DNA from: Coprinus comatus
Lineage: Eukaryota > Basidiomycota > Agaricomycetes > Agaricales > Agaricaceae
Assembly (NCBI GenBank): GCA_034638255.1
Contig: JAWPGT010000002.1
Span: 1,674,001 to 1,738,000 of the forward strand
Length of the DNA: 64,000 bases
Direction: 5' to 3'
A program made the translations under genes and the position numbers. This document shows positions 1 through 64,000 of this stretch, piece by piece; positions within the stretch are counted from its first letter, which is position 1, and each line of letters opens with the position of its first letter. The notes under the pieces are model-generated. The model ran no database searches, was not told where the DNA came from, and saw nothing but the letters and a program-made list of their open reading frames with translations.

Positions 1-2242
1 GATTCTGACGGGGCAGTTACAGTTATACTCGGCACAGGTACGGCAGACTTAGATTTTTCAACATTCTCTTTTTCTACTCGGTCCTGTTCCGTTTTATCCT
101 TGTCCTGGTCTATCTCCTTCTTGTTCTTTAGCTCTCGCAATTTGAGCAAAGCTTGTGCTTCCAACTCCTGTTTCTCAAATTTGGAATAAATCTTGAATCT
201 TGAATGAGGAGTAGAGTTGGTGCTGTCCACCAAGCCTGGTGTAACAACGCTACCGATTGAGGAGCTACGTGAAATGGAGGAAATGCGCCTGGTATTCTGG
301 GCCGGGATTTGATCAAAAGGATTGATTCTGACGCCGGATGATATCATAGAAGAACGGAAAGGATCTCGCTGTGTTCGATGCGACAGAACCAATGCCTTGT
401 CTGAAATTGGAGAGCGATTACCAGGTGAACTAATGGGAGTCGAGGTGGTAGACCATAACAAATTCTTTCCGATATTTCGTGGTTGCTAAAGCAAGGCATC
501 AGATAAGAATGCGCAGAAAGAAATAATTTTATTCACATTAACATCAATAGCCAACTTCTCAGGTTCTTCCGACCGTTTGGGGGAATCTTGCCATGCCAAT
601 GTACGTCTTATTTTAGCCTCCTGATATTCGTCCTCAGACAACCATGCTTCGACAAACACATCGAAGTTCGTATCACGGTCCGGATGCTGAGAGTCCTCAG
701 GCTAAGTTTGAGTCAACACGAAAGTTTTATACAGCATGCAGTATATCACTCACCATAGGGAATTTTTGACGGGCTTTCCTAACCAGCGCTTGACGAAGCT
801 TTTGTCCATTAATACCAATCTTCCACTTGATACCATTAGATGACCATTCTTCACCAATCTTGCGGTGACGACTGCTAGACGAAGCACGAGAAGGAGAATC
901 CTCACTCAACTCTTCGTCTTGAGACGATGCCTTCTTGCCACGCTTTTTGCGCGACAGGTAAGCACCCTCAGAAACATCCGATTCACCTTGCTCATCTTCA
1001 GAGTCACGATCTCGTTTACGACCGCGGTTGGCAGAATCGGCATCAGATTTCCGTTTAGACACAGTTCGACGTTTACGAGTCCGCCGTACGTTTTCACCAT
1101 GTGAGTCTTCGACAACAGAACCAGTTTCATCGTCATCATCACCTCCAAATGTAGAACCAGCTTCAGCACGATCACGCTTTTTACCACGTCCGAGCACAGG
1201 AAGCTCGTCAACATCGTCGCCCTCTTCGCCCGCTTCATCCTCCTCGTCCTCTTCGTCGACGATGTCCATGTCCGAGTCCGCTTGATCTAGAGCACCTTTG
1301 TCAAGCGAAACCTTACGAGCGCGCTTATCTCGAGGTTGGCGTTCGATGTAATCTTCGTCGTCGTCTTCCTCTTCAGTCAAGTACCGTTTAGCACCTCGCT
1401 GCGGTTGTACTGGAGCATGTCGAGTAGTACCATTTGAAGAGCTGGCTTCCCGTTTCGACCGTTTCGTGATTTCCTCCTCTTCTAACAGATCCCCACGTTT
1501 CTGACCACCACTTTCTCCCTGTGTAAAACTTTTTCTCCGTCGATAAGGTCCATTTTGGTGACTACCGTTCTCAATTTGAACGTCAAGAGGTAAAGGGACG
1601 CGATTGGTAGCAGACAAGCTGATGGAAAAGAATGAGATCAAACTGAGTACACGTGCTGAACACTCACCCAGGATAATGAGAATTCGCGGGGGCCGGAGTT
1701 GTATTATATGCACCGGGGATATAGGCGGTAGCACTTGTCGCACGAGGAGCTGCGGTGGCTAGTTGTGCACCTGTGACGAATGAGCAAGAGATAAGATTAA
1801 GTGTGTGACCAACGAACCAAAACGTTGCCGAATATTGTGGTCAGCCTGGGCATTGCGTCGATCATGTGTAGGTAGAGGCTGTGTAGGTTGAGTTCTTGTC
1901 CTTTTTGCGACCTCTCTCTCTTGTCGTGTACGAATTACGGCAGCATACGCCACGTTAAAGGGTCGGTGGTCGTTGTCCGGAATGCCATGTCTCCGTCTCA
2001 TTGCCCTGGGAACGAATTGAGTGAGAAACAATACAACTTGAGAGAAAGACTGACAGCTTATGAGAACGTTCTTTCCATATGAGAATACGCAACCATATTT
2101 GCACGCAAATAATCCATAGCAGCAGAAGAAACACTAAGCTACAAACGAGTAAAACCGACATATGAAACCACGACATCTTTGCTGGAACGCGAAGAACGGG
2201 TTTTGTGACTTGGCCGAGAATATCGGCGGATTCGTCGTCCAT
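1..2242 (-). CDS. Charged, low-complexity nuclear-type protein, 3' end beyond window
   Basis: I do not recognise the family. Translation begins at the ATG at 2242 (MDDESADILGQVTKPVLRV) and continues through several short introns; one runs from about 1670 (GTGAGT) to about 1620. The body is rich in acidic runs and basic KKR/RKR clusters (about 820-1560), as in nuclear proteins. It then has a more ordered stretch around GIKWKIGINGQKLRQAL and, near the left edge, a charged helix-like segment that continues past base 1. The N-terminal splicing is ambiguous. Read without an intron, the second segment is a very hydrophobic helix (2100-2180). Splicing out a 43-nt intron instead gives a soluble reading (AAMDYLRANMVAYSHMERT). 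The soluble version fits the rest of the protein better, but this is inference. It is divergent from cytochrome b5. Confidence 0.6.
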
Positions 2243-2765
2243 GGTGGTGGGGAGGAGCGACGGACTTGCAGTCGAGATGAGAGCGAAAGGTAAGTGAGGA
2301 GACGCGGCGCTCCAATCAGCGGCTGTAGTTGTTTGGCAAAGGTCTTGGCGGAGTTTAAAACAGCACTACAAATAAGGAGAAAAATGCTGATGACACTGCT
2401 CTTCACAATCCCATTACGTCTAATTCATTTTTTTTAATCTTTATCCTTTATGTTTTTTTAGCAAGCGATCCACAGACAATGCCTGGGGACACGGCTCATA
2501 GTGCCATCGTCTCCATACTTGTCGGTGGAAGAGTAGACCGTAGTATAGCTTGATCCACGCTTGACTGGCCAGGATTCTGTGGCTTGTCGAGTACTATATT
2601 GAGCGGACATTGTAGTAAATTATATTCTCGTACAATAAATTTTCATTTCATTTGCTCGGGGTATGTCAAACAGGGATCCGTGAGAAACCGCCAAGTGTTA
2701 TAAACCTAGCCTTCCTTCCTCAAATATCACCCATCATCTCCCCACCTCCACCTACTTCAACCACC
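2243..2765. promoter_or_regulatory. Divergent intergenic region between the nuclear-type gene and cytochrome b5
   Basis: About 520 bp separate two genes that start in opposite directions. The only structure I see is pyrimidine-rich tracts just before the cytochrome b5 start (2700-2765), as is common in fungal core promoters. I see no gene. Confidence 0.4.
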
Positions 2766-3414
2766 ATGCCCGTCGTCACCCTCGAAGAGCTCCGCGCCAA
2801 CAAGACTCGCGAGAAGTTGTACTGCCTTATCCACGGAAAGGGTGCGTCCAATCAGTCACACACGGACCACCTATCTAACCGTGTTCTTTAGTTTACGACG
2901 TAACCAAGTTCATTGACGAAGTACGTGCTCATGTTGCAGCCCACGCGGAACAAGACATTAACGCATTTTCTAGCATCCAGGTGGTGATGAGGTTATCCTA
3001 GCTGAGGCTGGTACGTGGCAGCAAGTCGACAGTCTATCTTTTCGGCAAAACTAATCCACCAACAGGTCAAGATGCTACCGAGGCATTCGAGGATGTCGGA
3101 CACTCTGATGAAGCTCGCGAACTCTTGCCTGGACTGCTTGTTGGTGAATTCGAACAGGGAAGCGTAAGTTTGACCGATCCGTCTAGGCCACCAGAAACAC
3201 ATGCTAAGGCCTCCAACAGGAACTCAAGCTAAAGTCGGGTGCCGCAGAAGCACAAGCCAAACGTGTGTCCAATGCTGTCGAGCAGACTTCCAAGTGAGTT
3301 GTTCAATGCTCTACTCGCCCATATGCTGACGAGGTTCTCAGTTTAATGTACTTCGTCCCCCTGGGCCTTCTGGGAGCTTACTTTGGATGGCGCTATTACA
3401 CGGGCATCGCATAA
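2766..3414 (+). CDS. Cytochrome b5, tail-anchored
   Basis: Small heme protein of the ER (or outer mitochondrial) membrane that passes electrons to desaturases, sterol enzymes and P450s. Six exons join cleanly with GT-AG introns. The first exon runs from ATG 2766 (context CCACCATGCC) to about 2842 and the stop is TAA at 3412-3414. The protein is about 130 residues, normal for the family. The b5 fold shows [24 protein letters not shown], whose HPGG carries the first heme-ligand histidine; the second lies in DVGHSDEA. The C-terminus is a hydrophobic anchor ([16 protein letters not shown]) followed by a short polar tail, giving tail-anchored topology. Nothing appears broken. Confidence 0.95.
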
Positions 3415-3970
3415 GCGGTACTCGTCTCTCATTCTAATTGCTTAGACACCCTCGTTTACAACCTGATACCGCCATTTACATACTCACCAACCCATCTACT
3501 TTTACTTATTGCACCCCCGTATATTTCTTCTCTTGAACATGCTTTTTGGATAGCCGGATGATTTCACTTCCGATCACATGAGTTGACTGAGCTACAGCCC
3601 AACAGCCAATCACATACGTCGTATTTTGGAATGTGACGTGTCCACCTGACCATCTGTGTCTACACCAAATCCTGTGGAAACACTAGGAAATATTCGCTTC
3701 TATTGTGATATATCAAAACTTTAACATATACTTATTCGTTCCTGCATTTCTATCCATGATCTCGCCATACTTGCGCTGTCTGTTGTACATTACGCTCGGC
3801 GGCCTACATCCAGCACAAGTCTGAAGGGAACACGACATATGCTAACGACGCCACCCAGGCTAAATTCCATTCTCACTACATCTGAACATTCCAAAAACGA
3901 AGCGGAGAGATTACTAACAGGTTCAGCCACAACAATGTTCTAATGCACTTACCTACATAGATCCCTATGA
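3415..3970. other. Convergent 3' intergenic region
   Basis: This lies between the stop codons of cytochrome b5 (plus) and RNase III (minus). It is AT-rich and should hold the two 3' UTRs. I see no ORF with coding character and no repeat. Confidence 0.4.
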
Positions 3971-5710
3971 TTATGACTGGACATTCACTCCCATCTTCAA
4001 TAATCCTTGCTTAGCAGCATCATTCCTAGCTGTCTTCTTTGTACTTCCCTTTCCATAACCATACAGTTCTCCATCCGCCAAGACCTTGACATACCAAACT
4101 GGTGTCCATTTTGCGCTTTGTTTGATAACCGATTGAGGAACCAACGTTGTCGAGGCTGAAGGTAATATATTAATATTTTCCTTCTCCTTCTTCTCCTCTT
4201 CTTCTTTCTCGTTATTATTAACATCAACAAAATCCTTTCCATCCGAATATATCCATTCCACTAGTTTATTCGATTTTTGTAAATGTTGATTGAACAAAGC
4301 CAAATGTCCAATTGTCGTATTGTATTCCGATTCCGTCGTTTCCGAAACCTCACTTGACCAATGTTCTCCATTACCATTCCCATCAACCACAGGAGAAGAT
4401 GAATTTGAATCATTGATGATCCTTCTTTTATTTCTATTACCATTACCATAACTCATTTCATGTCGTTTATCCAAGTTTTCATTGTCGTTTTCGTTTTCAT
4501 CCCCATCGTTTTCGTAGTATTCCAAACTTGAACTTGGTGGTAATGTTGAAAGACCGTGTTGTTGTCGTACTATAAAGTACGCAGCTTGAGCATATGGGAG
4601 AAGTAATTGATCAAGCCATTTCTTTGTTGTTTCAAATCCTTGATCTAGGTAAAGTCCGCCTACAAAGGACTAATGATTTCAAGAACTTTTTCATTACATG
4701 GATGTTCAAGTGAGCAATAATAAAATAATGTCAACTCACCTCAAACACATCAGCTATTTTTTTTTTTCAAATAACAGTGACGGGCACATAATATTTCAGT
4801 TGACATCAACGTTGAAACGAATAGCCGGAGCAGGGGGAGAAGAGTCACTTGAGAATTGTTCGAGAAGAGCAAAGTTGAAGTTCCACATACCCTGGATATT
4901 CGGTGATGTACGTAAAGTAACAGTTTGAGATGTATGTAAACGCAAGCGGTTGGGTAACTTGTATTTCAATGAACTGTTTTGTGAAGAGGGTAGGTGGATG
5001 AGTGAGTAATATCATTTCATGTCAGTTGTTTTGTTTATAATTCCATCACTATAACATTTAAACAATCATACATTTCTGCCAAAGTTGAATTGCCTACAAG
5101 CATGGCACGGATTTTCTACATTCAGAAAAAGGATTTCAAATTCCCCGAAATGGCGTTTAGGTTAGCGGTGTTCTTTTTCATATAGTGTGAGGGAATAACA
5201 TACTGTCGAAGGACCAACTCGTAATCCAGGATACCTCTCCATCATCATAGCTGTCACTGATAAACCCAAGACAGTATCACCAAGATGTTCAAGCCTGTTC
5301 AGGAAGAGTATTGAGGCACAAAACCAGAAAACCATAAAGTAAACTCCAAGCCATCAACCGCCATTGCCAGAGAAGATCTACCACCCCAGATCCCGATCGT
5401 CTTTTATCTTCTTTTTGACGACCTTTCGGAACCGATGGCTGGGACTTTGAACAAAAAACTTGGACTTACCTTTCATTATCTGGGCTTAGATCATTAGGGT
5501 GATCCTCGAAGACATGGATTGGCCTTGCGTGATAGCTACGGTGTGTAAACACCTGTTGCCGAATGACAGGGTCTTTGATTTCAGGTAGCGGGGGAAAACG
5601 GGCGTTGTTGGGTCCAAAATCAGGCCTTTGATGGAACGAATGGTTATATTATTCAGGAAAGTTCCTTACAACGTTAGTATCATTCTTACTCACCGAAGAC
5701 AAAATTCCAT
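3971..5710 (-). CDS. Ribonuclease III with C-terminal dsRNA-binding domain (Pac1/Rnt1 type)
   Basis: Endonuclease cutting double-stranded RNA, in fungi used for pre-rRNA, snRNA and snoRNA processing. The start is placed at 5710 (MEFCLRPDFG) because joining its exon across the intron to about 5635 gives the conserved lead-in to VFTHRSYH. Splicing the exons that meet near 5470 and 5300 recreates the RNase III signature NERLEHLGDTVLGLSV with both acidic residues and the aspartate. IADVFE followed by FVGGLYLDQG supplies the second metal-binding Asp/Glu pair, so the catalytic set is intact. A low-complexity linker rich in N, E and K precedes a C-terminal dsRNA-binding domain (WYVKVLADGELYGYGKGSTK, then the AAKQGLLKMG helix). 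There is one RNase III domain, unlike Dicer. The long ORF 5649-5930 in another frame is not the real N-terminus. Confidence 0.9.
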
Positions 5711-6131
5711 TGAAGGTGGCAACCGTAGTATAGACTGAGTTAGACAAATGAAATCGTTCGAGAAATGGCGAAGGGAGAGCAGGGCAGGAATGCTTATCTT
5801 CTTGAGAAGAAAGGTTGCCATATAGCCAATTATCAATGGCAGACTTATCTGTCTGCTTAATGAGTCTCCGCGCCAATGTTGGTACTAAGAAACACTTCTT
5901 CTGCAGACGATCACATGATTGCTGTTCCATCTCCGAATGAATGGCAGCGATGGTGCAATACCAAACGTGCCTTCGGCATGAATGTGTACAAAAGCTCTGT
6001 TTCTCCTATTATAGTCACACACAATAGATAAGGAGTTGATGATCTTATATTATAAATTATTAGTGGCACGGTTAAAGGAGAGAGGTAAGGTCACAAGAAC
6101 ATACAAGTAAGCTTCCCGCTCAACTATGTGC
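5711..6131. promoter_or_regulatory. Upstream region of the RNase III gene / 3' side of the PAPS reductase gene
   Basis: About 420 bp separate two minus-strand genes. It should contain the RNase III promoter and the PAPS reductase 3' UTR. An open frame crosses 5711-5930 but has no family resemblance and no splice phase matching RNase III, so I treat it as non-coding. Confidence 0.35.
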
Positions 6132-6798
6132 CTATGCCGTCACCTCCAAACTGTCTCCTGCTATCTTTTCTGAAAAGGTACATGAGCACTTTGGTAATCC
6201 TGAAATTTGTGAATGACACTTACCAGCAAGTTTCGCTTGTGCTTTCATTGCAAAATAATCCTTATGCAATCCACATTCAGTCTTCTCTTTCCCTGCCCAT
6301 CTTCCCGCTCTTTCATCTTGTCCCTCACCAACCTTTACCGTACTATGCCAATCTCCAACACTTCTATATCCCTGATCCAACAATTTATTCCTAGGAACAT
6401 TATTCTCCTTAACATACCATTCCACAAGATGGAAATTCCAGCTAAACAACGGATTGAGTTTCAAAAGTCCCGTTGAATCAACTTCCAATGGTAACATGGA
6501 CCGAGCGATTGTATCGTTTCCGAACATCTTCAACCAGTTCGTAGGTTTCGGGGAAGTGGTAAAGAGTGTCAAGAAATATCAGCGGAGGCAAAGACGATGT
6601 GACTTTCGATAGCATATCGATAGCTACAAGACCAGTAAGACCAAAGGCGGTCGTTTGGTATAATCCAGGGATATATTCGACTGCCCACTGTAGAATTTCT
6701 TGAGGTGTCAGTGGTGATAGATGTGCATTAATTGCGGCAAGATCTTCTTGAGATAGCGGCAATTGCAATGGTTTTGGTAGGTCCATGGTGGAGGTCAT
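6132..6798 (-). pseudogene. PAPS reductase with an internal deletion and frameshift
   Basis: Phosphoadenylyl-sulfate reductase (Met16/CysH family) turns PAPS into sulfite in sulfate assimilation. The N-terminal half is clear: QTTAFGLTGLVAIDMLSK, then LIFLDTLYHFPET and NRSVHV. The C-terminal half is equally clear in another frame: PLEVDSTGLLKLNPLFSW, NNVPRNKLLDQGYRSVGDWH, DERAGRW and the catalytic-Cys motif KTECGLH. They abut at about 6491-6493, where roughly 65-70 codons are absent compared with the family, and the frame changes. The missing block normally holds the YG-LWE and TGRRxSQG nucleotide-binding segments. An intron cannot explain it, because the bases are simply not there. A last 54-nt intron and a short exon end at TAG 6132. 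Both halves look well conserved, so the lesion is recent or an assembly collapse. The start may be Met at 6798 or 6786. Confidence 0.8.
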
Positions 6799-6976
6799 TT
6801 TAGAAGATGTGTAACTGATGAGCGGGCATGTTATGCAAGATATTGTACATGACTAAATAATTGTGAGGATTCGACATGATGATGTGCTATATTTTTCCAC
6901 GTGATGTTGGGAGTGATTACTGTGTTATTATTAAAAACGTAGATGTACACATAGCTGCACAGGGGCAGAGGATCTA

Positions 6977-7968
6977 TCAGAAACGAGAGGCATAGGCCTC
7001 GCGAGTTGGGTGGGGTCCAGTGGTAGTAACGGGAATGACGCCATTGCGTTCAGCTTCCTTACGATCGCGTTCTTGTTGTTCAAGCTATGACGGAATGATT
7101 ATTAAGATGTCATGTTGGTTGTAACATGTTTTACTTACAATATCGGACCAAGAATGATCGTGTTGCTCCTAAACAGAGGTTGGATAAGATGAGCAGGAAT
7201 CTATTAATGGATCAGCCTACCGATTTCGATTGCTCTTTACGGCGGCCTTGTGTTAAAGCACCGGCGGCAATCAACAAACCGATCGTTAGACCCTGTGCCC
7301 ACATACGAGCTTGTACAATCTATATGACCAATTAGTTCACGAAGTAATCACCTGAGAAATACCTCATTGACCTTTTGTGGACCAGTTTGATACCTGAGAG
7401 AAAGTTTGCCATGATGAGGTTGGGTTAATTTCACAAATAATGAGGCTTACTTTTGGCGAGAGATGATAGCACCAGCGATTGCCATACTGCTCGCCCATCC
7501 ACCAAGAATAATACCGTACTGATGGCGGGCAGCCCAATCACCTATCTTATCTGAAGTAGACAACGCCTCCCACTTCTTGTCCTCCTGCAACTGTTTCTCG
7601 TCTAGAACACGGATACTCTCTCCTTCCCTAAAAAGTGATAAGTATTCACTTTCGAATGGGAGAGGAATTATATCTACCATTGAGAACGGTCATATTCTAA
7701 ACCACGACGTTCCGCTTGAATGGCCAAACAGGGTGCGGTAATGATGATAATACCCAATGTTTTTAGCGACAGGGGAAGGTGCTTATACGCCGCCCATCTT
7801 CTATTTGCGTACCATGACCCTGCGAGGCAACGGCTCCACTAGCAAGTGTTCCTTCAAGGGCACCTCTCCTTGAGGCAGCGGCATGGGCAGCGAGTTGTTC
7901 ATCTGTAAGAGGCTAACCAGATCATTGAATCAGGCTCATGATGCATTATGGTGGTTTCTAACCTTCAT
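6977..7968 (-). CDS. RCF2: Respiratory supercomplex factor 2 (HIG1 domain) with an apparent 1-nt frameshift
   Basis: Inner mitochondrial membrane protein that associates with the complex III-IV supercomplex. A tiny first exon ATG-AAG (7963-7968) splices to PLTDEQLAAHAAASRRGALE, matching the Rcf2 N-terminus. The following block reads YANRRWAAYKHLPLSL, then LGIIIITAPCLAIQAERRGL, and is also typical. The HIG1 domain follows with two hydrophobic helices (GIILGGWASSMAIAGAIISR and MWAQGLTIGLLIAAGAL), ending at TGA 6977-6979. Between GAVAS and the GSWYANRRW block the frame shifts: one base appears missing near 7823, and no intron fits. All other exon joins keep phase. It may be a real lesion or an assembly indel; I annotate it as the gene because every other part is intact. 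Confidence 0.82.
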
Positions 7969-8376
7969 TTTTTGTGGTGCAGAGAAGGGTCTGTAGGATT
8001 ATAAGATTCTTAGTTTTAGGAGATGGTGGGGAGTTTTCAGAAAACAGTTTCATTGCATCATCACGGGCTGCCCTTAAGTACGAAGTCATTTACGTAATAC
8101 TCGCTCCCCCGGAACCAGGCGTCCTGTATGTATGCGGTGCAGGTACTCAAATTAGAGCCCGGTCCTACCCGGCAGAACGGCCTGGAATTTAAGCAGTGTC
8201 TGAGCTGTTGGTTGTCGTGGATATATATATTCAAAGACAAACTACTCGATGCGCTACTACGAAAGATACTACTACGAAGGGAAACAGGATAGAGACACAA
8301 CAAAACTAAAAAGCCGTATATGACAAGACGACAAACATAAAACCTAGAACAAAATACTCCTTTCATAGGTGAGAAA
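7969..8376. promoter_or_regulatory. RCF2 upstream region / NUP98 3' region
   Basis: About 400 bp separate two minus-strand genes. I see no coding sequence with family resemblance. Confidence 0.3.
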
Positions 8377-11300
8377 TTAGAAATGATCCACAGTAAAAGT
8401 CCATTTCCCGCTCTCCATTTCAAAATCTTCGAAGTGAGTATCTCTCATTCCTTTGAGACGTTTGAGATGCTTGTGAGCTATGGGATTAGAGTCATCTTTG
8501 ATTGGCTCTCGGGTGGCTTTATCAATAGCCCAACAACGTTCTAGAATCAGTCTCGCTCTCACGTTTAATCCCGAACCTGGGGGTGGTTTGTCTGCATCCT
8601 CGCTATCCGGGTATACACTGCACTCTTTGTCATCGAACCGGACGACATCTCCCAACAATGCTCCGAGTTTTGGTAATCCGGTTAAGTCAACTGGTTCAAG
8701 GAAATGGACTTCTCCATAACCGACCCGACCAACAATTAAACCTTCATACGATGATAATTGATCATAGCTGGCCTTTTTGAGGGTAACGAGGTCAGGTTTA
8801 ATATAATAATCTCCTTCCTGTAGGACTGTGCTGGCTGCGGCCTCGGTACCCAGCTGTGGCATGTCCGGGGCGTTGTTGGCTGTAAGTCCCTTCGGACTTC
8901 GATTGATTTTGGAAGTGGGTGTAGGAGAGTCTAGATTATGAGATGACAGTGCAGCATCTTTTTCACGAGCTGCGACACTAAGCGCCGGGCTGAATGTAAT
9001 CTTCCCCCCGCGTAGATTACCTGGACTTCCAGTCTTGACGAATAACTCTGTTGGTTCCACCTTCTTCTCCATGATGACCTTCTTAACGCTCTGACGAGGA
9101 CCACTTCCCAATGCAGGACTTGAACTACGTTCTAGCATTCCGTCTGGACCGATGGACCCATGCATATCGAAGGATCTGTTAAGAGATAATGCATTTGTTT
9201 TCCCAGAACCAAAGTTAAGGCTATTTAATGCATTGTTGCCATTGACCAAAAACGTGGAAGTACCGAATCCCCGCAGCTTTGAGCTTGTGGGATTGAAACC
9301 ACTCAACTGTACTCGGGGCACTGGGGAACGTGTTGGCACATCGATGAAAAATCCGGTTTTTTTCTTTGGCTGGGACTGTTCCACATTGACTGATCTGGGA
9401 CCAAGTGGTAGCATCGAAAATAGAGGAAGATTCGTCCCAATGGGCTCAGCAATGGATGCGGTTAGTGGCTGAGCTGTCGATGTACCAAAATTACTGGTAG
9501 AAGCTCCTAGCGTGGAGCCAAACAAACTGCCTGTTTGCCCAGACGTCGAGGTCCCTATAGCAGGTACCGCAGGTTTCAGACCAAAGATACTTCCTCCTCC
9601 CATGGTCGGCTGAGTATTAATGTTTTGCGTGTTGCCAAAAAGCCCAGTCTGGGGCTGGGTGGCATTGTTGCTTTGTTGACCGAAGGTCGCTTGATTGGAA
9701 AAGATGGAGGTTTTTGGGGAAAACAAAGAGCTGGCCTGCGCGGGTTGTGTACCTTGTTGCTGATTGTTGTTGTTCCCAAATATCCCCCCTGTATTTCCAA
9801 AAAGACCTGTGCCTGTACTGGTGGTGCCAGTAGTTGCTTGGTTATTACCGAAAACTAGATACATTCAGCATGTAGTAGATGGGGATTAGATGCCGACTTA
9901 CGCGACGTAGCCGGTTGAGTAGCGTTTTGTTGGGGTTGTTGTGTGTTGGTATTTCCGAACAATCCACCTCCAGTGTTACCGAAGATTGAAGTTTGTTGTG
10001 GTTGCTGGGTTTGTTGTTGTTGGGTTTGCTGGTTAGTTTGAGTGTTGCCGAAGATCCCGAAAGGATTTGATGCTGCAGGTTGTGTTGTACTAGTAGTACC
10101 AAAAAGCGGTTTATTTTGAGTGGTATTACCTGTTTATAAATAAGCAAAAGGCTCTCGTACAAAGATTGCATTGCTCATCATACCGAAAGTTCCAAATGCA
10201 CTAGTAGTCGCCGGTTGAGTATTTGTACTTCCAAATATACTAGTCCCTGTCCCTTGTTGTTGTTGTTGTTGTTGTTGTTGCTGCTGCTGCTGCTGCTGTG
10301 GTTGTGCGGGTTGTCCAAACGACCCAAAGGTGCCAGTACCAGCTATAATATTTTAATATTTGAACCTGTTAATAAAAATATTTACATACTATTCCCGAAT
10401 GCACTAAATGCTGGTTTAGGTGCGCTGCTGAAGGCAGAACCTCCGAATATGCCGCCTGTTTGTTGCTGTGGTTGCTGTGGTTGCTGCTGCTGCTGTGGTT
10501 GCGGTTGACCGAACGCGCTAAATGCGCTGGGCTGGGCTGGTTGCTGTGGTTGACCAAACGTGGTGGTTGTTGACCATGCGGGACCTGTGCTACTTGCCGG
10601 ATTATTAAGCGTTGAGGTATTTGGGCCCCATCCGCTCCCTCCCCAACCAGTTTGGGATTGACCTCCCCAGGTTGACCCAGTCGTCGGGGCGGGTTGCGTG
10701 GGTTGCGTACCAAAAGCCCCAGTTGCGGTACCGAAGGCTGATGTGCCTCCAAACCCAGCTGCAGGTGCAGTTTTACGATTTTGGGCGTAGTCTTGGACCC
10801 GAAGTTCCTAATCACACGCATATAAGTTCTCAAATACTATTTACAAAACACGTAAGACGCCTTACTTCGAATGAATAATTGCGGTATGCAGGCATACATG
10901 AAATCGCCTGATAATGCAGCGTTAAAGCAGAGTTCGCCTCTTTCTCGTCATAAGGAGCATAAGGTGTACCAGCGGTACCATTGGTAATAGCTAGGGTTAT
11001 AGAATATGAGTGTGGTGAGAAATGAAAAAATTGAAGTCAAATTCACTGTTAACCACGGGAGTTGCAGAATTGAATGCCGAAGTTGCGGGTTTTGGAGCCC
11101 CAAATACAGAGGTTGCCCCAAAAGCAGGTGTAGTACTTGTAGATGGTTGGCCAAAGGCGCTTGTGCCTGCATTCGTGTTTGGTTGTCCAAAAGCTGAGGT
11201 TCCGCCAAACGCGCTCGTGCCACCGGAAAACGCGCCAAAGCCAGGCTTAGGTGCACCAAATGCACTCGTTGTATTATTATTTGTGTTGCTAAACGCGCCT

Positions 11301-11609
11301 GGTAATAAAGGTCATTTCATCGAAAGAATCAATATAAAATCCGTACCAAAACCGGCGGCAGGAGCAGGACCTGTTGGTGCTTGAAGATTTCCAAACATCG
11401 GGTTAGCTTGTTGGGGTTGCGGTGTAGCCAGTGGATTTGGATTTGCGGAGCCAAATGCTAACAGATTATGAGCGTACAGTTTCTTAGCTGAACCTCGAGA
11501 ACTGACCACTAGGTGTACCAGCATTACCAAAAGCACTTGGTTGGCCAAATGCAGATTGCTGTGGCTGCTGTTGCTGGTTGTTCTGATTTCCCCATGCCGA
11601 TCCGAACAT
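8377..11609 (-). CDS. NUP98: Nucleoporin NUP98 (FG repeats, GLEBS motif, C-terminal autoproteolytic domain)
   Basis: FG nucleoporin of the pore permeability barrier. The start MFGSAWGNQNNQQQQPQQS is at 11609. Several short introns interrupt a long FG region with GLFG, FGN, FGQ and TSAFG repeats (11600-9500). A GLEBS Rae1/Gle2-binding segment lies at about 10780-10960 (TPYAPYDEKE, ISCMPAYRNYSFEELRVQDY, QNRKT). After a serine-rich linker comes the nucleoporin autopeptidase domain (DYYIKPDLVTLKKASYDQL, FIVGRVGYGEVHFLEPVDLT-like segment, ARLILERCWAIDK), about 8380-8830. The protein ends KWTFTVDHF followed at once by TAA (8377-8379), exactly at the His-Phe where Nup98-Nup96 precursors are cleaved. 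So no Nup96 moiety is fused here. Poly-Gln encoded by a CAG/CAA run lies near 10258-10300. It shares a 180-bp divergent promoter with RPA135. Confidence 0.93.
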
Positions 11610-11789
11610 TATAAGGGCGTCAGAATATAGAGGGAATGAGTACAAAAAGCTCTCCTGTCGCTCTGATTCACCAAGTCCTGCTCCGAACTGCAATAGAATT
11701 ACTCCCACGGTCACATGTAAGCATACCACGTGCAAATTTTTTGATAGAGATTCAAATGTGTAAATTGGAAGTATCACTATACAGCTGCG
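11610..11789. promoter_or_regulatory. Short divergent promoter NUP98 / RPA135
   Basis: Only 180 bp separate the NUP98 ATG (minus) from the RPA135 ATG (plus), so the two genes must share promoter sequence. No recognised element was identified by eye. Confidence 0.6.
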
Positions 11790-14700
11790 ATGCCCGATGG
11801 CACTGTGCATTCCATCAGGAAACCAACTTTCAACACTCTAGAAAGAGAAAAAAACTTCAGGAACCCACCAAAAGACGGCTCAGTTCATAACATCTTAAAT
11901 GAATTTGTAACTCCTCACATCGAATCTTTCAACGCTCTATTCGACGACTCTGGTCTGCCTGCTGGCGATACAGACGGACGTGGACTCTTATCACTCGCAA
12001 TTAAAGATATAGGTGAACATGTTATTTTTGATGGCAATGGAAGCGATTCGGATCCTCGAGGGAATCGTATACGAAGTGCGTCTTCTGGTTGCCTCTCAGC
12101 CTAAATGGGAAGCTGAATATGTAGAAAAAATCAGTTTGGATAGAACAAGCCACGATAGCCAAGCCACAAGTTCCAGATCGGGCACAGGTCACAGAACGAA
12201 GGGTCTTTCCTTCCGAGGTCAGTAGCTTATAAAAAATCACAATGGGTTTCAATGACTTCAGACGTAGGCCAGAGAACGTTTGACAACATATCGTGGACGT
12301 ATGACTCTGAAAATATGTTGGACAGATCCTCACGGCACAAAAAATGATATGGTAAAGGATTGTGGTCTCCTTCCTATCATGGTCCGCGTACGTTACACAA
12401 TAAATTGTACCAAAAATTATGACTGACCAACGCCAAGTCTGCACGCTGTAATCTCAAGGGAATGTCATCAGCAGCTCTAGTTGCCAAACACGAGGAACCA
12501 GAAGAATTTGGCGGTTATTTCGTCATCAACGGCAACGAACGTCTCATTCGTTATCTCATTCTCCCGCGACGTAACCATGTAATATCTCTTCTCCGGCCCT
12601 CTTTTGCAAACCGCGGACCTTCTTATACCCAATATGCTGTACAAATCCGATGTGTGCGACCAGACCAAACAAGTGCCACCAACACATTACATTACCTCTC
12701 AAATGGAAGTGCCATGCTGCGGTTTAGTTGGAGGAAACAGGAGTATGTAATTCCAATTATGCTTGTTCTGAAAGCTTTGGTCGGCGCTTCAGACAAAGAG
12801 ATCTTTGAGGGTGTCATGATGCAAGATTATGACAACACATTTTTGACTGATCGTGTCGAACTCCTGCTTCGAAGCTTCAAAGTCTTTACTCTGAAAACAG
12901 GCGAACAATGCCTAGATTATCTTGGGGACAAGTTCCGCATTGTACTCAACTTACCCGAGGATTGGACCAATGCTGCAGTAGGCGCCTGGCTTCTACAAAA
13001 GATGGTACTTGTGCATCTAGAGTCACCGAGAGATAAATTCAGGATGCTTTTGTACGTTGCAATGACATGTACCAGTCTGACATGTACCCTGATCTATTTG
13101 GTACAGGTTTATGTTGCGCAAACTATACTCCCTGGTTTCAGGCTCTTGTTGCGCTGACAATCCTGATTCACCTCAACATCAAGAAGTTTTGCTTCCTGGC
13201 ACCCTTTATGGCATGATCATCAAGGAGCGAATGGAAGAAATTTTAAACAATATACGTACCACTGTTTCCATGGATGTGAGGAATAATGCTCCAGTGGACT
13301 TTAATGACAGTAAGACAATCCATACATGCCCGTTCGCACTGGTCTCAATTTCGTTGATTTAATAGAACGCTACTTTGCAAAGGTAATCTCAAGAGTAAAT
13401 TGTGATATCGGTGCAAAACTCTCCAACTTCCTTGCAACCGGAAATCTGGTATCGCCAACTGGTCTTGATTTGCAACAAGCTTCCGGCTTCACCATTGTCG
13501 CTGAGAAGCTTAACTGGCAACGATACATCAGTCATTTCAGGTGTATACATCGTGGTGCTTTCTTTGCTGAGCTCAAAACAACAACCGTCCGTAAACTTCT
13601 TCCCGAAGCATGGGGTACGTTCAGATAGTAATTTTGGCTACATCTGGTTAACATATCTTACAGGTTTCCTTTGCCCGGTACATACACCCGATGGTTCTCC
13701 TTGTGGTCTGCTGAATCACTTATCAAGAACTTGTCGAATTGTCACCTCACCCCTCGCAGTTACACATATACCTGCCCTCCTCACAAGTTACGGCATGACA
13801 CAGGTATTTACTACTTCGGTTGACGGCCGAAAGAATATCTGCGTTCAATTAGACGGTCGTATCGTTGGCTGGGCTCATCCTAGTCTCGCTTCCCAATTAG
13901 CAAAGAACCTGCGGATATGGAAAACAGAAGGCAAACACCACGTACCTCTTGACCTTGAAATTGGTCTAGTAACGGAGTCCGAAGGTGGTCAGTATCCTGG
14001 TTTATTCCTGTTCTCAAATCGTTCGCGGATGATGCGACCCGTGAAATACCTGGCAAACGGGCGTGATGACCAAGTGGGATCCTTTGAGCAAGTCTACATG
14101 AACATTGCTTGCACACCAGAGGAAATTGACCCAAGCTGTTCGCATGTTGAACATAACCCCACGAACTTCCTCTCTATCCTTGCCAACCTTACACCCTTTT
14201 CCGATTTCAATCAAGCATGTTCTTCCTTCCCTTTGATCGATGTTGCGTGCTGACTATAGTCTCCAGAGTCCTCGAAATATTTACCAATGTCAGATGGGTA
14301 AACAAAGTATGGGTACGCCGTCAACCGCTTTGAAGCATCGTACGGATAATAAACTCTATCGACTGCAAACCGGCCAAAGTCCAGTCGTACGGCCTGGATT
14401 GCATAACACGTATGCTATGGACTCGTTTCCCAATGGAACCAATGCGATTGTAGCTGTCATCTCTTATACTGGTTATGATATGGAAGATGCTATGATCTTG
14501 AACAAGTCAGCCCACGAACGTGGTTTTGGTTATGGTACCGTTTACAAGTCGCAGATTGTGGACTTGAAAGATATGAGGGGAGCCAACAAGTCTTTGACTG
14601 CACCATCGTTGCATTTCGGTCTTGGTCCTGACATTCGCCTAACCGGCGATCGAGCACACTCCTGTATAGAATATGTTGACCTCGATGGACTGCCTTTCAT

Positions 14701-16010
14701 TGGATGTCGACTCAGGTCAGGCGATCCTATTGCCGCTTATGTTGACGACACCGCTGGACGTACGAAGTTCGTCAAATACAAGGGTGATGAAATGGCATAT
14801 GTCGACGAAGTTCGTCTTTTGGGTAGGTGTCAAATGCATAGTTGTATTCTGATGGACTGACTGTTCGACTTTTTGACATTAGGTAGTGACTCTGGTGATA
14901 CTGAACTGCAGAAGATCCATATCACTCTTCGAATTACCCGTGCTCCTGTTATAGGTGACAAGTTCTCGTCCCGTCATGGGCAGAAGGGCGTTTGTTCGCA
15001 GAAATGGCCAGCCGTCGATATGCCCTTTTCTGAAAGTGGTATGCAACCCGATGTCATCATCAATCCTCACGCCTTCCCTAGTCGTATGACGATCGGTATG
15101 TTAGTAGAGAGTATGGCAGGCAAAGCCGGTGCTATGCATGGTCTTGCACAAGATGCAACGCCCTTCAAGTACGTTTGAATGATGTATCAAATGATTTGTT
15201 CGCTGATCATTCTTCTCTGACAGGTTCTCTGAAGAGGATACTGCTATTGACTACTTCGGTCAACAGCTGTTGGCTTCCGGATACAATTATTATGGCAACG
15301 AACCTATGTATTCTGGCATTACAGGACAAGAATTCGCTGCAGACATTTACATCGGGGTAGTCTATTATCAGCGACTGCGTCACATGGTACTTGACAAGTT
15401 CCAAGTGCGTACCACTGGTCCAGTTGATCCAATCACCCGTCAGCCCGTCAAGGTGAGGAAGTCATTTCTTATCAATGTTATTCTCTTCCCTGTCTAATGC
15501 AAATACTTCTCTTTCTCACAGGGCCGTAAACGAGCTGGTGGTATTCGGTTTGGTGAGATGGAGCGCGATGCTCTCATCGCCCATGGAACTTCTTTCCTAC
15601 TCCAAGACAGGTTGATGAACTGTTCTGATTACTCTACAGCCTGGGTTTGTCGTACATGTGGAAGTCTTATTTCACTTGGTTACGACGATATAACCCTTGG
15701 AGAATTGTCACTCGGTTCATCTGGTTCTATTAAACCTACTGGACCAGGAGGAGAATTCTGTCGCGTCTGCCGTGCGGCTGCAGAAGAACAAGAAGAAAGA
15801 GAGCGACAAGCTATGGCTACCGGTCAACATCTCCAGAGACCACTTATACCTCAAGCAGATGTTCGGGTGGCAATCTCATCTCAAAATGTGCTCGGGAGAG
15901 CATCGAATAAGGGCGGTGACTTGGATGTCGTCGCAGTTCCTTATGTATTCAGATACCTTTGTGCAGAACTTGCATCCATGGGTATTGGAATTTCACTCGA
16001 AGTTTCGTAG
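11790..16010 (+). CDS. RPA2: DNA-directed RNA polymerase I subunit RPA135 (second largest)
   Basis: Beta-like catalytic subunit of RNA polymerase I, which makes the large rRNA precursor in the nucleolus. Starting at ATG 11790, the exons join in order: [19 protein letters not shown], an intron at 12076-12123, [54 protein letters not shown] (protrusion), [13 protein letters not shown] (lobe), [20 protein letters not shown] (fork), [20 protein letters not shown] (hybrid-binding Asp-containing motif), and [19 protein letters not shown] (catalytic-loop lysine and switch region). The C-terminal clamp has a Cys zinc ribbon (VCRTCGS and FCRVC). It ends [12 protein letters not shown] with TAG at 16008-16010. 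The intron at about 13051-13107 restores [12 protein letters not shown], so the apparent break there is only a splice site. Length, about 1,150 residues, is as expected. Confidence 0.95.
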
Positions 16011-18552
16011 TGTCGTTATTGCAATCCTTGCTGTTTGTATGTAACGCTTAATAATGAATTCGCTTTCCTTGTTTTAACCTTCGCTAGCATGAATTTGATG
16101 GAAAGAAATTATTATTAAATCATTTATGCGCAGAGAAAATGACATACTAACGGCTCTCTTTGTTATAGCCCAATGCAGTAGTGGTAGAAATGTTTCTCAA
16201 TCGAGTGGATGAAACTGATACCCCAGCACTGGCCCAACTGAACATGTTTCTGATAGGTAAGTATAGGAATCTCTATTTTTTATCTTGGCTGCTGTCGATT
16301 GTCTATCAGTACCGCCGCCATTAACACCACCAACATCATAACACCACCACCAATATTGACACATGGATTATTGCAGTTTCGGACCAGCTCGAATAGTTTT
16401 TGCCTATTTTGTGTCGAGTCGAACCCAATCAAACGCACGAAGTTAGAACCCACATGAATACCCTAAGTTGGTAAACCTCGGGCCCCAGAGACCTCGTACT
16501 TCTTTTTCCCTGAAATGTTGATCTTCCTATTCGTTATGGAAAGATTTTTATAGTATATATATATGAGGACATGTCAACATGAAGATATGTCTTTTTGGCG
16601 CTACTATCTTTAGGTAGACTCCTTTATGTTCGAGTTTCTCGGCATGTAATATTATAATACTTCACTCCAACACAAAGAAATTTCTTTGCCGCTATTCTTC
16701 ACCAGTGACTTGATATTTATTATTAGCCAACGCACTTAAGAGACCAGCAGAACAAGAAATATGTCTAAAAGGAGAAGATGCAGCAACCAAGCTGAAGACA
16801 AAGAGTCCGAAGTTTTCTGAACCTAGCTAATCAGAAAAAAAGGTACAACTTCCCTTTAGGCTAGCATACGATATGCATGTGTCTATGTATGTAATAAGTA
16901 TGGTCCCGAAACTCCTAAAGGGCGGAAAATTGGTCAATACAGTACACTCTTCCTTTCCGAATTGACGGACTTACTACATAGCATACTACCGGACCGAAAG
17001 AGTTCATCTGGGTGGTAGTGGGACTACTAATGGCATTCTTGTAATACAAGATACGTCGTCATTTTATGTAAATACCATACGACTATCGCAAAAGAATGGA
17101 GTCCGTACAGACTGGAGGCGACCAGTGGAACAAGGAAATATTGAAGAATCCAGGGGCCGAGGCCTGGCTGGGTATATTATATGGCCTTAGTCTAAGGCTT
17201 TAAGTCATCTACAATACCCCTTGATGCGCTCGCTTCCCATAACTAGTACTGACATGACTCTTTTCTCACATCTTTATTTGGGTAATTCAGATGACATATC
17301 CACCATCATGTCAATTCAAGCCCCTCAGGCTCCAAAGGTGGCAAACCGCCAGGTTCCAGCGTCGGTCGAATGGGACACTAAGAACAATCCGAGAGAAGAT
17401 TCTAAGAACTTCCTAAAAAAAACGAATCAATAACTTACACCTTCACGTCTCTCCTGAGTCTGGAGTCGTTACCTAATAAGTAGATATCTATTGTTGGGGT
17501 TTTCTATCCCTTCTAAACCCGTATAAAACCGTTCCCGCGAACCAGAATCCATGGAACCGTGGGTATACATAGTGTAAATTTACTCTTCTCAGGCTGACAT
17601 AACTAAATTACTTGAACATACATACTTACATAGTTCTTCACTTACCTACCGCTTAATTAGTTTCCGTACTCCCTAATGTACTATATGGTTACAAGTATAG
17701 ACTCATTGATTAACTTGATTAGACAAATGATACAGTATATGATGGATGATACATGATGTAGTATATTGATATACCCTCAAGCATGTAACAAGTTTAAACT
17801 TCTTCAAAGGAGTTTTACCTCCATCACAATCTGATTCCTATGAATTCCCCACATCAAATTTTGATGATACCAAAAATGATACGGAAGAAGAAGCCCCATT
17901 TCTCCTCATGGCTTCTTCTCCGAAACAATAAGTAAGCAGAAGGTATAAAAATACGTATTCATAGTTTGTATGTAAGTTAAGGCTCAGGATTGCCCCAACT
18001 TAACAACCAGGGTTAAAAAACGTTTTTTGCCGTTTACTCAACGTTTACCACAGAGCAATAGAATACTTACATACACATAACATAATATACTAACCTTATA
18101 CATTGGTGTACAATTACGACAGCACCAACACGTTCTCTAAGTATACGTTATTTCTATTTTTCCAGAACAAACGATAAGTTTTTTTTTTCGTATATGATTC
18201 TTGTAAGCGCACGAGGCATTCTCACATATCAACGCATCAACGTTTTAACAGACCAACGTGAACGAGAAGTGCCCCATTAGGGTACATATGATTATTAAAG
18301 AAAAAAAAGGATAGTAGTAAGAATAGTGCACAGGTAATATATTACCACTTGGTATATTGTTTGAAGCAAAATAAGAAGGGGGAGGAGGAAGAAATGAAGG
18401 GCCTCTTTAATAAATCAAATTTCCAGATCAAACAAGCAATGGGAAAAAAGGAAGCATTGCATATAAAAAAAAGTAAAGATAAACGTGGCAAAGTAAAGCG
18501 CTTTGGCACGAAGAAATGAACACAATATAATAGCACCAAGGATCATTCTGAC
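16011..18552. other. 2.5 kb convergent intergenic region
   Basis: This lies between the RPA135 stop and the stop of the next minus-strand gene. It is AT-rich, with short poly-A/T runs and small AT microsatellites (16550-16565, 18180). The longest open frame, 17221-17433, has no recognisable family. I see no transposon ends, tRNA or other RNA gene. Confidence 0.35.
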
Positions 18553-21500
18553 CTATACCAATTTCATTTCACCAACTAGAGAATTGCTAATTGTTGTTGT
18601 AGGTGTTGGCGGGTTCATATCAACGCCACTGACATTATTAATGACCGCGGGTGATACATTTGGTACCACAAGTGGAAGACCTTCTAGTGACCCATCACCG
18701 CCCAGGAAGAGCTCAAGAACTGAATTTTCCAGTGCCGCGTCATCATGAGTACTAGGCTTGTTCGAGGCAGCAACCGAACCCGACGGAGGAGGATATGTAA
18801 CCAAAATTTCTTCAGTAGTTGGCGCGTCTTTGGATTTTGTAAGGAACATGCTGAGAATGAGTCGGCATTCGTCTGCCGTTGTGGCTTGTGAAATCAGACG
18901 GTGCAATTCCTGGACTTCTGTTGCCGGTAGTCCGACGGCGGGATTGTAAGGAGGAGGCCTTGCGATATGTGTTGTAGTGGGTTTACATATTCGAAGAGAA
19001 GAGCTAGATGATTTAACTTCTGGCTCGGTAGTAACTTGCTGGCGAGATTCAACCACGCTTGGTCTGGGAGCCGCCTGAACCTCATTTCCATTGATGGTTG
19101 AATTGGTGCTAGAATGTGCGGTTCCATTATTGACACTAATCTGACGTGATCTATCGCGGCTTTCTTTGCGAGGTGGAATGAAGGTGGGTGAATGAGAGCG
19201 ATTAGAGCTGAGGGTACTGCTTTGAGCAGAGCTAAAGGTGCTACTATGGTCCGGGGATTTCGGTAGTGGAGCTGGAGGAAGGGGTGGCGATGGTGGTGGT
19301 GAGATCTTGTCAAATTCTGAAGGGGAAGGAGCACGAGGAGGACGGGGAGGAATAGGACGATTAGCTAGTGAGGGTAAGTTGGCCAGGGGAGGTTGATTTG
19401 AGAATTGATGGGGACGAGGAGGCGTTGGTAGGACCGCAGCTGGCAAGGGTGGTGGCTGTCTTGCAACGGGCGTCTTTGAAGGTATACTGACCGAACCATT
19501 TTTGCTCCGGTCGCCACTAATACTTAATTTGGAAATCATTCGACGAAGTCGATCCCCCTTTGGCTTAGTGTCTACCGATGCCGAACTATAATTTTGATGA
19601 GGGCTATTATTGAGGAACTCTCCAATGTCGCCGCCAAGTTTGGACGGTACCCCCGGAGGACCCTGGGCAAGGAAATCCATAAGGTCGCGAGTAGCCGAAG
19701 AAACTTTGGGAACACTCTTTGCAGACACAGGGGGTGAGCGAGAAGAGGGGGAAAATTGGGAAGAAATGTCGTCGTCGGAGTTTCCCATTACGTCGTCCAA
19801 GTCCAAAGACTCGCGATTAACCTGCCGTTTGCGAGTTCGAGGAGGGAATCCATTAGAATTGTGAGAGTCGGAGAATTTATGTGGGTATGACATGTTGTTT
19901 TCTGGTAAAGCAGGTGCTTTTTGACGTGAATTATTCCTCGTGAGTCTGAGATGCGCAGCGCTGACGGCCGAGGAGGTGCGGGTGCGGTTTGGGCCTGTAA
20001 GCGGTGGAGAAGTGGGAACCAGACTTGTTTGACGGGTGGGTGGGGTGATAACGGGGGGCTGAGGAAAAGCTAGCTCTTCGTCGTCCTCGATAATAGAGTC
20101 GACGTGGCGAAGAGTGGGCCTGGTGGAGATGGTGATGTCTGTGTTGAAAGAAAGAGGGGCTGGGCGTCGGTTCACCCGCATATCTTTTTCTTGTTTGTAC
20201 ACCTGTTTACAATATCAGTATAATAGTCGCCGGATGACTAAGCGGCGCCCCTTACCTCCATCGTCCTCAGCCTGTCGGGCGTAAGAGATACCTTCATCGT
20301 TGCTGACGACCGCATCAGGTCGTCGAATTCCTGCTGCAACGCAACGTCCTGTATACTCAGAGTTTAATGAACCAGCTAGAAGTGTGAATTTAGTGAACAG
20401 ACCTCATATAGTGATCGCTCTTCTGGCTGCTTCTCTGAGCTGATAACGCTACTGTGGCCTGTTTGGCTTTCGGTGTCTATGGAAGCCTTGTTAGAGGAGA
20501 AGAGCTTGAGAGAGCGTGCCTTTTCGAGGGAGGTGCGTGCGGTAGAGTTTACTAGGCCGGGCATGGCAGTGGAGTTTGCATCAGAAGAGAGACGAGAGCG
20601 AGGTATGGATATATGGTCTTTCCCTGACAACAAATCCTGATGGGGAGAAGCTGCGCGTGAGCTTAAGCTGAGATCTGTTCGTGTGAACGATCTGCTTCTG
20701 CGTGATTTCGCAGGTCCCTTTGACAGCAGTTCTATCTGCTCATACACTGAGTGTGTGATTTACCGTCATTTCATCTTCTCGACAATTCATCCTAAAACAT
20801 ACCTCGTAGCGACCTGAACAATCCGTATATCGAGTCGTCTTCACAGAGCGCAGTGAACAGGTCACCCACACCTGCACTGTCTTGGCTGCTATCCCGCGCT
20901 GCTACACGCCCCACATTGGTGAGAATATGCCTTGAAAACAATTATTAAGGACCCTGAATCAACCCAACGTGCTCTAAAGATACGCACTCGCACATGGCCC
21001 TGAAAAGATAAACATTAACTGAGGATTTCCAACAGGGACGAAACACATGTCAACATACTCTAGGATTGCAGTCAAATACAGCGCGGCAGGCTCAAGATGG
21101 GTGGAGCTGGGCGCAACCGCAACATTCGACCTGAACCGCCCGTTGATATGTTCTTCAACCTCCATATTTTCATCGGATTCATTGAGTGTTGAATATGCTT
21201 CACACTTGAGGCGTAACAGCTGGTGACACACACACATGTTAGCATCATCACGGAGACTATGTAAAACATAACATATAAACACGTACCTCATACGTCCATT
21301 GCAAGTGAAACGCCTTGGAGTCGTCCTCAAGCAAGGGAAGGGGTTTACCTTCAGGAGCTGACCTTTCCCAGTATGCCCTCAACTCCACTTCTGCCTCAAG
21401 CAGCGCCTCTTTCCCCAGACTTGTTGGTAACAGACTGAGCAAGCCTGCTCTCAACTTATCCGTAGACAACGACCCAGCAGTGTTCAAAATGTTGTAGAGG

Positions 21501-21694
21501 AATTCATCTAGAAGAACATTGATAGCATGAAGTGCCTCTGCTTTGAGTTTGAATGGTCTGACGTCCGAAAGAATTACGTCGGCGGACTGCGAGGATATGT
21601 ATGAGGGGGCTATAAGAGAGGAATCATGATTAGCCATCACCGACTTTATGATAACAATAAAATACTGACTTGTAGCCTCAATAAGACCAGGCAT
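18553..21694 (-). CDS. Histone-fold-like protein with long Ser/Pro-rich tail
   Basis: Function unknown. The start MPGLIEAT is at 21694, spliced to PSYISSQSADVILSDVRPFK. The N-terminal 250 residues are helical: AEALHAINVLLDEFLYNIL, then LSTDKLRAGLLSLLPTSLG, and, after an acidic linker, PAALYLTAILEAMCEHIL followed by NVGRVAARDSS. The last block resembles the alpha2-alpha3 region of histone H2A (AVLEYL...NAARD pattern), which suggests an atypical histone-fold, perhaps split by the linker. This is inference from pattern only. A 12-nt microexon at 20988-20999 is needed to keep the frame in that helix. The remaining 600 residues are disordered, with Ser/Pro-rich and PPxPP tracts (18900-19500) like SH3/WW ligands and phospho-regulated adaptors. 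It ends LVGEMKLV at 18553. Confidence 0.72.
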
Positions 21695-22321
21695 TGTTCA
21701 AGCGAACACTAGGGGGAGAGGGGCCAAAGAGTTTGTGCTCAGGTATCACGACCTTTCCAGATGGAGTGATCTTTCTCACAACTCAGGCCATTCAGGGTCA
21801 TGTTTCCACTCCGACATCATTCCAACAGCTTATTTCCAATTAAATCAATTTCCCACACAACCCGTTTAATCACCAAACCACAAAAATAATTACTTATGTA
21901 TATAGTATCACTATGCATTGACTACCTTACTGTATTAAGAATAACCTTAATAGCATTCAAATATCGGTAGGCAAAGGGGGATGGGGGGCATTACTTCGCA
22001 CCGGGGAATACCGCTCGTTCTCAGAACCCGAGTCCGTCGCCATTGATGGTAGGGGTTTGTGGTATCATCACTGGTAGTGCTGATGCACTGCACTTTCATT
22101 ATCTCTATTATTTTCGTTGTTATACGTTTGGCTGTGTTCGGTATCGACACTGACGCTAACATCTTCCTTCGAAATATCACGAGGCTTGCCCTCGAAATAT
22201 TCACAAAGGAAGGCACGGATGGTGTTGAGAAGACTGACACAAATATTAGATTACCCATTATGTTTCAAGAAACAAAAACCAGATAACATAAATAGCACAA
22301 GTCGCAGTAATTTACTAACAT
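21695..22321. promoter_or_regulatory. Upstream region of the histone-fold gene / 3' side of the zinc-finger gene
   Basis: About 630 bp separate two minus-strand genes. A weak open frame at 21947-22258 (minus) shows no family. I see nothing else. Confidence 0.3.
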
Positions 22322-25300
22322 CTACGTAGTCAACATCATCTCCACTGTTGTTTCCTCATCGCCTGTACTCGATTCTCTCCTAGTTACTCCACTACCTCCA
22401 ACGGCTCCAATTTGGCTATTCCTATTTTCTTCAGCCGTTTTATATCCAGAATTTCGATTAATACCAGTATCAACCATTGGTCCAAACACATCAAATCCTT
22501 CTTCCCCTTGTAACACTTTCTCCTCCTCTTCTCCCTCTTCCTCATTTTCTCCATCTCTTTCTCTATCCGCTTTAATCAACTCATCAAGCCTAAAGTGATC
22601 CTCATCCAACACTGCCTCTTTACTCCCCAATTCCGACCATAACACCAACCCTTTATCAAACAACTTTGTAACATACCCTGAATTTATATCTTGTACATTC
22701 TTTAGTTTCGCAGGTAATGAAGGCCATGATGAATATTTCGTAGTTCCTAATTGAAGGAACGAATATGGTGTGTTCATACGTGCCATTAATTTTGTAGAAG
22801 GTGTCATAGGCATTGGTTGAGCAGCATTATATCTCTGTGGTTGCACTGGTACATTTCCTGATATTTCCTTCAAGAACTGTGATTTAAAAAAAAAAAAAAT
22901 TTTTTTTGTAAACAAGTCAATATCAAATTTCATATTAGCATATTCATTAATCACTCACCAGAGGCATAATAGATTCATGTCGCGTTTTATTGATAGATGC
23001 CGGCCTTACTATTCTATATTCGGTCATATATGATGGTAATGATTTTGGAACAGGTGGTAGTGCCACTTCCAATGACTGGCTTGATACAGGTATTGGATGG
23101 GCAGTTGGACGTAAAACTCCACTATTGTTCGATTTATGGACGTCCGATATATGTTTGACTAGCTGACGTATTTGACGGAAAGTCTCGTTACAGTCTGATA
23201 GATTGTGATTTTTGCAGAAAATTCCCAAAATTAGATCACAGTGATCCATTTTTTGTTTTTCAGTTTAGAGAATATGTAGAACTTACTGATGTAATGACAA
23301 TACAATGGATAAATTGCATGTCTTTCAATGTGTCGTCGAAGTTCTCTTCCTGAAACTAGTGTGCAACCACAATTTGCCCATTTACATATCCATGGAAACT
23401 ATTACATCACACAGGGTCAGTCACCATGTTACACAAAAAGTGAAAAATGATGTAAAGAGGATTAGTTCTCACCTCATCAGAAACCCTCTCTGGCCGATGA
23501 GCAACATGAATATGTTTAAGTAAAGCCTCCGGACAATTCAATATAACTTCACAATCTTTCCATCGACAAAAACTCTTTTTCAATCCCGAGCAATGTTCAA
23601 GTATAACTTTTCGTTCAGTTTCATCTAAAAAGGAAAAAAAAAGTTACAAAGCAAAGCAAAAGCAACAAAAAGCGAACATATTCAGAACATAAATCATAAA
23701 ACAGATAGCAACATAAAGATGTAACATACCAACTGCTCCAAAACTACTATCCATAACATTCATATCTAGATAGAAACGAACAGCCCCCCCGAAAAAAAAA
23801 CACACAGAAAAAGTGAGAAAAAAGTCTTTTAAATTCTTCAATGAAAATGTCCATGCACACCTTCCAGTGCTTCATCCTCACCTTCATATCCTCTGTTCAT
23901 CCCTGAGTTCATAAACTCAGAAGCGGATGGCGATCTGGATCTCGAACCTGGTAAAAACAGTGGGGTTCTCATACGAGCATCTGACCCTGAACCAGAACCA
24001 GAACCAGACTCAGACCCAGACCCAGAATCATCATCGCTCTTCTCAATATTATCAAGTCCATCGATGGCCTTCCCTTTCTGCTTTTGCTGAGCTTTCCACT
24101 TCTTAAGATACGGAGGTGGTGATGGAACTAGCACACATTCGAAAACCATTTTAGGTGTTTTCTTCTTTGGTATATCGAACGATGTACTGGCTTCATTTGC
24201 TTTTCCTTTATCTTTTCTTAAAGGTACGGATTGTCGCTCAGGCGAAGATAGTGGCGATAGGAACAATGGTTTCCTTGGATCAGCATATATCTTTTTAGGT
24301 GTTGCCTTTGCATTGAGTCTTGGTCCATCATCAACAATGGGATTTCCTTGGTCTACCTCCATTTCCCGGTCAACGCTATCCAACATTACAGTTTCAGGAC
24401 TCGACGATGCGGCAGGTGTAGTTCCAATACTTGATCCAGAAGCAGCTTGAGACCTGATAGCGGCCACAATAGTATTTCCAATAGGAATAATAGGGGCCGT
24501 CCTCGAAGACTCGCCGACCGTCGCATTAATACTCGTACTAGTAGCAGCTTGGCCTGGAACTTGTTGTCTAGCAGGATCTAATCCTACGGTGGACGCTGGA
24601 CGTGAAGGTACGCTATATGGTGTGTATTCCGAACCCGCATGTGAAATCGTGCGCAGATCAAAAGGTTTCAAAGCAGCTTGTATTGCGCTGTTTTGTTGGG
24701 GCTGGGGTAGAGATTGGGATGTAGATTGAGGGAGAGTGGGTTGTAAATTGATGGGTGTTTGAGGATGTGTTTTGAACGTGTGCTGTTGTTGTTGTTGTTG
24801 TTGTTGTTGAGTTTTATGCTGCAATGTAAGATTTTGGGTCGTTGGTGTATGCAATGAGGTAGTAGATGGTATTGTGGATACAATGGGAACGGGAATGGCA
24901 TTATTCGAAACATGCCTTTTTGGTTCTGGTTCTGCTGCAGACGATGTGTCTTCTGTTCTAGGACGTTTGAGAGCTCGGAGAATGTCGTGTGCGAGTCTCG
25001 CCTTGCTTGCTTGTTTTGGTGTGCGCGTAGATGGCGAGTCTGTATTTGAAGTTGGAGATACAGTATGGTGTACGCTCTGCGTTTGAGGTATTGCAGTTGT
25101 AGATGAACTTGAGGTCGATGGTTGGGTATTTTTAGTAGCTGGGGTAGTTCCTAGGTGCGATGGTGGCTCGGAGGGCTTTGATACATCAGTATACATGTGG
25201 GCAATTATAGTATGACTCGACTAACTTTGTTGACCTCAGCAATTGATTGAGAAGATGGAATTTGTGGTATTGCAGAGGTAGAAGAACCAGACTGATAAAA

Positions 25301-26730
25301 ATGGTTAGGATTATATTGCGTAAATCACAAAATACACTTACCGTTGAAGTCTGGGCTCCTGTTGGCCTTGGAACCGCTCCATCCATACTTGGTTCTACTC
25401 TTCCTATAAAGATGAATGAGTAAAATGACATTGTATTAACCAAAGAAAAGAACCTGTGAACGGACCTTTGTCATTCACAGTTGATACATTCCCCGGGGTA
25501 CCCATGTCTCTGATAACATTAGACATGACCTTAGTCTTCTGCGCCTCCGTCAATGAATTCCATGCTTGTAGTTGTTGCTGCATCATATGAGAAGTGTAAC
25601 CAGCACGACTTGCCATATCGGGCTGGTCCTTTGGTCGCACATTTTGACGGGAAGTGTATTCTGAAGTAATTTATTCGGTTCATGTGCTTGATTGTTTGCT
25701 ACATTAATAACAGCCGCGTTTCTTTGTATTTCATTTCGTTGGTGCTGTTGCTGCTGTGTACGAGATTGTTCTGAGCGTACATTCATACTCATTCCTTGGC
25801 CCGACCGATTCGAGGGACCAGGGTGTGACACGGTTGTGGAATCCACTCTCGACGAGATATGTTGCTGAAGATGCAGGGCCGGAGGTTGCGGGAAATGGCC
25901 CTTTTCGAAAGTATTCTGCAGGGGCGTTTGTGAGGTGTAGTAATCTGGTGTCGGTTGTTGTTGTACCTGTCGATGTCGTTGGGTAGCTTGGTATTGCAGT
26001 TGCTGCTGCTGCAGAACCCGGTTGGCTTGATATTGCTGCTGCTGAGCCTGGTTCAGATGTTGCTGCTGAGGCAGGGTATTCGTGTACTGTTGGTGCTGAT
26101 GCTGTTGGATAGCTTGATATTGTTGATGCGACTGTGCTGTAGCGGACTGATAGGATTGCCTTTGAGGAGCAGACGAGTTCGCTACGAACGGCGAATACGC
26201 AGCCATAGGTGATCTCTGAGAACATATGAGCAATGGACAGGACCCATTATCTTGCAAATACCTGATCATGGTTAGGCAATTCTTCAATGTAGGCGGATGT
26301 AGAGGTAGATGCAATGGTGGGTTGAATGGAAGGTATGACAACCGTAGCCATAGGAGTTCGCGACCTTTCAGGTGCAGGTGCAATTTGATTCGGTAGTCGC
26401 AGAGCACTAAGTACCTGTAAGTGAGTTGTTCGAGTGTAAAAACTATCTAAACGTACGCCTTGGATCGCCGTAAGACTTCCAAAGCACGTCTACAATGGTC
26501 GTTAGAAAGCCATGCGGCGGAGGCACCATAAATACGCACCTTGCTTCGTCTCCCAACCGTACCTTCTCCTCCAGTACTTTCTCCATGCGCTCCAAATCCT
26601 CATGGTTCCTGAGGCCTTGTTCGTTCATGTGTTCGTACGAATCAAGATATTGCCTGTAACTGGCAATGGCTGCCTTATTACGTTCATATTCGGACGGCGC
26701 CACAACTGCGTGGGGTGGTTGGTCGCTCAT
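22322..26730 (-). CDS. Q-rich C2H2 zinc-finger protein (probable chromatin or transcription factor)
   Basis: The start MSDQPPHAVVAPSEYERNK is at 26730, followed by a helical N-terminus (SYRQYLDSYEHMNEQGLRNH). A long Gln/Tyr-rich region follows (25750-26220), then a second helical segment (QQLQAWNSLTEAQKTKVMSN) and a Ser/Thr-rich region with a poly-Gln run at 24782-24812. A Ser/Gly-Asp tract lies near 24000. C-terminal C2H2-type fingers are spread over several exons: SFCRWKDCEVILNCPEALL ending KHIHVAH, CKWANCGCTLVSGRELRRH ending IERH, and a third ending LVKHISDVH. The tail is acidic and ends EMMLTT at 22322. Spaced Cys/His with long linkers resemble the zinc-finger modules of remodeller-associated fungal proteins, but I cannot name the family. 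It is divergent from NDUFAF5 (116 bp). Confidence 0.72.
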
Positions 26731-26846
26731 CGATGTGTGCCAACGTCCCCAAGTCGCGCTTAAATGTGGCCAATGACGTGCGACGCGAGTTCAAAGACAG
26801 AAGACTCTCTCGAATTCACTGCGTGACCTCCGTGAGAATTTGTGTC
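26731..26846. promoter_or_regulatory. Divergent promoter, zinc-finger gene / NDUFAF5
   Basis: Only 116 bp separate two divergent start codons, so the promoter is shared. Confidence 0.5.
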
Positions 26847-28278
26847 ATGTCTCTTCCTCGTCTCGCACGCGTCCTCCACCGTCGGTGTTATGCCTCGCTC
26901 TCAGAAAATTCACCCCCACCCAGCTTCAACACCGTTGGCCCATATCAAGTATTCGACAGGAACGCAAAACGCCTTCAAAGAGATCAGGCAGCACTGCGGG
27001 AGGGAGGAAATCGCAGCCGTGTGGTGGACTATGTACGAGACGAGGTTGCAGACAGGATGATGGAGAGGTTCTTGGTGCGTTGTTATGAAGTATATCGTCT
27101 AACAGCCGCCCATATATAATATGTCTGCGCATACAGGATATCAAACGCAATTTCAATACCATCATTGATCTGGGTGCTGGACCTGGTCACTTTACGAAGC
27201 TACTCGAACCAGAGAAAGTGAAGAAGAGCATAATGATTGACAGCAGCTGTATGCAGGAGATTAGTCTTGGTTTGCATGATAATTTGACTCATTGTGCCCA
27301 CCAGCTGCAACCCTGTTACGGGACCCCATAGAAGAGTTTGAGGGTATGGTGCTCCAAATCTGTATATATGCTTACTGAAAGACTCAGATATGCCCCTCCA
27401 GTTGAAGTTGAACGCCTCCAAGGTGACGAAGAAAATCTCCTAGCGAGCGTGGAGCGCAACTCCCAGGACGCTGTCGTTTCTTGTCTTAGCCTACATTGGG
27501 TCAATGACCTGCCAGGTCGGTCATTGCTCGTCTTTCTTCCGACACATCAAAGACGCATATATCTACTCTATACAGGTGCTCTTGTACAAATAAAGGAATC
27601 TCTGAAGCCAGATGGTCTCTTCCTTGGTGCAATGTTTGGCGGTGACACCCTCTTCGAGCTGAGGTGAATGATGTCATAGATTGTTGATGTAATAATATCA
27701 CTGACTTTTCATAGAACAGCTCTTCAGCTAGCTGAGGTAGAACGTGAAGGAGGAATCTCCCCACATGTATCCCCTATGACCGGTTAGTTTAATAACGAGC
27801 TTCTCACTTTCCCTCATCGCTAAGGTGAAATAGACACGAGGGACGTTTCGAACTTGCTCGGTCGAGCAGGTTTTACAATGCTCACGGTTGATATTGATGA
27901 AGTCAAAGTTGGTTACCCTAGCATGTTTGAACTCCTTGAGGATCTTGGTGATATGGGTGAACGGAACACTATCATTGGCAGGTGTGTGCGACAAGAACCT
28001 CTGTATAATGATGTACTGTATGAATCATGACAGGCGGCCATATCTTCATCGTGATACTCTCGCCGCTGCTGCAACCATTTACAAGGAACTACATGGTGAA
28101 GAAGATGGCACTATTCCTGCTACATTCCAAATCATATATATGGTAAATGTCCCGTCCCATTCAAGTTTTTATGTCTTTTTTAGCTGGTCTTTACTAGATT
28201 GGATGGAAGCCCGCCCCTTCACAGCCCAAGCCTCTCGAGAGGGGTACAGGAAAACTCAACCTTAAAGAAGTATTGTAG
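26847..28278 (+). CDS. NDUFAF5: NDUFAF5-like mitochondrial complex I assembly methyltransferase-fold protein
   Basis: Class I SAM-dependent methyltransferase-fold protein of the mitochondrial matrix. The family hydroxylates an arginine of a complex I subunit early in assembly. The start is at 26847; the N-terminus is Arg-rich ([16 protein letters not shown]), fitting a targeting peptide. Motifs are [17 protein letters not shown], the SAM-binding loop [84 protein letters not shown] and TFQIIYMIGWKP, ending at TAG 28276-28278. All introns are short. One junction near 27325-27395 needs a weak donor (GTTTGA) to hold phase; the better donor GTATGG would be out of phase by one base. This is either unusual splicing or another single-base error. 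Confidence 0.9.
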
Positions 28279-28494
28279 TTAAAGAGTGTGCCCACTTCTG
28301 ATATCTCTGCTCTAGTATAATACGAAAACCTACGCTCGGTTAAACCATCTTAACCTTTGACTCGAAATTAAGGGTTTGTATTTCTCTGATATCCAGAAAA
28401 GGTCTTGTAGTTACCTAAAGAAGACCTAAAAAGCGCCTTTAACCCTACGTACAACTCCAAGGAGTAATGATATATTCTGGCCAACGTAAACAAT

Positions 28495-29696
28495 TTATTG
28501 ATTTCCCATGCGTAAAGCAGGTGTGATCAGTATTTCTTTTGCACTGGAGTCTGGGGTTTGTAGTAAACGATGTTCCTTTTCCTCTGCTTTTTCCTCTTTC
28601 TCCTGAATCTCTTCTTTTATTTCTTCTTTTGTTTTTTCGACTTCTTTCACTGGATCCCCTGTTTCCACATGGCCCTCTCCCTCATTATCCTCGCCAACAA
28701 CACTAACTTCCTTTGACTTTGCCCGCTTTCCATCTGCATTGAATTTTCGTTTCGGCATGACGTCAACCAAGGCAGCCTCCCAGTCCCTCGTTTCCACCCA
28801 TTTAATGAGAATCTCAAAAACTTGATTGACCGTTAAAACCTTGCGCGTAGGTAATGCCGCAAGATAACGACCAATCGGGAGTCTGGCAGTTCTAACACTG
28901 GATTTTTCCGCCTTGTCCTGGCATAAGTTCTGAGAAAGAACAGTGGCGTTGAGGTTTGTTTTTCAAGCGGATTAGATAGCGATGACATACTTTGTATCGG
29001 TTTCTATCAACAATACCACCGATAATATAAATTTCTTCTGGTTTCAGCTCACTGAGTTCTTCCTCGGAGTCTGCGGTGAGATAAATAACGTTTTCCTTGC
29101 TGCAGACACTAGGGTTTGGGGTTGCAGATTCTTTAGTTGCTGTTGCTTCTTCTCCAGCCTCGCCATTGGGGCTAATTGATGTTCCCTGCCACAACCGGTC
29201 GTATCCGTCCTTCCACCATTCTGTATTAGACCATCGTTTGTATCCTGCGTCGTTCATGCTCTCAAGACGCTCCATTGTTCTTCCGTTCAAAGAGGTAAAT
29301 AATAAGGAGAATGGATACGAAGCTGCGCGGTTTGCACTGTAGGTATAAGCCAGCTGAGAGCATAGTGATTTAACTTCCTAGATGGACTTCATCATTGACC
29401 GTTGGAAGACGGACGAAAGACCAAGGCCCGTATACCTTTTCATTCATCATCTCATCAAAACCCAAGTCAACAACTATTTTCCCGCCAAATTGTAGCCTTG
29501 GTTTCTTCTTCTGTCGTGCCTTCTCTGCTTCATCCTCCTCGTCAAGTTCACCGGCAGCACGCTTTTCGGCACGGATGCGTTTCTTTTCCTTTTTGGCCTC
29601 TTTCTCGCGAGCACGACGTTCGAGCTTTTGTTCTGCGAAGCGAGCTGTGCGTGCGGCCTTTTTCTGTGCGCTTTTGGATAGCGGCTGAGGATCCAT
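28495..29696 (-). CDS. TRM10: tRNA (guanine-9-N1)-methyltransferase, TRM10 family
   Basis: SPOUT-fold enzyme that methylates N1 of guanine 9 in tRNA. The start MDPQPLSKSAQKKAA is at 29696, followed by a Lys/Arg/Glu-rich helix (about 29500-29690) typical of the N-terminal tRNA-binding region. The catalytic domain shows GGKIVVDLGFDEMM, then after an intron EVKSLCSQLAYTYSANRA, then ENVIYLTADSEEELSEL, and the TRM10 signature YIIGGIVDRNRYK, followed by ARLPIGRYLA and VLTVNQVFEILIKWVETRDW. A charged Glu/Lys tail ends at TAA 28495-28497. Three exons keep phase. It is convergent with NDUFAF5 (about 215 bp apart) and divergent from the thioesterase. Confidence 0.93.
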
Positions 29697-29781
29697 AATA
29701 ATGATAAGTAAGTAAATGTGACAGTGACGAAATCTCGACAAGATCTCAAGTCGGCGGACGAGAGGGCCGGCGGATGCCGAG

Positions 29782-30915
29782 ATGAATATTTCGGGAGCTC
29801 ATATCCTCGCATCCTCGCTCGCTGTTGTTTGTGCCTTCCTTTTCTTCCCTCCTATCTTCTCCCACCTCTCCTACTTCACCCACAACTCGTCGACGGAGCC
29901 TATGGCCTCAGCTGCTCTCAAACCTCTCAAGGCTTTGGTCCTTCCGGCCATTACAAGACATACAGCCACCGTTGTCTTCATCCATGTACGTCCTTCTCGC
30001 CTCCAATAACATTACTGCAGTCTTAGCTAGTCCATAGGGTCTTGGGGATACTGGCCATGGCTGGAAACCCGTAGCAGACATGTTCCGTACCGACCCCGAC
30101 CTATATCATATCAAATGGATCCTCCCTCACTCGTGAGTTCTATTCCTACTTTCTATATAATATTTTGAGGACACTATCGAAATACACCCTTTGTATGTTT
30201 TCCAACTGGCACTAAATACCTCGAATTCAGGCCTATACAATCTGTCAAAGCCAACATGGACATGGAAATGCCATCATGGTATGTCACATTACGGCTCATG
30301 GGTATTGCGAGGTTGCTATAACACCGCATCTGTGATGTCGCATTTAGGTTTGACATCTATTCCTTTGGCTTCAATACGGATGAAGACGAAAAGGGCATGC
30401 TCGAATCTCGCGGACTCATCAATCAGCTGATAACTGAAGAAGTGAATTCTGGCATGGATCCAAGTCGCATATTTCTTGGTGGATTTAGTCAGGGCGGCGC
30501 AATGTCGCTCTTGGCTGGTCTGACTAGTGAACGGAAGTTAGCGGCACTTGCGATCCTCAGTAGCTGGCTTCCGCTCTTGTTTAAATTTAAATCCGTCAGT
30601 CCAATTTTATATATAATTCTCGTCACATTGATGATCTAATCACATTGCTTCCACCATTAGATGATGACCTCACCTGCTTCTGCTTCAGTCCCTATCTTCT
30701 GGGGCCATGGTACAGCTGATCCTCTGATTAGACCGGACATCAGCGAAAACTCGGTGAAATATCTCAAGAACACTCTTGGGATTCCTCTTGCTGCCAACCC
30801 AGGTGATGTAGGCTTGACTTACAAAACCTATGAGGGTATGGGTCACACGACCATAATGGATGAGCTCGACGACCTAAAGAACTTCATTAAGAAGACAATT
30901 CCGAAAACTGAGTAA
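29782..30915 (+). CDS. Acyl-protein thioesterase 1-like serine hydrolase
   Basis: Alpha/beta hydrolase of the APT1/carboxylesterase family that removes palmitate or other acyl groups from proteins. Exons give ATVVFIH-GLGDTGHGW, ANMDMEMPSWFDIYSF, the nucleophile motif IFLGGFSQGGAMSLLAG, the acid IFWGHGTADPLI and the histidine YEGMGHTTIMDEL, so the Ser-Asp-His triad is complete. The stop is TAA at 30913-30915. Two in-frame starts are possible. ATG 29782 adds 40 residues with a hydrophobic segment (ILASSLAVVCAFLFFPPIF), giving a membrane-anchored form. ATG 29902 (MASAALKPLKALVLP) gives the usual soluble form and leaves a 205-bp rather than 86-bp gap to TRM10. I favour 29902 as the common start, but the longer frame is open. 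Confidence 0.9.
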
Positions 30916-33077
30916 ACGCCACCCTTGTTCAAGGGCTCGGCCGGTTTTGTTTTTGGAAGGTCTTGTTGTGAATTATGATTGATGTCGTAATTGTCATATA
31001 TCTCAACTTGTCCGAGTCGGTGTCTGTTGAGTCGTTGAGTATTACTTGGGAGCGGTGAAAGTCCTTGGGTTGTCCCGATTTTTTTTGTGATTATACCACT
31101 TTTAGAGGTTTCTGGTTACTTCATTGGTTTTTTTTCTTGGTTTTAATCTTTTGGTCATCTCGACACTTTGTAACTAATGGTCAACTAGATGGATGACCGG
31201 GTTACACAGAAATGGATTCATAGATCTAGCACGTTGCAAAATGTATTTATAAAATTATCATCCCCCCGTTTGCTTCTCCGATCTGAATCTGTACAGAGGT
31301 TGTTTGTGCATCACATCTCGAAATTAATATATAGTCAGTGACTGAACGTACGCCACCAGTGGCCGTAATTTGAATGTAAATTCAATTAAACACTAGTCGG
31401 CCGGCTCCGTCCATTATCATCATAGACGCTTTGTGAGAGTGGGTTACTAGTTCTCTCAAACGATGCGATAGAAATAGTACCGCTGTTGTCCGTTTTACAT
31501 TTTACAAGTCTCGGCTGTGGTTACATATATATATACAGTATTAAGAATTACACCATATATATCTCTTCTGATACGCCATGGCAATATTGTGTGAAGTATC
31601 TATTAGTTATATCATTTTAAGAAAACACGATGGCGGGTCAGAAGGTGGCAATAACAGTAATTGGATTGTTGACTATCAACCTACGAAGTTCCTGTTACTA
31701 CCGTCATTATCCTACGGATCGATTGACTGAATCCGCCGACTTGTTGGCTTTTTATTGGCTTTTGCTTTTTCTCAGTGTTTTTTCTTCGGTCGTTAAAGTA
31801 TGGTTATTAAGAACTGATCCTTTGTGCCGTTTTTATCGTGGTTCTTAGAAACCATCGACTCTTCTTACTAGACCTTAAAAATCTGTGGTGAGAAAGTAGT
31901 GTTAGTGAAGAGTTCTTCACTTCTAATATTTAGTCAGATACATAACAATAACTGCGAATCAACTGATATGTCAATGTATACTACGCCACAAATGTAAGCC
32001 ATGGACTTAAGCTCAATTCTCAATACTTAACTGCCGCCGATTCTAGACCATGGTGTACATATGTATTAGTACTCAGAACTTTTCAAATTCAACCCTGCAT
32101 CAACGAGCTCAAACTTGAGAAATTTCTACCAAGTTGGATTATCAACCCTTCAGACTTCAACGTTCAACGTTCGCCATGTGATCACCACTCCTATATGCTC
32201 TTCCGCCATTGTATTGAGGCTTGAAATGCAAATTAAGCCGCATGATGTTGGTGTTTTCCGGATTTCGGACGGGACTTGGTTGTATATACGTATGTTTTCG
32301 GTGTAAGAGTGGATCGAGTCCAATATTAATATTCATACTAAAACATGAACATCATTGATTAACAGTGCTCATATGTTGAAGTCACTAATTTACATCGAAT
32401 AAAATGGAATTCTTGTGGCAAGAATCTTGTTACTAATGTATACGGAATTCCGGAACGAAGAAGTTGTTAATAGGTCCTCACTTACTGCAATAGATCTTTA
32501 CAATAACTTACGGGATCAGAAAATATTCAGTACTACTAAGTAGCCTTTCATTTCCGAGTCGATAGTATCAGGTCTATCACCTTCTTTCCTGAATAGCCGT
32601 TTAACTAACTGATAGTATACACCGTCGGGTTTGATAATAAATCCGCCAGGTCAAGTCTGGAACGGGTCTATCCTATATTCACCAAACACCTGGGATAAGA
32701 ATTTTCGGAAGTCTAAAGTTAGTGTTCATTTCAGGTCCACCTGTGGATCCCGCCATCACCGTAATATGTCACGATTTTGAATCATATGTACAATAAATTT
32801 CAAGTTGAAATGTCACTGACAATCCCGAGTCGGGCTTAGTATTTTATTTCTTCATTCCAATATAGCAACCTGCCACGCTGTACCAGGCTGCACTAGATAA
32901 GTACTGTACGTGAAGGGATTGTGATTTGTGTTGAAGCTGTTACATGTACACATACCGTTAGTAGAGGTTACGAGCTTCTGAATCATTGATATTGAACTTC
33001 TAACTTCTTTTCAGCCTAAGGTCGTCGGAATATGTCAAATTAATTTCAATTAATCCGGATTGATCCATAAAGTTTTA
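30916..33077. other. Gene-poor AT-rich region
   Basis: The left part of a 4.9-kb island without a clear gene. Small open frames (for example 31630-31848 and 32115-32306) show no family resemblance. I see no repeat structure that I could delimit here. Confidence 0.35.
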
Positions 33078-33227
33078 CGAGGGTAATGCCCGTGCCGTTC
33101 GGCACGCAGTGCACAATGTGGGATTCGAGTTTTGGAAGCCAATGCCCATTAGAAAAAAATAGTTACAAACATTGTAAAAAATAATTGGTGTCCAGAAAAA
33201 TACAAAGTCTAAAGTTCAAAAATTATA

Positions 33228-33252
33228 CAGTGTAACACCGTCACTTGACACA
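33228..33252 (+). repeat. Left terminal inverted repeat
   Basis: 25 bp beginning CAGTGTAACACC, matching the right end with one mismatch and preceded by TA. Confidence 0.9.
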
Positions 33253-33384
33253 CCACAATCACTTGACACGATCAATTATTCCATTTTCCCCCCTTATTGT
33301 TTAATTCTATAAAAATCGTGTAAATTGGCGTACATAGTATCAGTACCATTATAAAAAGTATGAAAGCTACAGAGTGAGAAATGC

Positions 33385-33648
33385 ATGGTTAAGAAGAAAT
33401 TTACTGATAAAAAATCGGGGATCAATGAAATCTCAAAAGTAGATGACTTTTATAGTTATTCTATCCTTCCCATTTCTAATCAAAACGGATTCAAAATTTG
33501 CACACCAATTGTCAAGCATGCTTACTATATACCTGCAAATCTTGACGTAAATATCATGCCGTTCGAACATTCTACAGTAGTTTTCGCAATGTGTGACAAC
33601 TTGTACACTCAAGAATCAGTAGATGAAGACGGTGATGATGGATTTTGA
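33385..33648 (+). other. Small open frame inside the inverted-repeat element, unknown
   Basis: 87 codons beginning MVKKKFTDKKSG and ending in an acidic tail. I see no DDE or helix-turn-helix motif. It might be a scrap of host or transposase sequence, or chance. Confidence 0.2.
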
Positions 33649-33859
33649 TGCGCGTGTCACATAAGGTCACGGTGTGTCAATTGACACTTTTTGGCCTGAT
33701 TTTAGACCCTCTCGTAGTTCAATTTTCAGATTTTTTCACTTTTATCTTTTTCTCCCAAAGTCATTCATAAACATTTATAATTGAGTTTACAATATGTTTA
33801 TAAAATTTACTTATTAATTACATGCTTCAATGAGTCTTGAAAAAAATAATACAGTTTCA

Positions 33860-33884
33860 TGTGTCAAGTGATGGTGTTACACTG
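33860..33884 (-). repeat. Right terminal inverted repeat
   Basis: Reverse complement of the left repeat with one mismatch, followed by TA. Confidence 0.9.
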
Positions 33885-34664
33885 TAACCGAAGTCCATTA
33901 AAAATCTCCTTATACACTACATTAGCTGTCCTTCTCTCCGTGTTCCCTTCTGGAAGTACCACCTTAATCCTTTCTGCAGATGTACACCTTGACAATGCAA
34001 CATATAATTGACCATGTGAGAAAACTGGAGTTTGTAGATTGATTCCAACATGCTTTACAGATTGACCTTGTGATTTGTTGATAGTCATAGCAAATGCAAG
34101 ACGGACTGGAAATTGTCGACGATGTAGGGGGATAGGGAGTGTCTCAGATGATGGATCAAAGATGATGCGAGGAATAAACACTACATTTCCAGCAAATTTA
34201 GCATCACCAGAAATGATTGTGCACTTTAATATAGTGTTTCTATACCCGTGTCTTCACCACGCATCAGGTTTTTTTAGCACTCAGGTGATCTCCAAAATAA
34301 TGCCCGACCGAGAAATCAATGCAATGCCTGACCGAGACCCCGAGGCTTACCCGTGAGACCCCAAGAGCCCTATGAATGCCACAACGATTCCCAGTGATTA
34401 TATAAGGCTTACGTAAAACTGACTAATCAAAATCCACATCCCATAATATATAGATATTTAAGCTCACAGCAGTGAGATCTCTTAGTGACAACCATCAGGT
34501 TCAAATTACAGGTACAAAGTTCTAACTTCTCGAGAATCGACCTAGAACTTAGAAGAACTTCAATACATTCAATCGTTCATAGGGAACTGTCCATTCCATG
34601 CGCCACTGCGTGGAAGAAGTTCATTAAAAAATGCTTTAGAGTACATGAATGCTTCGAATAGAAC

Positions 34665-35661
34665 GTGGAGAGACGGGGAACTAGTGTCCTATTGATATAT
34701 CGGACCCTTGAACGTTTTGAACATTCTTATTCTTATATTTTCTCATGCACATGTATAACGGACACGGACTTGTGGGAAGGGGTATACATTTTCACTAACG
34801 ATCCGAACTTACGGGTTCGTTTATTTATTTTGTTCTTATGCTTTGAACCCCTAAATTGGACATTTGTTCTTTGCGATTTAGATGGAGCTGCTTCCAGTGT
34901 GGTGTTATATATATAGGTTTGCTTTTATTAACCTTTATCTCCCACTACCAGTTAGTAGGAAATGTATATACGATTGCGATTATGATGCAAACAATATGTC
35001 AAATAGGCGTTAAATGTGTACCATGTGGAAATGTCTATAGACAGACTTTATTGCTAGTACTGATGGGAGTGTGTTGCGTACTCTCCTCCGCGGCGTTTAC
35101 GATGCAATTTACTACAAGTCCGGTCTGTGACAAAATTATCATTGATTTTTTGATTAATTTCTGTTGACACATTAAAATATAGACACATGGTTAGTGTGGG
35201 GATAGTAAAACACATGGGACGTCCAATACTATGACAGGGAATAAGAGACTCTTATAAATAACATGAGGAAGTTAAATGTTGAACACTAAACAAGGTTCTA
35301 GCTGAGAGGTTGTTAATGGGGTCGATCACCAAGTTCGACTGTAGTGGGAAAGGTCACATGAACGGGTGTTGTGGAGGGAGGATACAACGTTTTACTACTT
35401 TTAGCCTATTGTGCTGCGAGTCCCGTCCAACGTCTACAACACACTCTGGTATCATCTGCCACAAGGAGACTGGTACTCTTAACGATTTACGACTTGACAA
35501 ATATTGGTTATTGGTTCTGCGTTCTCTATTGTTTTCTCGTAACATCAGCTCACTCGACATCGTTACTCGAATTATTGTTTTCCCTCGGCTTCTATATATT
35601 CAAGAGTAGTACCAAATCTATAATACGAAGATTTCTTTCTCTTGCTTTACTATACATGTGA
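34665..35661 (+). pseudogene. Possible decayed multi-pass membrane protein gene
   Basis: Three overlapping open frames (34665-34916, 34856-35167, 35371-35661) are each rich in hydrophobic stretches (for example VRLFILFLCFEPLNW and LLLVLMGVCCVLSSAAF). No single reading or clean splicing joins them. The pattern resembles the small 7-TM hypothetical families common in mushrooms, but no diagnostic motif is present and it may be chance. Confidence 0.22.
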
Positions 35662-35788
35662 GTTTTCCACACTTGCTAGCTTGCTTTCTTTGTATATGCT
35701 AATCTTTCGATGCTTTCACTTCACAGACCTACCCGCATTGCTTGCAGCAACTTGAATACTCAGACAAGAATTAAACCTAACATCCACC

Positions 35789-36244
35789 ATGAATCCGATA
35801 CACACACATCCTAATAACTTGTCGAAATACCCCTCAGCACCTCCTCCATACTCCGAGTTCGCCGGCTATACAAGCGCACAACCTTCGTCTCCCGGCCCCT
35901 CTTCGAGCCCTCCTCCCCAAGCGTACATGGCAGTGTCAGTGCATATGCCCGTGGATACGCCACCACAAGTACATCCGCATCCCGGATATGGGCCAACACC
36001 TTTAGGAACAAACCAACCTTTGTTACCATATGCATATTATGCACCTAGAGATATAGCAAATTCACGAACTAGATGGAGGTTTATTGGCGCATTGTTTTGG
36101 GCATTGGTGTTTTATTTAATTTTGGGGTGTTGGATTGGGGTGGAGATTTTGGGAGTTGTTGATAGTGGTCGGTGGTTTAGAAATATGTGGATGAGGGTGG
36201 GATCTATGATTGGTGATGGGGCAGTTTCTTTTGCAGATGCTTAG
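35789..36244 (+). CDS. Proline-rich protein with a single transmembrane segment
   Basis: Intronless, 151 residues, not recognised. The N-terminal half is Pro/Ser-rich with a PPPYSEF element (a PPxY WW-binding type motif), then HPGYGPTPLGTNQPLLPYAY. One hydrophobic segment follows (FIGALFWALVFYLILGCWIG) near residues 99-118, then an amphipathic C-terminus. This layout (cytosolic Pro-rich tail, one helix near the end) is typical of small unstudied basidiomycete membrane proteins. The upstream sequence ends in CATCCACCATG, a good start context. Confidence 0.7.
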   Translation: MNPIHTHPNNLSKYPSAPPPYSEFAGYTSAQPSSPGPSSSPPPQAYMAVSVHMPVDTPPQVHPHPGYGPTPLGTNQPLLPYAYYAPRDIANSRTRWRFIGALFWALVFYLILGCWIGVEILGVVDSGRWFRNMWMRVGSMIGDGAVSFADA

Positions 36245-37681
36245 ATGAAGACATGGATTTTTCTTGGATGATGGTATGCATTTTGACTTTGAATTAAAGA
36301 CGCAGCAGGTTCTTAGTTGGGTTTCCAGAGCTAATCTATATGAGAATATAATAGCGCTACGACGTATTTTGGTGAGGCGCATTGTTGATATATTGTATCT
36401 GCATTTATTGAACTTTTGTATAAAGTTTTTCTTTGATTTGATTTGTGGAGGTATTTCTCTTTGCATTATGCATTTCATTAGTATGCTTTTTCTTCATCAA
36501 ACTAACGTCATCATTAATTCTGAATAAATTTGGTTATCTTGCATCGAGTTGCTTTTCGACGTATCTGCGGGTTTGCAAATTGTAACCTTAGTACATACTT
36601 AGTAAAAGTGATTATCCCAGCCGGGGTCGCTAGTCGGAGATCTGGAATATTGTAAATATTTGAAATATTATAATTCAGCCATGATTAATTGATTACCGAA
36701 GGGTTTTCTGTGAATGGGCTTGCCAAATATACGTAGCCGTCACGGTAGTAATTTAAATATTGTATTATTTGTATGTGAATCCCGTGTGTCTGCTTTGCTT
36801 GATTTCGGATGAACGGCTCTACTCAGGCCCTCAAGTCACGCTTCAATCACTTTCCTAAACCCAGTCCGTGAGTCTCCTACTCTCTCCTTGACGATGGACC
36901 GCTACATGGTGTGCATTACCTGCTTGTACTACATGGTGCCTACCACTGCACCTTGACTGCGCTTTACATACATCTCTATGATCTCTCAGCAAGTATAAAA
37001 ACTCTGTGGTCTATTTGGAATACTGGTGCTGGAAACATACACTTGGCAACGCCTACCGGGCTCAAAACGTCAACGATCTCTTGTGTTGACTGGATTCGAG
37101 CATTACGAGTGGCAACGTATGGGTGGTATTGCGTGAGTTTTTCTGGTTCTTCAAAGGTAGATGGACCAGCCAATGGGAGAGCTCAGCAGGAGAGTGTACA
37201 CGTGACGAGTGTTGGTTGAGTGGCTCGTGCGTGTGAAAGTAGTTCTGGGGGTGTTTGGGAGCAAAAGGTGTGATGAGATTTAGATGTGACACTCCAAACT
37301 CGGGACCGTCCGACTTCCTTCATCACATACCCTCGCTCGATCGTCTATCCCCCGACCACCACATCCCTCTCCACCCCCTCTGCGCACTTGCACATCGTCC
37401 ACAACTGGCTGTTCATCGTTCGCCACAGCAGACACACCCAAATTACCCTTGTGCTCATTAATTACGCACCCCCACGCGTCCTGCATCCCCACATCCGCGC
37501 ATACTCTCCTCCGTCCTCCGTTCTCCGACACATCCGTCCCTTTGTCCTACTCTCCATCAGCCACTCATTGTCCCCTTCAGTTCATGTTTTGTATCTTCTG
37601 CTTTTAGAGCACTCTCTAAACTCGTAACCACCCCACGTCTTCATCCTGGCTACCTCGACAAGCACCCAAACTCAACACCAG
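36245..37681. promoter_or_regulatory. Long upstream region of the Whi3/Scw1-like gene
   Basis: About 1.4 kb with no convincing gene. The last 350 bases are strongly pyrimidine-rich (37310-37640), as in long 5' leaders of fungal regulatory genes. It should also hold the 3' UTR of the small membrane protein and any non-coding or start-bearing first exon of the next gene. Confidence 0.4.
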
Positions 37682-40600
37682 GCCGACGAGGACTTCATCA
37701 ACAAGTCCCTCCTCGAGTCTCTTAACGCACAGGCGGATTTCGAGCCTTCACAATCCTCTGAGTCAGAGCGCACCGCTGCCGCATCTTACGGATCATCATC
37801 GAACTCCTCTTCTGGTTCTCCATCAGTTCCTTTCCATATCTCGCAGCAGCAATCTCATTCTCATCTCCCTCGTGCAGAGTCGCCGTCTGAAAAGCCAGCT
37901 CAACATATCCTTCATCACCTTCCTGCACAAGATTCCCCGTTCACTATGCATTCTCAAGTTTTCAACGGCACTACTGCCAATCTCCACCTGCCCTCCGACT
38001 TCTCTGGCGAGTTTGATCCCCACAAGCCACAGCCAGCTCTACCTGGAAAACACAATGGTGTTAACGGGAACAGCAGCAACTACTCGCGGGCTTCATTCAG
38101 CGCCTTTCCTAATACCAATAGGCCTCGTCACCAGAATCCCTCCATACTCAACACCACCGCTCCTTTCCGAAATGAACCCTTCTACAATCCAAACCAACCT
38201 GACATATTCCCGAATATGATGTCACCCTCATCAGCACATTTACCGCCCTATGGTCCTGGTATGGGGGCTGACTTTGCTGGGGCTCAAGGGTTGGGCACAG
38301 GGCATAAGCCTTTCCAGGACCCCTATACTGGTCCTTTGGGAGTAATGCCTTCTCATCAAAGCAACAATAAACCCACATTCTCTCAACACCAGCAGCCGCA
38401 TACATTCAATCCCCCGGCTCCTTTCATAAATGGAATGCATTCGCAGACACCGTACGGCCCTCACGTACCCACTCCCGCAGGACCAACCGGCAATCCAATC
38501 AACCCAAATCCTTCCAACTTTGCAGCAAATAAAGACAATAACAACAACAATCAGGAAGAGATTTCTACTATCTTTGTCGTTGGATTCCCTGAGGATATGC
38601 AGGTTCGTAAATATTATATAACGAATCATATAACAGAATCGCTGATGATATAATATAGGAGCGTGAATTCCAAAACATGTTTACGTTCTCTGCAGGTTTT
38701 GAGGCGGCGACTTTGAAAATACCAAACAAAGAATATACGGCTTACAATGGCATCAGTCAAAGTCGAAGTTTCCAGAGCTTTAATGGGCCCAATGATCCTT
38801 ATGGTAACATCCCGCAAGGCATTGTTCTTGATGGCCGAGATGGCGGTATGCCCTCTTGGACTACGGGTATTCCTGGGGATGATGTCAACGCTCACTTCAT
38901 GCCTGGTGCTGCCCCTCCCAGAAAACAAATCATTGGATTTGCCAAGTTCAAGTCACGCGATGAAGCACTCGTCGCTCGTGATATTCTACAAGGACGTCGA
39001 ATTGATATTGAGAAGGGCGCTGTCCTCAAAGCTGAGATGGCAAAGAAGAATTTGCACACGAAACGAGGTGTCGGTCCTCTTCCTAACAACCTGCCTCCCC
39101 CTAATGGTAGCCATCCTCCCAACGCCCCCATGATGAATATGGGTCCTAATGTTCCACCGGGTCTAGCCATGTTCTATAATATGACTGGAGTATTGAATCC
39201 TGCTGTTGCTCCGGAAGGTGCCAACATGCCACCAAGCGAACCATTCGTGCCTCGTGAAAGGGAACCCCTACCCACCGTCGGCCGCTTAGGGCAGCAATGG
39301 AGGGACTCGCAGGCTGAGCCTCCTAATCCTAATAACACAAATTTCGTCAATCACCCAGTTTCCAATAGCAACCGTGAAAGGGAAGAAGAGGATCGCCGAC
39401 GGGAAGGAACGCTTACTGCCATGGGATTTGGTGGCACACGCGGACCGCGAGAGCGCGCTGCAGACGAGGAGAAACGCAAGGATATGAGATTAAGGAATAG
39501 CACTGCTGCATTCGAGGCTTTCCACCCCGTTCCTTTTAATGTCCCTCCTGGTCTATCTCGGCAAAGCTCATTGATGAATGGGATTAATACGAACAATCTC
39601 TTGCCTCCTGAAGTTGAAGTAGGACCCACGTCGAGCATAGGTTCGAGCCCGGCATTGAGTCATGGGTTTGCTGCACCATTTGTTCCTGCCCAACCCGTGA
39701 CTGCAACTCAACCTAACCCAGATGATGTTGTTGGTCCTTGGGACAAAATCAACAAAGCCGTGACTGCAAAACCAAATACTGGATCCCAGCGATCGTCGTC
39801 CCCTCCTGATTCGTATCCTTCTCCGTCGAACAGTCAGACTCCAAAGAACGACGAAAATCAACCACATACGTCTGAAAAGCCTGGCAATGTTGAGAATGTG
39901 GAAGTTGATCTTCAGCAGAGGATGGATAATCTTGTTCTTACCACAAGCAATGGTACCACCTCACCTCAACTACCGTCACCAGCGTCAGGGAGCTCGAGCA
40001 GTGCACGGAACACGATCGATCAAAATCCTCCGGTATGTTATTATTTCTTTTACTTTTTGTGTGCAAACTCTGAACGGTGTCTAGATTAACACCTTATACG
40101 TTGGAAACCTCCCGACATCGCCACCACCCATTGGTATGCCAAATGATTATCTCGAAGAGTCTCTTAGGGAGCTCTTCCGTAACCAACCTGGCTATCGTCG
40201 GCTATGTTTCCGTCAGAAGAGCAATGGCCCAATGTGCTTTGTCGAGGTACGTCAATAGATAGGTTGTAGGGACCAGGAACATACCTAATTATCTGTTTGT
40301 GCAGTTTGACGGCGTACACAATGCAGCAAAGGCCATGGCGGAATTGTACGGCAATACGCTCAAAGGTCTTGTGAAAGGTGGCGGCATTAGACTGTCATAC
40401 AGCAAGAATCCGCTTGGAGTACGTACACCGACTAGCGCAAACGGCAGCGGTCCTTCTATGCAACAACAACAGCTTCAGACCTTGCAAACAACGCTTGGAC
40501 CAGATGTTGATCAATCACAACCACCGCGTGCTATCCTGCGAAGGGACGACACCTCTAATTTCATCGCGTCACCCCCACCACCCCGTTTTCTTCCCAATCA

Positions 40601-40790
40601 GCAAGGAAATGCAACTTTCTACGGACCTTCCAGTCCGCCATTTATGCGTCCCAACGGCGGGAGTCTGAGCGTCTACAGCTATAGTTTGGCTGCGACATCT
40701 CCGGGCCCGTTTTCGCCATTTGGATCGAAGGACCATCAGCATGATATACCCGAACAAGTATCCAACACAGAAGAAGCATTGCATCAATAA
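37682..40790 (+). CDS. RNA-binding protein, two RRMs, Whi3/Scw1-like; start not resolved
   Basis: Cytoplasmic mRNA-binding protein of the Whi3/Scw1 type, which in yeasts controls the cell cycle and cell-wall integrity. Coding sequence is visible from [20 protein letters not shown]. The first in-frame ATG is only at 37946, and the frame is closed by a TAA just upstream of 37640, so a start-bearing upstream exon probably exists. RRM1 runs from [14 protein letters not shown] through [20 protein letters not shown] (38560-39060), with a long insert between its strands. RRM2 near the C-terminus reads [45 protein letters not shown] and [12 protein letters not shown]. The linker is Pro/Asn/Ser-rich and disordered. 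The stop is TAA at 40788-40790. Confidence 0.85.
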
Positions 40791-42356
40791 ATATTATTCT
40801 TATCGCACATTTTCGGCGTCTCTTCCCTTGCCAATGTAGAGGCTACTAGGGCCAGTAGGGGAAATTCACTGTTTTCTGCATCTCATCATTTCACAATTAT
40901 GCAAGCTCAACAATCACAACGCACGTCACACAAGTCATAATATCTCTTACAATGGTCAAATACACATTTCCAATCGCAACAATATTCGTCTTACTCGTCT
41001 TCACACTCATCTCTCTATGTACCCAGTTCTTTCTGACTTCCATTGAATTCTCTCACATTTGTTTTGTCTTCACTATTGTGTCTTGATTCTGAATTTTCAT
41101 ATCTTACTTGCTTCGTCTCTGTTTGAACGTGGACCGTTTTTATTCCCCCCCACATTTATTCCATATCTACCTGCCCCACTCTGGCGTTTCCCTGTTCATC
41201 ACTATCATCAATTGCTCTTTGTACACCTATTGTCTACTTTTTCATATGCTTACCATAATTGTCACATAAAAGTCAGAACATGGCTTCCTTTCCTACCTTT
41301 GTCCATTATTAGTCCTAGCAATTATTACTTCGTCACTTCTCCATCTTCTTCATTTCTTAGTACTATCCAGCTGTCTTTTTCTTTCTGATTCTGGCGAGTT
41401 CACAATCATTCTTTACGTGTTTGGATTGGATATTTACATTTGGGCTACTTTACTTTTCTATTTTGTTGTTGGGTGTTAGCATAACATCCTATTATATTCC
41501 CAATTCATCCCAATGTTTAACAAGAACAAAATCCGAACAACATTTACACGACAAGCGACTCAAGTTTCAAACATCATCGATTATATATATATATGTACAA
41601 CTACACTATATTCACTGTTTAAAACTTTAGTTCGTTCATTCGTTTAGCAATTCAAATTGATGTATTCATACCCCTCTTTTAAGTGTTTGGAGTTCTAGTC
41701 ATCTCGCGTGATCTTGTGTTCTCCGTAAGTATATTGTTCTGTCTCACTCAGAGTCTTTCAAATATCATTCATCGGAAAAAAAAACTATATATTGTTCGGT
41801 AACTTGATGAACAAACAACGTAAGTAACGAAAAATAAAGCAAAAACAGAAAGAAAAGAAAGAGCGAATAATTCTATGTGTGAGAAGTGACGAATTAATAT
41901 AAAAAGCGACACATAGCAAAAAAAAAAAAAAAAAGGGGGGGAGGGGATGAAATAAAGGGGCTGCGTTTGTGTTTACACGAGTCAAATTGTGGATGTTAAA
42001 AAAACGACGAGTGATAAAGAGAAACTTTTAGGACAAAGTCCAAAGAATTATATATATAATATCCAAAAAAAGTATGCACGTATGAATGGAAAAGGGCGAG
42101 GGCAAAGGAAGGGGGTGATTGATGTAACAAATGACAATTCTTTTTATGACGCACAATATACAACTCGTTGAAACACAGGTTGTTTTGAAATGGAATGAGT
42201 TACAACTTGAAGAAGAAATGCATATATGATTCTAAAAACGAGAGAGAGAACCTAATAGACCACCGAATCCGAATGTCACGATCAACACGAAGAGAAAAGA
42301 AAGGATCATATCTGGAGCAATAAAGAAATTCCCAAATATCACTTTCACTTTCATTT
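40791..42356. other. 1.57 kb convergent intergenic region
   Basis: This lies between the stops of the Whi3-like gene and the PP4 subunit gene. It contains a poly-A then poly-G tract at about 41920-41943 and AT-rich 3' UTR-like sequence. No gene is seen. Confidence 0.35.
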
Positions 42357-45300
42357 TTAGCCTGTATCTCCATCTTTGATACCACTATCTGAAGGCGCGG
42401 GTTCAGGTGATGTAGTAGAAGATGGTGATGGCGTAGATGGTGTAGATGGTGAAGGTGAGTTTGAAGAGGGTATGGATATAGTTGCCTTTCCTGATGCTGG
42501 TGTAGAAGTATCGGACGAAGTGTTCGTCAAATTAGTAGTAGTAGTAGTAGTGGCAGTGGTAGTGGCAGTAGAGGAAGTAGGAGCAGGAGTAGTTGAAGTA
42601 GAGGATGATTTATTCCCACCTACACCCAACAAATTACCAAATCCTCCAATCTTGACCTTGATCTTCTTTGCAATAGAAAGAGGATTCGAAGACGAAGATT
42701 GGGTAGAAGCTTCTTTCAATGATGGTGACTTCATTGAACTAGAATTCGAATTAGTTTTGCTATTGTTATTTCCTTGATGTTGTTTTTTTGATTTGCTTAA
42801 ACGTGATAACAATTCATCATCATCATCATCATCATCATCTCCTCTTCTCCTCTTCTCTCCTAATTTCGCAAGGGTTGTAGGGGGTGATGATAGCGTAGGT
42901 AATGGCAGTGTTGATGAAATCGAGAATGTAGGTGAAACGGAAGCTGATGATGACTCTCCTGATGATGATGATGTTGACGATGCTGACGATGATGTTGATG
43001 TTCCAGCTAACGTTGATATTGACGAAGGACCAGGTGTTTTGCCACGAACGAGAGCCTCTAATAAATTATCTTCATCTTCATCTTCTTCCTTGATTGACAA
43101 TGATTTATGAAGAATAGGAATCCCAAGAGTTGTATTCGGCATTGGGCTAGGAGCCAAGGCCGGCGTCAATGTCGAATTATTATTTGAAGCCGAATCAGCC
43201 TGTTGTTGTTGAATAGCTTCTTCATCATCATCGTCACCATAATCAACCAAAGGTCTTAATGAAGGTGTCCTGAGTGGTGGTCGATATCCCCCTCCTCCTC
43301 GTCCACGTCCAACTGCTACTGAAGATGGTGTTCCACCGCGCTTTCTCTTTAATGAACTGATATTGATATTCGGATTCAAAGCTAAGAGTTTTCCAGGTGA
43401 TAAAAGGCCTGGACTTGGTTGTCGATTCCATTGATTTTGACTTTGCTGGCTAATAGATGGAAGGACACTGCTGTCTTCTTCATCGTCATCTGCATTGAAG
43501 TAATCTTCTTCTTCTGTGTCAAAGAACCGACTTTGCCCAGGTTTAGGACGTGTATCCAGAGGTCTGATAAAAGTAAAAGAATATTAGTAAAGGATGAGAA
43601 GGGAATATTAATATAATAATCGCCAAACATACTTCTCAGATTGAGATTCTTTCGGCAGCGGCTCATTATTCATTTCAAACCTCCGTATGAGAAGTTCAAA
43701 CCGCTGACCACCTAAATGCGTGTCTGCAAGTTTTCTAACCTCCTCCTCATGTCTCACCATACAAAATTTGATCAGATCCTTCATATTATCCTACATGCAA
43801 TGCGTATTGATTAATTCATATATCAAGAATCGAAGATTCACTTACCCGACGCATAGATTCGAAATATTCTTGACAGGAACAGCTAAGCAAGTTATCACGC
43901 CTGGATTCTTGTAACGTCAGATCCAAAATTGGCTTTAGCACGTCATGCTTCATAACCATTCCATGTATATGCGCGTTGTTCTGTTTAAGAAGCAATCGAA
44001 AGATCCGGAACGAAGCTGTCGAAAAAAGAGAATCAACAACAAATCACAAGATCCAGGGTTGAGGGGAAGGAGGTAAAAAGACAGTTGAAAGAAAACGCCA
44101 CAGATTCAGACAAATTTCTAAATGAAAATGAAATGAAAGTGACGTACCATGTCTCAAGTGCTTATCCTTAGCCTTTAACAGGGTTGCAATCTTGGCCACA
44201 ATGATATTTGCCGAAAGTATATAGAAGTTACTCCGGAAATGATGTTGTTGAATGAGATTATACAGCAGATCACAAAGGTAAACATATCGGTTGGATTGTT
44301 CTCTTGTCAAAGATAGCACCGGATCTTTTTCCAGTGAAGCGAGGTAGGGAGGAGAAAGAGTTACATCAAAAACCGAACAAATGACAAGGTCACCATATCA
44401 AACGCACCTGTTACATTCCTCCATTCCTGTAGTTCCAGTAGAGGTTTAAATAGTAAGTGCACACACTCCTTATAGAAGTATTCCAGAAACCGCTCAGTCC
44501 CGGCATCATCCTTCCTAGCAGGGATCTTCGGCGCCGCAACAGCCTAAAGAAAAGTCAAAGTTTTCAGAACCAGATATAAAAGCAAAAGGAAGCACACGTA
44601 CATGGGAAGCCTCTCCAACACCGCCAGGTCCATCCCCACTCGGTATATCCATCCACACTTTTAATGCGTCTCCAACAAGACTCTGAAGCGCCAAGTCTTT
44701 GCTTCTTGCCATCATCCGACAAACCATCTCCAGTAATGTTTCAGCTTTATCAGCCCCCCTCTTTCCAGCCGCTCTCTCCTTCTCAATTGCCATCACCTGC
44801 TTCAAAACATGCCCTCTCACCCCGTTCAAGTCATGGTCCAACAGAGCCGAAAGGATCTCACCGGCTACAGATATCATCTGTCGATTACCTTCCACAGTTT
44901 CAGACAAACCCAAAGCCCATTGTACAGCGAACAGAATGCCACGATCAACGAGGTTACGGAACAATGTCATGCGTTGGGGAAGTTGAATGTTCTTTCCCAT
45001 AATGCACAACTGTTGAATTAGTAGAACGACTTGCCGACGATGATTGATTTCATCTTCAGATAGATCATCAGGTGGTGCGAAGCTATATCCACCCGCTCTA
45101 GATTTAGTTGTTGCTAAAGCATTAGGTGTCGTATTTCCATTGTGTCCATTTGTAAGACCGTTGGCTGGTGGCTTAGGAGGTGTAGGCGGGCCTATTGAAG
45201 GAGAGTCAATATCCATACTTTCCTCTTCCCTTTTCACGACATCCCCATTCGTGTCCTCCTGATCTGCGGCCGGCAAACTGATGACAACAGGACCTTGGTT

Positions 45301-47145
45301 TACTCGTTGCTGTTGTGCCATTTGCATATTCATGTTGTACCGCTGTTGACCAGCAGTCAACACCTCCTCATCCACGAAAAGCCTAACTATGTCCTTCAAG
45401 AATGCTTGGTCGGTTTGTATATGCGAGATAATGTCGATTTGATTGAAGATGATACATGAATTGAGGACATTGAATGTGGAGTCGTCGAGAGCGCGTGCAA
45501 GTACAACATCTTTTAAGAATTGGAGGCGATAGACGTGATGAATTTTACGTTGAACAATAGGGTCTTGGATTGGAATGGGTTGATGGTACTGAGTAGATTG
45601 TTTGAGAAAGTCACGGTAATTAGCTTTGTGGGAAGGGAAATCGGGGTCATCTATAAAAGATGTTGGTGAGTTTTAAAGATTCATTATTGACAGGCGTACA
45701 TTCTAGCATGCCGACGACGCCATAGAATATGTCGTCATCTAAGACGTGTTCGTAAAGTGCATGATCGTTAAGCATTACTGTCGACTGCTTGTTAGTCAAA
45801 AGGACTTGTGGATGAAAGACGGCCAGACGTACGGATGGTCTGTGTAAGGCTACATAGTGAATGGAGGTTGTCCAAGCTCTCGAGTTCTTCTGCAGTATGG
45901 AGCACCTCGATGAGAGATTTGATATATTCCTAAAATCCAAGCGCGATACAACACATGGATAAGAAAGAAATATGCATTTTCGCATCAGTCATCCGGCGGT
46001 TTAGAGTTGAAAACATGGAGTAAATGTATTAACACAGTGGTACAGGAAAGACAGACTTGTAACAAAGAAAAGTGATGGGGCGTCAAAACTCACCTCGTGT
46101 TGAATGTATTCACATATTCGTTCCTTGATAGCCTGTGTCCTGGCCAAAGCTTTGATTGCGCGCTCTATTTCACCGATGATTCCGAGTGCAGGTGTCGGTA
46201 GATGACCTGAACGGATAATGCTTGCTGTGGTGATAGAAGTATCGGATCCAAGGATTGGTGATGATGATAGGCCATTGGACTCCTCTGCGAGTATCGTTCG
46301 TATTCCGAATACGTGCATATATTGACCTGGATACGCACCGAGGCTGTTCATGTGCTGTTGGACCTCAGTAATAAAGTTCCATACTTCCGAACACCCTTCA
46401 GGATCCTGGAAACTGAGTGCATAGTCGACCCCGTCGGGTTCTGTCCAGACAATAAGTGTTTCTAGGCAACAAGGCACGTAAGTACAAATTGAAATAGACG
46501 TGTTGTACAAGGGGGGATGCTATCGCGCGGAAACTGACCTTGTTGGCGCTGGTAGACGTCGTTTGACCGAATGACAGTGCGAAGTATAATGTCGTTAAAG
46601 TCCCTCTCTGCACGAGCGATGAGAAGAGCCTCTCCAGTATCGTCTTGGAATTGGCCAAAACAAAAGGCAGTTCCCTGATCGACCCAGCGAGAGCCTATGA
46701 GTTCGTAGACCTGGGAGAACGAGTCAGTTGAAGCCACCGCTGCTGCTCAAGCCCCGCAACCCACTTTAACACGTTTCATCTGGTCGCCATCCTGCACCCA
46801 GTCGCTTGGTTCTGTGCCCGGTATTCCCTCCGCTTCCTCTAGCGTGATTGTCTCTGGAGTATGCTCCACGAGTTCTATTGTCCCATTGGTCTGTCCTGCT
46901 ACTTGAGATGTGCCCCCCGCCTTGTCCTGCCCCCCTCCGATCCCTTCGGCCTGTTCGGGCTGCGTTGGCTGCGTAGAGGCTGGGTCCTCCGGCTGTGGCA
47001 TGGGTTCAGAGGATGTATTTGTGGGTTGTTGAACATTGGATAGCTGGTCCGGGGTAGGTATATCTGTGTCCTCCTGCTGGTCTGTGTTAGTTTGCGGCGG
47101 TGGTAATGAAGTTGGAGGAGGCTGCCCGGCAGCAGGAGCGGACAT
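42357..47145 (-). CDS. Protein phosphatase 4 regulatory subunit 3 (SMEK/Psy2)
   Basis: Scaffold subunit that targets PP4 to DNA-damage and other substrates. The start MSAPAAGQPPPTSLPPP is at 47145, with a disordered Gln/Pro-rich N-terminal extension of about 130 residues. Next come the EVH1/Ran-binding-like domain (RWVDQGTAFCFGQFQDDTGE, FNDIILRTVIRSNDVYQRQQ, TLIVWTEPDGVDYALSFQD) and the helical SMK-1 domain (CEYIQHEEYIKSLIEVLHTA, VLDDDIFYGVVGMLE, DPDFPSHKANYRDFL, VQRKIHHVYRLQFLKDVVLA, SCIIFNQIDIISHIQ). An armadillo-like region follows (HHFRSNFYILSANIIVAKIA, RLLLKQNNAHIHGMVMKHD, LSCSCQEYFESMR). The tail is basic then acidic and Ser/Thr-rich (43300-42360), with KRKRGG. Many short introns keep phase; one intron-interrupted stretch has an inserted acidic/Pro-rich loop (45050-45290). 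It ends GDTG, TAA 42357-42359. Confidence 0.93.
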
Positions 47146-47384
47146 GGGTCGGAGAGAGTTGAAGATCAACGAAAAATGAACGTAAACACACACTCGAAAC
47201 CCCGTTAACATGTCACACTCGGCCCTGTCACGCTCCTTAACTGCCCCCACACGCACCCACAATGCCCCACTACCCCGAGCTTTATACTCGATGCTCCCTC
47301 CTTCATTCAATACTACAACTATCACCCCCAAATATCAGAATCTTATAATCTTATCTACTCCACTCTATTCCTGGCAGATTTTCT

Positions 47385-47995
47385 TTCCCCCACCGCTTAC
47401 TTCAAATACAAGCGTAGTAGAACCAACAAGACCAACACATCAGCCCAAGGCCGCCGTTGTAAGCGTAAATTCCACCAAACATCGACAGGTACTCATTGAA
47501 GCAGGCAGGACGAACGATGCTATCGCACAGGCCGGTTTTTCCTCGAGAACCATTTCCACAAAGCTACTCCGAGAGGCGCTGCAACACGTGTAGTTGGAAG
47601 AACTACCCAAATCTCCCCAATACAAAGAAGCATACTTCATTACTCAAGTCAGCGTCGTGGAATTACTAGCTACTCAAGGCACGTTCATTATGCTATTTCT
47701 AATTTAACTTTTCTCAGCCGTGAATATAGGACCTGAATTTAATCTCCCGTCTGCTATTGCCTTCTTCAAAGCACTACGTATATACCCCCGCCCGGCAAAT
47801 GGATCTGGTTATGATCTACCAGAAGCACGACACGAGCCCATCTTCAAGGCAAGTATCGGTTTCACATGTCACAGCTGATGCCGAGCCTAGCTCATCCCAG
47901 ACCTCAGTTGGTGATGGACCTATAATGTATCTCGAAGGAAATCCGCCATCAGTGCCCCATACACAAATTATGTCTTGGAGTCGGTTAACAAGATG
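47385..47995 (+). pseudogene. Decayed tandem copy of TOM20
   Basis: This lies between the SMEK start and the intact TOM20, in the same direction as TOM20. Recognisable pieces in order are AYFKYKRSRTN (cf. VYFDYKRRND), LLREAL, then an in-frame TAG at 47591-47593, YKEAYFITQVSVVELLATQ, and after an intron-like gap GPEFNLPSAIAFFKALRIYP. Then MDLVMIYQK appears in a second frame, and EPIFK back in the first. Both intron positions of TOM20 are retained, but their donors have become GC (gcacgt, gcaagt). So this is a DNA-level duplication, not a retrocopy. No intact first ATG/anchor exon and no SET-donor exon could be found. Confidence 0.85.
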
Positions 47996-48273
47996 ATGCC
48001 GAGAGTCTCGTGCACCTCACCACTTTTCCTGTTTCTCGCCTCCGAGCAAAACCCCGACGCGGATCCGGCATTTCCGGAGGACACAACTTAGAATTTCACC
48101 TGGCCAGCCGATCCTCCATCGGGCGCTTCGCAGTACATACCGGGGAATATTCTTTGTATAATAGCAATTCCATAAATAACTTTGTCACATCACACGTCGG
48201 GAGAGTCCGTTGCTGATGTAAGCTGTATGAAAAAAGAAATTTAGGCTTGTTCAGCACTTACAGCTGACCGACA

Positions 48274-49045
48274 ATGACTGACCAGCGGAAGAACGTGTTG
48301 ACCATCGCCGCAGTCACCGTGGCCACCGGTGTCCTCGCTTATGCCGTCTATTTTGACTACAAACGCAGAAACGACGCCCAGTTCCGCAAGAAACTCCGTA
48401 TGTCTTTCCCTTTGCTACCACAGCTATCCCTTATACCAGTCATGTAGGCAAGGAGAAGAAGCGTATCAGCAAGGAGGCAGCACAGGAAAAGTCCACCTCG
48501 TCTGGCCCTGCTGTCCCCGGGTCTTCCGATATCACCACAGACGTCCTACGCGAGGCTCTAGAGGCCATTAAAAATGAACCCACTCCCGAAGGTGAAGAAA
48601 AGGAAACCTACTTCATGACACAAGTCGGAATGGGCGAGCAGCTCGCCGCCCAAGGTGTGTCGTCACCCATTCTAAACCTAAACATTTCTAATATGCGTGT
48701 TCGTCGCGTCCAGGTCCTGCATACTACCTACCCGCAGCCATGGCATTCTACAAGGCCCTCCGTGTGTACCCCTCCCCTGTAGAGTTAATTGTCATCTATC
48801 AAAAGACAGTGCCCGAACCCCTCTTCAAGGTATGCTCTGCTTGCTTGCTTTGCTGTACCACTCGCTAAGCTTTCAAACAGATCATCATTGAGTTAACAAA
48901 TATGGATGTGAGTGAACCTCCCTCACACGATGAGCGCCTCGCGAGCGACCCTCAGGGGGAAGTAGGATCAGGAGCAGCTAGCCCAATTCACAGTGGCCCA
49001 CCCTCTGAAACATCATCTCAAGAGTGGGATAAGCTCTCCGATTAA
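48274..49045 (+). CDS. TOM20: Mitochondrial import receptor subunit TOM20 (intron-retained form)
   Basis: Outer-membrane receptor that binds presequences for the TOM complex. The exons are 48274-48397, 48448-48654, 48714-48829 and 48881-49045, and the product is 203 residues. The N-terminal anchor is VLTIAAVTVATGVLAYAVYF followed by the basic DYKRRND stop-transfer. The receptor core is EKETYFMTQVGMGEQLAAQG, AMAFYKALRVYPSPVELIVI and EPLFK-IIIELTNMD. The C-terminal tail is acidic/Ser-rich and ends GPPSETSSQEWDKLSD. Inside the last exon, after NMD, the bases GTGAGT form a strong 5' splice site (48908). This protein is made only if that site is not used, or if the transcript ends early. It is the intact relative of the decayed copy at 47385-47995. 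Confidence 0.93.
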
Positions 49046-50638
49046 TCCTTTTCTACTCGTGGTTGGAATGGAAAAGGGTCAGGGACGTTGTAATACGAAC
49101 ACTCACATCCATACGTCTCATGCTCCTTGTCATTGCAACCCTCCCATGTTCATAACTCTCCTTGCGTCATTTTTTTGCATATAACACTTTCTAATACATA
49201 TTTTCTTGCATGTTTTCTTTGTTGCGTTTAGGTTGCCGCTAGAGCTTCTGGTGAGTATATTATTTCTGATTACAGAGCTAAGGAATTTATCAAACCTTCA
49301 GGTTACTATGACCATTTTCCTCCCAAGTCTATGAACGTCGAAATTCACCCTACTGAAAATGGACGTAGAATTGCCATCGTCACCAAAGACATTGTAGCTG
49401 GAGAGGTCATCTATAAGGTACATAAATTAATTCATATCAGTACCCACATGTCACATTGATTACTATTGATGTGTAGGAATACCCAGTTGTAGCTGTCCTT
49501 GATGCTGACTTGGAACCCGCCGGCAAATATTGTTCGCATTGCTTCAAAACAATTCAACAGCCTCTTGCTCCAGAATCTCAACTTCCCAAGGATTCGAACC
49601 CTCTCGGAAGCACTTACTGTTCTGAACAATGTCTCAAGACCAGTAAAACTCAGTCAACTTCTCTCCTCTTCACTCTCGAACCTCCTCTTCCACCCGAGTT
49701 GGCCCCTGGCTCTAGCCCAACTCTTAATACCGAAGCACGTAAAGAAGCTCAAACTAAATTCATTGAATTCATCAAGAAAGAAAAACGTGCTGCTCCTCTG
49801 CTTGTAGCAAGATTTATCGCTAGACAGGTTGCTTTGGAGACAGCTAAATTGGCCGGAAAGAAAGATAAAGTTGTCAAAGAAGCAGACTTTACAGATGCTG
49901 ATGCTGGTGACTATCTGCTTGCTGATCATATGGAAAGGTTGAGGTACTTGGAGGTTAAGCCTAATGAAGAGGAATTGCCTTTGCTTTCGAGGGTTTTGGA
50001 AACTACTTTGCCTGGATTGGAGCAATTTGTTACCGATGACAGACATTCGACTTTGGTTGGGAAGATGATGTATAATGCTATTGGTGTTGCTTTCGATGGC
50101 GGTAGGGATGACAAGGTTCGTTACTTTATGCTCTTTTCTTGTGTGTCTGTCTGTATTCTGACTCTGAGACAATATACAGCCCGAACCTTCGACTAGACCT
50201 GAAGAGGTTGAAAAGACACGAACTGAACTTGGAACTCAAAAACAAATTGGTTCAGCTTTATATACCCTTTCTTCATACCTCAACCACTCTTGTAACCCAT
50301 CTGCAAAAGTAACATTCCCTTCAGGAACGACTGCGTTAACTGTAGTGGCAAACAAAGACCTTAAGAGAGGAGATGAAGTTACTATTTCTTATGTTGACGT
50401 TAACCAGCACGATGATGAAAGCATCATGGAGTGCAGAAGGAGAAGGAGGTTTGAATTGGCTAGGGGTTGGAGATTTGGTTGTCCTTGCGATAAATGTGTT
50501 GACGAAGGTCTTAAAGAATTGAGTGTTGAAGAACAAGGAAAGGAGAAACAGGAGGAGAAGGATGAGAGTAAAATCGAAGATAGTGCCAGGAGGTTTGAAG
50601 AGGAAAAGCAACAGGCTTTGAATGGTGATGTTGAGTAA
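48274..50638 (+). CDS. TOM20-SET fusion: predicted SET-domain protein from the same locus by alternative splicing
   Basis: If the GTGAGT at 48908 is used, 324 nt including the TOM20 stop are removed to TTTAG at 49231. Exons 48274-48397, 48448-48654, 48714-48829, 48881-48907, 49232-49250, 49302-49417, 49477-50115 and 50180-50638 then join with every phase correct (1,707 nt, 568 residues). The join reads ELTNMD-VAARAS-GYYDHFPP. The second half is a SMYD/Set5-like SET domain: NGRRIAIVTKDIVAGEVIYK, a MYND-like cysteine cluster (YCSHCFK and YCSEQC), LYTLSSYLNHSCNPSAKVTF (catalytic NHSCxP), KRGDEVTISYVDV and the post-SET FGCPCDKCVDEG, with a Glu/Lys-rich tail. Such a protein would place a methyltransferase on the cytosolic face of the outer mitochondrial membrane. 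The alternative is a separate gene starting at the Met at 49331, but the 19-nt exon 49232-49250 and matching phases argue for fusion. Confidence 0.78.
48908..49231 (+). promoter_or_regulatory. Alternatively retained intron containing the TOM20 tail and stop
   Basis: 324 nt, much longer than the 50-60-nt introns around it, bounded by GTGAGT and TTTAG. The first 138 nt code for the TOM20 C-terminal tail and stop. The rest is T-rich and includes AATA-type sequence (49180-49200) that could serve as an internal polyadenylation region. Confidence 0.7.
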
Positions 50639-53391
50639 ATCAATGTGTTGAACGCGATTGCCCTGGGTTGCGGATGTCGGAGGGTTTTTGGTTTTCGTTA
50701 ATGTTTTCCGTTTTCGGGAGATACTACATATATAGACTTTTTCTTTTTACGGACCGGTTACCTTTCTAATGTTAATGAGACACGAAATATTGCTGTCGAG
50801 CTGTGCTGGTGGTCTGAATGCGAAAGAGCGGTTGACTTTCCATCGTTCGGAATATACAAGACTCAATGCATCCCAAAGTTCAGATATGCACACACTCAAA
50901 CACTTTTGAAATTCAAATTTCATTTAGAGAGAACCCTAAAATTTTCACAAAGATCCCAGAAGATCTTCAAGTTTCAGGGACAATTATTCGAGATCTTTTT
51001 GATCTCCGTACAGAAACGAACCTCGTATCGTACTTAGCTTGAAGTGCACATGGAAAGAAGTACTATTCCGAGGAATGCCTCGGTACTTGAGAGTAGAAAT
51101 TAAATGTATTTCTAACAAGTACCCGGATGCGGTTAAGGATACACACTCCGAATCACGAATCAGAGGGAGTCAAGGTTGAACCTTGAAGCCTTGAGGTCCG
51201 AGTCGGTGGTCATGAAAGGATCGTGGACATGTTCGTATATTTGATATTTTGATCAATACAATCAACGTTCAACATTCATTGGAGGATTGGGTGGTGGACC
51301 ATGGGTCATGTTACTGTAGTACCATGGTGCTGTACTAGGTAATAATGACAGTTCCCTGAGACTTTGAACCTGCCTGAGGCACATATGCATAAGTACATAT
51401 TGATTATCAAAAAAGAAAAGCATGGAGAAAAAAACGTGAATATGATGAACTTTATTTGGTTGTCAACGGTCAAAGATTGACATGATTGTTTATGTTGCCA
51501 TTTACCTATTTGAAGAGTTTTGGGTTATCACTGTACTCATATCTAGGTCGTAACTGAAGGCTGTACAAGCAATGTGATTTTCTTATACATAACTTGTCAT
51601 GGCCGGTGGAAGGGTGAACGGGTTACGAAACATATAAACATCTTATATATGGCCTATACATGCCGACGTCACACCCCATGCACCATTTGCACATGTAATC
51701 GGTACTGGAAAGGATGAAGTACTCTCACATCCCTCGCTATTAATAGCCTTGCTGTGCTAAAAAAGATATAAATATAACTTAATATACATATAAGAGTAAT
51801 CCGGAGTAATATCATTATAGGTACATAAACAGAAAAGAGAATTTGAGTTGGAGTTGTCCAAAAATGGGTTTTTTTTTTATCTTTCTCGAGAAATGGCGAA
51901 GTTGATGTGACGGAACATGATACTGATATACTGCATACATGATTGTCACTCCTTACAAAAGGTACTTATGCACACTACAGACATGAGATGGACACACACT
52001 ATGTAGAGCATGGGTTGGCATGGGATAAGTGGCGCTTGTGGCGTTTTTTCTCTTTCTCACCTAGACTGGTACTTATCATCAATATCCGAATTCTCTCATG
52101 CCAAAAAAAAAACTTGTTTTGTATTTCGTACTCGCACTGAACTCGTAAGTAATTGTTTTTCTTTCTCTCTTCCTTGTTTTCTTTTTCTTATTTCAATTGC
52201 CCCCGAGTAGAAGGCCCGAACTTCTGGTGTGGTAAAAAGAAAATTCGTACCCTTTTTTTTTTTTTTTTTTTTTTTTGATCCGTCCAATTTCTAGTTTCTA
52301 TTGTACATATGCAACTACTGCTATAGATAGTGATTGGTTATCTGTCTACGGTATCTAATTAGATGAAAGAACCTTATCCGAGTGTCCTTGTTAGTTTTGG
52401 CTTTTTGGTACTTACTTACTCCCGATTCTGTTGTTTTATTCTTCTGTCTCCTTTTTTCATAATAAACTACCGGCCAAGATGTCTTGAATATGTGTGTGTG
52501 AAAATTTAACACAAAAACAGACAATCCTGAATTTAGAACCCCTTCAAGTATATACTGAAAAGATTTAAAAAGTAAATATAGTAGTGTGTGATAATCAAGA
52601 AGGCTACACAATTCCCTTCACTAGGTTTAGGATTCCGAGAATTCTTATGAACACATGTACATGTACAAGAGATAAGCCTGAACGTTGGTGAACAAAAAAA
52701 AAGATTATTTGACATTGAAAGTATTACAGTTATTCATGCAATAAATACTACATCATACAAATGAACGTTGAAAGTGAGAAACCAAGAGGTGCAAAACGGC
52801 AAACAACGAAAATAAAATAAAAACGAAAACGAAAAACACCGTACATACTTCAGGAAAGAAAACAAAGTATTGCATATACCGGTATGTACGCGAATTACAG
52901 AACTAAGAAAAAGAGAAGTAAGAGGGAGGAAGTTCACATGAATCACAAAAGTTCATTATTATAATGGAAGATACCTAGTTATAAAACGATTCTGGCAAAT
53001 ACTACAGGGACAGGGGATATACGTGAGAAACACATACAGACACAACAGCACAAATTAACATAATAGCGTCGCAAAAAAGTAAGCGAGTAAGAACTACAAG
53101 GGGACTTACAATAGTACAATGAAACATTGCAAACAAAAGAGGAATGAAATTTGTTTTGGATGTTTTTGGATGTTTTTCTTGGGAGAAGAAAAATAAATAA
53201 AAATGCTGGTGTCACCCGGGCTCTTGGGCCGGAAGATGTTGATGTTTGACATGTGGTTCAGGAGAAGAAAAATATACACGAAATAGATCGTAGAAAGAAA
53301 AACAGTCATGGTGTCGTAGGAGCCGCTTAATGCTGATGCTAGATAATCGATGGAGTACACAGCTTAAATTGAAGCTTTGGGTTTTCGAAGT
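50639..53391. other. 2.75 kb convergent intergenic region
   Basis: This lies between the SET stop (plus) and the next minus-strand stop. It is AT-rich, with a pure T-tract of about 25 at 52251-52275 and many A/T-rich microsatellites. Short open frames show no family. No RNA gene or transposon end was recognised. Confidence 0.35.
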
Positions 53392-55975
53392 TCAAGATGC
53401 GAGACTTCTCCACATTCCTTCTTCAGGTATTTCAGCTCTTGCTTGTAAAATTTTCAATGCATGTTCCCTTGCACGTTCTCCAGATTCAACCGAATGTGCC
53501 TTCCTATCCACATCATTTCCGTCATCTTCATCTTCTTCTGGCACGAAGTCCAAGGCTCCAGGATCTACAGCACGCGCTCGGTCACGTTCCGCATATGCGG
53601 CTCTACGGTAAGAGGCTGGAGAGATATTTTTAGATTGTACTACTGGAGGAACTGGTTGGCGTTCCGAAGCGGAGGTCTTGGGTTGATAAGAAGCCAAGGA
53701 AAGGACTTCACGTGGCCGGGTCAAGGATACGATATTGATAGGGAGAGACCCAGGGATACCATATCGACTATGTGCATGATATTGATCATATGCGCTCGTA
53801 TCTAAGAGAGAAGTGTTAGTTATGATATCAAAACAAAAGAGTGGTTAATGAATTAAATTAACCTTCAAAGTCTTCACTATCAGATTCTGATGTTTGACGG
53901 GGACTGGAATCGGTAGTATCTTCGCTTGTATCTTGGTCAGTATCTTCTTTGTTATCTTGACTAGTGTTCCTGGCCACCTCAGGTCCCGCTGCTCGGGACA
54001 GGGAGAGCTTGACATTCCTTGCGGTATCGGAATTAGGGATTCTATGAGCAGGGCGTACGTGTGAAGGTGCTGGTAATGACGCCGGTCGTAATGCCTGTAA
54101 GGATGCAGGTAAACCTGCCATTGGAGGGGGTTTCGATCTTCTTGACCTATGAGGAATCGAAGGCTGCTCCAAGAGCGGAAGCACATGAGGGACCTGAGAA
54201 TCAGATACATTGCCATTGCCGTCCTCCATATCGAATATCATCGCTGGAAGGAGTTTCAAATCCGTGATGAGATTCATCTGATATGGAGAGAGGGACAAAA
54301 CCCACCATTTGCATCTCCTTCATCCGTTTTCTGCGACTTTTCGCTAGCCTCCTTCAAGCCAGGCTGTACCTTAAAGTGAACATGCTTGTCACGCTTAGAT
54401 TTTGACTCTTTTGATTCATCGGATTGCTTCTTTTTGCGGTCCTTGCTCGATTCGCTTGCGCCATCGGCTTGTGGGGGTTGAGAAGGTCCCACAGTACCCA
54501 TAGTCACATCTTCATTTCGGGAAGCCTGACTGCGTTTTCGATTCATTTCATCTTCCAAAACGAAGAACCGATAACTCATAGCAGTATTAATTGAATCATC
54601 AAGTCTACGCGGTAGTGCCAAGACACTCCCCACTTCGTTTTCCTTGGTCGTTGTTGGCACAAGGGTTGAAGTGGGTGATTGAGAAGATATTGAAGCATTA
54701 TCAGTCTTGCTTTTACGCGAATTCATAGCCTCATGTAAATGCGAGTTGTTTGCCAAAGATACAGAAAGCGCAGAAATCTTTGGCTTCGTGTTCCGTGTCG
54801 GCGGTAGGGGAGCTACTTCCGAGACTGGTACGAAGTCTCGAATTGTGGTAACCGGTGTACCAAAGGCCTGTCCACCTGTTCGATGATCTCCGTGTTTTAG
54901 CGATGTAGGCCGAGTTGACGCGGAGGGGGCATGAGGGCGTTGTTGCTGGATCATATTTAGTCCCTTTCTGTACTTCTCCCATAATCGTTGAACCGAAGAT
55001 TTCAGCCGAGCCTCTTGCGCTTGAATCTCCGCCTCCTTTGCCTTGACAAATGCTAAAATATCCTTTTCGGCGGTTGCTCGGATAGAGTCGGACTCTTTGG
55101 CAGCAGCTGAAACTAAGTGAAGGAAGGTGGTATGTGATGAGGTGAAGGGCGGTGGTGGGAACAGGGGTGGAAGATCTTTGAGATATGAAATAGGGTCGGA
55201 GGGGGCTGGGGCAGGCGACACCGCGGATTCAGGGAGTGTGTGCGGTTTCGGGTTTTCCGAGGCGGTTGGTTGTGCAGGGGGCAATACCACGCCGTAGATT
55301 GGAGAGTATTCTAGCGAGGATTCTGCTTGTGATATCTGTGCGCCACACTAAGTAGACGCACGTCATGAGTCAGTCAACCATATTGATGTGCGAGAGATTG
55401 ACGCCCAATGGGTTTGAGCGCATTGCGTCGCGGAAACTCACCAGACAGTCCCCGTTAATCTCAACCCAACCGTTGGGGCTTTTCATGATCTCTTGCTCCG
55501 CCCAACTATCGCTTGGGAGAAGAGGGAGGTCACTGCCCTCCACTTCGACCGAGATGACCTGGTGGACGCGATACACGGAAAGATCGCATATTAGACACGA
55601 TAGCGTTGTGAATCGGGAGCATCTTGATGTTCCGGGAATGACAGTTCCCCGCGACTTTACTCTGACCGTCAGTTGCGGATGTGCCTATGTATGAGACTGT
55701 GAGCACTAGCGCCTCGCCAACAAGGGCACGCCTCGGCTTACGACGTGAATGCCCTCCTCTCCAACATGAATGGCAGTATAGGCTGGATCTGTGGGCGTGT
55801 CTGGGGGTGGTGATTTTGATTCTGCCTGAGCAAGGCGGACGTTGAGGCACTTGCAGGCGTACTCGGCCTGCTGGGCAGCAGCGGGGGGCATGTAGACGAT
55901 GGTGGTGGTGTTTGAAGAAAAAGCTGGTTCCGATTCGGATAGCCGGACCAGGCGTTGAAATTCAGGGATTGCCAA
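53392..55975 (-). CDS. Uncharacterised protein: N-terminal Cys-containing domain, long Ser/Pro/Lys-rich tail
   Basis: Not recognised. The start MAIPEFQRLVRLSESEPAFS is at 55975. The first 200 residues look folded. One segment has a C-x-C pair (AEYACKCLNVRL), and another a C-x2-C with a hydrophobic strand pattern (FTTLSCLICDLSVYRVHQVI, then ISVEVEGSDLPLLPSDSWAE). These suggest a small metal-binding fold, possibly Mis18/Yippee-like, but this is a guess. A coiled-coil-like helix follows (AFVKAKEAEIQAQEARLKSS). Then come disordered tracts with Ser, Pro and Lys, a conserved-looking MSYRFFVLEDEMNRKRS, and a final acidic/RS-rich region ending EEGMWRSLAS at 53392. Exon joins keep phase; the 62-nt intron near 54300-54240 ends at CCTTCCAG. 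Only about 108 bp separate it from CLPTM1 upstream. Confidence 0.65.
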
Positions 55976-56083
55976 TAAGAGACAGGAAGACGTGTCTACT
56001 ATTGTACATTCTTCTGCCCCGGACTACTAACTTCCCACAATACTCATCTACCTATCAATCACCGTGGTGTCTACCCGTGTACA

Positions 56084-58976
56084 TTACTTGTCCTTTTTCG
56101 ATTCCGTCTCCTTGTCCGCAGCCCCATCGCCGTCCATCACCTGTCCGTACTCATTCACCCGTTTGGGATCAACCCGGTATATCCATCGCTACGAAGCCGT
56201 GATTTAGTTCCACCTTACGTTTCACAAGTCCACCACTACTCACCTGATACAAGAAGACAACGAACACCACGTCGTCTCTGTCGGCTGTCGTCAGTCACCG
56301 CTTTCAATCTCCCGTTCGGTGAAAGCTCTTACCGGAAACAAGCTAGCCGGTGCAGGAAGGGCATTTTAATACAAAACCTTCCATGAACGTTAATCGCAGC
56401 GCCCAAAAATAAAAACTTTATTCTTACGCAAATAGGTCATCAACCACTGTAGAAAGCGATTTGTATATCATCGCCTTCATGGGCATATGAGCCACACTCT
56501 ATCCGCCAGTTAGTATTAATGCTTCTGTGGAGAAGAGAGGATTCACCGACCTTGAGTTTATAATTGATGATCAGCTGAGGGACAAGCTGGGCCTGCAAAA
56601 GGTGTCAGTCCATGTGCTCCCTAGTCGGATCCTATGATTACGCACGAAGCCGAACATATACACAAAGGAAGTCAAGGTCGAGATCACGAAGCTGTACCAT
56701 CCTTTGTGGGATTCATAAACCAAAGAATATCCCGTGTAGGCAATCAGCGTTGGGATGGCTACATATGAGACATATCGGAATGCCAGTTTATCAAACCTGT
56801 CGGGAATTAGAATACGATTTGACTTTAGAGAAGCAAAAATCGAGTACTTACTCCTGTGTCTTCTTTTCATCTTCACTCAGTACATGCTTGTCTACGTTTG
56901 TTCAGTTACATTAAGCGGCCATGAATCATTTTTAGTCTGCTCGCCTTTGATATCGAACTTGTATGGCAATAGAGACCCCACGGGAGCAGCAACAATACTA
57001 ATATCCACTGCTTTTGTGATCTAACTCACCAACATTAACTCTCGAATAGGATGACGGACAATAATAAACGCACCTTCCATGCCTCAATAACAACACCAAC
57101 ACCGGATCCCATTAGAATCATCCAACTGGTATTTTCATTATTGTCGATCAAGTAGAGTAGTACCACAATTTGGACAAAGACATTGGTAACAATCTGTCAT
57201 AAAAACAATATTAACATCCCGCAGTGGGGAAAGGTACAGAAATATACTTACAGTCCTAGGGTGGTGATAAGCTGGCAAGTCCGAACACCGAGGAACGTTG
57301 CGAAGGAGACACGTACCTGACCGAAACACCAACCATTTCCTTCTTTTCTCGCCAATGAGAAACATCCGACTTGAAAGCCAACATCTCGAAACTAGTGATT
57401 GACATGATCCAATGTCAACAATCAATGTAGGAACGGCGCCAATAACCACTTACACAACATGCAAAAGACTGACAAGACCGGTAAGACCAAGGAACCAAGG
57501 ATTAGTCTCAAGTAACATCCGTTTCACCTCATCCAATTCGGAGGCGGCGCCGCCACCCTGTTGCTTTGCTGCTTCATTAAAGCCATGGGTCATAGAGGCA
57601 AAAATCTGGAATTTAAGGAAAGACATAGGTTGGTAAGTAATTTCAAGTGGTAATGTAGTCGTCGTTTGATTGAGTTCTTCATAATGAGAGCGCAAATGCC
57701 AGAATTCGTTTGGGAATACAATAGGCTTGTAGAAACCCTTGGTTCCAGTTTCATCGCGTTGACCAGGTATAGCCCAGACATCTATCACATAGTTATTGAT
57801 CAAGGAATCTTGGTCAAATAACAAATCACCTACGTTCGCGCAATGGTGGGGCTAAGGTTTGATAGGGTATTTTAGGAGCGTCCGAAATCAGCGCCAATGT
57901 AATATTCTGTTACAACGATGGGTATCGTTAGCTGCGGTCATTGGAAACAAGATAATTAGCATACCCTGTGCCAATGCGGTAAAATTACGTCGTCCTGTGA
58001 GAGGCAAAGTATTTTAGCCTTGTGAGTTGGAAGGTTAATGATAAATAATCACGTACTTCTTGAATTTCCTCAACAACTTCCTCTTCCTCTTTGTTTGCGG
58101 AAAGAAGATTCTTTGCCTTCCTTACTTTAGGCCTCGTCATATAAGGTGTTAATACTGTAAACGCAATCAACATTACATCCTTGCACTTCGTAGGACAATC
58201 CCAGAATTTACATTTACGAATATGGTGCACATTTTCCAGATTAAATTTACTATCGTGGGGATTTGGATTTGCACCGTTACGGGTTAAAAACACGTCCGCC
58301 CATAACGAGCCATTATTCAGCACATACTATAACATAGTCAATAATAATCTCAGAAGATCACAAAGTTAACACTTGCATCAGGGAATTTAATGTCATAATT
58401 CACAACCCGGGAGTCACTATAATCGCCATATGTGATATTTTCCCAAACAAAGTGAGGAAGCCCGGCTTCATTGTCCCTCCGACTAACGGCAGTACCCTTC
58501 GAAAACACATCACCGCGGGGAGAAGTAGAGAGGTATACATGCATATCGAGAGTCTGACCAAGCTGCCACGCTGGTAGGACATCAACAGGTGGTCGTGTCC
58601 AAGGATTTGCTTCTGGTAAAACCCCATCGCTCTTTCCAATCGCAGAGGTTTGTGGGGTTACAGGTACAGTGGTAGGATTCGCAGGTGGTGAGAAGAACTT
58701 TCCAACTACACCGCGTGTTGGCGTTAGTACAATTACTTCCTTATTGTAGGAAACCCTAGAAACGTACTTAGCTGAGAAACGGCATATACTAAGACAAGTT
58801 GCTGTTATTGCGCTCTTGGTAAGTATTGACCAGTAGCAATAGCGAGTGCGATGCAATCAAAGTGCATTGCTCATAACAAATCATCAACATACCTGGACGA
58901 TTTTCATAACTTTTTGGAGAGTCGATGTTTCTTCGACGGCTTCCCCAGCACCCTGTTGTGCCTGTGGTTCAGGCAT
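56084..58976 (-). CDS. CLPTM1 family multi-pass membrane protein
   Basis: ER/Golgi membrane protein of the CLPTM1 family (cleft-lip-and-palate-associated TM protein 1), implicated elsewhere in lipid scrambling and receptor trafficking. The start MPEPQAQQGAGEAVEE is at 58976. The large lumenal domain reads LDMHVYLSTSPRGDVFSKGT, LPHFVWENITYGDYSDSR, LWADVFLTRNGANPNP, NPHDSKF and INNYVIDVWAIPGQRDE. The membrane half reads NPWFLGLTGLVSLLHVVFEM, LAFKSDVSHWREKKEMVGVS, NENTSWMILMGSGVGVVIEA and WKITKAVDISI, then DKLAFRYVSYVAIPTLIAYT, TLTSFVYMFGFAQLVPQLII and PFLHRLACFRDDVVFVVFLY with YQRWIYRVDPKRVNEYG. The end is a charged tail (ESKKDK, TAA 56084-56086). All of these are family hallmarks. About a dozen short introns keep phase and nothing is broken. 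Confidence 0.93.
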
Positions 58977-61505
58977 TATGGCTTCTCTTTGAAGAACGAA
59001 TGTAAATAAACCGAATGTACTGTGGGGTGTACAGGCAAAGACGAATGAGTGACGGAGTGACGAATATTTTTGGTTATGCTAAGCGCTGATCCCATCATCT
59101 CAAGACCCTACAAGCGGCAGGTTAGTCCCAGGCCAGCAGAACCTTTAGTTTAACAACGAAATCTCTCCACTCAATTACATATTTCGATTTCTCAGTGGAA
59201 GAAATGAGCATTATAAATATATAAATACGTACGTGTACGGGATACAGAAGTAATGCGGCTTACCGAGGCTATTGTTACATTGATTATACTATGCCACTCC
59301 AGGACTCTCGGATATTAGTTTCGGTTTCAGGGACCAAATTCAAATTAAAACGGGTTAATGAGGCTAGTGACATCTTAACAAGTGACCTCGTCTGTATTAT
59401 GTCGGTTACATTCTGGAACGCCTAGGTTTGCCTGTGTGGAAGTCATGGGATGTACGGTTTAGCGAAATGAAGACATTTTATGTATGAATCTCGAAGAACC
59501 CTTGCTTCTGGCGCTACAACTCGAATGATTCTCCATAATGAGAACGTCTCTTTGGTGTATACTCCTGTCGCTTCCAATTCATTCAATGTATCAGTAACTT
59601 CCCCCTAAAGCTCAAGTTGAGTGTACAAAAGCAACCCTGTGTCCAGCCCATGGCTCGGAGAAGACTAGTCCTGAGCGCCGAGCTCTCTGACGTCAAATAC
59701 AAAGCCAGGTGAGTACCTAGTATCTTGTAATTTACGTACTACACATTGGTACCAGTGAGGCATTGGTTTGCTATGCATGCATGCCTAAATGGCTTTCGTT
59801 TGTCATTAAGAGTGCATAAAGGATCAATATTTATCCTGCTCGAGACTGGAGGAGCAATTTTCGACAAAACTTCATGGTAATCCGACTCGGATGTGCTGAC
59901 CATCTACGTATACACTAAGTATAAAAGTTCCTTCATTGTATCATAATCCATCCAGTAGTTTGCCTCAGGTGGATAGAACAACTTAGCCAATCATCGTATC
60001 ATGCTTATTCAGTAGTATTCATCTAATACACTACTTATTTTCTGAAACATGCAGAACACACAGCTTTGAAGTTGTATTAAGGAACTATTATATGTAGTGT
60101 AAAACGCAAACTCCTAACTACATGTAGCAGAGATACGACAAGTCGTATCTTATTAAGTATTGCTTTTGTTACATGTTGTGTAGAATAGAATGTCCAGTCC
60201 ATAACATATATTCAAACCGTAATTATTATTCCTCACATCAGAGGTTTTGAGGATGTACATGGAATCGCGACCTCGAGTGACATCATCAAAAGATTCAAAA
60301 CAAACCAGACGGAACAGGTGACGACTCATTAGTAGCAATAAGTCGTGATCATCTCGGACTCCGCTGGTGGTCCCCTTGATAGATCTTTTGTGTGAGCAGT
60401 ACCTCAAACATAAATCGCACAACAAATCCAACTTGTAATTGGCGACACAGTATGTTTCAGTGATTCGATCTTTGTGCTAAGAAACGAATTTAAAGAAATT
60501 AAGTCCTATATTGAGAATATGCAGATCATTCATTGGTTGTCATTACTGAAGCGCTGATGGAGTTGACGCCCACGTCAGTTTCTGTGTAAAGCTGTGGTCG
60601 GAGTGATTATATCGCTTGCACCGTGAAGATGATCGGGCTTCGGTGTCCTCAGATTAGATGTACTCCATGCCGCACTGCAAGGAGTTCGGTGGTCATCAGC
60701 ATTCCAATGAACAGTAAATCGCATTATCCAAATATAGGTTTACAACTGCAGATCCACCAGGGTGGTGAGTTGTGACGTGCATGGTATACATTGGCAAATA
60801 AGTGTGGCTGAGGAAGGGCCGTTCCGTGCCCCGAAACATCCTAACTTATCTTTACGTGAATTTTCATCGTGGGAGGGACATCAGTACTACTTATGGGGCG
60901 GTGGGCGAGACAAGAACCTCTCCAACGCACTTGGCGGTATAAGAAGTTGTCAAAGGCGATCCGCATCAAGTATTGACAAGGTGTATTAAAATGAACCACA
61001 GCCATAAACCGTGACAGGGTACTACTAGCTACAAGCAAATGATGTACATGTTCAATATGCCTCAGACTTCAGAAGGGTGTCTCCCGGGGACACAGGTCCT
61101 TCGCAACGATATTGGGGGTCCATGGTTGCCTTCACAAGTGTACATCAGCAGCCAAAACAGGAAGGGATGGCAACTGAAAACGAAATGGGCTGATGATGGA
61201 AGGTCTCTGTGGAACCTTGCACGTGAGGCGATAAGGAACCCTCTGCCCTGTGTTGACAGACTCACGTGACTTTGAACCCTCTGCCCAAGTTCCTTTAATT
61301 TAGGTTGCTTTTATTGCTGTTTCTGCCCCATCATCTCCACCTCCTCTGCCTATCAGCTTATCGTCCAGTTCCCGTAAGTCCTCCGCTTGTCGTGTGCTTT
61401 CCCTCCGCTCATACCCATCTCCGTAGGTATTCTTTCACCACCAACACCGTATGTATTTGACGCGTCCATACGCGTTCCCGCCTATGTCTCACCCCGACGT
61501 TGCAG
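58977..61505. other. 2.5 kb divergent intergenic region, CLPTM1 / 14-3-3
   Basis: It contains only short open frames (for example 60762-60989 and 61039-61269) without family resemblance. A pyrimidine-rich block at 61300-61500 just upstream of the 14-3-3 ATG looks like a strongly expressed core promoter with a 5' UTR intron ending TGCAG at 61505. I see nothing else. Confidence 0.4.
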
Positions 61506-62423
61506 ATGTCCGAAACCCGTGAAGATTCTGTCTACCTCGCCAAGCTCGCTGAGCAGGCTGAGCGTTATGAAGGTATGTATGGATCAATTCGGATTACATT
61601 CATGTCTGACGGACGCATACAGAGATGGTTGAGAACATGAAGCGCGTGGCTTCATCCGACCAAGAACTTACCGTTGAGGAACGTAACCTCCTATCCGTCG
61701 CATACAAGAATGTCATTGGTGCCCGCCGCGCATCATGGCGCATCGTGTCCTCCATTGAGCAAAAGGAGGAGTCTAAGGGCAATGAGGCCCAAGTTCAAAT
61801 GATCAAGGGCTACAGAGAGAAGATTGAAAGTGAGCTTGCAAAGATTTGCGAAGATATCCTTGAAGTGCTTGACAAGCACCTGATCCCCTCGGCCGCTTCT
61901 GGCGAGTCCAAGGTATTCTACCACAAAATGTTCGTATTCTTTCTTACTATATTAGGAATTCCCGCTGACAATCGGATGATCTTGTAGGATGGGTGATTAC
62001 CACGCTACCTTGCCGAATTTGCCACCGGCGACAAGCGCAAGGACAGCGCCGACAAGTCCCTAGAGGCATACAAAGCTGCCTCTGATGTTGCTGTTACCGA
62101 ACTCCCCCCTACACACCCCATCCGCCTCGGCCTCGCCCTAAACTTCTCAGTATTCTACTACGAAATTCTGAACAGCCCCGATCGTGCCTGCCATCTTGCC
62201 AAACAAGCATTTGACGATGCCATTGCCGAGCTCGACACGCTATCAGAAGAGAGCTACAAGGATTCCACTTTGATCATGCAACTCCTACGTGACAACCTCA
62301 CATTATGGACTTCAGATATGCAAGATACTGGTACGTTTCCTGCTACTTTGTTTCACAATTGGTTTGACTAATGTCTCTGCAGATAACAAGGAGGAGGCCG
62401 CTGATGCCCCCGCCGATGAGTAA
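61506..62423 (+). CDS. 14-3-3 protein with an apparent 1-nt frameshift
   Basis: Phosphoserine/threonine-binding dimeric adaptor with many clients. ATG 61506 is directly after a CAG acceptor. The sequence is near-canonical: [57 protein letters not shown], then [24 protein letters not shown] segment, [40 protein letters not shown] and [15 protein letters not shown], ending DAPADE. One problem: just after the intron ending at 61987, the text reads GATTACCACGCTACC, where the family requires Tyr-His-Arg-Tyr. One C is missing near 62001-62004, and no alternative splice restores the frame before [14 protein letters not shown] sequence. Since loss of 14-3-3 is usually lethal unless a paralogue exists, an assembly error is the first suspect. 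Confidence 0.9.
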
Positions 62424-62690
62424 ATCCAGCAATCACACGCTCCATTCCTTGCACTCCCTCGCGACAGGCTGTCGCGGTACTCATAGCATCAATTCTCATG
62501 TCGTTCTCTCACGTCGGTTATTGCAGATTTCATTTTATTCTCATTAGTTACTTGTTCTTTTGTCAATTCATATATTTCGATTGAATTGGATGGGTGAATT
62601 TCGAAACACATTTGCGTGAGAAACTAGTTGTCATATCATCACAGCAATATTTTCAGAGTGCACAACGTTTCGGGTCTTCATCGCGACGAT

Positions 62691-64000
62691 ATGCTGTCGA
62701 CAAGAGCAGCACTGGTGTTATTCACTCTCGCGGCTATTCCTCTCTTCTTGCTTACAGGACTCAATCTTGTAGAAACACTTTCTCCGCAGGGATGCCGCAT
62801 GTCATACATGTCGAGCTCTTATGTATTGCAAGTAGACTTTAACTCCTCTTGGACCCCTTTGGCCAGGCGCTACAGCCTCTGGCTATACCGGGAGGTTGGC
62901 TGGGACACTCAGGTGCGTGAAAGTCGAAAGTAGTAACAACTATATTCCCAACCATGGACAGGCACCAAATGGATTGCCTGTGTTATTTATACCAGGGAAT
63001 GCTGGCTCCTCTCACCAGGTGCGATCTATAGCATCATCCGCTAGTAGGCAATACTATTCTTCGCCTGGACGAGTCGCAGAACACTTTCGCTCGAGAAATC
63101 TCAAACCGTTAGACTTTTATGCGGGTAGGTTATAATAAGAGGTCATAAGCCACACGAACTTATCTATCATAGTTGAGTTCAACGAAGACCTAACGGCTTT
63201 CCATGGATCCACTTTACAATCACAGATTGACTATACTTCTAAGGCAGTCGAATATATTCTGTCTCAGTATCCATCAAAGACGCCTCTTGTGATACTTGGT
63301 CATTCGATGGGTGGTATTGTTGGTACAGCCCTATTACCTTCCGAGCGTATATCCAGCATTATCACAATGTCGACGCCTCACACGTTACCCCCGGCTCGTT
63401 TTGATTCTCGGATAGACCACATATATGACAAAGTATGGAAAACCCTTGCCAATGATTCTACTCCGATTGTGTCCTTATGTGGTGGCGCAACTGATATGAT
63501 GGTTTCCTCGGAATCATGCATATTGCCATTCGAGAACAAATACAGGAAGACAGTATTCACATCTGCATTAGAGGGTGCCTGGACTGGCGTAGGGCATCAA
63601 GAAATGGTCTGGTGCCATCAGGTTCGCTGGCGCATCGCGAGAGCCGTCTTGGAACTCGGTCCGTTGGATTCATCGAAAACACGGAGCTCAGTCTTTGATA
63701 GGTGGCTTCGTGACGGCCATGCTTTACCTTCTGGTACCTCTGGATATCCAAATGGCGAACCCGAACTTCTGCTTTCTGATAGAAATTCCTATGATATCAT
63801 ACCCTCCAATCTACAGCTTGTACGAAAGCCTGTTGGTGACCGTGTTTATTTGCTTCCTATACCAGCCATCGGGGACCAACCTGCTACCAGACTGAATGTA
63901 CTGGTAGGACATGGCTCTATTCCTCCCGTCTCCCCAGAGATAGGACATTCCCTACGAATTTCAGTTTACATTTGCTCTTCAAACGGGGTAGAAAACAGCT
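62691..64000 (+). CDS. GPI inositol deacylase PGAP1/Bst1, 3' end beyond window
   Basis: ER-membrane serine lipase that removes the acyl chain from inositol of newly made GPI-anchored proteins. ATG 62691 begins with an N-terminal membrane segment (ALVLFTLAAIPLFLLTGLNL). The lumenal lipase domain shows GCRMSYMSSSY, ARRYSLWLYREVGWD, GLPVLFIPGNAGSSHQVRSI (oxyanion region), PLDFYAVEFNEDLTAFHGST, the nucleophile LVILGHSMGGIVG and TMSTPHTLPPARFD. DMMVSSESC and WCHQVRWRIARAVL follow in the same reading. Introns are short and in phase. The coding sequence is still open at base 64000 (beta-sandwich-like region), and the remaining TM domains are outside. Confidence 0.93.

Follow-up and report, generated by a model that had tools for sequence, protein, structure and literature searches.

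In Coprinus comatus, one TOM20 gene appears to give rise to two proteins, a plain import receptor and a TOM20-SET fusion, which would be chosen between at a composite terminal exon; the role of the SET-like arm carried by the fusion is more likely binding or scaffolding. We place the probability of this reading at about 0.82. TOM20 is a central import receptor of mitochondria and is commonly portrayed as a small protein that stands alone. The two-product reading is well supported by the structure of the locus and by comparison with relatives.

Two predicted products of the TOM20 locus

The locus spans positions 48274-50638 on the forward strand of the window, the 64,000-nt stretch of contig JAWPGT010000002.1 analyzed here. 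It was the only intact TOM20 found by a search of the 35.7-Mb genome, the assembly of which may be incomplete. Apart from this locus, the search returned only a decayed upstream copy (Table 1) and a match on contig C67 with an E value of 0.13. The decayed copy, which precedes the intact gene by about 400 nt, has an intron-like gap at the equivalent place.

We rebuilt the exon chains of both products. Exons 1 to 3 joined to the long terminal exon encode a receptor of 203 amino acids followed by TAA, and the same three exons joined to the short form of exon 4, a 19-nt microexon, and exons 6 to 8 encode a fusion of 568 amino acids (1,707 nt), the phases of which close. All seven introns of the fusion are GT-AG; six of them measure 50-64 nt and one 324 nt. 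The introns sum to 658 nt for the fusion and 160 nt for the receptor, and the receptor stop codon (49043-49045) sits within the 324-nt intron. Thus, a donor is present inside a terminal coding exon, and the alternative exons downstream of it are in frame. The first-pass annotation had proposed one locus with two proteins, and its coordinates, its phases, and the internal donor at 48908 were all recovered in our reconstruction.

Table 1. Features of the TOM20 locus and its upstream neighbor (positions in the window).
Feature	Positions	Strand	Basis or remark
Decayed partial TOM20 copy, outside both products	47543..47866	+	E 1e-12, 38% identity; one TAG, one TAA
Exon 1, start codon and N-terminal membrane anchor, both products	48274..48397	+	exon chain; hydrophobic residues 8-26
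Exon 2, TOM20, both products	48448..48654	+	exon chain; MAS20 match
Exon 3, TOM20 TPR-like core, both products	48714..48829	+	exon chain; MAS20 match
Terminal exon of the plain receptor: core end, acidic tail ...SSQEWDKLSD, TAA	48881..49045	+	tail conserved in relatives
Exon 4, short form, fusion	48881..48907	+	exon chain
Internal 5' splice site GTGAGT, also coding for Val-Ser of the receptor tail	48908..48913	+	Val-Ser there in 48/72 readable receptor rows
324-nt intron of the fusion: receptor tail and a candidate receptor 3' UTR of about 186 nt	48908..49231	+	poly(A) use predicted
Branch-point-like CTAAT, 40 nt upstream of the acceptor of the 324-nt intron	49191	+	sequence
19-nt microexon, encoding VAARAS and the first base of a Gly codon	49232..49250	+	peptide conserved in fusions
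Fusion exon 6: YYDHFPPK, start of the SET-like arm	49302..49417	+	exon chain, alignment
Fusion exon 7: zinc-finger half of the arm and helical insert	49477..50115	+	exon chain, alignment
Fusion exon 8: SET core (NHSCNP, SYVD), post-SET cysteines, stop	50180..50638	+	exon chain; Pfam SET

Profile searches against Pfam agreed with the domain content of the products. The MAS20 profile matched with 134.5 and 138.3 bits (cut-off 27) and the SET profile matched the window fusion with 40.9 bits (cut-off 22.4), so that the in-frame join through the 19-nt exon, as claimed in the first-pass annotation, connects two domains that both score above threshold. The SET arm contains the NHSCNP, SYVD, and CPCDKC motifs. 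In the TOM20 part, which has the TPR-like receptor fold, no 19-residue stretch is more hydrophobic than residues 8-26 (mean 1.95), as predicted for a single N-terminal anchor.

Should splicing bypass the donor at 48908, the transcript would end within the 324-nt intron or keep it, and a plain TOM20 with its acidic tail would be made. Splicing from this donor would instead remove the tail, add the 19-nt exon, and join TOM20 to a Set5-like SET arm with the SMYD fold. The fusion would retain the anchor and the receptor core unchanged, and we infer from the unchanged anchor an outer-membrane location, with the arm on the cytosolic face of mitochondria. The RNA ends used, the location of the products, and the action of the arm are thus predictions from sequence. 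Receptor level may in this way be coupled to enzyme level.

Two further features of the fusion frame were observed. The 51-nt intron that follows the microexon (49251-49301) is in frame and stop-free (ORF 49232-49459), and its retention would lengthen the fusion by 17 residues. Near the C terminus, mushroom fusions carry a motif with the consensus K-D-E-S-K-V-E, which in the window reads K-D-E-S-K-I-E (50558-50578); at least 90% of 58 aligned fusion rows share its D and S residues.

The junction and the plain receptor in relatives

Relatives were compared as protein records (given here by P numbers) together with the sizes of their contigs, most of the fusion and receptor records being automatic gene models. 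Among the 120 fusion relatives listed out of 270 matches, 114 contained both PF02064 and PF00856; the remaining six comprised four SET-only proteins and two MAS20-only proteins of fusion length. A query with the Dacryopinax receptor core gave a similar picture, with both domains in 112 of the 120 matches listed from a total of 198. The closest relative of the fusion among those listed was a Macrolepiota protein, 72% identical to the query across 98% of its length. The fusion arrangement is therefore present in other basidiomycetes, a check that the first-pass annotation had called for.

For the junction itself, we aligned 58 of the 120 listed fusion rows (alignment A1), which were picked for clean junctions, so that the A1 junction counts lean toward the join. 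In these clean models, the microexon peptide was gap-free and mostly read V-K-x-R-V-E-G followed by Y-Y-x-x-F-P, with V in 46, K in 40, R in 49, V in 39, E in 49, and G in 51 of the 58 rows. After the microexon, the two tyrosines were found in 57 and 52 rows and F-P in all 58. The presence of both domains in 114 of 120 relatives and a gap-free, conserved microexon peptide indicate that the TOM20-SET join is not due to chance. In other models (for example, P0062, P0071, P0078, P0094, and P0096), the residues preceding Y-Y are unrelated, as expected for models that overlooked the microexon and in which the next exon begins at Y-Y. Two fusion contigs extend only 112 nt (P0026, with a frame of 611 amino acids) and 218 nt (P0063) beyond their frames, which is less than the 658 nt of fusion introns. 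These contigs are thus either cDNA or intronless, and in both cases the join is present in the nucleotide sequence. In the predicted structure of P0001 (pLDDT 83), the last TOM20 helix (147-166) spans the microexon residues (161-167), which suggests that the arm would be held near the receptor core.

In several models, including P0006, P0050, P0051, P0080, P0089, P0106, P0117, and P0272, the SET arm is joined after the acidic tail (SSQE/DWDK followed by a VKxRVEGYY-like sequence). A classification of the 285 collected proteins placed 35 in this tail-retaining class, P0105 among them wrongly, as the regular expressions used made at least two errors (P0192, which has no junction, and P0105, a direct join). 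Such models point to a possible second donor, with a third product, in some species. No GT is present in the window at the after-tail join point that they use. Separately, an NDUFAF3-like PF04430 domain accompanies the SET arm in four Boletales models (P0047, P0057, P0070, and P0105) and follows it in P0047 and P0057. We did not retain it as part of the system, given that tblastn gave no convincing match in the window (best E 2.0), and these models probably represent merged neighbor genes.

The receptor search yielded 145 matches, of which 120 were listed; 72 rows reach the core end and 48, in which the match stops short of the splice point, were dropped. Val-Ser was found exactly at the splice point in 48 of the 72 readable rows, and all 48 also had W-D/E within their last 70 residues. 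Among the receptor-only rows named to species that could be read, all 23 from mushrooms and Dacrymycetes carried Val-Ser; these are all Agaricomycetes or Dacryopinax. At least four of the dropped rows (P0150, P0166, P0210, and P0227) have Val-Ser past the core. The 24 rows lacking Val-Ser consisted of three fusion junctions, one row running into an intron, and 20 receptors. These receptors come from other fungi, for which our lists hold no fusion, and Val-Ser was present in 0 of 20 there; they comprise 11 ascomycetes, four of the same type, four Tremellomycetes, and Microstroma. Because GTGAGT spells Val-Ser, the dipeptide appears to be an imprint of the donor in the receptor sequence.

The acidic tail was less specific. 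A W-D/E ending without Val-Ser was present in 5 of the 20 receptors from fungi with no visible fusion (four Tremellomycetes and Microstroma) and also in Violaceomyces (P0281). Thus, the tail alone is no proof of the switch, and we dropped it as a mark of the switch; judging from these sequences, the tail predates the switch or extends more widely than it does. Receptor-only contigs were also inspected. P0135 extends 121 nt beyond its frame, which is shorter than the 160 nt of receptor introns, and so it cannot hold introns of window size. Among 19 of the 25 Val-Ser rows beyond the 23 named to species, the contigs measure 0.7-2.6 kb with no clear gap, some being 0.7-1.4 kb, and contig ends do not equal RNA ends. 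These sizes fit early RNA ends and retention of the intron alike. An apparent division into two contig size classes, considered as a sign of two RNA ends, was abandoned on recount.

The annotation of relatives also raises the question of whether the locus might consist of two adjacent genes, TOM20 and a separate SET gene starting near 49331, in which case the fusion would be an annotation artefact. Four relatives are indeed annotated in this way: the TOM20-only and SET-only models have consecutive locus numbers in three of them (P0104/P0122, P0114/P0123, and P0119/P0142) and lie on equally long contigs in the fourth (P0081/P0121). Such pairs indicate that gene order is conserved and that the choices of the annotators differed. 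GC3 is also much higher in the exons of the TOM20 core, at 0.64, than in those of the SET arm, at 0.36 (p 2e-9). We nonetheless consider two separate genes very improbable, since the microexon peptide and the YYxxFP motif are conserved upstream of the supposed start, with Phe-Pro kept in 58 of 58 clean-junction rows and the methionine encoded at 49331 in only 37 of them. Moreover, the split model P0081 takes the microexon in another frame (its FRLPLELLV equals the other-frame translation of the window), the cDNA-size contigs P0026 and P0063 contain the join, and Mucoromycota show the same join. In GC3, the receptor tail (0.43) was indistinguishable from the SET exons (p 0.34); as a result, codon composition is no more than suggestive of two levels of expression.

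The opposite account, that the fusion is the only real product and that the tail frame is an ordinary intron with the receptor-only records mis-annotated, would agree with the many relatives annotated as fusion only and with the absence of the acidic tail at the join in five Mucoromycota fusions. It is hard to reconcile with a tail conserved as protein (GPPSE-A/T-SSQEWDK-like), with related endings in SET-less receptors of Ustilaginomycotina and Tremellomycetes (P0188, P0281, and P0170), or with receptor contig P0135, and we regard it as highly unlikely. The conserved tail likewise bears out the acidic-tailed receptor that the first-pass annotation had put forward as the alternative product. 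A bicistronic RNA, in which the TOM20 and SET frames share one transcript but are translated separately, could also account for a plain receptor. Polycistronic RNAs are reported to be widespread in Agaricomycetes (Gordon et al. 2015; PMC4503453), which keeps this possibility alive, and readthrough transcripts were reported at 314 loci of Plicaturopsis crispa (PMC4503453). Three receptor-only contigs (P0149, P0152, and P0156) leave 1.8-1.9 kb past the frame, enough for a SET frame; long RNAs of this kind fit intron retention in the two-product model equally. The inconstant SET start methionine and the conserved residues before it argue against separate translation, and the words TOM20, MAS20, and SET domain are absent from the main text of PMC4503453. 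Overall, we attach very little weight to a bicistronic origin and favor alternative use of the donor at 48908.

Activity and age of the SET-like arm

The first-pass annotation described the arm as a SET methyltransferase. The catalytic NHSCNP and the post-SET cysteines are present in the window, and the alignment shows that the fusion keeps N451, H452, C454, and Y487; however, an active enzyme is not established by these residues, because the active site is poorly conserved across the fused family. The asparagine of NHSC was N in only 16 of 161 aligned sequences, window included, and the first active-site tyrosine was Y in 106 of 161, window included. In the Mucoromycota fusions, Asn, His, Cys, and post-SET were lost in all five, while the fold persists. 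These alignments suggest that the arm may often be non-catalytic, that it may methylate in species keeping the active site, including the window species, and that binding or scaffolding is the likelier candidate for its most conserved function.

Other SET loci of the genome were used for comparison. Three loci related to the arm, on contigs C8, C19, and C17, all have an intact NHSC. The nearest of them, on C8, shows 46% identity over about 103 residues and keeps both NHSC and SYV. The arm has a Trp in place of the second Tyr of SMYD3; the same Trp is present in the C8 locus, and we therefore dropped it as a sign of a dead enzyme. No zf-MYND match was found by Pfam in the window protein up to E 1, with the four cysteines kept; the Mucor and Fennellomyces relatives pass the zf-MYND cut-off and Bifiguratus falls below it.

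The arm begins at the same residue after the core, gap-free, in two Calocera proteins and in Mucor, Benjaminiella, Circinella, Fennellomyces, and Bifiguratus. Calocera belongs to the Dacrymycetes and the other five to the Mucoromycota. Judged by these alignments, the TOM20-SET fusion is older than the first-pass annotation had supposed. In a midpoint-rooted tree of the arm (34 rows), the five Mucoromycota grouped together (100/100) and the basidiomycetes mostly followed known orders, with Calocera beside Tulasnella at weak support (81/82) and not outside Agaricomycetes. Descent, rather than recent transfer, would fit this tree best. The simplest reading would be a single origin before the split of Mucoromycota and Basidiomycota with later losses; two independent fusions at the same point may also have occurred. 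No fusions from Tremellomycetes, Ustilaginomycotina, or Pucciniomycotina were present among the 120 listed of the 198 matches.

A broader, tentative proposal, which we hold somewhat less probable than even, is that the ancestor of Mucoromycota and Basidiomycota had a TOM20 with a Set5/SMYD-like arm that served a conserved job at the import gate other than methylation, and that a splice/poly(A) switch in mushrooms sets the number of receptors wearing the arm. A job other than methylation is suggested by the Mucoromycota, which keep the fold, the zinc cysteines, and the junction without the active site, and by most basidiomycete fusions examined, in which the SAM-motif Asn is changed.

Related systems and implications

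The switch between the secreted and membrane forms of immunoglobulin mu uses a donor inside a terminal exon, so that competition between splicing and poly(A) use sets the C terminus. The layout of the TOM20 locus is the same, with poly(A) use predicted here; the choice would instead determine whether an import receptor carries a SET-like arm. Compared with known TOM20/MAS20 receptors (PF02064; Chaetomium 9i7s), the core in the window continues into the SET arm in one of its products. With respect to SMYD2 and SMYD3, the window protein lacks a Pfam MYND match and thus a complete MYND finger, P0001 aligns to SMYD2 only at about residues 6-302, and the active-site Asn and Tyr are not conserved in the fused family. 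Among Set5-like SET proteins, the nearest relative of the arm elsewhere in this genome is the C8 locus, and no MAS20 match was found on its contig.

Ding et al. (2022) described a group of fungal SET genes, Group 25, with MAS20 upstream of SET and no members in Ascomycota (PMC9692433). The window locus has the same domain order, MAS20 then SET in one gene, and would thus belong to this group by sequence. The accessible portions of that account mention no receptor-only product, internal donor, membrane location, loss of the active site in Mucoromycota, or microexon. The literature searches run here returned no published account of a two-product TOM20/SET switch and only PMC9692433 for the MAS20-SET pair; a Ganoderma SET gene described as overlapping another gene concerns a P450, not a MAS20-SET pair, in the accessible part of its source (PMC11590231). 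Thus, the MAS20-SET architecture was already recorded, and the switch and its depth apparently were not.

Beyond C. comatus, many mushrooms, Calocera, and some Mucoromycota also encode a TOM20 with a large SET-fold arm, which offers a case of a methyltransferase fold kept while its active site eroded. Because both forms would come from the only intact TOM20 found here, it becomes testable whether RNA processing is linked directly to the composition of the import gate. If the ancestral-arm proposal is true, RNA processing would serve to adjust protein import into mitochondria or local translation at their outer membrane.
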